DNA from: Panorpa germanica
Taxonomy: Eukaryota > Arthropoda > Insecta > Mecoptera > Panorpidae
Direction of reading: 5' to 3'
Assembly: GCA_963678705.1 (NCBI GenBank)
Contig: CAVMBN010000209.1
Location: forward strand, 62,001-126,000
DNA length: 64,000 nt
Shown: piece by piece, positions 1 through 64,000 of the stretch
Layout: each line of letters begins with the position of its first letter
Position numbering within the stretch: position 1 is the stretch's first letter
Position numbers and translations under genes: made by a program
Notes under the pieces: generated by a model
What the model saw: the letters and a program-made list of their open reading frames with translations, nothing else
The model's database searches: none
What the model was told of the DNA's origin: nothing

Positions 1-2
1 AT

Positions 3-353
3 ATACGCGTCGGCATTGACAGTGAAGATAAATATTATGTGCAGGATATAACTGACGATTTTGATATAGATGATTGTGATTCAGATGATTGTGATTCAGA
101 TGATATGACGGATAAAGAAGAAAAGAAGACATATGAGAAAATTATAGAGAGTTATGCTGATGAAATAATAATAGGTCACGAAGAAATTGAAATACAGGAA
201 GAAGATTCTGATGTGGAAATGATAGAATTATTAGAGAGTGCTAGTGAAGTTATTGAAATATTAGACTCTGACGATGAAATTGTAGAGGTGTTAGACTCTG
301 ATGACGAAATTGTAGAGGTGTTAGACTCTGATGACGAAATTGTAAAAGTATAA
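3..353 (+). CDS. Acidic DSDDEIVEV-repeat protein, 5' end outside window
   Basis: This is the left-arm copy of the acidic ORF that is complete at 17652-18056. The frame is open from base 3; the first internal Met is at 39. It is rich in Asp/Glu and ends in a ~10-residue repeat built on LDSDDEIVEV, encoded by a 30-bp DNA repeat (about 255-350). No known domain, signal peptide or membrane segment is visible. In this window the ORF always sits just upstream of, and in the same direction as, the start of the Polinton polymerase region (ATG-like start at 461). Function unknown; a small Polinton accessory gene is an inference from position. Confidence 0.6.
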   Translation: MRVGIDSEDKYYVQDITDDFDIDDCDSDDCDSDDMTDKEEKKTYEKIIESYADEIIIGHEEIEIQEEDSDVEMIELLESASEVIEILDSDDEIVEVLDSDDEIVEVLDSDDEIVKV

Positions 354-460
354 CATAGTGATTAATGTATATTTTTTATGTAAAATTATATAAATAAATG
401 AACTTTTAAAAGCAATTGTTATTTATATTTTGATTTTGAAACTGAAATATATAATTTAAA

Positions 461-541
461 ATGGATAACGGTTGTAAGATTATTAAGCATATAAGAACAA
501 TTATTAAACTGAAAAGTAATGCATTTAAGGTTAGGTTTTGA
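461..541 (+). pseudogene. Polinton polymerase N-terminal remnant
   Basis: A start codon and about 13 codons match the N-terminus of the Polinton-B reading frame at 38353 (minus), beginning MDNGCKIIKH. The frame then diverges and stops by 541. Only the first part of the gene survives here. The mirror copy is at about 17464-17544. Confidence 0.5.
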
Positions 542-660
542 AATAAGTTTTAATTTTAATAAATATTTTAAACATAATATATATACCAAATAAATTTAAT
601 TTAGGCATTGATTTAAAGTTAAATTGTGGATTACAGTGTCATTTGTTAATAGATTTAAAT

Positions 661-810
661 ATGTTTAATCAATTTAAATTCTTTGATGAAATTATAATCA
701 ATCAGAATAATTTCTGTGAAACTTTTAGAGCCGGGTTACTTTTTATATCTGAATTTGGAGACCCTGGATATGAGAGCCAAGACTCACTTGATTGGATTCT
801 TAATGATTAA
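661..810 (+). CDS. Small hypothetical ORF, 49 aa
   Basis: Open frame starting ATG at 661, and open without a Met from about 613, ending TAA at 810. The C-terminal half contains an SEFGDPGYESQDSLDW stretch that does not look like random AT-rich translation. Not recognised. It lies between the acidic ORF and an empty region, and is mirrored at 17195-17344. It could be a fragment of a larger spliced gene. Confidence 0.3.
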   Translation: MFNQFKFFDEIIINQNNFCETFRAGLLFISEFGDPGYESQDSLDWILND

Positions 811-1532
811 TTTTATTGCACTAATTACTAATAGATTGTAAATTTTGTTGTACATAGAAAATATATCCAAATAAGGATAATTCATAAAGTATAAGGGTGC
901 TAATTCATCCATTGAATTTACATGACTTGAACAATATGAATACAAAATTGCATGACTTAACCAAATATGGGCACAAAATTTTTATAGTACACTTTTATAG
1001 AAATTAAGACATAGCACATAAACCCATTACCAAACAGTTTAACTCGGTCTCGGTTTGATTCGGTCAAGTTCGTCGATTCTCGCCATTTGCTATTTCATTT
1101 GACAGTTGTTACATTGTTTCGTTCCATACACTTATAAAAAATAGTTTTAGATACATTCTTTTATCTCAAGTTATATTTAAATAATAAATATATATAATAA
1201 AATATTATATTCTTGTCTGAGCGACGAGTATTTTGAGCAATACCGTTAGTAGGTTAAAGCATATTATGATTTCTTAGCTATATTTAAAAACTTAAAAAGG
1301 CTCTACATTACGCCTGATATAATGCAGCACTTTATACAGCTTCATACATGTTTCTCATACACACTCAAATAATACATTTTAGGGTATCAATAACTAACCC
1401 TATATATTCACAGGATGTTCTTATAAAACTGTCTTATTTATATAATAAACTGTATTGTATCACTTAAACCACGTTTGTAGTTAACCTTTTTTGCTAAACA
1501 CTTTTTGTTTCTAATACATTACTCTACATCAT
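811..1532. other. Non-coding arm sequence
   Basis: AT-rich sequence with stops in all frames. I see no gene, repeat array or RNA. It is mirrored at about 16473-17194. Confidence 0.6.
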
Positions 1533-1629
1533 TGTTGTAAGTACGCATGTACGTTGTAAATCGCCTTTAGAACGACCATCAGCATCTTCACACATTTTTT
1601 ACATCTGACTACCAACCTCACTTACAACA
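1533..1629 (+). repeat. 5' terminal repeat (short or deleted LTR)
   Basis: Begins TGTTGTAAGTACGCAT and ends CTTACAACA, directly before a TGG-starting primer-binding-like site. It is only 97 bp, whereas the matching start at 5464 leads an ~830-bp end. Either the left LTR suffered an internal deletion or the right end is compound. Confidence 0.6.
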
Positions 1630-1631
1630 AA

Positions 1632-1646
1632 TGGTGTCAGGTGGGG
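1632..1646 (+). promoter_or_regulatory. Primer-binding-like site
   Basis: TGGTGTCAGGTGGGG, three bases after the left terminal repeat. The tRNA that would match is not identified. A nearly identical site (TGGTGTCAGGTGTGGGG) follows the LTR at 52250, and a variant lies at 6254. Confidence 0.55.
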
Positions 1647-2647
1647 TCTCGAAGAGATATTCCTACACATAAATATCCAAGAGGTACGCCCAAAAATTTT
1701 TTTTCTATATATTCTACACCTGGATGCAGATCAATTAATCTGGATACCACTACGCCGATCGATTATTTCCAAAATTGCCGAAAAGTACGAGCTAGAATAT
1801 CATTTCATCTGTATTTCACATAATTTTTCTACAAGTCCGGCGGATGCAAAAACTACAGCCAGCTGAACCTGGAAAAAGAAATCTTTTGCCGCCCCGGGAA
1901 TGGATGGATGCTTCTAGAACATTTGGAATAATCTAAATCGATGTTGGTCGCGTGCAGAATTCCGCACACAGCTGTTTATAGATCATAATCACTGATAAGA
2001 AAATCTTTAAGTATAATAAGACAGTATCTTTCTTTTTGTATATAATTATTATTATAAATTGATAATTGTATTTTTTTTATTAATAGCATTATTTTTAACG
2101 AGGCTATCATTTTTTTTAGTATTATATTCAGTACTTTTGAATATTTACTATAATCCAAGCATTTTTTTAGTAGCAACGTTGTTAATGAGGCTATTGATAT
2201 TTTTTTTTAGTATTATATTCAATACTTTTGAATATTTGCTATAATCCAAGTATTTTTTTGTAGCATCCTTGTCCATCATTGAAGCTATTAATTTTTTTAT
2301 AGTATTATATCCAATACTTTTGCATATTTACTATAATATTTTTTATAATTGTTTCCGCAATTATACTAATTTATGTTAATATTTTTTTAGAACAACATCT
2401 TTTTTTGAACGAGAGGGAATTTTGAAAAGGAGAAGTAAAGAGCTGAAGCAGTTAGATAGCAGTCTGTTCAATCAGAGAGACTACCTTCCTGTTACAACTG
2501 CGGTGTCTGAGCCCCATCGGAAATTTCCTGTGAGTTACTGTTTTCGCTAACAATTTTTCCTTGTCAGAATCCTATTTTTCGGAGAGTCGTTTATTGGTAC
2601 AAAATAATCTTTAGTCTGTATATTATATATAACTTTAATTAAGTACA
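1647..2647 (+). other. 5' leader of LTR element with ~90-bp tandem repeat
   Basis: No convincing gene. Positions about 2080-2345 hold three degenerate copies of a ~90-bp unit (GAGGCTAT near 2100, 2187 and, as GAAGCTAT, 2280, each followed by a T-rich run and a GTATTATAT stretch). The rest is AT-rich leader before the ATG at 2648. Confidence 0.6.
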
Positions 2648-5188
2648 ATGGCACCGAACGTTCATTCCCTCACATTAGTTGAGAATACAATCAATCTAAT
2701 TAATGAGTTTTCAAAAAATTTAGAAGTCCAATCAACATCCTTAACAATAGTTGAATTAAAAATCAGAAACTTAGATAAAGCTTGGGTTAAATATAGTAGT
2801 ATCGTAGAAGCACTGCTTCCAATTCTAAAAAATGAAGAAGCTACGGCTATCGTTAGTAAGTCTATGGAAGTTGGAAGTATTTATGACGACACTCTTATTT
2901 ACTTGTTGAATTATAAGCAAACATTTGAGAATGATACACATATTGTAGACGACTCAAAAAGCATAGATTCAATAAAAAATCTGAACTTAAGTCCAATGCA
3001 ACTAACCGTTTTTGATGGAGAATATACTAATTGGCAAAGTTTCATGGAATTATTTACAAATTTAATTCGTAATAATAGCAAACTATCAAACATTGAAAAA
3101 ATGCATTATTTAAAATTAAATTTGACAGGAGAACCACTCAAACTCATAAAGAATTATCCTTTAACAAACGATAATTATGAAATTGTTTGGAACATCCTTT
3201 GTAAACGTTATGATAACAAGGTAGCACTTATTGAAACCTATTTAAACAATTTGATAAACTACAATGTTATACGTTTAGAATCAGAAACTAATATCAAAAA
3301 TTTTTTAGACGAAATTAATGAATCGATTAGAGCATTAACCGAGTTGGGAATATATTCTAATCATTCAGATTTTATTTTTATACATTTTTTAAAGACCAAG
3401 TTAGATTTTAACACATTAAAGGAATGGGAAAACAGAAATACTTCTGAATTACCAACCCTAAATGATTTTACGAATTTTCTTGAAACACGGTGGCGCACTC
3501 TAGAAAGAAGAAGGCATGTTGAATTTAAAACAGATTCAAGTCATTCTATTTCTAGTAGTGAACCAGTTTCAAGTGAACAATTTGCTAACGAAGTCGAAAC
3601 AAAATTTAAAACTTTTTTTTGTAACTATTGTAAAAAAAATGGTCATTTAGAGAAATATTGTTTTATCAAGAAGGAAAATGCGGATACGGTATATCCTGTC
3701 GCGCAAATTAATATTTGTAGGAGAGATACGGTATTTTCAAAACCTTCTGTTTATTGTAAAAGATCGAGACATCTTGAATCTGATGGTCCTCAAGTATCTT
3801 TTACTAAAAATACAAAACAAAATTCACGTTCTTTTTATAATCACCATTTACGTAAATTTAATAGTTTAAATAAAAATATTGAGATTAAAGAAATACAAAA
3901 TACCAATGATATAACAAATTTTAACTGTAACAATGAAAATGTTATTGACAAGCAAACAGCTGACACTGTTCAATTCAGAATAGTCGCAGCCAAAGCAAAG
4001 ACTGTATCATTTTTATTGGACACTGGTTCTCAAATTTCTTTAATTAAACAAAATATTTTAAAAAATAATATCAAAATAGATAGTACATCTAAAGTGTTAT
4101 TAAAGGGAATCTCTGAAGGCACGCCTTATACTTTAGGTTCACTAAAAACTTCTATAATTTTAGATAGTTCTAGGTCGAAACATACTTTTCAGGTTGTGTC
4201 AGAGGATTTCCCCATTAAGCATGATGGAATCATAGGATTAGATATTTTACGTACATTTAAAGCAGTAATTAATTTGGAAACAAACAGCGTACAATTCTCA
4301 CAACATGGCAAAATATTTGAATTACCATTATTGAACATAAACAGTATTATCATAGTTCCAGCACGTACTAGGAAATTAATTCCTATGTCGGGTTCTACGG
4401 TAGGAGTTTGTGTAGCCAAGGAATTGCTACCTGAAGTTTTTTTAGCCAACGCATTAATTAATCCTGTTAATAATACTTTTTATATATCAATAACTAATTC
4501 CTCAGCAAAAGATGTAATACTTAACAATTTTAAACCAGATATTATTCCAATAAATAAATTTAATTTTTACCATTTTTTGAAAAGAAATCCTAACGATCCT
4601 AAAAGATCCTTACGACATCTTTTATTTAATAATATAGACTTTTCAAATGTTAATTCAAAATACTTAACAGATTTAATGGAAATCTGTAATAATTTTAATA
4701 ACATATTTTTTTTCCCGGTAGATAAGTTATCTTGTGCGAGTGCACTGAGTGACTCACCTAACCCTGTAAACATTAAGCCGCATAGATTATCTCATGCGCA
4801 TAAAGAAATTGTTGAGAAGCATATCCAAGAACTGTTGGCTAACAACATTATTGAAAAATGCGACTCACAGTTTAACGCACCTCTGTTAATGGTACCTAAA
4901 AAAGCAGATGTGTCGGGGAACAAACAATTTTGCGTTGTAATCGACTATCGTAAACTTAATGAACAGACGACAAGTGATGTTTATACTTTGCCTCTCGTAC
5001 ATGACATACTAGACCAATTTAGTGGTGCAAAATATTCTTCTACGATTGATTTAGCTACAAATAAATTTACTAGTAATAAACCAAAATTTAAATTAAATTT
5101 TGATAGAAGGGTCAATTCTTTTTTTTCACCTAGAAAGTATACGGTAGTTAATAGGAATAGATTGAAGAGATTTTGTACCAATGAATAA
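2648..5188 (+). CDS. Gag (DUF1759-like)-protease-truncated RT polyprotein
   Basis: The ORF has 846 codons with a genuine ATG. Residues about 115-270 resemble DUF1759, the Gag region usual in BEL/Pao elements (FDGEYTNWQSF; a long helical segment ending near TRWRTLERR). A CX2CX4HX4C zinc knuckle lies at C325-C328-H333-C338. The aspartic protease active site is D458-T-G. From about residue 715 the sequence is a Ty3/Gypsy-type RT (NAPLLMVPKK, VIDYRKLNEQ, STIDLA). It is cut near residue 798, before the YxDD box, and ends in ~40 unrelated residues. RNase H and integrase are absent. A single frame this long without stops suggests recent insertion or trans-mobilisation. Whether Gag and RT belong to one known clade is uncertain. 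Confidence 0.85.
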   Translation: MAPNVHSLTLVENTINLINEFSKNLEVQSTSLTIVELKIRNLDKAWVKYSSIVEALLPILKNEEATAIVSKSMEVGSIYDDTLIYLLNYKQTFENDTHIVDDSKSIDSIKNLNLSPMQLTVFDGEYTNWQSFMELFTNLIRNNSKLSNIEKMHYLKLNLTGEPLKLIKNYPLTNDNYEIVWNILCKRYDNKVALIETYLNNLINYNVIRLESETNIKNFLDEINESIRALTELGIYSNHSDFIFIHFLKTKLDFNTLKEWENRNTSELPTLNDFTNFLETRWRTLERRRHVEFKTDSSHSISSSEPVSSEQFANEVETKFKTFFCNYCKKNGHLEKYCFIKKENADTVYPVAQINICRRDTVFSKPSVYCKRSRHLESDGPQVSFTKNTKQNSRSFYNHHLRKFNSLNKNIEIKEIQNTNDITNFNCNNENVIDKQTADTVQFRIVAAKAKTVSFLLDTGSQISLIKQNILKNNIKIDSTSKVLLKGISEGTPYTLGSLKTSIILDSSRSKHTFQVVSEDFPIKHDGIIGLDILRTFKAVINLETNSVQFSQHGKIFELPLLNINSIIIVPARTRKLIPMSGSTVGVCVAKELLPEVFLANALINPVNNTFYISITNSSAKDVILNNFKPDIIPINKFNFYHFLKRNPNDPKRSLRHLLFNNIDFSNVNSKYLTDLMEICNNFNNIFFFPVDKLSCASALSDSPNPVNIKPHRLSHAHKEIVEKHIQELLANNIIEKCDSQFNAPLLMVPKKADVSGNKQFCVVIDYRKLNEQTTSDVYTLPLVHDILDQFSGAKYSSTIDLATNKFTSNKPKFKLNFDRRVNSFFSPRKYTVVNRNRLKRFCTNE

Positions 5189-5354
5189 AACCTTGACGAA
5201 TAAGATGGATTTTGTCAGGGATGATTGTTTTGTGAAGCAGTGTTAACTCTATACGATGGGATCAGAATCGTTGTCGACACTTTGCTTCTCTTTTTGTTTT
5301 TTTTCCAGAATTGTAACTCGTATATTTTGTTTTTATACGTGTCCCTTTTTTTTT

Positions 5355-5363
5355 GGAAGGGGG
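5355..5363 (+). promoter_or_regulatory. Polypurine tract candidate
   Basis: A T-run is followed by GGAAGGGGG, immediately before TGTTGCG. A second purine run before TGTTGTAAG ends at 5463. The 100-bp spacing suggests a partial duplication at the start of the 3' terminal region. Confidence 0.4.
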
Positions 5364-5463
5364 TGTTGCGATAGTACGACATCGTCCTATCTTCCTTTTT
5401 CTTTTTCTTGGAAAGAAACGCATATGTTTGTTTAATATGCGTTCCTTTTCTAGGGTTGAAGGG

Positions 5464-6295
5464 TGTTGTAAGTACGCATAAGTCGTACTTATCCTTCCTA
5501 TTTTTAATATAAATGTTATTTATTTTATAAGAATTATATTATGTTATCTTTAATTTTAGTATTAATATTGTAACAAATAATTGTTTAAAGTTAGCGCTTG
5601 TAAACATTGACTCTGGTCTGTGGATATTTTATATTGTTATTTAATTTTTGGCAACACTGAACTAGTATTGTATGATGTAAAGTTAACAAATAAATTGTTA
5701 ATATACCGTTTTGTACTGGAGTCAAAAAGCCAGTCTTCTCCTGAGTCTCAACCAAGTGTTTACTAATTGTACTTCGTTCGTACAATACTCCAATTGTAAC
5801 ATCTAAGTATTCAATAGTGAGCACATTTTAACTATTAATCAAATTATAACACTAGAATTACATTTTGTTTTATATCTGGCATCTTTATTAATCCAATAAA
5901 ATACTATTGTAATTAAGTACGTAGATATAATATTACAACGAATAAATGATATATTTTAATAAAAGTGTTTGTATTAATAGTAATAAAAAGATACTAATTG
6001 TTCAACCGTCGTATGTTGCAACGAGGTTACTTTAGACCGCTCAAGTATTCTCTAATTGCAACAATACACCGTCTTAACAAGAATCCTATTAATCATCTGA
6101 AGAGACTTAATTCTTATCAACGTGAGTAATTCAAGAAGGTGGATGATCGTCAAACTGAAGAATCTACTTCCAGTAACTAGCAACACTGCGTGATGTATTA
6201 GCAAGCTGAGTAATCTCCTTCTAGAACGACAATCCGACCTCTTTTTACAACATTGATGTCAGGTGTAACATCCGCCTTCGAATAAACTTACAACA
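5464..6295 (+). repeat. 3' terminal region (LTR-like) of the element
   Basis: Starts TGTTGTAAGTACGCAT like the left end and finishes TTACAACA at 6295. An internal TTTTTACAACA ending at 6252 is followed by TGATGTCAGGTG, resembling a primer-binding site. So the end may be a whole LTR (5464-6252) plus a scrap of leader. No gene inside. Confidence 0.55.
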
Positions 6296-6904
6296 TCATA
6301 TACAATGTTGAGATATCAATATTCTATAGATTCTCTGCATAGTGTACTGTAGTGTACAATCTTTTGCTTTAGACACTTATATAAAAGAGATAGTAAAATA
6401 ACAAATATATAATGAATTTTTATAAATTATTGAAATAGTTACGATAGATGTGTAAATATCTCTTATTGTATTGCAATATATTAAAAAATAACTAAATATT
6501 TGAGGTTCTGGTAGCCAACTTTATAAACATACTTTTACAGAAATGAGGCTCCTATTTTCTAACTGTTTACCGGACGTCTATATATTTTCTAAATTAAGCT
6601 ATGTAAGTTAAGACAAAACTATCAGAAGACATTAAATAAAAAGCAACACGGATCCTATACCTTGGAACTGGTATGAGTAGCGTAATTTGTAAAATATAGG
6701 CCTTTGAAAAATTGTCAGAAGTTATCAGCTGCCAGGTAAGCAGTTACAAAATAGAAGCCTTTTAAGTCATGCTTATCAAATATAACCTTTAGTGTCAGCA
6801 AGTGAGATGACATCCTGCAGAAATAATAAAATCCACTATACATTGTTAATGAACGCAGTCTTTAAAGTGTTTCTAGTTTAGATAAAAAGAAAATCGAAAA
6901 AGAT
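6296..6904. other. Non-coding arm sequence
   Basis: AT-rich sequence mirrored at 15868-16476. No gene or RNA seen. It abuts the 5'-truncated polymerase at about 6905. Confidence 0.6.
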
Positions 6905-9900
6905 ATTAGAACATTTGAGAAGAATAATGATATAAGTGTGAATGTTTATGGACTTGAAAATAATTTCATTGTGGGATCGTTGCATTATACATCTAAAAAG
7001 AAGAAACAACATGTTAATTTATTGTATATTGAAGATTTGAGTAATGGACATTATTGTTGGATTAAAAATATATCAAGATTAATAAGAAGTCAATTTACTA
7101 AGCATACTAGTAAACAATTTTTGTGTGATGGATGCTTTTCATTTTTTAACACAGAAGATCAGTTAAATAGACATTTAGAATATGATTGCAATAAGATATA
7201 TATATACAATCCTTCCTTCTAAGTATAACGCTAAAGATAAATTGGGTAATATGATATCTCAAAACATTTTAAAATTCGATAATCATAAGAATCAATTACG
7301 CGTTCCATTTGTCATATATGGAGATTTTGAAACATTATTAAAACCCATTAGTACTTGTTATCCTGAAACTAATACATCATTTTCAAATAATATTCAAATT
7401 CATGAACCATATTCTTTTGCTTATTATATTAAATGTTCCTTTAATGATTCCTTAAGTAAGTTTGTTACGTACAGAGGTATTAATTGCGTTAAAGTATTTA
7501 TTGAAACAATAACTGAAGACGCTAAACAAATTTATAAAGTCTTAAATAAAGTGAAGCCTTTAAATAAATTATCTGATTGGCAAAAACAGGAATATGATGA
7601 AGCTTCTATTTGCCATATTTGTGAAGGTATCCTCAATGGTGATAAAGTGTTAGATCATTGTCATTTATAATCATTGCAATTTAAAATTTACAATTCCAAA
7701 GTTTATACCTGTCATATTCCATAAATTAAGTAATTACGATAGCCATATAATTGTAAAAGAATTAGGTAATGATAGTGAAAAATTGAAGTTATTCCAGAAA
7801 ATAAGGAAAAGTATATATCTTTTACGAAACATATTTTGGTGGAATCAAAAGTCGATAAAAATGATAAAGTTCATAACTGCTATATTAAACTTAGATTTAT
7901 TGATTCTTTACGATTTATGCATTCTAGTTTAGAAACACTTGCAAAAAATTTATTATCAGAACAATTTTTCGAATTAAAAAATTCTATCCGAATGAAAATC
8001 ATTTCAATTTATTAAAACGTAAAGGTGTATTTCCTTATGAATATGTAAATAGTAGGGATATGCTTAATGAATCTGACTTGCCATCTCAAAATAATTTTTA
8101 TAGCTCACTTAATGGCTGTAATATATCTGACGATGATTACAATCATGCCAAAATGGTTTGGTATGCATTTGAAATGAAAACATTGGGGGAATATTCAGAC
8201 TTATATTTAAAGATCGATGTTCTGTTGTTAACAGATATTTTTGAAAATTTTCGAGATGTGTGCTATAAAACATATAATATACATCATTTTCAAATAATAT
8301 TCAAATTCATGAACCATATTCTTTTGCTTATTATATTAAATGTTCCTTTAATGATTCCTTAAGTAAGTTTGTTACGTACAGAGGTATTAATTGCGTTAAA
8401 GTATTTATTGAAACAATAACTGATACGTACAGAGGTATTAATTGCGTTAAAGTATTTATTGAAACATTAACTGAAGACGCTAAACAAATTTATAAAGTCT
8501 TAAATAAAGTGAAGCCTTTAAATAAATTATCTGATTGGCAAAAACAGGAATATGATGAAGCTTCTATTTGCTATATTTGTGAAGGTATCCTCAATGGTGA
8601 TAAAGTGTTAGATCATTGTCATTTATAATCATTGCAATTTAAAATTTACAATTCCAAAGTTTATACCTGTCATATTCCATAACTTAAGTAATTACGATAG
8701 CCATATAATTGTAAAAGAATTAGGTAATGATAGTGAAAAAATTGAAGTTATTCCAGAAAATAAGGAAAAGTATATATCTTTTACGAAACATATTTTGGTG
8801 GAATCAAAAGTCGATAAAAATGATAAAGTTCATAACTGCTATATTAAACTTAGATTTATTGATTCTTTACGATTTATGCATTCTAGTTTAGAAACACTTG
8901 CAAAAAATTTATTATCAGAACAATTTTTCGAATTAAAAAATTCTATCCGAATGAAAATCATTTCAATTTATTAAAACGTAAAGGTGTATTTCCTTATGAA
9001 TATGTAAATAGTAGGGATATGCTTAATGAATCTGACTTGCCATCTCAAAATAATTTTTATAGCTCACTTAATGGCTGTAATATATCTGACGATGATTACA
9101 ATCATGCCAAAATGGTTTGGTATACATTTGAAATGAAAACATTGGGGGAATATTCAGACTTATATTTAAAGATCGATGTTCTGTTGTTAACAGATATTTT
9201 GCTATAAAACATATAATTTAGATCCCTGTCAATATTATACAGCACCAGGACTTTCTTGGGATGCTATGTTAAATTATACAAGTATTGAATTAGAACTTTT
9301 AACAGATATTGATATGTTACATTTTATTAAAAAAGGTATAAGAGGTGGAATATCACAGACATGGAATTGCAAATAATAAATATATATCCAATTATGATTC
9401 AAATAAAGATTCTCAATATTTAATGTATTGGGATGCAAATAACTAAAGCTATTGAAGATAACTCAGATATTGGTTATATATTAGAAGTCGATTTAAGATA
9501 TCCTAATTATTTACACGATGAACACAATGATCTACCTTTCTGTGCCGAAAATATTAAACCACCTTGCATTAAAACAAATGACGTTAAATTAATACCAAAT
9601 CTAAATAACAAGTATAATTATGTGCTTCACAATAGATCGTTAAAGCAATGTCTTAAAAATAATCTGAAAATAGATAAAATTCATAGAATTTTGGAATTTA
9701 AACAGTCTGATTGGTTAAAAAGTTATATTGATCTAAATACATTAAAAAGAAAGAACTCTGCAAATACATTTGAGAAAAAACTTTTTTAAATTAATGAATA
9801 ATTCAGTTTATGGTAAAACAATGGAAAATGTAGATAAACGTGTTGATGTAAAGTTAATAACTCATTGGGATAATATAGGAAAAACACTTATAAGTAAACC

Positions 9901-10564
9901 AAACTATCATAGTTGTTCTATATTTCATGAAAACTTAGTTGCTATTCAAATGCAAAAACTTAAAGTTTTTTATAATAAACCATTGTATTTAGGATTAAGT
10001 GTACTTGATATATCAAAAAACTTTAATATACGATTTTCATTATGATTTCATCAAAAAAAAAAAATCTATAAAGGTAATGCTAAATTGTTGTATACAGATA
10101 CAGATTCATTAATATATCAAATTAAAACAGATGATATATATGACGATATTAAGTGTAATCTAGATAAATTTGATACATCTAATTATCCATTTAATAATGA
10201 ATTTTCATTACCTTTAATGAACAAAGCTAAATTAGGCTTAATGAAAGATGAATGCGCGAGTAGTATAATTTGGGAGTTTGTTAGGTTAAGGTCAAAAATG
10301 TATGCAATTGATATTGAGGGTTCATGCACAGCTAAAGCAAAAGGAATTAAGAAAAATATTGTAAACAAATTCAATATTAAAGATTATGTAAATTGTTTAT
10401 CTCAGGATAACATATTATTGATCACAATGAATACCTTTAAATCTATTAAGCATACAATTTATACTCAAATGATAAGTAAAGTAGGTCTTAGTGGAAATGA
10501 TAATAAAAGTTATGTATTAACTGATGGTATAAGTACTTTAGCACATGGACATTATAAAATTTAG
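6905..10564 (+). pseudogene. Polinton-A family-B DNA polymerase, broken (left arm)
   Basis: A protein-primed family-B polymerase of Polinton/Maverick type, 5'-truncated compared with 37096-33675. Visible pieces: CX2C zinc region (about 7120-7200); ExoI (VIYGDFETLL, near 7310); a CHICEG/DHCH zinc region (about 7610-7665) cut by TAA; ExoII (NYDSH, near 7735); ExoIII ([13 protein letters not shown], twice, near 8190 and 9150); motif B (KLMNNSVYGKTMEN, near 9790); motif C (LYTDTDSLIY, near 10087). The C-terminus HGHYKI ends at 10564. Several frameshifts, a 905-bp internal tandem duplication and loss of motif A (deletion near 9438) inactivate it. It would have copied the element's linear DNA. Confidence 0.9.
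7374..9233 (+). repeat. Direct duplication inside the polymerase pseudogene
   Basis: Sequence from about 7374 to 8278 recurs from about 8279 (ORF starts 8060 and 9019). The offset is 905 bp, growing to 959 bp after an extra 54-bp duplication around 8424. The join lies in TACATCATTTTC. The same duplication is present in the other palindrome arm, so it predates the inversion. Confidence 0.8.
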
Positions 10565-10780
10565 TACTAATTTTAAGTTTTGTATAAATTTATATCTGTT
10601 TTAGTTAAGATAATTAAAATGTATATTTATATAACAATTGAAAAATAGCATATTTATAAATAAATAATATAATATAAACACAAACCATTGAGTTTTATTA
10701 TTATAAGATTTAATGTTTTAATACATCCATATAAAATAAGATACACATATTTTATTAGTAATGTTTTGTTATATATAATC

Positions 10781-10782
<2 letters not shown>
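10565..10782. other. 3' flank of polymerase
   Basis: AT-rich non-coding sequence, shared with the flank at about 33450-33674 downstream of the third Polinton-A copy. Confidence 0.55.

Positions 10783-10842
<60 letters not shown>
10783..10842. repeat. (TA)n microsatellite
   Basis: About 60 bp of TA repeats. The mirror tract at about 11971-12002 is shorter by roughly 41 bp, showing that the arms have changed independently. Confidence 0.9.
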
Positions 10843-10845
<3 letters not shown>

Positions 10846-11144
10846 TACGTGTCACTGTGTTGTCCCCTATGGACTCCTAAACTACTTAACCGATTTTAAT
10901 GAAATTTGTACACCGTGTGCAGTTTGACCCAACTTGAAAGATAGGATAGGATAGCTTACATCTCAATTTATTTATCTTATTGCTAATTATTTGTCTATTA
11001 ATTATCTGTATATGACATATGACATCGGTAATTAACACTGGTCATAAGAGCTCTAATATATATATATGCATAGACATATTAATGTATGAGTATGAGTACA
11101 TAAAGTGGATAACAATTGTATACGTTATATGCAGGAGCAGTACC

Positions 11145-11680
11145 CAACTTGAACGTACTAGGAACGTAACTTGAACGTACTAGGAACGTAACTTGCATGA
11201 ACGTACTGGGAACTACGTTCCCATTACGTTTAAGTTACGTTCCCAGTACGTTCAAAAATACTTGATGACAATTGTATACGTTATATGCAGGAGCAGTACC
11301 CAACTTGAACGTACTGGGAACGTAACTTGAACGTACTGGGAACGTAACTTGAACGTAATGGGAACGTAACTTGAACGTAATGGGAACGTAATTCAACGTA
11401 AGCTTACGTTGAATTACGTTCTTACGTTCCCATTACGTTCAAGTTACGTTCCCATTACGTTCAAGTTACGTTCCCAGTACGTTCAAGTTACGTTCCCAGT
11501 ACGTTCAAGTTGGGTACTGCTCCTGCATATAACGTATACAATTGTCATCAAGTATTTTTGAACGTACTGGGAACGTAACTTAAACGTAATGGGAACGTAG
11601 TTCCCAGTACGTTCATGCAAGTTACGTTTCTAGTACGTTCAAGTTACGTTCCTAGTACGTTCAAGTTGGGTACTGCTCCT
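11145..11680. repeat. AACGTA-based tandem repeats forming the palindrome centre
   Basis: Many copies of units such as TTGAACGTACTGGGAACGTAA (about 11-22 bp) run toward AAGCTT at 11400-11405 and then continue as their reverse complement. Blocks of GGAGCAGTACCCAACTTG flank them on both sides. The structure resembles the repeat-built inverted ends of fold-back transposons. The same unit recurs in palindrome 2. Confidence 0.85.
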
Positions 11681-11967
11681 GCATATAACGTATACAATTG
11701 TTATCCACTTTATGTACTCATACTCATACATTAATATGTCTATGCATATATATATATTAGAGCTCTTATGACCAGTGTTAATTACCGATGTCATATGTCA
11801 TATACAGATAATTAATAGACAAATAATTAGCAATAAGATAAATAAATTGAGATGTAAGCTATCCTATCCTATCTTTCAAGTTGGGTCAAACTGCACACGG
11901 TGTACAAATTTCATTAAAATCGGTTAAGTAGTTTAGGAGTCCATAGGGGACAACACAGTGACACGTA

Positions 11968-11970
<3 letters not shown>

Positions 11971-12002
<32 letters not shown>
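11971..12002. repeat. (TA)n microsatellite, right arm
   Basis: Short TA tract, the mirror of 10783-10842. The 11680-11970 stretch before it is non-coding mirror sequence. Confidence 0.9.
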
Positions 12003-12003
<1 letters not shown>

Positions 12004-12207
12004 CAAAACATTACTAATAAAATATGTGTATCTTATTTTATATGGATGTATTAAAACATTAAATCTTATAATAATAAAACTCAATGGTTTGTGTTTATAT
12101 ATTATTATTTATTTATAAATATGCTATTTTTCAATTGTTATATAAATATACATTTTAATTATCTTAACTAAAACAGATATAAATTTATACAAAACTTAAA
12201 ATTAGTA

Positions 12208-15200
12208 CTAAATTTTATAATGTCCATGTGCTAAAGTACTTATACCATCAGTTAATACATAACTTTTATTATCATTTCCACTAAGACCTACTTTACTTAT
12301 CATTTGAGTATAAATTGTATGCTTAATAGATTTAAAGGTATTCATTGTGATCAATAATATGTTATCCTGAGATAAACAATTTACATAATCTTTAATATTG
12401 AATTTGTTTACAATATTTTTCTTAATTCCTTTTGCTTTAGCTGTGCATGAACCCTCAATATCAATTGCATACATTTTTGACCTTAACCTAACAAACTCCC
12501 AAATTATACTACTCGCGCATTCATCTTTCATTAAGCCTAATTTAGCTTTGTTCATTAAAGGTAATGAAAATTCATTATTAAATGGATAATTAGATGTATC
12601 AAATTTATCTAGATTACACTTAATATCGTCATATATATCATCTGTTTTAATTTGATATATTAATGAATCTGTATCTGTATACAACAATTTAGCATTACCT
12701 TTATAGATTTTTTTTTTTTGATGAAATCATAATGAAAATCGTATATTAAAGTTTTTTGATATATCAAGTACACTTAATCCTAAATACAATGGTTTATTAT
12801 AAAAAACTTTAAGTTTTTGCATTTGAATAGCAACTAAGTTTTCATGAAATATAGAACAACTATGATAGTTTGGTTTACTTATAAGTGTTTTTCCTATATT
12901 ATCCCAATGAGTTATTAACTTTACATCAACACGTTTATCTACATTTTCCATTGTTTTACCATAAACTGAATTATTCATTAATTTAAAAAAGTTTTTTCTC
13001 AAATGTATTTGCAGAGTTCTTTCTTTTTAATGTATTTAGATCAATATAACTTTTTAACCAATCAGACTGTTTAAATTCCAAAATTCTATGAATTTTATCT
13101 ATTTTCAGATTATTTTTAAGACATTGCTTTAACGATCTATTGTGAAGCACATAATTATACTTGTTATTTAGATTTGGTATTAATTTAACGTCATTTGTTT
13201 TAATGCAAGGTGGTTTAATATTTTCGGCACAGAAAGGTAGATCATTGTGTTCATCGTGTAAATAATTAGGATATCTTAAATCGACTTCTAATATATAACC
13301 AATATCTGAGTTATCTTCAATAGCTTTAGTTATTTGCATCCCAATACATTAAATATTGAGAATCTTTATTTGAATCATAATTGGATATATATTTATTATT
13401 TGCAATTCCATGTCTGTGATATTCCACCTCTTATACCTTTTTTAATAAAATGTAACATATCAATATCTGTTAAAAGTTCTAATTCAATACTTGTATAATT
13501 TAACATAGCATCCCAAGAAAGTCCTGGTGCTGTATAATATTGACAGGGATCTAAATTATATGTTTTATAGCAAAATATCTGTTAACAACAGAACATCGAT
13601 CTTTAAATATAAGTCTGAATATTCCCCCAATGTTTTCATTTCAAATGCATACCAAACCATTTTGGCATGATTGTAATCATCGTCAGATATATTACAGCCA
13701 TTAAGTGAGCTATAAAAATTATTTTGAGATGGCAAGTCAGATTCATTAAGCATATCCCTACTATTTACATATTCATAAGGAAATACACCTTTACGTTTTA
13801 ATAAATTGAAATGATTTTCATTCGGATAGAATTTTTTAATTCGAAAAATTGTTCTGATAATAAATTTTTTGCAAGTGTTTCTAAACTAGAATGCATAAAT
13901 CGTAAAGAATCAATAAATCTAAGTTTAATATAGCAGTTATGAACTTTATCATTTTTATCGACTTTTGATTCCACCAAAATATGTTTCGTAAAAGATATAT
14001 ACTTTTCCTTATTTTCTGGAATAACTTCAATTTTTTCACTATCATTACCTAATTCTTTTACAATTATATGGCTATCGTAATTACTTAAGTTATGGAATAT
14101 GACAGGTATAAACTTTGGAATTGTAAATTTTAAATTGCAATGATTATAAATGACAATGATCTAACACTTTATCACCATTGAGGATACCTTCACAAATATT
14201 GCAAATAGAAGCTTCATCATATTCCTGTTTTTGCCAATCAGATAATTTATTTAAAGGCTTCACTTTATTTAAGACTTTATAAATTTGTTTAGCGTCTTCA
14301 GTTAATGTTTCAATAAATACTTTAACGCAATTAATACCTCTGTACGTATCAGTTATTGTTTCAATAAATACTTTAACGCAATTAATACCTCTGTACGTAA
14401 CAAACTTACTTAAGGAATCATTAAAGGAACATTTAATATAATAAGCAAAAGAATATGGTTCATGAATTTGAATATTATTTGAAAATGATGTATATTATAT
14501 GTTTTATAGCACACATCTCGAAAATTTTCAAAAATATCTGTTAACAACAGAACATCGATCTTTAAATATAAGTCTGAATATTCCCCCAATGTTTTCATTT
14601 CAAATGCATACCAAACCATTTTGGCATGATTGTAATCATCGTCAGATATATTACAGCCATTAAGTGAGCTATAAAAATTATTTTGAGATGGCAAGTCAGA
14701 TTCATTAAGCATATCCCTACTATTTACATATTCATAAGGAAATACACCTTTACGTTTTAATAAATTGAAATGATTTTCATTCGGATAGAATTTTTTAATT
14801 CGAAAAATTGTTCTGATAATAAATTTTTTGCAAGTGTTTCTAAACTAGAATGCATAAATCGTAAAGAATCAATAAATCTAAGTTTAATATAGCAGTTATG
14901 AACTTTATCATTTTTATCGACTTTTGATTCCACCAAAATATGTTTCGTAAAAGATATATACTTTTCCTTATTTTCTGGAATAACTTCAATTTTTCACTAT
15001 CATTACCTAATTCTTTTACAATTATATGGCTATCGTAATTACTTAAGTTATGGAATATGACAGGTATAAACTTTGGAATTGTAAATTTTAAATTGCAATG
15101 ATTATAAATGACAATGATCTAACACTTTATCACCATTGAGGATACCTTCACAAATATGGCAAATAGAAGCTTCATCATATTCCTGTTTTTGCCAATCAGA

Positions 15201-15867
15201 TAATTTATTTAAAGGCTTCACTTTATTTAAGACTTTATAAATTTGTTTAGCGTCTTCAGTTATTGTTTCAATAAATACTTTAACGCAATTAATACCTCTG
15301 TACGTAACAAACTTACTTAAGGAATCATTAAAGGAACATTTAATATAATAAGCAAAAGAATATGGTTCATGAATTTAAATATTATTTGAAAATGATGTAT
15401 TAGTTTCAGGATAACAAGTACTAATGGGTTTTAATAATGTTTCAAAATCTCCATATATTACAAATGGAACGATTTATTGATTCTTATGATTATCGAATTT
15501 TAAAATGTTTTGAGATATCATATTACCCAATTTATCTTTAGCGTTATACTTAGAAGGAAGGATTGTATATATATATCTTATTGCAATCATATTCTAAATG
15601 TCTATTTAACTGATCTTCTGTGTTAAAAAATGAAAAGCATCCATCACACAAAAATTGTTTACTAGTATGCTTAGTAAATTGACTTCTTAATAATCTTGAT
15701 ATATTTTTAATCCAACAATAATGTCCATTACTCAAATCTTCAATATACAATAAATTAACATGTTGTTTCTTCTTTTTAGATGTATAATGCAACGATCCCA
15801 CAATGAAATTATTTTCAAGTCCATAAACATTCACACTTATATCATTATTCTTCTCAAATGTTCTAAT
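12208..15867 (-). pseudogene. Polinton-A DNA polymerase, broken (right arm)
   Basis: Mirror of 6905-10564 with the same truncation, duplication and most of the same lesions: motif C near 12685, motif B near 12985, two ExoIII copies near 13610 and 14570, ExoI region near 15450. It differs by small changes. Position 13653 gives Ala where the left copy has Thr, and around 15688 there is a Leu/Ile difference in ISRLLRSQ. Near 15472 the bases after the ExoI region are altered, so the long 162-codon frame of the left arm is not recovered. Inactive. Confidence 0.9.
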
Positions 15868-17194
15868 ATCTTTTTCGATTTTCTTTTTATCTAAACTAGA
15901 AACACTTTAAAGACTGCGTTCATTAACAATGTATAGTGGATTTTATTATTTCTGCAGGATGTCATCTCACTTGCTGACACTAAAGGTTATATTTGATAAC
16001 CATGACTTAAAAGGCTTCTATTTTGTAACTGCTTACCTGACAGCTGATAACTTCTGACAATTTTTCAAAGGCCTATATTTTACAAATTACGCTACTCATA
16101 CCAGTTCCAAGGTATAGGATCCGTGTTGCTTTTTATTTAATGTCTTCTGATAGTTTTGTCTTAACTTACATAGCTTAATTTAGAAAATATATAGACGTCC
16201 GGTAAACAGTTAGAAAATAGGAGCCTCATTTCTGTAAAAGTATGTTTATAAAGTTGGCTACCAGAACCTCAAATATTTAGTTATTTTTTAATATATTGCA
16301 ATACAATAAGAGATATTTACACATCTATCGTAACTATTTCAATAATTTATAAAAATTCATTATATATTTGTTATTTTACTATCTCTTTTATATAAGTGTC
16401 TAAAGCAAAAGATTGTACACTACAGTACACTATGCAGAGAATCTATAGAATATTGATATCTCAACATTGTATATGATGTAGAGTAATGTATTAGAAACAA
16501 AAAGTGTTTAGCAAAAAAGGTTAACTACAAACGTGGTTTAAGTGATACAATACAGTTTATTATATAAATAAGACAGTTTTATAAGAACATCCTGTGAATA
16601 TATAGGGTTAGTTATTGATACCCTAAAATGTATTATTTGAGTGTGTATGAGAAACATGTATGAAGCTGTATAAAGTGCTGCATTATATCAGGCGTAATGT
16701 AGAGCCTTTTTAAGTTTTTAAATATAGCTAAGAAATCATAATATGCTTTAACCTACTAACGGTATTGCTCAAAATACTCGTCGCTCAGACAAGAATATAA
16801 TATTTTATTATATATATTTATTATTTAAATATAACTTGAGATAAAAGAATGTATCTAAAACTATTTTTTATAAGTGTATGGAACGAAACAATGTAACAAC
16901 TGTCAAATGAAATAGCAAATGGCGAGAATCGACGAACTTGACCGAATCAAACCGAGACCGAGTTAAACTGTTTGGTAATGGGTTTATGTGCTATGTCTTA
17001 ATTTCTATAAAAGTGTACTATAAAAATTTTGTGCCCATATTTGGTTAAGTCATGCAATTTTGTATTCATATTGTTCAAGTCATGTAAATTCAATGGATGA
17101 ATTAGCACCCTTATACTTTATGAATTATCCTTATTTGGATATATTTTCTATGTACAACAAAATTTACAATCTATTAGTAATTAGTGCAATAAAA
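15868..17194. other. Non-coding right-arm sequence with the empty LTR insertion site
   Basis: Continuous mirror of left-arm 811-1532 plus 6296-6904. The uninterrupted ATATGATGTAGAG at about 16471-16483 is the pre-insertion form of the site that holds the LTR element at 1533-6295. No gene seen. Confidence 0.75.
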
Positions 17195-17344
17195 TTAATC
17201 ATTAAGAATCCAATCAAGTGAGTCTTGGCTCTCATATCCAGGGTCTCCAAATTCAGATATAAAAAGTAACCCGGCTCTAAAAGTTTCACAGAAATTATTC
17301 TGATTGATTATAATTTCATCAAAGAATTTAAATTGATTAAACAT
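17195..17344 (-). CDS. Small hypothetical ORF, 49 aa (mirror copy)
   Basis: Mirror of 661-810 with the same start and stop. Not recognised. Identity to the other arm follows from the inverted duplication and is not separate evidence of selection. Confidence 0.3.
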   Translation of the reverse strand: MFNQFKFFDEIIINQNNFCETFRAGLLFISEFGDPGYESQDSLDWILND

Positions 17345-17651
17345 ATTTAAATCTATTAACAAATGACACTGTAATCCACAATTTAACTTTAAATCAATGC
17401 CTAAATTAAATTTATTTGGTATATATATTATGTTTAAAATATTTATTAAAATTAAAACTTATTTCAAAACCTAACCTTAAATGCATTACTTTTCAGTTTA
17501 ATAATTGTTCTTATATGCTTAATAATCTTACAACCGTTATCCATTTTAAATTATATATTTCAGTTTCAAAATCAAAATATAAATAACAATTGCTTTTAAA
17601 AGTTCATTTATTTATATAATTTTACATAAAAAATATACATTAATCACTATG

Positions 17652-18056
17652 TTATACTTTTACAATTTCGTCATCAGAGTCTAACACCTCTACAATTTCG
17701 TCATCAGAGTCTAACACCTCTACAATTTCATCGTCAGAGTCTAATATTTCAATAACTTCACTAGCACTCTCTAATAATTCTATCATTTCCACATCAGAAT
17801 CTTCTTCCTGTATTTCAATTTCTTCGTGACCTATTATTATTTCATCAGCATAACTCTCTATAATTTTCTCATATGTCTTCTTTTCTTCTTTATCCGTCAT
17901 ATCATCTGAATCACAATCATCTGAATCACAATCATCTATATCAAAATCGTCAGTTATATCCTGCACATAATATTTATCTTCACTGTCAATGCCGACGCGT
18001 ATATCTCCCGAATTCAATAACCATGTTACGCCTGGAATATTCTTAAATCCGTTCAT
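17652..18056 (-). CDS. Acidic DSDDEIVEV-repeat protein, complete
   Basis: 134 codons from ATG at 18056. The N-terminal ~30 residues (NIPGVTWLL, GDIRVGIDSEDKYYVQD) are conserved with the copy at 63861. Then follow an Asp/Ser-Asp block (DDCDSDD twice), a Lys/Glu stretch, and four C-terminal units of the IVEVLDSDDE type. No recognised domain. It lies upstream of the Polinton polymerase start in the same direction. Copies differ in repeat number, and the copy at 63664 has a stop, so only this one is intact. Function unknown; the strong negative charge would suit a DNA-mimic or binding protein, but that is speculation. Confidence 0.6.
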   Translation of the reverse strand: MNGFKNIPGVTWLLNSGDIRVGIDSEDKYYVQDITDDFDIDDCDSDDCDSDDMTDKEEKKTYEKIIESYADEIIIGHEEIEIQEEDSDVEMIELLESASEVIEILDSDDEIVEVLDSDDEIVEVLDSDDEIVKV

Positions 18057-19209
18057 ACTATTAAACTTTAGCTTGCACTAAGAAAATATTACTCTGTAAT
18101 TACAGCTCAACATCATCTCTATTTAAGTGACATTTATACATGAATTTACCACCTCCACCAACAGAATCCCGTTACATAGGTCTTACGCTCAACAATTATA
18201 TTCTTAGACTTATATATAAAAATTTAACAGGGTAGCACTTTACTTATTTAATACTATAATATATTTACCATCAGACTATCAATTCTTAATTCTATCATCC
18301 CCGCGCATTCAAAATAAATAAAATTCTCGGGGCTCCCGACCCTTCGAGCAGTTTTATTTTAAAAAGTTTGTTTCAACTTAAGTTAGAGCTTTTGGTTTAG
18401 CTAATTGTGATTCTACTATTATCCACAACCTATATAGCCTCATGCATATGGATCAAACCGCTACCTAATAAATTTGTATAATAAAATATCCTCCTACTAT
18501 TTTAACAGTTACTGTGGTGTTATAACCTCATATATGTATAACAACACCATTGTCTGACTTATAAGACTTTATGATTATTACAACACATAAAAAATAACTG
18601 TATGCTTTGACAATCATCAATGATATAATGTATATTATAACTTTTAGTATACTTAAATAAATAATCTAATACAACAATACCCAATCCGGCCCTACATTTA
18701 ACTAAAACATAAAATGTATAACAATACATTCGAACTAATGTATAACAAAAAATTTGTCTACGTTTGGAAAATATTCGCTTGTATTCAACACGTTCCCATA
18801 AGAATAATGTATATACGAAGTTCTCATGATAAGTGCTGACGCCTGCTAACACGTGTGCTTCAAATTTCCGGTGAATTCGAAGGAATGCGTTATAATTACA
18901 CTGTTATAAATAATTTAACACTGTCATAATCTTATAACCAATAACAAATCAAACATAAGAATTAATATCGGTATCTCACTCTTTACCATTAGATATTAAT
19001 TATTACACACGTAATAATTAATATCGCTATCTCACTCTTTCATATTACCCCACTATTACCCCAACATTGTCTAGCCACGCCACCTCACTCCCCACCCCAC
19101 CCTTACCCCCTTTTACATTCTTCCAAGTCTAGCCACGCCCCCTCTGCATATCGTGACCTAAATGCATCACCACTCCAAACTGTCCTGGAACCGGCCCTAC
19201 TCATCTACT
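18057..19209. other. Polinton-type flank without a gene
   Basis: The first ~170 bp match the sequence upstream of the acidic ORF at 63862-64000. Around 18960-19140 a repeated phrase (ATATCGCTATCTCACTCTTTC; ACATTGTCTAGCCACGCC) recurs at 39130-39150 and 39300-39500, so both places carry the same element edge. A 97-codon frame at 18559-18852 (minus) has no recognisable feature. Confidence 0.55.
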
Positions 19210-19690
19210 CCCCTTGTATAGTGTCGGCATAGTTGCCGAGTTTAAGCTTCATTCCGTCCTTGTGACACGCGCAAGGTGTGTTACTAGTTTATCATTCGTT
19301 GTTACTGTATTTGTTTCGTAGCTTTGTAGCTTCAAGAAACTACAGATTTTATATATAGCAGGTCGAGAACGGCTTTCTAGGGTTTCTGTACTATTTGCAC
19401 TGATAAGGATCACATTATCGATGGCAAAACATACGTTTACACAACCTTTCGAGTGAGAAACACAGTTCTCGTCGAATACCATGTTCCAGAGCTCAGGCCC
19501 TATAACGGATCGCTAAGGACAACCTTTAGATAGTTGCGTTTTCATGGAACGGTAATCGGTTTGTAAAAATAATGTTTGACAATGAAAATAGTTCTCCATA
19601 GCGCAGTAGACGTACCTAGAGGATTTTGCCGGTTTAATTCTTTGAAGGTCACTTGGCCACCAGACATTATCAAAGGCACACTGAATTTCT
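19210..19690 (-). pseudogene. R1-like RT fragment, monomer 1
   Basis: Contains motif A (FDNVWWPSDLQ, near 19660) and motif C in the form FAIDNVILI, where the family has FADD. A stop near 19513 splits the frame before GPELWN. The thumb segment lies outside, because the array begins here. Confidence 0.75.
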
Positions 19691-20349
19691 ATAATTATCT
19701 CATGTACATACTTGTACTTATGCCTACTTACTTACCATTTGTTTGTTACCATTGAATGTTCATAAACGATCAATCACTATTTCCAAGAAAACCGCATATA
19801 TTGTTTACTTAATCACTTATAACAATTAATACACTCTCTTTATTATTTAAAACACGCATTTATATAAACTAATTTTTATGTTTTAATATTATTTATAGTT
19901 TATGTTAATCGACTTACTTGATAGTGGGCGGCAACCTTTTGTATTCCTTATATTTGTAGTGTTTATATGAGGTATTCCTTATAAAGCTCTACAGATTTCT
20001 TGAATTTCTTAACCACTTGATGTTTTAGCACTAACACTAACCTAATTATTATCACTTTTTTGTCTATCGCACTTATTAATGTCTTATATCAAACATCAAA
20101 ATTACAATTTTGAGGTTATGTTTATAAGACCGCGTGTACGCGTAATGAAAAATTCGTTTTTAACACTGGTTTCTAACTGTCAAACTTTTGTAAAAACACT
20201 TTGTTTAGGGTAAATTAACACAAATTTAAAACAAACTTAAATACTTTTTGTTTGAAAAAGTATTCATATAACTTATTTAATTTTTTTCCGTAATTAATTT
20301 CTCACTTTTAATCACTTTTTTCACCTAAAGTATCAGGAGCCGATCACAC

Positions 20350-21275
20350 ACATAGTAGATAGGAACCACTTGTGTTGCAAAGCAATATTAACGTCCTTGT
20401 AAACCAATACGTAGGTCTTCCTTTTTGTATTAAGTCCCATCTGTCTTGCCAGAGCTTATGCATATATGCATTCATCTCTTTGGCAATATATTTGGTATCG
20501 TCTACAGACTTTTATCCTACAGCCGCATTAATTTTAAATCCTCGAAATTTGTCGCATTAATTTTAAATCATCAAAATTTGATTTTTTCAGTTCTAGCGTA
20601 ATTTGAACTTGAGTAAGTGCATAAGTGATTTTTAAATCTAAAGGAATTGTCCCCAATATCACCTGCACCACTTCTGTAGATACAGTTCTGCAACAACGCG
20701 TCATCGTCAATGACATAGTTCTTTGCATGGAAGATCTGGAAGATTGATCCTGTAATACCATGCCGAAGCACAATACACAACCATTGGCATAAATGCCCCC
20801 TTGTATAGTGTCGGCATAGTTGCCGAGTTTAAGCTTCATTCCGTCCTTGTGACACGCGCAAGGTGTGTTACAAGTTTATCATTCGTTGTTACCGTATTTG
20901 TTTCGTAGCTTTGTAGCTTCAAGAAACTGCAGATTTTATCTATAGCAGGTCGAGAACGGCTTTTTAGTTGTTCCGTACTATTTGCACCTATAAGGATCAC
21001 ATTATCGTTAACAAAACATACGTTTACACAACCTTTCGAGTGAGAAACACATTTCTCGTCAAATACCATGTTCCAGAGCTCAGGCCCCTTTACGGATCGC
21101 TGAGGACAACCTTTAGATAGTTGCCTTTTCATGGAACGGTAATTGGTTTGTAAAATTAATGTTCGACAATGAAAATAGTTCTCCATAGCGCAGTAGACGT
21201 ACCTAGAGGTTTCTGCCGGTCTAATTCTTTGAAGGTCACTTGGCCACCAGACATTATCAAAGGCACACTGATTTT
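20350..21275 (-). pseudogene. R1-like RT fragment, monomer 2
   Basis: The 116-codon frame 21186-20836 covers motif B (KGCPQRSVKGPELWN) and motif C (FVNDNVILIGAN). A second frame, 20839-20534, overlaps its stop and carries the thumb motif CRTVSTEVVQVILGTIPLDL. The GRPTYW segment lies near 20420. About 90 residues normally found between motif C and the thumb are missing. The first catalytic Asp of FADD is Asn, so it cannot polymerise. Confidence 0.8.
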
Positions 21276-21937
21276 TTTATAAATATCTCACGTACATACT
21301 TGTACTTATGCCTACTTACTTACCATTTGTTTGTTACCATTAAATGTTCATGAACGATAAATCATTATTTCCAAGAAAACCGCATATATTGTTCACCTAA
21401 TCACTTATAACAATTAATACACTCTCCTTATTATTTAATACACGCATTTATATAATCTAATTCTTATGTTTTAATATTATTTATAGTTAATGTTAATCGA
21501 CTTACTTGATAGTGGTCGGCAACCTTATGTCTTCCGTATATTTGTAGTGTTTATATGAGGTCTTCCTTATATAGCTCTACAAATTTCTTAAATTTCTTAA
21601 CCACTTGATGTTTTAGCACTAACAATAACCTAATTATTATCACTTTTTTGTCAATCGCACTTATTAATGTCTTATATCAAACATCAAAGTTACAATGTTG
21701 AGGTTATGTTTATAAGACCGCGTGTACGCGTAATGAAAAGTTCGTTTTTAACACTAGTTTCCAACTGTCAAACTTTTGTAAAAACAATTTGTTTAGGGTA
21801 AATTAACACAAATTTAAAACAAACTTAAATACTTTTCGTTTGAAAAAGTATTCATATAATTTATTTAATTTTTTTCCGTAATTATTTTCTCACTTTTAAT
21901 CACTTTTTTCTCCTAAAGTAGCAGGAGCCGAACACAC

Positions 21938-22862
21938 ACATAGTAGATAGGAACGACTTGTGTTGCAAAGCAATATTAACGTCCTTGTAAACCAATACGT
22001 AGGTCTTCCTTTTTGTATTAAGTCCCATCTGTCTTGCCAGAGCTTATGCATATATGCATTCATCTCTTTGGCAATATATTTCGTATCGTCTTCAGACTTT
22101 TATACTACACCCGCATTAACTTTAAATCCTCGAAATTTGTCGCATTAATTTTAAATCATCAAAATTTGATTTTTTCAGTTCTAGCGTAATTTGTACTTGA
22201 GTAAGTGCATGTGTGATTTTTAAATCTAAAGGAATTCTCCCCAATATTACCTGCACTACTTCTGTAGATACAGTTCTGCAACAACGCGTCATCGTCAATA
22301 ACATAGTTCTTTGCATGGAAGATCTGAAAGATTAATCCTGTAATACCATGAAGAAGCACAATACACAACTATTGGCATAAATGCCCCTTTGTATAGTGTC
22401 GGCATAGTTGCCGAGTTTAAGCTTCATTCAGTCCTGGTGATACGCAAAAGGTGTGTTACAGGTTTATCATTCGTTGTTACCGTATTTGTTTCGTAGCTTT
22501 GTAGCTTCAAGAAACTATAGATTTTATCTATAGCAGGTCGAGAACGGCTTTCTAGTTGTTCTGTACTATTTGCACCAATAAGGATCACATTGTCGTTGGC
22601 AAAACATACGTTTACAAAATTTTTCGAGTGAGAAACACAGTTCTCGTCGAATACCTTGTTCCTGAGTTCAGGCCCCATTACGGATCGCTGAAGACAACCT
22701 TTAGATAGTTGCCTTTTCATGGAACGGTAATCGGTTTGTAAAATTAATGTTCGACAATAAAAATAGTTCTCCATAGCGCAGCAGACGCACCTAGAGGTTT
22801 TTGCCGGTCTAATTCTTTGAAGGTCACTTGGCCACCAGACATTATCAAAGGCACACTAAATT
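21938..22862 (-). pseudogene. R1-like RT fragment, monomer 3
   Basis: Frame 22774-22424 carries KGCLQRSVMGPELRN and FANDNVILIGAN. The thumb frame 22316-22122 starts later than in other copies. Same internal join and same Asp-to-Asn change as the neighbouring monomers. Confidence 0.8.
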
Positions 22863-23525
22863 TCTATAAATATCTCATGTACATACTTGGACTTATGCCT
22901 ACTTACTTACCATTTGTTTGTTTCCAATAAATGTTTATGAACGATCAATCACTATTTTCAAGAAAACCGCATATATTGTTTACTTAATCACTTATAACAA
23001 TTAATACACTCTCTTTATTATTCAAAACTCGCATTTATATAAACTAATTCTTATGTTTTAATATTATTTATAGTTAATGTTAATCGACTTACTTGATAGT
23101 GGGCGGCAACCTTTTGTCTTCCGTATATTTGTAGTGTTTATATAAGGTCTTCCTTATATATCTCTACAGATTTCTTGAATTTCTTAACCACTTGATGTTT
23201 TAGCTTCAACACTAACCTAATTATTATCACTTTTTTTGTCTATCGCACTTATTAATGTCTTATATCAAACATCAAAGTTACAATTTTAAGGTTATGTTTA
23301 TAAGACCGCGTGTACGCGTAATAAAAAATTCGTTTTTAAAACTGGTTTGCAACTGTCAAACTTTTGTAAAAACACTTTGTTTAGGGTAAATTAATACAAA
23401 TTTAAAACAAACATAAATACTTTTCGTTTGAAAAAGTATTTATTTAACTTATTTAATTTTTTTCCGTAATTAATTTCTCACTTTTAATCACTTTTTTCAC
23501 CTAAAGTAGCAGGAGCCGATCACAC

Positions 23526-24450
23526 ACATACTAGATAGGAACCACTTGTGTTGCAAAGCAATATTAACGTTCTTGTAAACCCATACGTAGGTCTTCCTTT
23601 TTGTATTAAGTCCCATCTGTCTTGCCAGAGCTTATGCATATATGCATTCATCTCTTTGGCAATATATTTGGTATCGTCTCGAGACTTTTATCCCACAGCC
23701 GCATTAACTTTAAATCCTCGAAATTTGTCGCATTAATTTGAAATCATCAAAATTTGATTTCTTCAGTTCTAGCGCAATTTGTACTTGAGTAAGTGCATGA
23801 GTGATATTTAAATCTAAAGGAATTGTCCCTAATATCACCTGCACCACTTCTGTAGATACAGTTCTGCAACAACGCGTCATCGTCAATGACATAGTTCTTT
23901 GCATGGAAGATCTGGAAGATTGATCCTGTAATACCATGCCGAAGCACAATACACAACCATTGGCATAAATGCCTCCTTGTATAGTGTCGGCATAGTTGCC
24001 GAGTTTAAGCTTCATTCCGTCCTTGTGACACGCGCAAGGTGTGTTACAAGTTTATAATTCGTTGTTACCGTATTTGTTTCGTAGCTTTGTAGCTTCAAGA
24101 AACTACAGATTTTATCTATAGCAGGTCGAGAACGGCTTTCTAGTTGTTCTGTACTATTTGCACCGATAAGGATCACAATATTGTTGACAAAACATACGTT
24201 TACACAACCTTTTGAGTGAGAAACACAGTTCTCATCGAATACCATGTTCCAGAGCTCAGGCCCCATTACGGATCGCTGAGGACAACCTTTAGATAGTTGC
24301 CTTTTTATGGAACGGTAATCGGTTTGTAAAATTAATGTTTGACAATAAAAATAGTTCTCCATAGCGCAGTAGACGCACCTAGAGGTTTTTGCCGGTCTAA
24401 TTCTTTGAAGGTCACTTGTCCACCAGACATTATCAAAGGCACACTAAATT
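23526..24450 (-). pseudogene. R1-like RT fragment, monomer 4
   Basis: Frames 24362-24012 and 24015-23710. Motif C reads FVNNIVILIGAN, with both catalytic Asp positions lost. Its thumb variant (LNITHALTQVQIALE, DDFKL) is shared with monomer 6, suggesting a two-monomer higher-order similarity. Confidence 0.8.
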
Positions 24451-25099
24451 TTTATAAATATCTCATGTACATACTTGGACTTATGCCTACTTACTTACCA
24501 TTTGTTTGTTACCATTGAATGTTCATGAACGATCAATCACTATTTCCAAGAAAACCGCATATATTGTTCACTTAATCACTTATAACAATTATTACACTTT
24601 CTTTATTATTCAAAACTCGCATTTATATAAACTAATTCTTATGTTTTAATATTATTTATAGTTAATGTTAATCGACTTACTTGATAGTGGGCGGCAACCT
24701 TTTGTCTTCCGTATATTTGTAGTGTTTATATGAGGTCTTCCTTATATATCTCTACAGATTTCTTGAATTTCTTAACCACTTGATGTTTTAGCTTTAACAC
24801 TAACCTAATTATTATCATTTTCTTTGTCTATCGCACTTATTAATGTCTTATATCAAACATCAAAGTTACAATTTTGAGGTTATGTTTATAAGACCGCGTG
24901 TACGCGTAATGAAAAATTCGTTTTTAACACTTATTTCCATCTGTCAAACTTCTGTAAAAACACTTTGTTTAGGGTAAATTAACACAAATTTAAAACAAAC
25001 TTAAATACTTTTCGTTTGAAAAAGTATTCATATAATTTATTTAATTTTTTTCCATAATTAATTTCTAATTTTTTTCACCTAAAGTAGCAGGAGCCGATC

Positions 25100-26030
25100 A
25101 CACACATAGTAGATAGGAACCACTTGTGTTGCAAAGCAATATTAACGTCCTTGTAAACCAATACGTAGGTTTTTTTTTTTGTATTAAGTCCCATCTGTCT
25201 TGCCAGAGCTTATGCATATATGCATTTATCTCTTTGGCAATATATTTTATGTCGTCTCCAGACTTTTATCCTATAGCCGCATTAACTTTAAATCCTTGAA
25301 ATTTTTTGCATTAATTTTAAATCATCAAAATTTGATTTTTTCAGTTCTAGCATAATTTGTACTTGAGTAAGTGCATGAGTGATTTTTAAATCTAATGGAA
25401 TTGTCCCCAATATCACTTGCACCACTTCTGTAGATACAGTTCTGCAACAACGCGTCATCGTCAATAACATAGTTCTTTGCATGGAAGATCTGGAAGATTG
25501 ATCCTGTTATACCATGATGAAGCACAATACACAACCATTGGCATAAATGCCCCCTTGTATAGTGTCGGCATAGTTGCCGAGTTTAAACTTCATTCCGTCC
25601 TTGTGACACGCGCAAGGTGTGTTACAAGTTTATCATTCGTTGTTACTGTATTTGTTTCGTAGCTTTGTAGCTTCAAGAAACTACAGATTTTATATATAGC
25701 AGGTCGAGAACGGCTTTCTAGCTGTTCTGTACTATTTGCACCGATAAGGATCACATTATCGTTGGCAAAACATACGTCTACACAACCTTTCGAGTGAGAA
25801 ACACAGTTCTTGTCGAATACCATGTTCCAGAGCTTAGGCCCTATTACAGATCGCTGAGGACTACCTTTAGATAGTTGCCTTTTTATGGAACGGTAATCGG
25901 TTTGTACAATTAATGTTCGACAATAAAAATAGTTCTCCATAGCGCAGTAGACGTACCTAGAGGTTTTTGCCGGTCTAATTCTTTGAAGGTCACTTGGCCA
26001 CCAGACATTATCAAAGGCACACTGAATTTC
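25100..26030 (-). pseudogene. R1-like RT fragment, monomer 5
   Basis: Frames 25940-25590 (KGSPQRSVIGPKLWN, FANDNVILIGAN) and 25482-25288. The adjoining spacer lacks a few bases near 25065, giving the 1578-bp monomer. Confidence 0.8.
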
Positions 26031-26691
26031 TATAAATATCTCATGTACATACTTGTACTTATGCCTACTTACTTACCAATTGTTTGTTACCATTGTATGT
26101 TCATGAACGATCAATCACTATTTCCGAGAAAACCGCATATATTGATCACTTAATCACTTATAACAATTAATACACTCTCTTTATTATTTAAAACACGCAT
26201 TTATATAAACTAAATCTTATGTTTTAATATTATTTATAGTTAATTTTAATCGACTTACTTGATAGTGGGCGGCAACCTTTTGTCTTCAGTATATTTGTAG
26301 TGTTTATATGAGGTCTTCCTCATATAGCTCTACAGATTTCTTAAATTTCTTAACCACTTGATGTTTTAGCACTAACACTAACCTAATTATTATCACTTTT
26401 TTTGTCTATCGCACTTATTAATGTCTTATATCAAACATCAAAGTTACAATTTTAAGGTTATGTTTATAAGACCGCGTGTACGCGTAATGAAAAACTCGTT
26501 TTTAAAACTGGTTTCCAACTGTCAAACTTTTGTAAAAACACTTTGTTTAGGAAAAATTAACACAAATTTAAAACAAACATAAATACTTTTCGTTTGAAAA
26601 AGTATTTATATAACTTATTTAATTTTTTTCCGTAATTAATTTCTCACTTTTAATCACTTTTTTCACCTAAAGTAGCAGGAGCCGATCACAC

Positions 26692-27620
26692 ACATAGTAG
26701 ATAGGAACCACTTGTGTTGCAAAGCAATATTAACGTTCTTGTAAACCAATACGTAGGTCTTCCTTTTTGTATTAACTCCCATCTGTCTTGCCAGAGCTTA
26801 TGCATATATGCATTGATCTCTTTGGCAATATATTTGGTATCGTCTCTAGACTTTTATCCTACAGCCGCATTAACTTTAAATCCTCGAAATTTGTCGCATT
26901 AATTTAAAATCATCAAAATTTGATTTTTTCAGTTCTAGCGCAATTTGTACTTGAGTAAGTGCATGAGTGATATTTAAATCTAAAGGAATTGTCCCCAATA
27001 TCACCTGCACCACTTCTGTAGATACAGTTCTGCAACAACGCGTCATCGTCAATGACATAGTTCTTTGCATGGTAGATCTGGAAGATTGATCCTGTAATAC
27101 CATGCCGAAGCACAATACACAACCATTAGCATAAATGCCTCTTTGTATAGTGTCGACATAGTTGCCGAGTTTAAGCTTCATTCCGTCCTTGTGACACGCG
27201 CAAGGTGTGTTACAAGTTTATCATTCGTTGTTACCGTATTTGTTTTGTAGCTTTGTTGCTTCAAGAAACTACAGATTTTATCTATAGCAGGTCGAGAACG
27301 GCTATCTAGTTGTTCTGTACTATTTGCACCGATAAGGATCACATTATCGTTAACAAAACATACGTTTACACAAATTTTCGAGTGAGAAACACAGTTTTTG
27401 TCGAATACCATGTTCCAGAGCTCAGGCCCCATTACGGATCGCTGAGGACAACCTTAAGATAGTTGCCTTTTCATGGAACATTAATCGGTTTTTTTGTAAA
27501 ATTAATGATCGACAATGAAAATAGTTCTCCATAGCGCAGTAGACGTACCTAGAGGTTTTTGCCGGTCTAATTCTTTGAAGGTCACTTGGCCACCAGACAT
27601 TATCAAAGGCACACTGAATA
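26692..27620 (-). pseudogene. R1-like RT fragment, monomer 6
   Basis: The motif-B/C frame is shortened to 27432-27178 by a small T-run insertion near 27490 and a stop near 27455. The thumb frame 27181-26876 overlaps it. Its spacer carries the 340-bp deletion. Confidence 0.8.
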
Positions 27621-27931
27621 TCTATAAATATCTTATGTACATACTTGTACTTATGCCTACTTACTTACCATTTGTTTGTTACCATTAAATGTTCATGAAC
27701 CGCGTTCATGACCGCGTGTACGCGTAATGAAAAATTCGTTTTTAACACTGGTTTCTAACTGTCAAACTTTTGTAAAAACACTTTGTTTAGGGTAAATTAA
27801 CACAAATTTAAAACAAACTTAAATACTTTTCGTTTGAAAAAGTATTCATATAATTTATTTAATTTTGTTCCGTTATTAATTTCTTACTTTTAATCACTTT
27901 TTTCACCTAAAGTAGCAGGAGCCGATCACAC

Positions 27932-28860
27932 ACATAGTAGATAGAAACCACTTGTGTTGCAAAGCAATATTAACTTCCTTGTAAACCAATACGTAGGTCT
28001 TCCTTTTTGTATTAAGTCCGATCTGTCTTGCCATAGCTGATGCATATATGCATTCATCACTTTGGCAATATATTTGGTATCGTCTCCAGACTTTTATCCT
28101 ACAGCCGCATTATCTTTAAATCCTCGAAATTTGTCGCATTAATTTTAAATCATCAAAATTTTATTTTTTCAGTTTAAGCGTAATTTTTACTTGAGTAAGT
28201 GCATGAGTGATATTTAAATCTAAAGGAATTGTCCCCAATATCACCTGCACCACTTCTGTAGATACAGTTCTGCAACAACGCGTCATCGTCAATAACATAG
28301 TTCTTTGCATGGAAGATATGGAAGATTGATCCTGTAATACCATGCCGAAGCACAATACACAACCATTGGCATAAATGCCTCCTTGTATAGTGTCGGCATA
28401 GTTGCCGAATTTAAGCTTCATTCCGTCCTTGTGACACGCGCAAGGTGTGTTACAAGTTTATCATTCGTTGTTACCGTATTTGTTTTGTAGCTTTGTAGCT
28501 TCAAGAAACTACAGATTTTATCTATAGCAGGTCGAGAACGGCTTTCTAGTTGTTCTGTACTATTTGCACCGATAAGGATCACATTATCGTTGGCAAAACA
28601 TACATTTACACAACCTTTCGAGTGAGCAACACAGTTCTCGTCGAATACCATGTTCCAGAGCTCAGGCCCCATTACAAATCGCTAAGGACAACCTTTAGAT
28701 AGTTGCCTTTTCATGAAACGGTAATCGGTTTGTAAAATGAATGTTTAACAATAAAAATAGTTCTCCATAGCGCAGTAGACGTACCTAGAGGTTTTTGCAG
28801 GTATAATTCTTTGAAGGTCACTTGGCCACCAGACAATATCAAAGGCACACTGAATTTCTA
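27932..28860 (-). pseudogene. R1-like RT fragment, monomer 7
   Basis: Motif frame 28672-28418, with a stop just upstream of GPELWN near 28684; thumb frame 28421-28161. Motif C is FANDN. Confidence 0.8.
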
Positions 28861-29517
28861 TAAATATCTCATGTACATACTTGTACTTATGCCTACTTAC
28901 TTACCATTTGTTTGTTACCATTAAATGTTCATGAACGATCAATTACTATTTCCAAGAAAACCGCAAATATTGTTCACTTAATCACTTATAACAATTAATA
29001 CACTTTCTCTATTATTTAAAACACGCATTTATATAAACTAATTCTTATGTTTTAATATTATTTATAGTTAATGTTAATCGACTTACTTGATAGTGGGCGG
29101 CAACCTTTTGTCTTCCGTATATTTGTAGTATTTATATGAGGTCTTTCTTATATAGCTCTACAGATTTCTTGAATTTCTTAACCACTTGATGTTTTAGCAC
29201 TAACACTAACCTAATTATTATCACTTTTTTTGTCTATCGCACTAATTAATGTCTTATATCAAACATCAAAGTTACAATTTTAAGGTTATGTTTATAAGAC
29301 CGCGTGTACGCGTAATGAAAAATTCGTTTTTAACACTGGTTTCCAACTGTCAAACTTTTGTAAAAACACTTTGTTTAGGGTAAATTAACACAAATTTAAA
29401 ACAAACTTAAATACTTTTCGTTTGAAAAAGTATTCATATAACTTATTTAATTTTTTTCCGTAATTAATTTCTCACTTTTAATCACTTTTTTCACCTAAAG
29501 TAGCAGGAGCCGATCAC

Positions 29518-30229
29518 ACACATAGTAGATTGGAACCACTTGTGTTGCAAAGCAATATTAACGTCCTTGTAAACCAATACGTAGGTCTTCCTTTTTGTAT
29601 TAAGTCCCATCAGTCTTGCCAGAGCTTATGCATATATGCATTCATCTCTTTAGCAATATATTTGGTATCGTCTCCAGACTTTTATCCTATAGCCGCATTA
29701 ACTTTAAATCCTCGAAATTTGTCGCATTAATTTTAAATCATCAAAATTTGATTTTTTCAGTTCTAGCGTAATTTGTACTTGTGTAAGTGCATGAGTGATT
29801 TTTAAATCTAAAGGAATTGTCCCCAATATCACCTGCACCACTTCTGTAGATACAGCTCTGCATCAACGCGTCATCGTCAATAACATAGTTCTTTGCATGG
29901 AAGATCTGGAAGATTGATCCTGTAATACCATGCCGAAGCACAATACACAACCATTGGCCTAAATGCCCCCTTGTATAGTGTCGGCACAGTTGCCGAGTTT
30001 AAGCTTCATTCCGTCCTTGTGACACGCGCAAGGTGTGTTACAAGTTTATCATTCGTTGTTACCGTATTTGTTTTGTAGCTTTGTAGCTTCAAGAAACTAC
30101 AGATTTTATCTATAGCATGTCGAGAACGGCTTTCTAGTTGTTCTGTACTATTTGCACCGATAAGGATCACATTATCGTTGGCAAAACATACGTTTACACA
30201 ACCTTTCGAGTGAGAAACACAGTTCTCGT
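29518..30229 (-). pseudogene. R1-like RT fragment, monomer 8, truncated
   Basis: Thumb and motif-C parts are present. The sequence stops at 30229, before motif B, where palindrome 2 begins. This is the broken end of array 1. Confidence 0.8.
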
Positions 30230-30361
30230 GTGAATATTGGAATAGTGGTGTAGGTTAGGTTACACACCCGCAGAGCGAGATTTAGTTTAGAGCCCAAACC
30301 CAGGCCCAGACCTCTACCCGGGCCACCCCACCCGGTTCCGCACCACGACACCCTGCCCCAA

Positions 30362-30482
30362 ACTGTACTCTCTCTTTCTCTCTCTGTGCCTGTCTCTGTA
30401 GCTGTCTCTCTAGCTATCTCTTTCTCTCTCTTTCTCTCTAGCTATCTCTCTTTCTCTCTCTCTCTCTGTTTGTCTATCTAGC
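30362..30482. repeat. CT-rich microsatellite
   Basis: CTCTTTCTCTCT-type runs interleaved with CTAGCTATCT. The mirror GA-rich tract is at about 32995-33105. The 30233-30361 stretch before it is unusually GC-rich (CCCGGGCCACCCCACCC) with no coding potential seen. Confidence 0.9.
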
Positions 30483-30583
30483 TGTGGGTCTGGGCTCTAA
30501 ACTGCCTAAGATTGTGGTTTTTTAAGTCAGTCAACATTGTGACATACAAACTTTAAATAGTTCGAACGTAACTTGAACATAAT

Positions 30584-30781
30584 TCAACGTAACTTAAACG
30601 TAATTGGATGTTCAATTAGATTAAACATAACATTAGTTTTTCCACAGTTTGAAGGTCCACAAATAATGCATCTAATGTTATTTGGTAATAGTGATCCATG
30701 TTTTGAATTATTAGTGTAATTATTACTTTGATTATCAATATTTTTTACAGAAAGAGTTTCTTTTTGCTTTATTAACCTCAT
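30584..30781 (-). pseudogene. Polinton packaging-type ATPase, N-terminal fragment
   Basis: 65 codons ending in a Walker A loop in the form CGPSNCGKTN, the start of the FtsK/HerA-type ATPase that Polintons share with packaging ATPases of related DNA viruses. After FNLIEHP the frame runs into AACGTA repeat sequence and stops. On this strand the fragment lies downstream of the C-terminal fragment (31348-31112), so the gene is permuted as well as deleted. Inactive. Confidence 0.75.
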
Positions 30782-30862
30782 TGTTTAACCAGGCATGTGT
30801 TATAAAGTAATAAAATACGTTTTAAATATTTAATCTTTATATATGAAAATATTATATGGGAA

Positions 30863-31042
30863 CGTAATTTGAACGTAAACTCAACGTAATGGGAACGTAA
30901 TTTGAACGTAAATTAAACGTAATGGGAACGTAATCACTGTAATTTGAACGTAATGGGAACGTAATCAATGTAATTTGAACGTAAATTCAACGTAATGAGA
31001 ACGTAATTAATGTAATTTGAACATAATTTGAACGTAATCAAT
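30863..31042. repeat. AACGTA-type tandem repeats
   Basis: Repeated GGGAACGTAATTTGAACGTAA units, the same motif as at the centre of palindrome 1. They sit between the two ATPase pieces. Mirror at 32428-32612. Confidence 0.85.
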
Positions 31043-31111
31043 GTTTTATAAGATAATAAATGCATGTTATTATGAAGATGGTTACCTCAACACTGATTAT
31101 TATTGTAAAGA

Positions 31112-31348
31112 TTACTTGGTTATATCTAAAAACATATCAAATCCTTTTCTGTATCGCCCGTTATTTAAGTCACTATTTTTATCTATTACCATAAAGGAAT
31201 ATTTATTTGAATCCCAACATAAATTACAAACTTGTTTAAACTCTAGAAAACTTGGAAAGTCAAAGTTAACATGATCATCATATATATGCTTTAAATTTAA
31301 GTCATCTTGCTTGAATAATATAACCAAGTATAACGCAAGAACCAACAA
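31112..31348 (-). pseudogene. Polinton packaging-type ATPase, C-terminal fragment
   Basis: 78 codons with the conserved tail of Polinton ATPases (LFKQDDLNLKHIYDDHVN; FMVIDK; NGRYRKGFDMF). It starts at 31348, back-to-back with the companion ORF on the plus strand. The middle of the ATPase (Walker B, arginine finger) is absent here. Confidence 0.75.
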
Positions 31349-31671
31349 TGGAACTTAGACAGTTAGATGATGAGATTTTTGAAACAAATGGACCCTTAGA
31401 ATATAGTAAAGTACAAGATCCAAACTTATTTAAGACATCTATAAAACTGTCTGAAGTTGAAGAAAATCTTAAAAAACAAGTTGATAAATACGCCTTTCAA
31501 TATTTAATTGATTTTAATAGACGAGAAGGTGATCCAAGTATATTTGATCATACATTTGGTATAAATTTAGAAGATGGTAATTTAATATTAGGAAAAACAC
31601 TGGTTACGTTTGATAAAGAGGGTATTATAATAGAAAATAAAAAATATAAGTCATCCCCCCGGATTATATGA
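31348..31671 (+). pseudogene. Polinton companion ORF (GLYELLF family), frameshifted
   Basis: 107 codons: LEYSKVQDPNLFKTSIKLSE, a Glu/Lys-rich coiled stretch, then FDHTFGINLEDGNLILGKTLVTFD. I recall similar ORFs, with a GLYELLF box, next to Polinton-like polymerases in insect genomes, but no function is known to me. A run of six C at about 31651-31656, against five in the mirror copy, shifts the frame just before the GLYELLF box and ends the ORF. Confidence 0.6.
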
Positions 31672-31728
31672 ATTGCTTTTTAAAATAGATCCAAGCGCAA
31701 ATATTTATAGTGAGGAAGATTTAGAGGA

Positions 31729-32121
31729 TTATAAAACAATTTTAACTGAATCTTCCTCACTATAAATATTTGTGCTTGGATCTATTTTAAAAAGCAATTC
31801 ATATAATCCGGGGGATGACTTATATTTTTTATTTCCTATTATAATACTCTCTTTATCAAACGTAACCAGTGTTTTTCCTAATATTAAATTACCATCTTCT
31901 AAATTTATACCAAATGTATGATCAAATATACTTGGATCACCTTCTCGTCTGTTAAAATCAATTAAATATTGAAAGGCGTATTTATCAACTTGTTTTTTAA
32001 GATTTTCTTCAACTTCAGACAGTTTTATAGATGTCTTAAATAAGTTTGGATCTTGTATTCTACTATATTCTAAGGGTTCATTTGTTTCAAAAACATCATC
32101 ATCTAACTGACTAAGTTCCAT
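31729..32121 (-). CDS. Polinton companion ORF (GLYELLF family), mirror copy
   Basis: 130 codons from ATG at 32121. The frame runs through the GLYELLFKIDPS box to the palindrome centre, where the last residues change because the sequence folds back. It is the longer of the two copies. Coupled head-to-head with the ATPase fragment at 32121. Structural or accessory role unknown. Confidence 0.6.
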   Translation of the reverse strand: MELSQLDDDVFETNEPLEYSRIQDPNLFKTSIKLSEVEENLKKQVDKYAFQYLIDFNRREGDPSIFDHTFGINLEDGNLILGKTLVTFDKESIIIGNKKYKSSPGLYELLFKIDPSTNIYSEEDSVKIVL

Positions 32122-32357
32122 TGTTGGTTCTTGCGTTATACTTGGTTATATTATTCAAGCAAGATGACTTAAATTTAAAGCATATATATGATGATCATGT
32201 TAACTTTGACTTTCCAAGTTTTCTAGAGTTTAAACAAGTTTGTAATTTATGTTGGGATTCAAATAAATATTCCTTTATGGTAATAGATAAAAATAGTGAC
32301 TTAAATAACGGGCGATACAGAAAAGGATTTGATATGTTTTTAGATATAACCAAGTAA
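32121..32357 (+). pseudogene. Polinton ATPase C-terminal fragment, mirror copy
   Basis: Mirror of 31112-31348 with the same 78 codons. Confidence 0.75.
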
Positions 32358-32427
32358 TGTTTACAATAATAATCAGTGTTGAGGTAACCATCTTCATAAT
32401 AACATGCATTTATTATCTTAATAAACA

Positions 32428-32620
32428 TTGATTACGTTCAAATTATGTTCAAATTACATTAATTACGTTCCCATTACGTTGAATTTACGTTCAAATTACA
32501 TTGATTACGTTCCCATTACGTTCAAATTACAGTGATTACGTTCCCATTTCGTTTAATTTACGTTTAAATTACGTTCCCATTACGTTGAGTTTACGTTCAA
32601 ATTACGTTCCCATATAATAT
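32428..32620. repeat. AACGTA-type tandem repeats, mirror
   Basis: TTACGTTCCCATTACGTT-type units, the reverse complement of 30863-31042. Confidence 0.85.
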
Positions 32621-32687
32621 TTTCATATATAAAGATTAAATATTTGAAACGTATTTTATTACTTTATAACACATGCCTGGTTAAACA

Positions 32688-32885
32688 ATGAAGTTTATAA
32701 AGCAAAAAGAAACTCTTTCTGTAAAAAATATTGATAATCAAAGTAATAATTACACTAATAATTCAAAACATGGATCACTATTACCAAATGACATTAGATG
32801 CATTATTTGTGGACCTTCAAACTGTGGAAAAACTAATGTTATGTTTAATCTAATTGAACATCCAATTACGTTTAAGTTACGTTGA
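32688..32885 (+). pseudogene. Polinton ATPase N-terminal fragment, mirror copy
   Basis: Mirror of 30584-30781. The Walker A loop is intact in both copies. Small differences (MKF against MRL at the start, ND against NN before IRCII) show independent change or sequencing error. Confidence 0.75.
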
Positions 32886-33240
32886 ATTATGTTCAAGTTA
32901 CGTTCGAACTATTTCAAGTTTGTATGTCACAATGTTGACTGACTTAAAAAACCACAATCTAAGGCAGTTTAGAGCCTAGACCCACAGCTAGATAGACAAA
33001 CAGAGAGAGAGAGAGAGAGAAAGAGAGATAGCTAGAGAGAAAGAGAGAGAGAGAGATAGCTAGAGAGACAGCTACAGAGACAGGCACAGAGAGAGAAAGA
33101 GAGGGTACAGTTTGGGGCAGGGTGTCGTGGTGCGGAACCGGGTGGGGTGGCCCGGGTAGGGGTCTGGGCCTGGGTTTGGGCTCTAAACTAAATCTCGCTC
33201 TGCGGGTGTGTAACCTAACCTACACCACTATTCCAATATT

Positions 33241-33674
33241 CCAAGTTACATTCCCATTACGTTGGTATGATAATAAGAAATAAAATATTGGTTTTTTGAC
33301 ATGCCTGCATTCACTAATGAATTGATTTGGGTACTGCTCCTGCATATAACGTATACAATTGTCATCCAGTTTATGTACGCATACTCATACATTAATATGT
33401 CTGTGCATATATATTAGAGCTCTTATGACCAGTGTTATTCATATAAGAATTATATATAACAAAACATAACTAATAAAATATGTGTATCTTATTTTATATG
33501 GATGTATTAAAACATTAAATCTTATAATAGTAAAACTCAATGGTTTGTGTTTATATATTATTATTTATTTACAAATATGCTATTTTTCAATTGTTATATA
33601 AATATACATTTTAATTATCTTAACTAAAACAGATATAAATTTATACAAAACTTAAACTTAACTTAAAATTAGTA
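33241..33674. other. Polinton-A 3' flank
   Basis: 33320-33440 repeats the TGGGTACTGCTCCTGCATAT...GAGCTCTTATGACCAG block found beside the centre of palindrome 1 (11665-11775). The rest matches the polymerase 3' flank. The (TA)n tract and AACGTA repeats are missing here. No gene. Confidence 0.6.
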
Positions 33675-36600
33675 CTAAATTTTATAATGTCCATGTGCTA
33701 AAGTACTTATACCATCAGTTAATACATATCTTTTATTATCATTTCCACTAAGACCTACTTTACTTATTATTTGAGTATAAATTGTATGCTTAATAGATTT
33801 AAAGGTATTCATTGTGATCAATAATATGTTATCCTGAGATAAACAATTTACATAATCTTTAATATTGAATTTGTTTACAATATTTTTCTTAATTCCTTTT
33901 GCTTTAGCTGTGCATAAACCCTCAATATCAATTGCATACATTTTTTACCTTAACCCAACAAACTCCCAAATTATACTACTCGCGCATTCATCTTTCATTA
34001 AGCCTAATTTAGCTTTGTTCATTAAAGGTAATGAAAATTCATTATTAAATGGATAATTAGATGTATCAAATTTATCTAGATTACACTTAATATCGTCATA
34101 TATATCATCTGTTTTAATTTGATATATTAATGAATCTGTATCTGTATACAACAATTTAGCATTACCTTTATAGATTTTTTTGATGAAATCATAATGAAAA
34201 TCGTATATTAAAGTTTTTGATATATCAAGTACACTTAATCCTAAATACAATGGTTTATTATAAAAAACTTTAAGTTTTTGCATTTGAATAGCAACTAAGT
34301 TTTTATGAAATATAGAACAACTATGATAGTTTGGTTTACTTATAAGTGTATTAGCACTTATTGTTTTTCCTATATTATCCCAATGAGTTATTAACATTAC
34401 ATCGACACGTTTATCTACATTTTCCATTGTTTTACCATAAACTGAATTATTCATTAATTTAAAGAAGTTTTTCTCAAATGTATTTGCAGAGTTCTTTCTT
34501 TTTAATGTATTTAGATCAATATAACTTTTTAACCAATCAGACTGTTTAAATTAAAAAATTCTATGAATTTTATCTATTTTCAGATTATTTTTAAGACATT
34601 GCTTTAACGATCTATAGTGAAGCACATAATTATACTTGTTATTTAGATTTGGTAATAATTTAACGTCATTTGTTTTAATGCAAGGTGGTTTAATATTTTC
34701 GGCACAGAAAGGTAGATCATTGTGTTCATCGTGCAAATAATTAGGATATCTTAAATCGACTTCTAATATATAACCAACATCTGAGTTATCTATAACAGCT
34801 TTTACAATAAATGTTTGTAATTTATATGTATCTAACCATTTAAATCCCTCATGTGGTTAATATTGACTCATAGCCCAACCATATAAGTTATTTGCATCCC
34901 AATACATTAAATATTGAGAATCTTTATTTGAATCATAATTGGACATATATTTATTATTTGCAATTCCATGTCTGTGAGAGCATTGTGATATTCCACCTCT
35001 TATACCTTTTTTAATTAAATGTAACATATCAATATCTGTTAAAAGTTCTAATTCAATACTTGTATACTTTAACATAGCATCCCAAGAAAGTCCTGGTGCT
35101 GTATAATATTGATAGGGATCTAAATTATATGTTTTATAGCACACATCTCGAAAATTTTCAAAAATATCTGTTAACAACAGAACATCGATCTTTAAATATA
35201 AGTCTGAATATTCCCCCAATGTTTTCATTTCAAATGCATACCAAACCATTTTGGCATGATTGTAATCATCGTCAGATATATTACAGCCATTAAATGAGCT
35301 ATAAAAATTATTTTGAGATGGCAAGTCAGATTCATTAAGCATATCCCTACTTTTTACATATTCATAAGGAAATACACCTTTACGTTTTAATAAATTGAAA
35401 TGATTTGTTGAATGAGATGATCATTCGGATAGAATTTTTTTAATTCGAAAAATTGTTCTGATAATAAATTTTTTGCAAGTGTTTCTAAACTAGAATGCAT
35501 AAATCGTAAAGAATCAATAAATCTAAGTTTAATATAGCAGTTATGAACTTTATCATTTTTATCGACTTTTGATTCCACCAAAATATGTTTCGTAAAAGAT
35601 ATATACTTTTCCTTATTTTCTGGAATAACTTCAATTTCTTCACTATCATTACCTAATTCTTTTACAATTATATGGCTATCGTAATTACTTAAGTTATGGA
35701 ATATGACAGGTATAAACTTTGGAATTGTAAATTTTAAATTGCAATGATTATGAGCAGTTCCTTGGTAATTACCAGTTAAATGACAATGATCTAACACTTT
35801 ATCACCATTGAGGATACCTTCACAAATATGGCAAATAGAAGCTTCATCATATTCCTGTTTTTGCCAATCAGATAATTTATTTAAAGGCTTCACTTTATTT
35901 AAGACTTTATAAATTTGTTTAGCGTATTCAGTTATTCTTTCAATAAATACTTTAACGCAATTAATACCTCTGTACGTAACAAACTTACTAAATGAATCAT
36001 TAAAGGAACATTTAATATAATAAGCAAAAGAATATGGTTCATGAATTTGAATATTATTTGAAAATGATGTATTAGTTTCAGGATAACAAGTACTAATGGG
36101 TTTTAATAATGTTTCAAAATCTCCATATATCACAAATGGAACGCGTAATTGATTCTTATGATTATCGAATTTTAAAATGTTTTGAGATATCATATTACCC
36201 AATTTATCTTTAGCGTTATACTTAGAAGGAAGGATTGTATATATCTTATTGCAATTATATTCTAAATGTCTATTTAACTGATCTTCTGTGTTAAAAAATG
36301 AAAAGCATCCATCACACAAAAATTGTTTACTAGTATGCTTAGTAAATTGACTTCTTATTAATCTTGATATATTTTTAATCCAACAATAATGTCCATTACT
36401 CAAATCTTCAATATACAATAAATTAACATGTTGTTTCTTCTTTTTAGATGTATAATGCAACGGTCCCACAATGAAATTATTTTCAAGTCCATAAACATTC
36501 ACACTTATATCATTATTCTTCTCAAATGTTCTAATATCTTTTAATTTTATCGGTAATTCTATACCATTTGAATTAAGTACTTTTGAATAATGTGGATATG

Positions 36601-37096
36601 ATGTAACTCTATCCATACTTTTTGATGCTGGATACAATGCTGAAGTTATAGCCCACATAAAGCAAGGTTGATCATTATTTACTACATTTACTATAGCCTT
36701 TTTATCTTTAACTTTCTTGGGTAAATCAATATAAGATGATCCCCGCAAAGGATTATATCTGTTAATATTTATTTCCAAATGCATTATTTCCTTAAGACTC
36801 CATCCTAAATCACGTTCTTGAAATTCTTTACTTTTTATTTCAATAACATTTGTAAAATTATTATATATTTCCTTTAGATCCATGGATTTATTAATCACTT
36901 TATTTTTAGTGTTAAAAGATTTTATATCAATTAATAACTCCTCATCTTTATTATATTTTACATATAAACCAAATAATTCAATATTTACTTTAATTGTAAT
37001 AAATTCTTTTAAATACTTTTCCAATAATACGAATACTTTATTTTTATGTTCGTTGAGATTATGTTCGTTTAAGCAAAACCAAATCATTATTTGCAA
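33675..37096 (-). pseudogene. Polinton-A family-B DNA polymerase, nearly full length
   Basis: The best polymerase copy, about 1140 codons. N-terminal frame 37096-35387 (569 aa) has the N-terminal region (DLGWSLKEI, INRYNPLRGSSYIDLP), a CX2C...HX4C zinc region (about 36300), ExoI (VIYGDFETLL, about 36135), an HNH/EndoVII-like zinc region (CHICEG...DHCHLTGNYQGTAHNHC) and ExoII (FHNLSNYDSH). Frame 35342-33675 has ExoIII, motif A ([12 protein letters not shown]), motif B and motif C (YTDTDSL). Lesions seen: a short insertion with frameshift near 35395, and stops at 34857, 34551 and 33942-33944. Start context is uncertain because the sequence upstream of about 37070 belongs to another element. Confidence 0.92.
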
Positions 37097-37358
37097 AAGG
37101 GTATACTCCTAACTGGGGTATTGAAATATTTACTATATCAAAAGTACAACTAACTAATCCAGTCACATATTTACTTAATGATTCTCTTGGCCAATCAATT
37201 GCAGGCGCGTTTTACGAACAAGAAATACAAAAAAAAAATATCCAGATATATATCTAGTTGAGAAAGTTTTACAGAAAAAAGGAAAAAAAGTTTTTGTAAA
37301 GTGGTTAGGTTTAGATAAATCTCATAACAGTTGGATAGATGCTAAAAATATTGTATAA
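37080..37358 (+). pseudogene. Polinton-B integrase C-terminal/chromodomain fragment
   Basis: Matches 59275-59562, the C-terminal part of the integrase: GYTPNW, FTISKVQLTNPVTYLLND, then a chromodomain-like end (KWLGLDKSHNSWIDAKNI). Small insertions in A-runs near 37232 break the frame. Its left edge coincides with the chimeric join to Polinton-A polymerase. Confidence 0.75.
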
Positions 37359-37423
37359 CATTTTAAATAAATAAAACTATTGGTTATTATAAATATGTAT
37401 TTATTTTTACATTAAAAATATAC

Positions 37424-38353
37424 TTAAAACAATAAATCGCTCTCACTAAAACTATCAAAACCCCAAGGCAAAGTATCGGTACTATTTTTTATAATACACC
37501 GTTTATCATCAAAAGGACTTAAAGCAATTTTTGTTTGCTTAATAGAGTACACATTATGCAATTTTGAAACTATTGCTTTTTGAGTATAGTTTTTTTCATT
37601 TAAAGTTCTTAAACAATTTTCATAATCTTCAAAAGAAATATGGTTTTTTACTACACTTGTCTTTATTCCTTTTATTTTTTTATAATATCATTATTATTAA
37701 CTTTTATTGTATACATTTTCGATCTTAGTCCTATAAAGTGAGTCATAATTTTACCGTTATTTTCATCCTTCATTAAACCCAATACCTTTTTATTTACACG
37801 GGGAATATTATATTGATTGTTTTCTTTATAATCACTTGTATCAAACTTACTTATATCGCGTTTTATAGTTTCATAAATATCTGATGTGATAATTTTATAT
37901 ATTAACGAGTCAGTATCAATATATAATAACTTTAAATTATTATTAAAAAATTCTTTTTGCATATAATTATAATGAAAATCATACATTACTGTTTTAGATA
38001 AATCTAATATTGAAAAGCCAACATATATAGGTTTATTAAATGTATGATGAATTTATTTCCTGCCATTTAATCCGATCACTACGTTTTATACTATTTATAG
38101 TTCCTCCTCCAACTTTTTGTTTATTTTCTAACAATGTTTGAAAATATTTTAAGACACTTATAGTGCTTTCAATGCTTCGCTTATATCTAATTGAATAAGT
38201 ATTTTTATTATTTTTTAATAACTTATTTAACAACTTTATATTTATTTTATTATAATCAGACCACTTTTTCCACTGAATACTTAAATAATTTGAACTATTC
38301 AAATTTTCAATAATTGTTCTCATATGCTTAATAATCTTACAACCGTTATCCAT
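37424..38353 (-). pseudogene. Polinton-B DNA polymerase, internal deletion derivative
   Basis: The start (38353-~38050; [23 protein letters not shown]) is joined at about 38041-38050 directly to the 3' part beginning [16 protein letters not shown]. The exonuclease region and motifs A and B are therefore gone. Motif C ([10 protein letters not shown]) and the C-terminal LPWGFD segment remain (stop at 37424), with a frameshift near 37680. The intact order is seen at 59627-63394. A non-functional, possibly non-autonomous derivative. Confidence 0.8.
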
Positions 38354-38457
38354 TTTAAATTATATATTTCAGTTTGAAAATCAAAATATAAATCACAATT
38401 GTTTTTAAAAGTTCATTTATTTATAGAATTTTACATAAAAAATATGCATTAATCACT

Positions 38458-38552
38458 ATGTTATACTTTTACAATTTCATCATCAGAGTCTAACACTTGT
38501 ACAGTTTCATCGTCCGAGTCTAATATTTCAATAACTTCACTATCACTCTAAT
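38458..38552 (-). pseudogene. Acidic repeat ORF, C-terminal remnant
   Basis: Encodes EVIEILDSDDETV and two more such units and ends at the same stop as the other copies. The N-terminal two thirds are missing. Confidence 0.7.
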
Positions 38553-39557
38553 TACAACTAATAATAAGAAATACGCTTTGCATAAGAATAATTTATATCC
38601 AAAGTTCTCACACAGTTCTGCACTTTTGTCAACGTTTGGAAAATATTGTTTTTTTTCTGGTGAATTCGTGGTCTTACGAGTGCATATAAGATAAACAAGG
38701 AATGCGCTTGTTTTAAAATAAAATTTAGCTTTATTATACGAGTACAAGAAAGTCCTATTTCTTTTCATAGAATGAAATGTATACTTCAAATGCATAACAA
38801 AAAATTGCATAAAAATAATTTATATCCAAAGTTCTCACACAGTTCTGCTTGCAAATAACCTATATGTGAAGAACATGTGTTTTATCAGGAAGAACTTATT
38901 GCATATAAAAATATAGTTTAATAAACTCTTAATGCATAAGAAATTATAAGTTCAGTATAAGGTCGCTGCCCTCTATCTATTACATTGTAAGAAACATAAA
39001 TGTTACACTGTAAAAATAATTTTTGCTAAGCAAATTGTATATTATTAAATATATCGATACCTATGACGTTATTGGTACATGTAAAACCAAAAACTTATTT
39101 TATTATGACGTCACATGGTATAATGTATAATATCGCTATTTCACTCTTTCACAATACTGCTTTCTCACACATATCCCAGGATATTATACTGACTGCATCC
39201 ACAGATACATCTAGGACACGAACATAAACGATTGGTTTCCGGAAATTGACGAAGAATGCAATAATTACGGCCATATTTTCTACACCAATACTAACACACA
39301 CGTAATACTTATTATCGCTATCTCACTCTTTCATATTACTGCTTTCTCACTCATATCCTAGGATATTAAAGAGACTGTACCTAGAGATAAAGTCTGTAAT
39401 GAGGTCATCATCTTCTAAACCTATCACAACACAGCTTATCCACTTACCCCTCACTCCTCACCCCACTATTACCACCAACATTGTCTAGCCACGGCCCTTT
39501 CTTCATACCGTAACCTATATGCATCCCCACCCCAATAATTTCCATATCAACTCAAAT
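38553..39557. other. Polinton-type flank without a gene
   Basis: Contains an internal duplication (AATTTATATCCAAAGTTCTCACACAG near 38590 and 38817) and the CTATCTCACTCTTTC / ACATTGTCTAGCCACG phrases shared with 18960-19140. Ends where the truncated env frame of the retrovirus-like element begins. No gene supported. Confidence 0.55.
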
Positions 39558-41048
39558 TTAAGCCAGAACCCGCCTTGTACAACTACTGTGCTTTAAATTT
39601 AAATGTTGTAGTGGAAGTTTTTGAGTAGTGTTAAAATTGTATTTTAACATTGCAGTTTTTACCTTAATTGTTGTTTTTAAATTATTTATTTGTGGAATTA
39701 ATTCAAAATGTTTATTAATTAATTGACATTTATTGGGCAAAGTTATTAAGTAACTTCCTTCTAGTACAAAGATTGATGATGTATCTTGACTTTTTAAGGT
39801 AGTTTTAATCTGTTTGGGGCTAGATAATATCCATGAGTTTTCATTTATGGCTTGAATAGCTTCAGTGTAGTTTACGAAGGTATGTACATCACATGTAGGT
39901 TTTTCTAGTTGTCTTACAAGCTGTACTTCACAGGGTGTGTGGTCTATCCATTTCTTTTCTTCTACGTTGCATATGAATTCCTCCGTTGTTATTTGTCGGC
40001 ATTTCTTATCGCTTTGAAGATAGTCTGTTTCTGATATTAACAAGTATCTTGCGGAAGGGATAATCAATTGGAAATGGGGTTGATTTTTATATTTCATAGG
40101 AACTGAATAGAGGTGGAAATATTGGTATTTTTGATTGGTTATCAAAGGTATTTTAATTATCATTTTTATTTTATAATTAGTGATGTATGCATCAGCTTGG
40201 ATTAATTTATCTAGTTTACTCAATTCGTCTAAATAGGGTAATACATATTTATCTGTTATTCTTCGTTGTATCAAATTAATTTCTTTTCTTAGTTCTTCTG
40301 GAGAGCAAATAGCAGGATGGAAAGTCTCAATTCTTAGGAATGTTACTGCTTCTTCTATTGTATTAAATTCGTTGATGATAGATTGTTGAAGCATTATTAT
40401 TTGTTCAAATATAGATTTTATTTCATCTTCTTTATTTACTTGATCAAACTGAGTAGCGATCTGTTGTTTTGATTCCAGTAATTGATTTATTATTTTCTCC
40501 ATATGTATTTGATTTTCATTAATATTTTTTATAGCACGTTGATGTTTTTCTCCGGCTTTTTCCATTAATGATGTTAGTTGATTTATGTTCTTGTTTTGTG
40601 CATTTGATTTTAATTGCATTTGTTTTATAGCATTGTCATATCTTCTACCATCTTCGGCATCTAGGTTTCCTGATATAATTTTAATTATATTTCCTAGTGG
40701 TTCTATTGATCTTTTAATTCGATTAATAGGTGTAGTAAATATTTCATTGACAATTTGTTCTATTCTTTTAGTATTTTCATTAACAGTAGTTTGATATATT
40801 TTATATGGTGTTTTATCAATTTTTAATGTATATTTTTGTAAAAATGTTTCTGCTTGTAGATTTATGTTTTTACTTTTTTCAATCAAAGGTGCGTAGTTTA
40901 TGACTTTTATGAGTATCCAATATGTTTTTATGTTGGTTGCTATTCCTAGTTGTACTGGATATAGTCCGGGATTGTCAGTAATTTTCTGTATTACTTCTCC
41001 TGTTGCCCCGATGGTCCAACCCCTGGAATTAAAGGGTGTTTTATTTTA
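39558..41048 (-). pseudogene. env: Env-like glycoprotein, C-terminally truncated
   Basis: The frame is open from about 41048, overlapping the end of integrase in another frame, to the stop at 39558. The first codon usable in the listed frame is TTG at 40886, so expression probably needs a spliced start, as known for errantiviruses. Counting from 40886, an R-I-K-R furin-type site lies at residues 56-59, followed by a mostly helical fusion-protein-like region with heptad-type stretches (about 60-190). This is the pattern of gypsy Env and the related baculovirus F proteins. The transmembrane anchor and tail expected at the C-terminus are absent because the element is cut off. Not expected to be functional. 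Confidence 0.75.
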
Positions 41049-42427
41049 GTTACTTCTTTTGCATGTTTTGCTATAAGTTTTCCTGTTTGTATATGTTTTA
41101 AATTCATAACGTTTGTTTGTTTATTTATTTGTTGAATTACATATTGTCCTTTTTTAATTGGATCTGCTTTATTTCTTAGATTTTTGTTTATGGAAACTAA
41201 ATCTCCTATATTAAATATAGTAGCTTTTATTTTGTCGTTAATTCTGTTAATAGTAACATTTTTCTTGTGAATGTTTTCTTCGTGTATTTTGTCGTATATT
41301 CTCTCTAGGCTGTCAAGATGATCTTTTATCTTGTCCTGAGTAATTTCCATTTCTATTTCTAGATCAAATATGTTGCGTGTGTTTGATCCGTATAATACAC
41401 TTAAAGGAGTCATACCAGTAGTTGAATGTATGGTATGGTTATAGGCTAATACACATTTATTCATTATTTCCACTAGTGAGATAGTATCATTAGTTTCTTT
41501 GATTTTTCTATAATGTTCAATCAGTGTGCTATGTAGTCTTTCTACAGGGCTATTTCCGGTGTGATGTACTGCTGTAGTGAAATGTGTATTTATTTTATGT
41601 GTAGCCAATAGTTCTTTTACTCCAAGATTTATGAATTCTGATCCTTGATCCATAATTATTGTTTGAGGTATTGGTATTGTGGATAGTATTTCTATCAATT
41701 TGTTTACAATTTCTATACTATTTTTACCTAGTATGTTTTTTATTATAGCATATTTGCTAAAGGGATCTATCATTGTTAGATATTCTTTTCTTTCAATAAC
41801 AAATGTATCAATGTGTATTAGTTGAAAAGGTCTATTTGGAGTCTCAGTGATGTTCAAATGAGTTTGGGTAGAGTGTCGCTTATATTTGTTAGATTTGCAT
41901 AATCTGCAATTGTCCACATATATTTTTATTTCTTTTTCTATGGTAGTCCAAAAATATTTTTCTTTTAATCTCTTGATTAAATCGGGTATTCCTCTATGAT
42001 TCGTTATATCCGTATGATATTCGTGTATTAAATTTTTTCTTTGTTGTAAGTCTTTAACATATTTAACGTTTTTCATACACCTGTAGAGTTTTAACGTTGG
42101 AAAATATTCCTTTCGAACTATAATGAGGTTTCTGTATATGTCTTCTGCAGTTTGTACGTAATATTTTTCTTTAGGATTTAATTTTTTAAGTTCTTGTATT
42201 AATTGGTCTTTATTTTTATATTTTACTGATATTTTAAAAATTTGTTGTGTATCTCTTTTTATTAATATTGTTTTAGGTGGTTCTTTAAAAGTATATGTTA
42301 TAAGTATCTGATGTAGATGTGATTCTAATAGTTTTTCACATATAGGTATTCCTTCATCGCTTTCTTGTTGTGAATGAATTGTTGCGTTAGAGACAGTTGA
42401 ACTTCCTCTTATTGGTGGTGTTTTCAT
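40991..42427 (-). CDS. Integrase region of pol
   Basis: 478 codons. An H-H-C-C zinc-binding N-terminus (HEYHTDITNH...CRLC, about residues 136-180) precedes an RNase H-fold catalytic core with the D,D,E set: LIHIDTF, IIMDQGSEF, SPVERLHSTL. The C-terminal part (FNIGDLVSINKNLRNK) resembles the Ty3/Gypsy GPY/F-like tail. It is in the same frame as the upstream RT ORF, separated by one TAA at 42446-42448, so the intact gene was a single pol frame. The start codon given is internal. Confidence 0.9.
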   Translation of the reverse strand: MKTPPIRGSSTVSNATIHSQQESDEGIPICEKLLESHLHQILITYTFKEPPKTILIKRDTQQIFKISVKYKNKDQLIQELKKLNPKEKYYVQTAEDIYRNLIIVRKEYFPTLKLYRCMKNVKYVKDLQQRKNLIHEYHTDITNHRGIPDLIKRLKEKYFWTTIEKEIKIYVDNCRLCKSNKYKRHSTQTHLNITETPNRPFQLIHIDTFVIERKEYLTMIDPFSKYAIIKNILGKNSIEIVNKLIEILSTIPIPQTIIMDQGSEFINLGVKELLATHKINTHFTTAVHHTGNSPVERLHSTLIEHYRKIKETNDTISLVEIMNKCVLAYNHTIHSTTGMTPLSVLYGSNTRNIFDLEIEMEITQDKIKDHLDSLERIYDKIHEENIHKKNVTINRINDKIKATIFNIGDLVSINKNLRNKADPIKKGQYVIQQINKQTNVMNLKHIQTGKLIAKHAKEVTKIKHPLIPGVGPSGQQEK

Positions 42428-42445
42428 TGATCTTTCTTCCGGTAT

Positions 42446-43837
42446 TTAATCAATAGTATTTTCTTCAGACGTTAGATCAATTATTTGTTCTGGTATTTCT
42501 TGTTGTTGTTCCGGGTTATTTTGTATAACTTCTATGTCGGGTATTTCGTCAAGAAATTGAAGATCCTCCATAGTCACATCTGGGTTATTAAAGAGTGAAC
42601 AGGTTTCATCTGGTTTTTCAGGTTTAGGGAAAACATTTATTCTGACTCTTGATAAAGCGTCTGCTACTTTATTTTGTTGTCCTGGTTTGTATTCAATCTC
42701 GTAATCATAGTCTAGTAACTTGATTTGGTATCTTGTTAATTTTGAAGAGACGTTCTTAGTGTCTTTAAGCCATACAAGAGGTCTGTGATCAGTTATCAAT
42801 TTAAATTTTCTTCCATATAAATGATGTCTGAAATATCCTGTTGCCCATACAATCGTTAAGAGTTCTTTTTCGATTGTTGAATATTTATTTTCAGCTTCAT
42901 TGAGAGTTCGAGAAGCATATGCTATAGGCTTGTCGTTATTATTTTCCTTCTGAGATAATACTGCTCCGATTGCTATGTTTGAAGCATCTGTCGATAGAAT
43001 AAATTGTTTATCGTAGTTAGGTCGTATCAATATTGGTGCGTTTATTAGGGTTTCTTTTAAAACATTGAATGCTTGGTGGTATTCAGGTGTATATAGATTT
43101 TTATGTCCTTTCTTGAGACATAAGGTTAATGGCTTAGCTATTTTCGCATAATCTTTCATAAATTTTCTATAGTATCCGGAGAGTCCAAGAAAACTTTTTA
43201 TGTCTTTAGGTGTAATAGGCATAGGAAATTTCTTAATAGCTTCTAGTTTATTAGGGTTTGGTTTCAAGCCATTTGATGTTACAATATGTCCTAAGAATTC
43301 TGTTTCTTTCTTTAAGAATTTACATTTATCTATTTGAATTTTTAACTTAGCATCTCTTAATCGATTTAACACATGCCTCAAGTTTTCTAAATGTTCTTGT
43401 AGAGATGTTCCAAAAATAATTATATCATCAAGATACACTAGGCAAATATTATTTACTAGTCCATCTAAGACGTGGTTTATTGTTCTCTGAAAAGTCGCCG
43501 GAGCATTTTTTAAACCAAAGGGCATTCTAAGGTATTCATAGTGTCCTGTTTCTGTAGAGAAAGCGGTTTTCTCTACACTGTCAGAATGCATTTCTATTTG
43601 TAGAAATCCACTGTGTAAATCTAAGGTTGTAAAGTAATTTGAATTACCTATTTTACTAAGTACTACGTCTATATTAGGTATCGGGAATTTATCTTCAATT
43701 GTTTTATGGTTTAGTTTTCGATAATCGTTAACAATTCTTATTTTCGCTTTTCCACTGTTGTCTATTTTCTTTGGGACTATTATAATAGGACAGTTATATG
43801 GTGATTGACTGTTTCTAATTATTCCTTGATTTTTCAT
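42446..43837 (-). CDS. Reverse transcriptase-RNase H region of pol
   Basis: 463 codons. RT fingers and palm: NCPIIIVPKK, VNDYRKLNHKT, TLDLHSGFLQIEM, LRMPFGLKNAPATFQR and the YLDD box (CLVYLDDIIIFG). RNase H follows: LSTDASNIAIGAVL, STIEKELLTIVWA, ITDHRPL. It ends in a linker (KVADALSRV). The frame is continuous upstream into the protease. The first Met at 43837 is not the natural start. Confidence 0.92.
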   Translation of the reverse strand: MKNQGIIRNSQSPYNCPIIIVPKKIDNSGKAKIRIVNDYRKLNHKTIEDKFPIPNIDVVLSKIGNSNYFTTLDLHSGFLQIEMHSDSVEKTAFSTETGHYEYLRMPFGLKNAPATFQRTINHVLDGLVNNICLVYLDDIIIFGTSLQEHLENLRHVLNRLRDAKLKIQIDKCKFLKKETEFLGHIVTSNGLKPNPNKLEAIKKFPMPITPKDIKSFLGLSGYYRKFMKDYAKIAKPLTLCLKKGHKNLYTPEYHQAFNVLKETLINAPILIRPNYDKQFILSTDASNIAIGAVLSQKENNNDKPIAYASRTLNEAENKYSTIEKELLTIVWATGYFRHHLYGRKFKLITDHRPLVWLKDTKNVSSKLTRYQIKLLDYDYEIEYKPGQQNKVADALSRVRINVFPKPEKPDETCSLFNNPDVTMEDLQFLDEIPDIEVIQNNPEQQQEIPEQIIDLTSEENTID

Positions 43838-44490
43838 ATTTTCTATCTGTCGTGTAACTTCTTTTCTATGTATTTCTGGATAAGGGTAGTTTTTTACATA
43901 GATGAGTTCATCATCTGTTGTTCTAATATGATGTTTAGTTACATTAGTAAAAGATAGTAATTCATTTTCTGCCGGAAATAAGTCTTTGTATGAATTTAAT
44001 AATTTATATAGATTTTTTGATTCTTCTTCATTAAGATGTTCATTTTTTATTTTTATATATATTTTATTGTTTATTTTTTTTATTGTTTATATTATATTAT
44101 TGTCCATATATATTTTAATATTTGTTTTCGGTGTTTTTAGTATATTATTTTTAAAATCAATTTTTCCTTTTAGTTGTTTAATTAAGTCAACGCCTATTAA
44201 ACCGTGGAATTTCTTGTCAAAGTCAAACAAATATATTTTGTGATATTGGTTTTCTTTGAAAGTAGGAAATAGTGGGATTGTTGCCGTATATTTATGGTTG
44301 GTAGTTTGATGAGGTGTAGTGATTGAAAATTCATCATCTTTTACATATTTATTATAATATTTAAAAGCAAGAGATGGTTTTATTAAGGTTCTTGATGATC
44401 CTGTATCAATTAGAAACTTAGCTTTTAATTCGTCGATATATATAAAAGGTAAAGGTGCATTTTTATTAGTGTTTAATTTAATATTTTCTA
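43838..44490 (-). pseudogene. Aspartic protease region of pol, with one stop
   Basis: Same frame as RT. Active site F-L-I-D-T-G-S at about 44413-44393, and a GLIGVDL segment. A TAA at 44087-44089 interrupts the linker to RT. Gag ends in a different frame, so pol was likely reached by frameshifting. Confidence 0.8.
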
Positions 44491-44994
44491 ATCCGAGGCA
44501 CCTTCCTGAAAATCCTCTTCTTCTTCGTAATTTTCATTAGATGGTTGTTCAATTTCCTCGTGATTTTCATAATTTTCCTCACATTCTTGTGGTTTGTCAT
44601 ATTGGGGTTCATTTTCATTTTTCACTTGATATTCCAAGTGATTTATTCGTGTCATTTGTGATGTTTCCATTGGTTCATACCATCTTTGGGTATTCTGTTG
44701 TGGAAACTGCTGTGGTCTTGGCATGGGTGGTTTAGTGATTGGTGCAGGAAACTGTGGTTTCTGCATAGGTGTTGTTTGCCTCCAATTGTTAAAAGGTTTA
44801 TTTGTGTTTTTATTACCAAATGCCTGTTTTGGCACATTTTGAGACACAAATTTGGGCACTTGTTGCTGCTGTTGTTGTTGAGATACAAATGGTTTATGCT
44901 GTACTTGCATAGGTTTATATTGTTGTTTAGTAGGGAAACTGTTTTCAGGTGTTCTCGCCGTTCTCAATGGATTACGATTTTTCTCATTTCCCAT
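44488..44994 (-). pseudogene. Gag C-terminal region
   Basis: 168 codons rich in Gln, Pro and Asn (polyQ at about 44866-44886), ending in an acidic tail. No CCHC zinc knuckle, as is usual for errantivirus Gag. It is in a different frame from the upstream Gag pieces, so a frameshift lies near 44995-45030. Confidence 0.75.
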
Positions 44995-45806
44995 TCTAGT
45001 TCGAGCATACCTGACATTTTGTTCTTCGATAACAAATGACCATGCTTTTCCAATGTTGATGGCATTCTTGCTCTGATATTGTCTCCTATGGTACCTCTTA
45101 GACCTTTCGTAAATTGAACAAGAATAACATCTGTATACAATTTATATTTGGCTTCATACGCACTTTCGTCGTCATTTTCTTGACTATGTGATAATAGTGC
45201 GGCTTTGTGGTGGACACATTTGTTATAAAAGTCCTGTGGAGTTTCTTCCAACTGTTGCTCTAGTAACCCGATTTCACAAACTAGAGTTGTCTCGTTTCGC
45301 TGGTCACCAAAGTTTTCTTTTAGGATAGTTTTTAATTCTTCCCATGATTGTATATTTCGTTCAGCTGTTACGTAAGCTGCACTGTCTTCTAATTTCGATA
45401 TTATTGTTTCAACAATATACTTTTGGATTGTTGGGGGTGCATCCTTGTAAATTTCAACAATAGTTCCTACTTGTTTTAAGAAGTCGGATAATTGTGCCGT
45501 ATTTCCATTGTAACGTTTGATATTTACAAAAAATGAATTGTATATTCTGAATGGATGAACTTATTCGTGTCGCGGTATTTGGACTTGTTCTACAGGAGTC
45601 CGTTGTTGTAACGCCGATAGTCTAGTTTCTAATTCCTGAATTCTGTTCATAGCCTCAGCTAGAATTTGTTCAGCCGTGAGATTAGGCATATTGTCTGTTT
45701 TTAAATTTAATTTTTTGAATTGAAATGATAATTCACTGTCAAATTGATCAGAGTCGAAATTGGTGTAATCACTCGAAGAATCACTGGTGTTATCACTTTC
45801 ACTCAT
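44964..45806 (-). pseudogene. Gag N-terminal and capsid region, with one stop
   Basis: Starts with an ATG at 45806 and a Ser/Asp-rich leader. The frame has one in-frame stop at 45561-45563 and continues through a capsid-like helical region (about 45560-45000; SWEELKTILKENFGD, TPQDFYNKC). Open frames recognised are 45806-45561 and 45251-44964; the part between is in the same frame. It would have formed the particle shell. Confidence 0.8.
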
Positions 45807-46131
45807 ATATTAAATATTTGGGAATAGGATAGAAAAAAGCAAGATAATTGTTAAAATTTAAAAACTGACTTACATTAGAGTTATTGCGACGAGTAGTCTC
45901 ATTCTTGTAGGTCTCAGGAGTCTCGTACTGCTGATGTGCCTGTGGCTGCTCTGGTTCGGTATGTTGCAGAGTTGGTTTTTCTATTTCACTTTTGTTTTCA
46001 CTTTTGTTTTCACTTTTGTTTTTCACTGTTCTACTGGTTCTGATGTATATACAGTAGTTTGTGGACACTGGTTCTGTTGTATATACAGTGTTTAACTCGG
46101 TACTCCTAACTTGGTTCTGTTGTATGTACAA
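45799..46131 (-). other. Leader ORF and splice-donor-like site
   Basis: A 110-codon frame between the primer-binding site and gag contains three NKSE repeats. A strong donor-like GTAAGT lies at 45873-45868. Errantiviruses make env mRNA by splicing from the leader, so this is a plausible donor. Protein-coding status is doubtful. Confidence 0.4.
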
Positions 46132-46212
46132 GTTAGTGTCACTTTTCGGTTCTTTTTAGGAATAACTGCTTTCAAAAACTTTGTTTTTACTAGTCACGGT
46201 GGCTAGTGAGTT

Positions 46213-46230
46213 ATCCTACCGACTGCGCCA
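46213..46230 (-). promoter_or_regulatory. Primer-binding site, tRNA-Ser-like
   Basis: TGGCGCAGTCGGTAGGAT on the minus strand, next to the LTR. As I recall, the 17.6/297 group of errantiviruses has this PBS, matching the 3' end of tRNA-Ser. Confidence 0.8.
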
Positions 46231-46749
46231 GTTAAGTTTTGGGAGCGATACTTAACACAAAAAAAATACTTAATTTATTTTGAATACAAATTATTTATTT
46301 GATTATAACAATAATACAATGGTTAAATAGTTTGTTGTAACAGAGTAGCCGAGTTCTGTTGTCAGAGTTCTAATAAGACTCATCCCCTCTTCTTTAGTTC
46401 ATAATGTTTATATACTGTTTTCTTATTGATGTTCCAAGGTGACATCTATTACTTTTATACGTATGTATTCAAAGGTGACATCTAATAGTTGATGACTATT
46501 AGTTGTTGTCGTGTGTTTTTCACAGGAAGTATATTTCGTGAATAATATTTATATTTTAAATAGTAACAGTTTACTTTATCTTTCAAAGGTGACATCTAAT
46601 AGTTGATGACTATTAGTTGCTGTCGTGTGTTTTTAAAATATAAATATATTTCGTGAATAATATTTATATTTTAAATAGTAACAGTTTACTTTATCTATTG
46701 TGTAATATGATGCAATAATGATGATGTAGTAATTAGGGTATAGTTAACT
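46231..46749 (-). repeat. 5' LTR of errantivirus-like element
   Basis: About 519 bp, starting AGTTAACTATACCC at 46749 and ending CAAAACTTAAC at 46231. Contains a ~120-bp tandem duplication (GGTGACATCTAATAGTTGATG at ~46473 and ~46587, each followed by a TTCGTGAATAATATTTATAT block). The flank is satellite sequence starting CGCGCAAGG. Confidence 0.8.
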
Positions 46750-47170
46750 CGCGCAAGGTGTGTTACAAGTTTATCATTCGTTGTTACCGTATTTGTTTTG
46801 TAGCTTTGTAGCTTCAAGAAACTACAGATTTTATCTATAGCAGATCGAGAACGGCTTTCTAGTTGTTCTGTACTATTTGCACCGATAAGGATCACATTAT
46901 CGTTGGCAAAACATACGTTTACACAACCTTTCGAGTGAGAAACACAGTTCTCGTCGAATACCATGTTCCAGAGCTCAGGCCCCATTACAGATCGCTGAGG
47001 ACAACCTTTAGATAGTTGCCTTTTCATGGAACGGTAATCGGTTTGTAAAATTAATGTTCGACAATGAAAATAGTTCTCCATAGCGCAGTAGACGTACCTA
47101 GAGGTTTTTGCCGGTCTAATTATTTGAAGGTCACTTGGCCACCAGACATTATTAAAGGCGCTCTGAATTT
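46750..47170 (-). pseudogene. R1-like RT fragment, monomer 9, truncated
   Basis: Motifs A, B (KGCPQRSVMGPELWN) and C (FANDN) are present. The frame from 47081 then runs into the errantivirus LTR and stops at 46695. Confidence 0.8.
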
Positions 47171-47829
47171 CTATAAATATCTCATGTACATACTCGTACT
47201 TATGCCTACTTACTTACCATTTGTTTGTTACCATTAAATGTTCATGAACGATTAATCACTATTTCCAAGAAAACCGCATATATTGTTTACTTAATCACTT
47301 ATAACAATTAATACACTCTCTTTATTATTTAAAACACGCATTTATATAAACTAATTCTTATGTTTTAATATTATTTATAGTTAATGTTAATCGACTTACT
47401 TGATAGTGGGCGGCAACCTTTTGTCTTCCGTATATTTGTAGTGTTTATATAAGGTCTTCCTTATATAGCTTTACAGATTTCTTGAATTTCTTAACCACTT
47501 GATGTTTTAGCACTAACACTAACCTAATTATTATCACTTTTTTTGTCTATCGCACTTATTAATGTCTTATATCAAACATCAAAGTTACAATTTTGAGGTT
47601 ATGTTTATAAGACCGCGTGTACGCGTAATGAAAAATTCGTTTTCAACACTGGTTTCCAACTGTCAAACTTTTGTAAAAACACTTTGTTTAGGGTAAATTA
47701 ACATAAATTTAAAACAAACTAAAATACTTTTCGTTTGAAAAGTATTCATATAATTTATTTAATTTTTTTCCGTAATTAATTTCTTACTTTTAATCACTTT
47801 TTTCACCTAAAGTAGCAGGAGCCGATCAC

Positions 47830-48762
47830 ACACATAGTAGATAGGAACCACTTGTGTTGCAAAGCAATATTAACGTCCTTGTAAACCAATACGTAGGTCT
47901 TCCTTTTTGTATTAAGTCCCATCTGTCTTGCCAGAGCTTATGCATATATGCATTCATCTCTTTGGCAATATATTTGATATAGTCTCCAGACTTTTATCCT
48001 ACAGCCGCATTAACTTTAAATCCTCGAAATTTGTCGCATTAATTTTAAATCATCAAAATTTAATTTTTTCAGTTCTAGCGTAATTTGTACTTGAATAAGT
48101 GCATGAGTTATTTTTAAATCTAAAGGAATTGTCCCCAATATCACTTGCACCACTTCTGTAGATACAGTTCTGCAACAACGCGTCATCGTCAATAACATAG
48201 TTCTTTGCATGGAAGATCTGAAAGATTGATCCTGTAATACCATGCCGAAGCACAATTCACAACTATTAGCATAAATGCCCCCTTGTATAGTGTCGGCATA
48301 GTTGCCGAGTTTAAGCTTCATTCCGTCCTTGTGACACGCGCAAGGTGTGTTACAAGTTTATCATTCGTTGTTACTGTATTTGTTTCGTAGCTTTGTAGCT
48401 TCAAAAAACTACAGATTTTATATATAGCAGGTCGAGAACGGCTTTCTAGGGTTTCTGTACTCTTTGCACCGTTAAGGATCACATTATCGTTGGCAAAACA
48501 TATGTCTACACAACCTTTCGAGTGAGAAACACAGTTCTCGTAGAATACCATGCTCCAGAGCTCAGGCCCCATTACAGATCGCTGAGGACAACCTTTAGAT
48601 AGTTGCCTTTTCATGGAACGGTAATCGGTTTGTAAAATAATGTTTGACAATGAAAAAAGTTCTCCATAGCGCAGTAGACGTACTTATAGGTTTTTGCCGG
48701 TCTAATTCTTTGAAGGTCACTTGGCCACCGGACATCAACAAAGGCACACTGAATTTCTATAA
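47830..48762 (-). pseudogene. R1-like RT fragment, monomer 10
   Basis: Frames 48650-48318 and 48321-48016. A one-base loss near 48636 shifts the start of the first frame. Motif C reads FANDNVILNGA. Confidence 0.8.
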
Positions 48763-49415
48763 ATATCTCATATACATACTTGTACTTATGCCTACTTACT
48801 TACCATTTGTTTGTTACCATTGAATGTTCATGAACGATCAATCACTATTTCCAAGAAAACTGCATATATTGTTCACTTAAACACTTATAACAATTAATAC
48901 ACTCTCATTATTATTTAAAACACGCATTTATATAAACTAATTCTTGTGTTTTAATATTATTTATAGTTAATTTTAATCGACTTACTTGATAGTGGCCGGC
49001 AACCTTTTGTCTTCCGTATATTTGTAGTGTTTATATGAGGTCTTCCTTATATATCTCTACATATTTCTGGAATTTTAAACCACTTGATGTTTTAGCACTA
49101 ACACTAACCTAATTATTATCACTTATTTTGTCTATCGCACTTATTAATGTCTTATATCAAACATCAAAGTTACAATTTTGAGGTTATGTTTATAAGACCG
49201 CGTGTACGCGTAATAAAAAATTCGTTTTTAACACTGGTTTCCAACTGTCAAACTTTTGTAAAAACACTTTGTTTAGGGTAAATTAACACAAATTTAAAAT
49301 AAACTTAAATACTTTTCGTTTGAAAAAGTATTCATATAATTTATTTAATTTTTTTCCGTAATTAATTTCTCACTTTTAATCACTTTTTTTACCTAAAGTA
49401 GCAGGAGCCGATCAC

Positions 49416-50340
49416 ACACATAGTAGATAGGAACCACTTGTGTTGCAAAGCAATATTAACGTCCTTGTAAACCAATACGTAGGCCTTCCTTTTTGCATTA
49501 AGTCCAATCTGTCTTGCCAGAGCTTATGCATATATGCATTCATCTCTTTGGCAATATATTTGGTATCGTCTCCAGACTTTTATCCTACAGCCGCATTAAC
49601 TTTAAATCCTTGAAATTTGTCGCAGTAATTTTAAATCATCAAAATTTGATTTTTTCAGTTCTAGCGTAATTTGTACTTGAGTAAGTGCATGAGTGATTTT
49701 TGAATCTAAAGGAATTGTCCCCAATATCACCTGCACCACTTCTGTAGATACAGGTCTGTAACAACGCGTCATCGTCAATAACATAGTTTATTGCATGGAA
49801 GATCTGGAAGATTGATCCTGTAATACCATGCCGAAGCACAATACACAACCTTTAGCCTAAATGCCCTCTTGTATAGTGTCGGCATAGTTGCCGAGTTTAA
49901 GCCTCATTCCGTCCTTGTGACACACGCAAGGTGTGTTACAAGTTTATCATTCGTTGTTACCGTATTTGTTTTGTAGCTTTGTAGCTTCAAAAACTACAGA
50001 TTTTATCTATAGCAGATCGAGAACGGCTTTCTAGTTGTTCTGTACTATTTGCACCGATAAGGATCACATTATCGTTGGCAAAACATACGTTTACACAACC
50101 TTTCGAGTGAGAAACACAGTTCTCGTCGAATACCATGTTCCAGAGCTCAGGCCCCATTACAGATCGCTGAGGACAACCTTTAGATAGTTGCCTTTTCATG
50201 GAACGGTAATCGGTTTGTAAAATTAATGTTCGACAATAAAAATAGTTCTCCATAGCGCAGTAGACGTACCTAGAGGTTTTTGCCGGTCTAATTCTTTGAA
50301 GGTCACTTGGCCACCAGACATTATCAAAGGCACACTGAAT
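49416..50340 (-). pseudogene. R1-like RT fragment, monomer 11
   Basis: Frame 50253-49987 holds motifs B and C and is ended early by a one-base loss near 49988. Thumb frame 49784-49602. Confidence 0.8.
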
Positions 50341-50993
50341 TTTTATAAATATCTCATGTACATACTTGTACTTATGCCTACTTACTTACCATTTGTTTGT
50401 TACTATTGAATGTTCATGAACCAATCACTATTTACCTAATATTCACTATATTCACCTAATCACTTATATCAATTAATACACTCTCTTTATTACTTAAAAC
50501 ACGCATTTATATAAACTAATTCTTATGTTTTAATATTATTTATAGTTAATGTTAATCGACTTACTTGATAGTGGGCGGCGACCTTTTGTCTTCTGTATAT
50601 TTGTAGTGTTTATATGAGGTCTTCCTTATATAGCTCTACAGATTTCTTAAATTTCTTAACCACTTGATGTTTTAGCACTAACACTAACCTAATTATTATC
50701 ACTTTGTCTATCGCACTTATTAATGTCTTATATCAAACATTAAAGTTACAATTTTGAGGTTATGTTTATAAGACCGCGTGTACGCGTAATGAAAAATTCG
50801 TTTTTAACACTGGTTTCCAACTGTCAAACTTTTGTAAAAACTCTTTGTTTAGGGTAAATTAACACAAATTTAAAACAAACTTAAATACTTTTTGTTTGAA
50901 AAAGTATTCATATAATTTATTTAATTTTTTTCCATAATTAATTTCTCACTTTTAATCACTTTTTTCACCTTAAGTAACAGGAGCCTATCACAT

Positions 50994-51508
50994 ACATAGT
51001 AGATAGGAACCACTGCAAAGCAATATTAACGTCCTTGTAAACCAATATGTAGGTCTTCCTTTTTGTATTAAGTCCCATCTGTCTTGCCAGAGCTTATGCA
51101 TATATGCATTCATCTCTTTGGCAATAAATTTGGTATTGTCTCCAGACTTTTATCCTACAGCCGCATTAACTTTAAATCCTCGAAATTTGTCGCATTAATT
51201 TTAAATCATCAAAATTTGATTTTTTCAGTTCTAGCGTAATTTGTACTGGAGTAAGCACTTAGCATGAGTAATATTTATATTTAAAGGAATTGTCCCCAAT
51301 ATCACCTGCACCACTTCTGTAGATACAGTTTTGCAACAACGCGTCATCGTAAATAACATATTTCTTTGCATGGAAGATCTGGAAGATTGATCCTGTAATA
51401 CCATGCCGAAGCACAATACACAACCATTGGCATAAATGCCCCCTTGTATAGTGTTGGCATAGTTGCCGAGTTTAAGCTTCATTCCGTCCTTGTGACACGC
51501 GCAAGGTG
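50994..51508 (-). pseudogene. R1-like RT fragment, monomer 12, truncated
   Basis: Thumb frame 51482-51231 carries a small insertion near 51255. Motifs A-C are absent because the LTR at 51509 cuts the monomer. Confidence 0.8.
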
Positions 51509-51685
51509 TGTCCGAAATATTAATTAACTAATCCTTTATTCAAAGCACGTAAAGTTTCAAATATAGTTTATATTAAAACCAAATACTAATATTCAAAGAA
51601 ATGATGACGAAATGACTTTTGGATTTAAGATAAACATAGCTAGAGTTCAAATGAGTTAATATATTTAAACAAAGACTTTTTAAGC

Positions 51686-51693
51686 TATATAAA
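51686..51693 (+). promoter_or_regulatory. TATA box of LTR
   Basis: TATATAAA, with TCAGT at 51718-51722, the arthropod initiator consensus, 32 bases downstream. The spacing is right for an RNA polymerase II start. Confidence 0.65.
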
Positions 51694-51905
51694 CCTAAGA
51701 AAAAGGGGATTCCAGAATCAGTCCATCTTGATCAGCCCAGTTAGTACGTCGAGACCCAGTCGAAAGGTCAGTCTAATCAGACTCCGTCAAATAGGGAGTA
51801 GCGCCCCTCAGTCGGTGGTTCGGGTATTAGACAGTCGCTTCAATTTAAAGATTATAAAGTTACTAAAAGAATTACTTAAGAATTGTATTAAATAATTGAT
51901 TGTTT

Positions 51906-51911
51906 AATAAA
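51906..51911 (+). terminator. Polyadenylation signal in LTR
   Basis: AATAAA about 185 bases after the predicted start, defining a plausible R region. Confidence 0.45.
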
Positions 51912-52249
51912 GAAAATAAGTGTTAATGAATACATTGTTTTAATTGTAAAGTACTTAGATTTAACGGTCGTGTCGCGTTAAAATAAAGTGATTGTTCAAA
52001 AGCAGAGAAAGCAGCCTGCAGAACACAAAAAGTAAGTAAAACCTAATATATTTATGTAATATTATTAGAAGAAGTACTAAGTCCTGATAGATAAATAAGA
52101 CATCCACAATTAGCTCAGGTCATTCGACTCAAGGTGAGCCAGATCACTATAAAAGAACCTATCGTTAGAGAGGATTGTAGAATCGCTCTCTTAAAATAAG
52201 TAACTACCCTTATATATAGATAGTAGATATAAGGGGTGGGGTTACATTT

Positions 52250-52266
52250 TGGTGTCAGGTGTGGGG
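52250..52266 (+). promoter_or_regulatory. Primer-binding-like site
   Basis: TGGTGTCAGGTGTGGGG, three bases after the LTR. Almost the same as the site at 1632 in a different element. Confidence 0.6.
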
Positions 52267-53340
52267 TGTGTTAAAAAAGAGGTCCTTTAAAAGAGGGATA
52301 TTAAAATTGTGGGATATGTTAAAAAGGGGTATTAAAACTGTGGGATGTTAAAAAAGGCAGAAATTTGATTAATTGGGAAAAAGGGCATTAAGTGGAAAAT
52401 TTAATTTGAGAAAATAAAGGGAAATTTAAGTAACTGGGAAATAGAAATAAGAATAAATTTTATCAATTGGTAAAAAAGGATAAATTTGAATAATTTAGAA
52501 AAAAGGATAAAATTGTATTAATTGGAAAAAGGAATATAGTTTATTAATTGCAACTAGCAAATGCATATTAATAATTAGAAAAAGAAAAGATATCAGCATA
52601 ATTAAAGAAAAGGGAAAATTTAAATAATTAAAGAACGGGGTATTTTAAGTTTTTATAAAAGGAATAAATTTAAGGAACTAAACAGTATATAATTTTTCTA
52701 AACCATAACTTATTAAAGTTGAATATTTTTGTTTTAACCGTAACTAAATAAGGGATATTTTTTTAAAATAGTTTTGTAATTCACAAGTAAAGTGGCACGT
52801 TTTTATAAAGTATAAAGTGTAGAGTCATTGTAACAGGAATAAAAAAAAAATTAATAGTTTTGTTTTATCGTAATTTTATTAAGAGATTGGAACGATGAAA
52901 AAAATTTGTAACACAACTTATTTGAAATTATTTTAAACTTGTTTTTAGTTCATATGAGAAATTATTAAGTATTGCATAAAATAGTTTATTTTATTTTATT
53001 TCAATAATAATTAAAAAATAATTTTATCAATTTACAATTCGTTAATATACTTTTGTCATAAATATTGTTTGTTAAAATTTTTATTTTGGTTTTTATTGTT
53101 CTAAAACAGTCTATATTAAATATACTAGCATTTTGTTTGACCTACTTAAAAATAATTTGTTTGTTTATTTTTATGTATATAAACAACTAGACGTTCCATT
53201 TCGTTTCAAAAAGTAAATCACAAGAGTACAGTTTGTTAAAATAACTAAGACAGTGTAAGGTATTGTTTACTTTTAAAAATAGATTATTTTTTCTCTCTTT
53301 CTTTTAACGTCCAAGATTTTAAAATATTTGTAGTAGTTTA
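52267..53340 (+). other. A-rich leader with degenerate repeats
   Basis: About 52310-52640 repeats AATTGGGAAAAAGG-like phrases imperfectly. The rest is AT-rich. No gene; I see no clear start codon for gag. Confidence 0.6.
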
Positions 53341-54357
53341 TTGAAGCTTATTTAAGGTTTTTATTTGATTGAAAGTTTATTCCAAATAGTTAAAAAGACA
53401 ACTAATGAAACAAACGTAGATATTGCCCCAGAAATTCCTAAATTAAAAGGATTAAATTATATACCATTCTTTGACGGTACAGGTAGCATAGCAACATTTT
53501 TAAATGCGGTGGATCAAATGGCAGAATTGTTGGATTAAACCGATAAGGTGCAATTAGTTACCGTATTTGCAAAAGTGTCGCCTACTGTAGCTGAATATCT
53601 TTAGTCTAATTCGGAGGTTCAAAGTGAGAACCGTAGTTATATGAGTATTCGTAATGCATTATTGTCTAGATATAGCAGAAAAGGGCCATCTGCTCTGAGA
53701 CAAGCAGAAATTGAGTTCGGGGGTTGTAAACAAAGACATGGCGAGACTGTTTATGAATTTTCACAAAGGTTATGGGCATTAGGGTCAAAATGTGTACCAG
53801 AAGCAACTGATAAACAGCAAGAAAAGAAGCTTTCAGTTGAGTTACAAGTAGCCGTTTTAATAAGGTTTAAGGAAGGGATATCGCAGAGATATTCTAAGTT
53901 TATTTGGGCCGCGGATCCCAAGAGTTTCAATAACGCCGTTGGAATTGCGGAAAGGGTAGAAACCGATGATTTAATCTCATCGAAGCAAGGCTACGTAGCA
54001 GAGATTACTACAGGTGGAACTAACCAAATAAACAGAGCCGACCACTATTATGTAAATCGCGCATCTCAAAATAATCAATCGTTTATGCGACTTAGCAACT
54101 CGCGTAGCGGTTCACAAAGCCGAAGGTTTAATAATAGGCAAAGAGATGGAGTAAGGTGTTACAATTGTAACAGATTAGGACATTTTTAGAGAGACTGTCG
54201 TAGCCGTCCTCAACGTCCCGTTAAGGACGAAAGAGATCGATTTCAAAGAAATCGCAGTTCAAGTAGGTATGAAAACCGTAAGCAAAGTAATGACCGATTA
54301 GGGAGAGTTAGAGTCCTGCAAGTGTATAATGATAGCCGTAGTCCTGCGAGAAATCAG
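53341..54357 (+). pseudogene. Gag with CCHC zinc knuckle, broken
   Basis: Capsid-like frame: GLNYIPFFDGTGSIATFLNAV, then the intact stretch 53641-54186 (YSRKGPSALRQAEIEF, RHGETVYEFSQRLWALG). The zinc knuckle starts CYNCNRLGHF and continues past a TAG at 54187 to the final Cys. Stops in frame at 53536, 53602, 54187 and 54357. An Arg-rich tail follows the knuckle. Not functional. Confidence 0.75.
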
Positions 54358-54519
54358 TGACAAGTTACTTTCCAAAGTAATAGAAATATTCGAAGCATCG
54401 AAAATAAGCCAAGCGAAGTTGAAGAAAGAAATTTACGCGCGTCCAATAATTATAAAGATAATTTAAACGAATTGATGGCTTTACTAACTACCCGAGACGT
54501 AGAAGCCATTCAATAAGTA

Positions 54520-54850
54520 AAAAGGGTAATCTTACACCTCTGTATGTACCGGCATTTCATGATAATCAATGGTTTCCTAATTTAATAATTAATGGTCAAA
54601 ATTGCAACGTTCTTATAGATAGTGGTGCAGGCGCCAGCCTACTAACTAGAGAATGTTAAAACGGAAAAAATTACAGAATCGCAAAATATTTTGCGAGATG
54701 CACAAAATAATAAAATACATACACTTGGTAAAAGCAAATTAAAGTTAGATTTATTTGGGGATAATGTGACTTTTGATTTTGAAATTGTAGAAAATATGGA
54801 AAATTGGACAGGGATAATTGGGTTAGACTTTCTTCGTAAATTTGGGATAA
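54520..54850 (+). pseudogene. Aspartic protease region of pol, frameshifted
   Basis: V-L-I-D-S-G-A-G active site with the Asp codon at 54618, and the second protease half (GIIGLDFLRKFG) at about 54811-54846 in another frame. A one-base shift lies near 54655. The downstream half is fused in frame to the macrodomain region. Confidence 0.75.
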
Positions 54851-55731
54851 TTGTAGATTTTGGAAAGGGTATTTTAATATATAGAAACGTTATTTACGAC
54901 ATTAATCGTAATACTGTACATGATTTTCAGAGAGATAATTTAAATATAAATAATATGATTAGAGAAAATGTAAATCGTATCGTTAGAAAGCAAAAGCGTA
55001 TTATATCAAAGTCAGGGAAAATCGTAGAAAAGAATAGAAATGGTAGAAATATGGGTTGTACTGAAACGGAAAATATTGACGAAAAAAGAGAAGTAAATAA
55101 TCAGCGAATTGATAAGATAGGGCATGACTATAAAAGTTTTGATGATTTTCTAAAATGGAAAATTAGTAGATTTCCAACGATAGAGACGTTGTGCAAAATA
55201 AATTTGAATAAGGAAGATTTGTTTAATGCATTTAGCAAGTATGCATTGGGTCATTGTATAGCCTCAGATTTACGTATGTCACAAGGAATAGCAGTTGAAT
55301 TTAAAGAAAGATTTGGTAGAGTTGAGCAGCTTTTGAAACAGAAACAGAAAAAGGGGGGATTAGCTATATTAAAAGATGAAAATCGTTTTATATATTATTT
55401 AGTAACAAAGAAGAGAAGTAACGAGAAAGCCCTCTACGCAGATTTATATTCGTCAATAATTAAATTAAGGGATCATATGTTAGAAAATAAAGTAAAATTT
55501 ATTGCATTACCATACATAGCATGTGGGCTAGATAAATTAGATTTTAAAATAGTGAGTAAAATGATTGAATATATATTTTCGGAATGTAAAATAAAGATAG
55601 CATTCTATGATGGCGAATCGGAAAAAGATAAAAAAAGATATATGAACTGTTTAATAAATAAAAATGATAAAGATTTAAAAGATATCATTGACGGAAAGAA
55701 TATTAAAGTCCAAGAACAGGTAAAGAAATAA
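54691..55731 (+). CDS. Protease end plus TARG1/OARD1-type macrodomain
   Basis: 346 codons, open from before the listed TTG. Residues 1-60 are the protease C-terminal half; about 65-150 a basic low-complexity linker. Residues about 168-308 form a macrodomain closest by eye to TARG1/OARD1: DLFNA, GHCIASDLRMSQGIAVEFKE, GGLAILKDENRFIYYLVTKK, LPYIACGLDKL, and a final beta strand KIAFYD. K240 and D281 match the Lys and Asp used by human TARG1 (K84, D125) to release ADP-ribose from glutamate. Length (~140 aa) is that of a whole domain. The stop at 55729-55731 is followed in the same frame by the next pol segment, so it probably arose by mutation. Activity is inferred, not shown. Confidence 0.82.
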   Translation: MRDAQNNKIHTLGKSKLKLDLFGDNVTFDFEIVENMENWTGIIGLDFLRKFGIIVDFGKGILIYRNVIYDINRNTVHDFQRDNLNINNMIRENVNRIVRKQKRIISKSGKIVEKNRNGRNMGCTETENIDEKREVNNQRIDKIGHDYKSFDDFLKWKISRFPTIETLCKINLNKEDLFNAFSKYALGHCIASDLRMSQGIAVEFKERFGRVEQLLKQKQKKGGLAILKDENRFIYYLVTKKRSNEKALYADLYSSIIKLRDHMLENKVKFIALPYIACGLDKLDFKIVSKMIEYIFSECKIKIAFYDGESEKDKKRYMNCLINKNDKDLKDIIDGKNIKVQEQVKK

Positions 55732-55800
55732 AAGAATTTACAAACAAAGTGGTTTAAAAGAATAAACACAGCTGAGCGAGTTGAAAAACTAAACATAAAT

Positions 55801-56349
55801 ATGAATAAAAAATCTGAAACCATTCGAAAGCGAACAGACGCACATACTTGTAGTAGTAATCGGTGTAGTGTTAGGTTATTAGAGCAAGTAACTCTTCCGC
55901 CTCGATGTAAAATGAATGTTCATGCATTTCAAAAAGACATTAAGGAAGGTTATGGGATTTTTAACCCAGAATTGACCGTAGATGGAGTATTAGTAGCTAG
56001 AAGTGTAAATTCAATATGTAAGGGGCAAAAGAATATAAATATACCAATAAATACTAAGATAGGTATAATAGAGCCATATGATAACGAATATACTGAAACA
56101 GTTGAATTATTAAGAGAACACGTCCGACATAAAATTAAAAATATTTTAATTGGTGCTGTACGATCAACAGAAGCAAACACAGGGATTGAAAATATACAAT
56201 TATTTGATGAAATAAGTTATAATAATTTAACAGCTAAAGAAGATAAAATTATACATGAAGTTACAAATCAATGGAAGCAAAAAAGTCATAAGAATGAAGA
56301 GATAAATAAAACACAGAGAATAACGGAACTTTTTAGTAAAATAAAGTAA
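55801..56349 (+). pseudogene. Pol segment between macrodomain and RT
   Basis: 182 codons in the same frame as the macrodomain ORF. LEQVTLPPRCKMNVHAF...DGVLVARSV...INIPINTKIGIIEPYDN is the beta-rich segment that precedes RT in many Ty3/Gypsy polyproteins. A second TAA at 56347 separates it from the RT start in the same frame. Confidence 0.65.
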
Positions 56350-57277
56350 AATCATCTAAGTGCTACAGACCAAAGTAAAATAGAAAATTTAATTTACGAA
56401 TATCGCGACATATTCTTAACAGAAGGTCAAGAATTGAAAACTACCTCGATAGTTAAACATAAGATAATAATTCAAGATGTTCCTCCTATAACTAAACAAC
56501 CATATAGAGTTCCACACGCGCAGTCTTGTACTAAGAGAACAGATAGATCAAATGCTTGAAGATGGCATAGAAGAACCATCAATGTCACCGTGGTACTGTA
56601 ATGTTGTTCTTGTAAATAAGAAAGCAGAAAATGGGGAAAACAAAGTTAGAGTTTGCATAGATTACAGGGGTCTTAACGCAATTACAAAAAGAGATTACTT
56701 TCCATTACCACACTTAGTAGACACTCTTGATAAATTAGGCAAAGCAAGTTTATTTACCAAATTAGATTTAGCATCGGGATTTTGGCAAATTGAAATGGAC
56801 GAAAAATCTAAAGAATTAACACCATTTTCAACACCTGATTTACACCTTCAATTTAATGTTATGCCGTTTGGGTTATTATCAGCTCCTGCTACATTTCAGA
56901 GACTTATGTATGCAGTGTTAGCAGGTTTAACCGGAGTACATTGTTTAGTTTACCTAGATGATATTATAATATTTAGTAACGTTGATGTAGATTCGCATAT
57001 CCAGAGAATTAAAGAGGTTTTCGATCGCTTGAGAGAAGCAAGTTTGACATTGAAGCCTAGCAAATGTGAATTTATGAATAAAGAAACGCAATATCTTGGT
57101 CATATTATTTCTAGTGATGGTGTAAAGGCAGATCCAGGAAAAACAGAAGTAATTAGAAACTATCCGCGTCCGAAAACAGTTAAACAAATCCGATCTTTTA
57201 TAGGGTTAGCTTCATTTTATGGACGATTTATAAAGAATTTTTCAGAATTATCATCAAGCCTAACAAAACTGACTTAA
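56350..57277 (+). pseudogene. Reverse transcriptase, frameshifted near its start
   Basis: The open frame 56552-57277 holds CIDYRGLNAITKRDYFPLP, FTKLDLASGFWQIEM, VMPFGLLSAPATFQR, YLDD (CLVYLDDIIIFS) and FIGLASFYGRFI. The preceding part (about 56350-56545; YRDIFLTEGQEL, HKIIIQDVPPITKQPYR) is in another frame because of a shift near 56525. Active-site residues are intact; the gene is not. Confidence 0.88.
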
Positions 57278-57975
57278 AGCAAAAATGAGACATTTATTTG
57301 GGGACCTAAACAAGAGAAAAGTTTTGAAGCATTAAAAAACGCGTTATGTTTTGAGCCAGTTTTAGCTTACCCAGATTTTAGTCAAGAATTTATATTAGGT
57401 ACAGATGCATCAGGAATCGCATTAGGCGCAATCCTAAGCCAAGTTCAGGATGGAGAAGAACGTCCTGTCGCATACGCTTCTCGTAAAGTAAATAAATGTA
57501 AGAAAAATTACTCAACCACAGAAAGGGAATGTTTAGCAATTTTATGGAGTTTATCACATTTTCGTACGTATTTATATGGTAAGAAATTTAAGATTCAAAC
57601 AGATCACCGATCATTATGTTGGTTAATGACTATGAAAGATCCAATGAAAAGTGGGCTTTAACTTTAGCAGATTACGATTTTGATATTATTTATATTCCAG
57701 GGGTAAAACACGGTAATGTCGATGCATTAAGTAAAAGAGAAACAGAAAGTATTGCAGCCGTAGCAGCTGAAGAAGTTCCATATTGGGATTAGTGTCAAAT
57801 TAAAAACAACAAGCTAGTGATTCCGATATTAAACAATTAATAACGCAAACTAAGTATGGGGAGAAAAATGATTATTATTTAGATGATAGGGGTATACTGT
57901 ATAAGAAAAGTAATGAAAAAACAGATAGAAATGACTATGTAGTAGCACCAACACGAATGGTACCGAATATATAAA
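57278..57975 (+). pseudogene. RNase H and linker, truncated before integrase
   Basis: Follows a TAA at 57275. Contains LGTDASGIALGAILSQ, STTERECLAILWSL and IQTDHRSLCWL, then a frameshift near 57655. The pre-integrase linker (YYLDDRGILYKKS) ends at about 57975, where the Polinton-B join lies. No HHCC domain. Confidence 0.8.
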
Positions 57976-58001
57976 TTATATCGTTATTATTTCCTCCTTA
58001 A

Positions 58002-58322
58002 ACAAAATTAAGTGCCCCAGCGTCTTCAACACCATATTTTCTAAAAAAATTGCAAAACGTTCGATCAAGACTTTTGCAGCGTACGTTCTCAGTTGGTTTA
58101 CTAAATAATAAACGTTTTGGTAAAGGTTTCAAAAATCTTATTCCAAATTATATGACTTTCAATAAAAATCCAAAAAATTACATTTATTGGGATAATCAAA
58201 ACGAATTAGTTGATAGATTAAGATTACTAATTAGTTCAAAAAGGGCTGGCAATACATCACATGACAATGAAATTATTTTAATAGTTGAAGAATTAAAAGA
58301 AGCTAATATTATTATTATATAA
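58002..58322 (+). CDS. Conserved small Polinton ORF (NELVDRLRLL), 5'-truncated
   Basis: The frame is open from 58002 without ATG; TTG at 58050 is the first listed start. A Ser/Pro linker leads to KNYIYWDNQNELVDRLRLL and a C-terminal NEIILIVEELKEANII helix. I recall near-identical tails in insect Polinton-like elements, but not a function. It precedes another small ORF and integrase in the same direction. Confidence 0.5.
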   Translation, partial: TKLSAPASSTPYFLKKLQNVRSRLLQRTFSVGLLNNKRFGKGFKNLIPNYMTFNKNPKNYIYWDNQNELVDRLRLLISSKRAGNTSHDNEIILIVEELKEANIIII

Positions 58323-58378
58323 ATACTTAAACACATTGCCTTCTTTTTCATTAATTTATAACTACTCATGTAAGTAAC

Positions 58379-58576
58379 ATGACTATTAACAAATTTGGAG
58401 TACACATACATAAGAAAAAAATTACTCGGCACGAAACAGTATCAAAAAATGATTTAATTATTATAGATAGACGTTTAAAAGCTGCAGAGAAATATATTAA
58501 TGATGCTTATATTAATAACTTTCTAAACATTATTGAAGTAAATAAAAAAAATTGCAACATTAATTACAGAATTTAA
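58379..58576 (+). CDS. Small hypothetical Polinton ORF, 65 aa
   Basis: ATG start; basic N-terminus (HIHKKKITRHETVS), then a helical stretch. Not recognised. Lies 56 bp after the previous ORF and 56 bp before integrase, so it is probably part of the same gene cluster. Confidence 0.4.
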   Translation: MTINKFGVHIHKKKITRHETVSKNDLIIIDRRLKAAEKYINDAYINNFLNIIEVNKKNCNINYRI

Positions 58577-58632
58577 AACAAAACATAGTTTAGATATTAG
58601 TTCTTGATAAATTTTGTGTAATAATAATAAGT

Positions 58633-59562
58633 ATGAGCAAAACAAAAATAGGTATAATTAATGAGTTACATAAACCTGCACGTAAAAACTATAAGCGAAG
58701 ACATGTAATCATAAGAGGTCTAAATGAAAGTTGGCAAGCTGATTTAGTAGAAATGATTCCGTATGCAATAGAAAACAAAGGTTACAAGTATTTACTCACA
58801 GTAATTGATATATTTTCTAAATATGCATGGGCAGTTCCAGTAAAATCAAAATCTGCAAAAGACGTTACTGTTGCATTTGAAAATATTTTAATAAGAAATA
58901 AAAATAAGGTTCCGAAAAACTTACAAACAGATAACGGAAAAAAATTTTATAACTCTGAATTTAAAAAAGTAACAAATTATTATGACATAAACCATTATAG
59001 TACATTTAGTAATATGAAAGCATCCATAGTTGAAAGATTTAATAGAACTCTAAAGAATGCTATGTGAAAAGATTTTAGTATAAAAGGCAACTATAATTGG
59101 ATTAATAACATTGATGCACTTGTTAACAAATATAATAATACTCATCATTCAACAATTAATATAAAGCCATCTCAAGTATCAATGAAAAATGAAAAAAAAT
59201 TATTAGGAAATGTATACAATAGGATAAAAAGGGTCGGTTTAAGTCGCTATAAAGTTGGAGATTATGTTCGCTTAAGCAAAACCAAATCATTATTTGCAAA
59301 AGGGTATACTCCTAACTGGAGTACCGAAATATTTACTATATCAAAAGTACAACTAACTAATCCAGTCACATATTTACTTAATGATTCTCATGGCCAATCA
59401 ATTGCAGGCGCGTTTTACGAACAAGAACTACAAAAAACAAAATATACAGATATATATCTAGTTGAGAAAGTTTTACAAAAAAAAGGAAAAATAGTTTTTG
59501 TAAAGTGGTTAGGTTTAGATAAATCTCATAACAGTTGGATAGATGCTAAAAATATTGTATAA
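58633..59562 (+). pseudogene. Polinton retroviral-type integrase with chromodomain, one stop
   Basis: Catalytic core with D,D,E in WQADLVEM, LQTDNGKKFY and SIVERFNRTLK. The C-terminal part has a KVGDYVRLSK barrel-like segment and a chromodomain-like end (VEKVLQKKGKIVFVKWLGLDKSHNSW). A TGA at 59065-59067 splits the frame; both halves (58633-59067 and 59182-59562) are in the same phase. This enzyme would insert the linear element DNA. The stop makes this copy inactive unless read through. Confidence 0.9.
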
Positions 59563-59626
59563 CATTTTAAATAAATAAATCTTCTGGTTATTATAAATAT
59601 GTATTTATTATACAATAAAAATATAC

Positions 59627-62600
59627 TTATAACAATAAATCGCTATCACTTAAATTATCGAAACCCCAAGGCAAAGTATCTGTACTGTTTTTTATAAAAC
59701 ACCGTTTATCATAAAAAGGACTTAAAGCAATTTTTGTTTGTTTAATGGAGTACACATTATGCAATTTTGAAACTATTCCTCTCTGAGTACAATTTTTTTT
59801 ATTAAAAGTTCTCAAACAATTTTTATAATCTTCAAAAGAAATATGGTTTCTTACTACACTTGTCTTTATTCCTTTTATTTTTTTTATAATGTCATTATTA
59901 TTAACCTTCATTGTATACATTTTCGATCTTAGTCCTATAAAGTGAGTCATAATTTTACCGTTATTTTCATCCTTCATCAAACCCAATACCTTTTTATTTA
60001 CACGGGGAATATTATATTGATTGTTTTCTTTATAATCACTTGTATCAAACTTACTTATATCGCGTTTTATAGTTTCATAAATATCTGATGTAATAATTTC
60101 ATAAATTAACGAGTCAGTATCAATATATAATAACTTTAAATTATTATTAAAAAATTCTTTTTCCATATAATTATAATGAAAATCATACATTACTGTTTTA
60201 GATAAATCTAATATTGAAAAGCCAACATATATAGGTTTATTAAATGTAATATTAGGTTTTAAAAGTTCAATAGCTATAACATTTTTATTAAAAATTGTTC
60301 GGCTATGAAAATTAGGTCGTGCTATTAAACTTTTTACTCCATATCGACCACCCCAATTTGTTTTTAATTTTATATCACGATGTTTTTTAACATTTTCCAT
60401 TGTCTTACCAAATACACTATTATTTATTAATTTATACAAGTTTTTTCAAAATCATTGGTAGCCATTTTTCTTTTTTCTGTATTTAAATCGATATAGTTTT
60501 TTAGCCACGGTGATTGACTAAATTTTAAAACTCGATGTATTTTTGATACTTGCATTCCTAAATGTATACATTGCTTTAAATTACTATAATGAATTATATA
60601 TTTCTCCTTATCATATAAAGTAGTTGAAAGTTTTTTATGTTTACTTCCTGGTGCAATACAATGCTCAGGACAAAGCGGTTAATCCTTATGGAGATTATGT
60701 AAACTTTGAGGATAAGTTCAATCTACTTCTAAAATGTTACCAGTATTGCTAGTTTCTGACAAATTGCATATAGTATTACTTATTTCCAATATTTCCTGGT
60801 TGTTTAACCATTTAATATTTCCATATGGTAGGAATTGAGACATTGCATGACCGTATAAGTTATTAACATCGAAATACATTAGATATTTAGAAGGTAATTC
60901 AGGTTTATACTTGTCAGTCATATATTTGTTATTGGCCTCTGCAAATCTGTTTGAACATTGACTTATACCACCTCTGATACCCTTCTCTATAAATAGCCAC
61001 ATATTTATATCAGTAAACAATTCAGGTTTAATTATTGTAATTTTTGACATAGAATCCCATGCTAAGCTAGGAGCAGAAACATAATGCACTGGATCTAATT
61101 TATACTTGTCTAAACAATTATCTCGAAAATTTTCAAATATGTTACAAAGTAATAACACATCGGTTTTTAAGTACAAATCGGAATATTCACCAAGTGTTTT
61201 GATATGAAATGTATTCCATACATCTTGTGCTTTTTTAATAAATTAAAAAAATTATCCTGAGGTTATAAAGCTGTCTCATTTAACTTTTCCCCGGAATTTA
61301 TATAATCATAAGGAAATACACTTTTTTTACTTAACATACTAAATTTTTCATTGCTTAACATGTTAAATTCTGATTTTAAAATTTTAAGTTTATTATTTGG
61401 TAAATATGATGCCAAATTATTTAAAGAACTAGCCATAAATCGATATGAATCAATAAATCTTAATGAAATATTAGTTCCATACACATATTTCGTAAATGAA
61501 ATATATTTTTATTTATTAATTGATAGCAAAGAAGTTCTTCCACTTATTCCAGTAGCTAAATCAATTATTATAAAATGTGAATCATAAGATGATAAATTGT
61601 GAAAAATTATTGGAATCACATAACTTTCATTATAATTTAAATTACATTCATTATGAGCTGGTCCTCTATAATTTCCTGTTAAATGACAATGATCTCGAAC
61701 ACGGTCTTGTTGGAACGGTTTTTCACATATATGACAATTTATTGCATTTAAATATTCCATCTTTTGTTGAGCCGTCAATGTTTTCATTGGTAATACATTT
61801 TTTATTATATCCTCAACATTATAAGCAATCTCTTTTAATTCATTTACAAACCACTGAACGCAATCTTCACCACGATAACTATTATAATAAGATTTAAAGT
61901 CATCATATGAATATTTTACATAATATCCAACGCTATGTGCAATATGTGTTTGATATACCCCCTTGCTTTCAATATTTGTCACATTACTATCCAATATACT
62001 TTCAAAGTCTGCATAAATAACACATGCATTTCTAATTTTTCTCTTAAAGTTTTTAAACTCAAGTATATTAGAATTTCCAACTGGCATTATCGGTTTAACT
62101 GGTCTCAGTCCTAATCTAACACAGTCTTGTAAATGTTCCTTAAACTTGCACTCATCTCTAAAGAAATGTAAACATCGATCACATATAAATTTCTTACAAT
62201 TTGTTTTTGAAAGTTGATTACTAACAAGTCTTGATAAATTCTTTATCCAACAAAAATGAAATTTTATTTTATTGTCGCATTCCTCATTATTACTTTCAAC
62301 AACATCTTGTTTATCCTCTTCTTCTTCTTCTTCTTCTTCTTCTTCAAATTCATAATCACTTTGAATTATTAATAAATGAATATGTTTACTTTCATATATT
62401 TTACTAACATATACAGGAATAGTTACAAATGTTTTCTTGCTCTTTTTTAAAATATACACATTGATTGATATATTATTTAGTTTTTCAAATTTTAAAACTT
62501 GTGATAACGTCATTGGAAATTTAATACGATTTAAATTAAAACAATTTATATATTTCTTATAAGATGATACTCTGTCGCCATGAATTTTTGATGGATAAAG

Positions 62601-63394
62601 TGCTGATATTACTGCCCATACAAAACATTATCATCTCATTCTGAACATTTATTACAGCCTTTTTTCGTCTTATTTCAACTAGTAGTCAATAATGATGAAC
62701 AATAAAATGGAACAAATTAATTTATATTTACTATCATATTCACTATTTTACATAGAGCTCATCCACTTTGACTTTCTTGAAAAGTTTCTAAATATTTTAA
62801 TACAACATCAATAACATTTCCTTATACCAATGTTTTAATTCTGTTGATACAAAAATTTCATTATTTTTAGTATTAAAATAATTGTATTCAAATATATGTT
62901 CTTCTTCTTTAGCTGATGGTAAACAAATTTACCACAAAAAATTACATTAACTTTTTAAAGCACTATGTTTTTTAAGAGCATTTTTAATTCTAGATGCAAA
63001 CATATAAAATGCATCATTTAAAAATTGTAATGGATCAATGTGACTTAAATTAATTAACACTCCTGTTCTAACACGTCCTTTAAATGATAAATTTATTTCC
63101 TGCCATTTAATTCGATCACTACGTTTTGAAGTATTTATAGTTCCTCTTCCAATTTTTTCTTTATTTCTAACAATGTTTGAAAATATTTTAATACACTTAT
63201 ATTGCTTTCAACACTTCGTTTATATCCAATTGAATAGGTATTTTTATTATTATTTTTTAATAACTTATTTAATAATCTATATTAATTTTATTATAATCAC
63301 ACCACTTTTTCCACTGAATACTTCAATAATTTGAACTATTTAAGTGTTCAATAATTTTTCTCATATGCCTAATAATTTTACAACTGCTATCCAT
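59627..63394 (-). pseudogene. Polinton-B family-B DNA polymerase, broken
   Basis: Start ATG at 63394 (MDSSCKIIRHMRKII) with a decayed N-terminal region to ~62520. Frame 62513-61509: two zinc regions (CDRCLHFF; CHICEKPF...DHCHLTGNYRGPAH), ExoI (VIYADFESIL) and ExoII (FHNLSSYDSHFI). Frame 61484-61263 follows in phase. Frame 61176-60718: ExoIII and motif A (YFDVNNLYGHAM). Frame 60439-59627: motif B ([14 protein letters not shown]), motif C ([10 protein letters not shown]) and the C-terminal LPWGFD. Frameshifts lie near 61250 and 60450-60710, with a stop near 61509. Distinct in sequence from polymerase A. A poly-Glu run is encoded at 62318-62347. Confidence 0.92.
62318..62347 (-). repeat. Trinucleotide (GAA)n run in polymerase B
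   Basis: TCTTCTTC repeats encode about 11 Glu in the region between the polymerase N-terminus and the first zinc region. Confidence 0.85.
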
Positions 63395-63519
63395 TGTAAC
63401 TTATATATTTCAGTTTCAAAATCAAAATATAAATTCACAATTGTTTTTAAAAGTTCATTTATTTATATAATTTTACATAAAAAAAATATGCATTAACCAC
63501 TATGTTATACTTTTACAAT

Positions 63520-63861
63520 TTCGTCATCAGAGTCTAACACTTCTACAATTTCATCGTCAGAGTCTAATATTTCAATAACTTCATTATCATCGTCAAATAA
63601 TTCTATGATTTCCACATCAGAATCTTCTTCCTGTATTTTAATCTCTTCGTGACCTATTAATATTTAATCAGCATAACTCTCTATAATTTTCTCGTATGTC
63701 TTCTTTTCTTCATCCGTCATATCCTTTGGATCACAGTCATCTATATCAAAATCGTTAGTTATATCTTGCACATAATATCTATCTTCACTGTCAATGCCGA
63801 CGCGTATATCCCCCGAATCCAATAACCATGTTACGCCTGGAATATTCCTAAATCTGTTCAT
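63520..63861 (-). pseudogene. Acidic DSDDEIVEV-repeat ORF, interrupted
   Basis: ATG at 63861 with the conserved start (NIPGVTWLLDSGDIRVGIDSED). It lacks one DDCDSDD block and has fewer C-terminal repeats than 17652-18056. A TAA at 63664-63666 interrupts it; the frame continues to the usual stop. Lies 125 bp upstream of the polymerase-B start. Confidence 0.65.
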
Positions 63862-64000
63862 ACTAATAAACTTTAGCTTGAACTAAGAAAACATTACTCT
63901 GTAATTACATCTCATTATCATCTCTATTCAAATGACATTTATGCATTAATTTACCATATCTACCACTCCATATTAAATACCACCTCCGACAACAGAATCT
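63862..64000. other. Upstream flank of acidic ORF
   Basis: Matches about 18057-18200. Non-coding as far as visible; continues beyond the window. Confidence 0.5.

What the first reader, a model, noticed from the sequence alone, without database searches (positions are those of the whole stretch)
55190..55615. TARG1/OARD1-type macrodomain captured inside the pol frame of a Gypsy-type retrotransposon
The stretch is unbroken while gag, protease and RT around it carry stops and frameshifts. It lies in the pol frame, between the protease and the pre-RT segment. Both residues known to be catalytic in TARG1 (Lys in TKK, Asp in CGLD) and the RMxxGIA loop are present. Known for the family: TARG1 removes ADP-ribose from glutamate/aspartate; viral macrodomains of several RNA viruses counter host ADP-ribosylation. 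Inference: the element uses it to erase ADP-ribose placed on its particle, cDNA or integration machinery by host PARPs. I know of no described LTR element with this domain order, but I cannot search.
Basis: partly seen in the sequence, partly recalled or inferred. Interest (0 to 1): 0.93.

Follow-up and report, generated by a model that had tools for sequence, protein, structure and literature searches.

The report
Retrotransposons carrying an ADP-ribose eraser
Several families of virus-like jumping genes in this genome carry, inside their copying-enzyme gene, a well-preserved enzyme domain known elsewhere for removing ADP-ribose tags, which suggests that ADP-ribose tagging by the host is something these elements have to undo.

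The parts
51543..52246 (+). remnant of the 5' LTR of the family A copy
   Evidence: 80% identical to positions 273-982 of the 982-base LTR of L032
52247..53279 (+). 5' leader of the family A copy
   Evidence: three overlapping pieces, 80-90% identical to the L032 leader
53374..54513 (+). gag, broken (4 stops), with a CCHC zinc knuckle
   Evidence: 93.6% DNA identity to L032 gag; 4 stops; zinc knuckle weak in the window copy, E 0.0078, clear in L032, E 2e-6
54462..54656 (+). retropepsin, N-terminal half, in another frame
   Evidence: 95% identical to L032 protease-piece residues 1-65; the intact counterpart hits aspartyl protease families, RVP above its cut-off
54646..55731 (+). open pol frame: C-terminal half of retropepsin + linker + macrodomain, ending in TAA
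55198..55608 (+). TARG1-type macrodomain
55408..55410 (+). codon of the lysine equivalent to TARG1 Lys84
   Evidence: gap-free structural alignment and sequence alignment; Lys in 31 of 31 aligned family A copies
55531..55533 (+). codon of the aspartate equivalent to TARG1 Asp125
   Evidence: loop before it of low model confidence; Asp in 31 of 31 aligned family A copies
55732..56349 (+). pre-RT linker, open frame, no Pfam family above its cut-off
56386..57289 (+). reverse transcriptase, broken by a frameshift near 56515 and a stop
   Evidence: RVT_1 E 1.3e-36
57278..57661 (+). RNase H; family A similarity ends at 57972
   Evidence: RT_RNaseH_2 E 1.4e-39

Best explanation
The domain is a TARG1-type (ADP-ribosyl)hydrolase that Ty3/Gypsy LTR retrotransposons have taken up into Gag-Pol. 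Made in frame with protease, RT, RNase H and integrase, it would be packaged with them in the particle and act with the Lys/Asp pair as TARG1 does, removing mono-ADP-ribose esters (Glu/Asp-linked, or on nucleic-acid ends) from element proteins, cDNA or the integration complex, so lifting a block placed by host ADP-ribosyltransferases. Shown: identity, fold, residues, fusion, many copies, recent insertion, selection. Inferred: catalysis, packaging, substrate, and the host block.
For: TARG1 match and fold with the catalytic pair in place; pair kept in 31 of 31 A and 27 of 27 B copies read; macrodomain omega 0.36 (CI 0.20-0.70) in A and 0.19 (0.06-0.40) in B, the latter near RT 0.11, RNase H 0.14 and integrase 0.23; fewer amino-acid changes than neutral at the four ts/tv weights tried, p at most 0.007; 8 open frames of 1636-1638 aa in A and 18 of 1389 aa in B; LTR identities 98.1-100% with 4-base duplications in the 5 elements examined; the same kind of domain in three pol slots. 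TARG1 cleaves Glu/Asp esters and nucleic-acid phosphoesters (passages of PMC7050489), and like DarG reverses thymidine-linked ADP-ribose (passages of PMC9411070).
Against: No activity, expression, packaging or host target was tested. Family C keeps the fold but lost Lys and Asp in 12 of 12 copies, so hydrolysis is not needed in every lineage. The constraint is not clearly stronger than in linkers: A against its two flanking linkers Fisher p 0.11, B against the linker after it p 0.08; the pre-RT stretch of A (0.33) and the linker before the macrodomain of B (0.14) are as constrained as the domain. Two stops lie in the macrodomain among 29 unique A rows. 36 of 37 other Gypsy RT places with long open frames have no macro hit near by, so the domain is not needed by Gypsy elements in general.
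Confidence: 0.55

Rival explanations
1. Reader, not eraser: the domain binds ADP-ribose and tethers the integration complex to PARP-modified chromatin or DNA breaks, steering integration; hydrolysis is secondary.
Against: A, B and D keep both catalytic residues; A and C carry it next to the protease, away from integrase; the C model is weak (pLDDT 63) and the stretch aligned with the RMxxGIA loop is lost or altered in C.
Confidence: 0.2
2. It repairs ADP-ribosylated nucleic acid: the substrate is element cDNA or RNA ends rather than protein.
For: TARG1 and DarG act on nucleic-acid ADP-ribose; the domain sits in the polyprotein that makes and integrates the cDNA; NCBIfam DarG model hit E 1e-10, under its cut-off.
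Confidence: 0.15
3. It serves NAD metabolism or signalling (for example O-acetyl-ADP-ribose removal, sirtuin-linked silencing) rather than a mark on the element.
For: TARG1 also hydrolyses O-acyl-ADP-ribose; mono-ADP-ribosylation of KAP1 by SIRT6 silences L1 elements (passage of PMC4695847).
Against: Fusion into Gag-Pol points to action in the particle; nothing here tests it.
Confidence: 0.06
4. Passenger or accidental nested host-gene fragment without function.
For: The window copy itself is dead and 3'-truncated; A's constraint is only modestly below its linkers.
Against: 57 scored A places at 85% identity or more, 8 with very long open frames, purifying selection and invariant catalytic pair, maintenance in both A and C whose RTs are 60% identical, different slots.
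Confidence: 0.03

Closest known systems
TARG1/OARD1 (C6orf130), ALC1-like macrodomain class
   Same: fold, Lys84/Asp125 pair, about 45% identity over the domain without gaps
   Different: there a stand-alone host protein; here one domain inside a retrotransposon pol polyprotein
Fish epsilon-like endogenous retroviruses with macro-domain ORFs (Basta et al. 2009, seen only through a passage of the review PMC4977317)
   Same: an LTR retroelement carrying a macro-domain protein
   Different: described as additional open reading frames in fish endogenous retroviruses; the original paper is not held, so macro class and position could not be compared
dUTPase inside retroviral polyproteins (recalled, from no call)
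   Same: a host-type nucleotide enzyme captured into the polyprotein; lentiviral dUTPase lies between RNase H and integrase, the slot of families B and D
   Different: another enzyme, another pathway
Banna virus VP5 (P0019) and Kadipiro virus VP8
   Same: TARG1-like macrodomain in viral proteins: P0019 is 51% identical over 74% of the query stretch; Kadipiro VP8 is the top viral structure match, 38% identical
   Different: dsRNA viruses (recalled), other protein contexts
DarG antitoxin
   Different: bacterial toxin-antitoxin partner; lacks the full Lys/Asp pair

Membership tests
TARG1-type (ALC1-like) macrodomain hydrolase | sequence relationship to TARG1 above other macrodomains | tested here: met
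   TARG1 E 4.3e-35; the only other entry up to E 1 is a MarR regulator at E 0.32
TARG1-type (ALC1-like) macrodomain hydrolase | macro fold nearest to TARG1 | tested here: met
TARG1-type (ALC1-like) macrodomain hydrolase | catalytic Lys84/Asp125 pair | tested here: met
   A 31 of 31 and B 27 of 27 copies read; D in the 2 near-identical copies read
TARG1-type (ALC1-like) macrodomain hydrolase, family C | catalytic Lys/Asp pair | tested here: not met
   Arg and Cys at those places in 12 of 12 C copies; so C is a macrodomain relative, not claimed as a hydrolase
TARG1-type (ALC1-like) macrodomain hydrolase | ADP-ribose ester hydrolysis | not testable with these tools
   needs an enzyme assay
Ty3/Gypsy LTR retrotransposon | domain order protease, RT, RNase H, integrase | tested here: met
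   Pfam on pieces of L032, L033, L035; the window copy itself lacks the integrase end; D was read only from RNase H to the integrase zinc-binding domain
Ty3/Gypsy LTR retrotransposon | paired LTRs TG...CA with a short target duplication | tested here: met
   L032 982 bases 100%, L033 and L034 99.7%, L035 99.6%, L036 98.1%; 4-base duplications ATAT, ATAT, ATAT, CATG, CTAG read by eye. L031 gave a 2206-base perfect repeat, longer than an LTR, and was not used. Family D ends not fetched; the window copy shows only a 5' LTR remnant
Ty3/Gypsy LTR retrotransposon | placement in a named Gypsy clade | not tested
   no named reference set; only an RNase H tree of 6 rows
Retroelement with macro-domain ORF as in fish endogenous retroviruses | same macro class and same place in the element | not testable with these tools
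   original paper not held

The most novel reading that the evidence does not exclude
Gypsy retrotransposons of invertebrates have taken up a TARG1-type ADP-ribose hydrolase on at least three occasions, into three different places of pol (before RT, between RNase H and integrase, behind integrase), as retroviruses did with dUTPase. That would mean that ADP-ribosylation is a widespread, so far unrecognised barrier to LTR retrotransposition, and that some lineages (C) later turned the eraser into a binder.
Probability: 0.4. Interest if true: 0.92.

Novelty: new variant of a known kind. Interest (0 to 1): 0.8.

Why it matters
Macrodomains of RNA viruses are studied as counters to host ADP-ribosylation. 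Finding a TARG1-type one kept under selection in recently inserted Gypsy elements, in several lineages and pol slots, would extend that conflict to retrotransposons and gives a concrete enzyme with which to ask whether ADP-ribosyltransferases restrain LTR elements. It also offers natural contrasts in one genome: families with the catalytic pair (A, B, D), one without it (C), and macro-less families beside them.

Tried and rejected
Accidental nested host-gene insertion: rejected by copy number, open frames, selection and different slots.

One single capture followed by descent for all families: not settled. The macrodomain tree (24 rows, C left out as a long branch) is unresolved at its base, and one clade of A+B (p 0.395), A+B+P0017/P0018 (p 0.39) or these with P0015 (p 0.156) is not rejected. 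The case for repeated uptake rests on the slots, on the macro-less sister of D, and on B and P0018, whose RTs are 66% identical yet carry the domain in different slots; movement of the domain inside pol, or loss in the sister of D, would also explain these.

Viral contigs: two single-protein scans found no relative; an alignment scan found 10 contigs, not followed up. The protein search with a family A piece found only Banna virus VP5, and the first one, with the 361-aa frame, four proteins without retroelement domains at E 0.01; so no public protein with family A's protease-macro-RT order was found (such proteins may be unannotated). The host's own TARG1 gene was sought in the genome with P0004 and P0009, but these did not complete, so the donor is unknown. 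The organism was not identified.

In print: of the searches on novelty, searches were answered (2, 0, 6, 0 and 16 papers; 12 of the 16 listed) and searches failed. I saw the listings, and passages of four of the listed papers (PMC4977317, PMC5982333, PMC4695847, PMC8195603). No title, abstract start or passage seen tells of a macrodomain in a Ty3/Gypsy element; the fish endogenous retrovirus passage is the nearest. The library lacks most subscription journals.

Family C selection: omega 0.54 (CI 0.23-1.26), too few changes to decide; p 0.12.

Full report

THE WINDOW COPY. By comparison with L032, the copy runs from an LTR remnant at 51543 through leader, gag (4 stops), protease (frameshift near 54650), macrodomain (open), linker, RT (frameshift near 56515 and a stop) to 57972, where the similarity ends. 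The integrase with chromodomain at 58594-59562 does not match family A DNA; beside it on the minus strand lies a viral-type DNA polymerase B (60718-61239, E 2.6e-10) with an endonuclease VII domain, the company of a Maverick/Polinton (recalled), so I assign that integrase there.

NOT A SINGLE COPY. In the window's own genome (464 Mb, 249 contigs) the macrodomain query had 150 of 596 candidates scored; 57 places are 85% identical or more (fragments included; two of them are neighbouring pieces of one copy), and 8 of them lie in open frames of 1636-1638 aa (counted from its table). L032 shows such an element: LTRs of 982 bases, 100% identical, duplication ATAT, gag frame 377 aa, pol frame 1637 aa, in the order protease, macro, RT, RNase H, H2C2, integrase.

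HOW MANY UPTAKES. A and C are collinear from the end of the protease through the macrodomain (E 4e-32) and their RTs are 60% identical: one uptake, kept while they diverged. B and P0018 are sisters by RT (66%) and RNase H (100/100), yet differ in slot. D groups with a macro-less Gypsy element that lies in this very window at 42000-44200 (-) (95/92, 6 rows). The B RT query had 150 of 1752 candidates scored; of its 37 non-B places with frames of 1000 aa or more, 36 have no macrodomain hit within 36 kb (coordinates compared by script; those searches scored only their best 150 candidates, so diverged domains could be missed); the one exception is D. The slots thus ask for three or more uptakes or relocations; the macrodomain tree itself cannot decide.

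SELECTION. Unique rows of the copies fetched: A macrodomain omega 0.36 (CI 0.20-0.70; 29 unique of 31; 2 stops), B 0.19 (0.06-0.40; 16 unique of 27; no stop). B's RT, RNase H, H2C2 and integrase give 0.11, 0.14, 0.20 and 0.23, the linker before its macrodomain 0.14 and the one after it 0.55; A's protease gives 0.37, its linkers beside the macrodomain 0.51 and 0.50, its pre-RT stretch 0.33. Observed changes in the macrodomain are fewer than neutral at ts/tv weights of 1 to 4 (A p 6e-5 to 0.007, B 1e-4 to 0.004, changes taken as independent); the contrast with flanking linkers is in the expected direction but not significant (p 0.11 and 0.08). The copies are those nearest the query, not a random sample. 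A first run used 12 and 14 rows because reversed loci were dropped; one search replaces it.

HOW IT PROBABLY WORKS. Being in the pol frame, the domain should be made at Gag-Pol level and packaged. TARG1 removes ADP-ribose esters from Glu/Asp and nucleic-acid ends (passages of PMC7050489). I therefore favour an eraser acting in the particle or integration complex against marks set by host ADP-ribosyltransferases. Catalysis, packaging, substrate and host block are inferred. Family C argues that at least one lineage lives with a form lacking the pair, which favours a reader role there.

KNOWN OR NEW. Five answered paper searches on this point show, in the listings and the passages I saw, no macrodomain in a Ty3/Gypsy element; six others failed. 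A passage of the review PMC4977317 reports macro-domain ORFs in fish epsilon-like endogenous retroviruses; the original is not held. Hence 'new variant of a known kind'. TARG1-like domains also occur in Banna virus VP5 and Kadipiro virus VP8.

Noticed in passing
window 58594-59562 (+) and 59627-62627 (-): Integrase with chromodomain and, on the other strand, a viral-type DNA polymerase B with an endonuclease VII domain: Maverick/Polinton-like (recalled) fragments abutting the truncated Gypsy copy.
   Followed up: partly
window 42000-44200 (-): Another Gypsy element with nearly open RT-RNase H and no macrodomain found; sister of family D by RNase H.
   Followed up: partly
window 48000-51500: Tandem repeat with a unit of about 1.58 kb, copies 93-96% alike (one stretch 71%), holding a reverse transcriptase fragment on the minus strand.
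   Followed up: no
G000:C5:16555128-16568470 and G000:C197:31298-38173: Family B macrodomains at even spacing (6361 bases, three copies; 6255 bases, two copies), as in tandem arrays of elements. L031 (family A) also holds a 2206-base perfect repeat around the element.
   Followed up: no
P0001, P0002, P0005, P0006, P0009-P0014, P0016 (named), P0007, P0008 (unnamed): Proteins of beetles, Hemiptera and flea (and two unnamed ones) with a TARG1-like macrodomain and no retroelement domain; P0005, P0006 and P0009 have a second diverged copy; P0006 stands for 57 sequences, P0010 has a PAM2 motif.
   Followed up: partly
P0003: Unnamed 493-aa protein with a PHD-like cysteine pattern (by eye) and a TARG1-like domain; possibly another mobile element's ORF.
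   Followed up: no
P0019 (Banna virus VP5); BFVD A0A8E0KJF2 (Kadipiro virus VP8): TARG1-like macrodomains in virus proteins; P0019 falls beside family A in one tree (85/90, not a firm branch; elsewhere in the tree with C included).
   Followed up: partly
L078-L087: 10 IMG/VR contigs encode macrodomains 30-39% identical to family B's.
   Followed up: no
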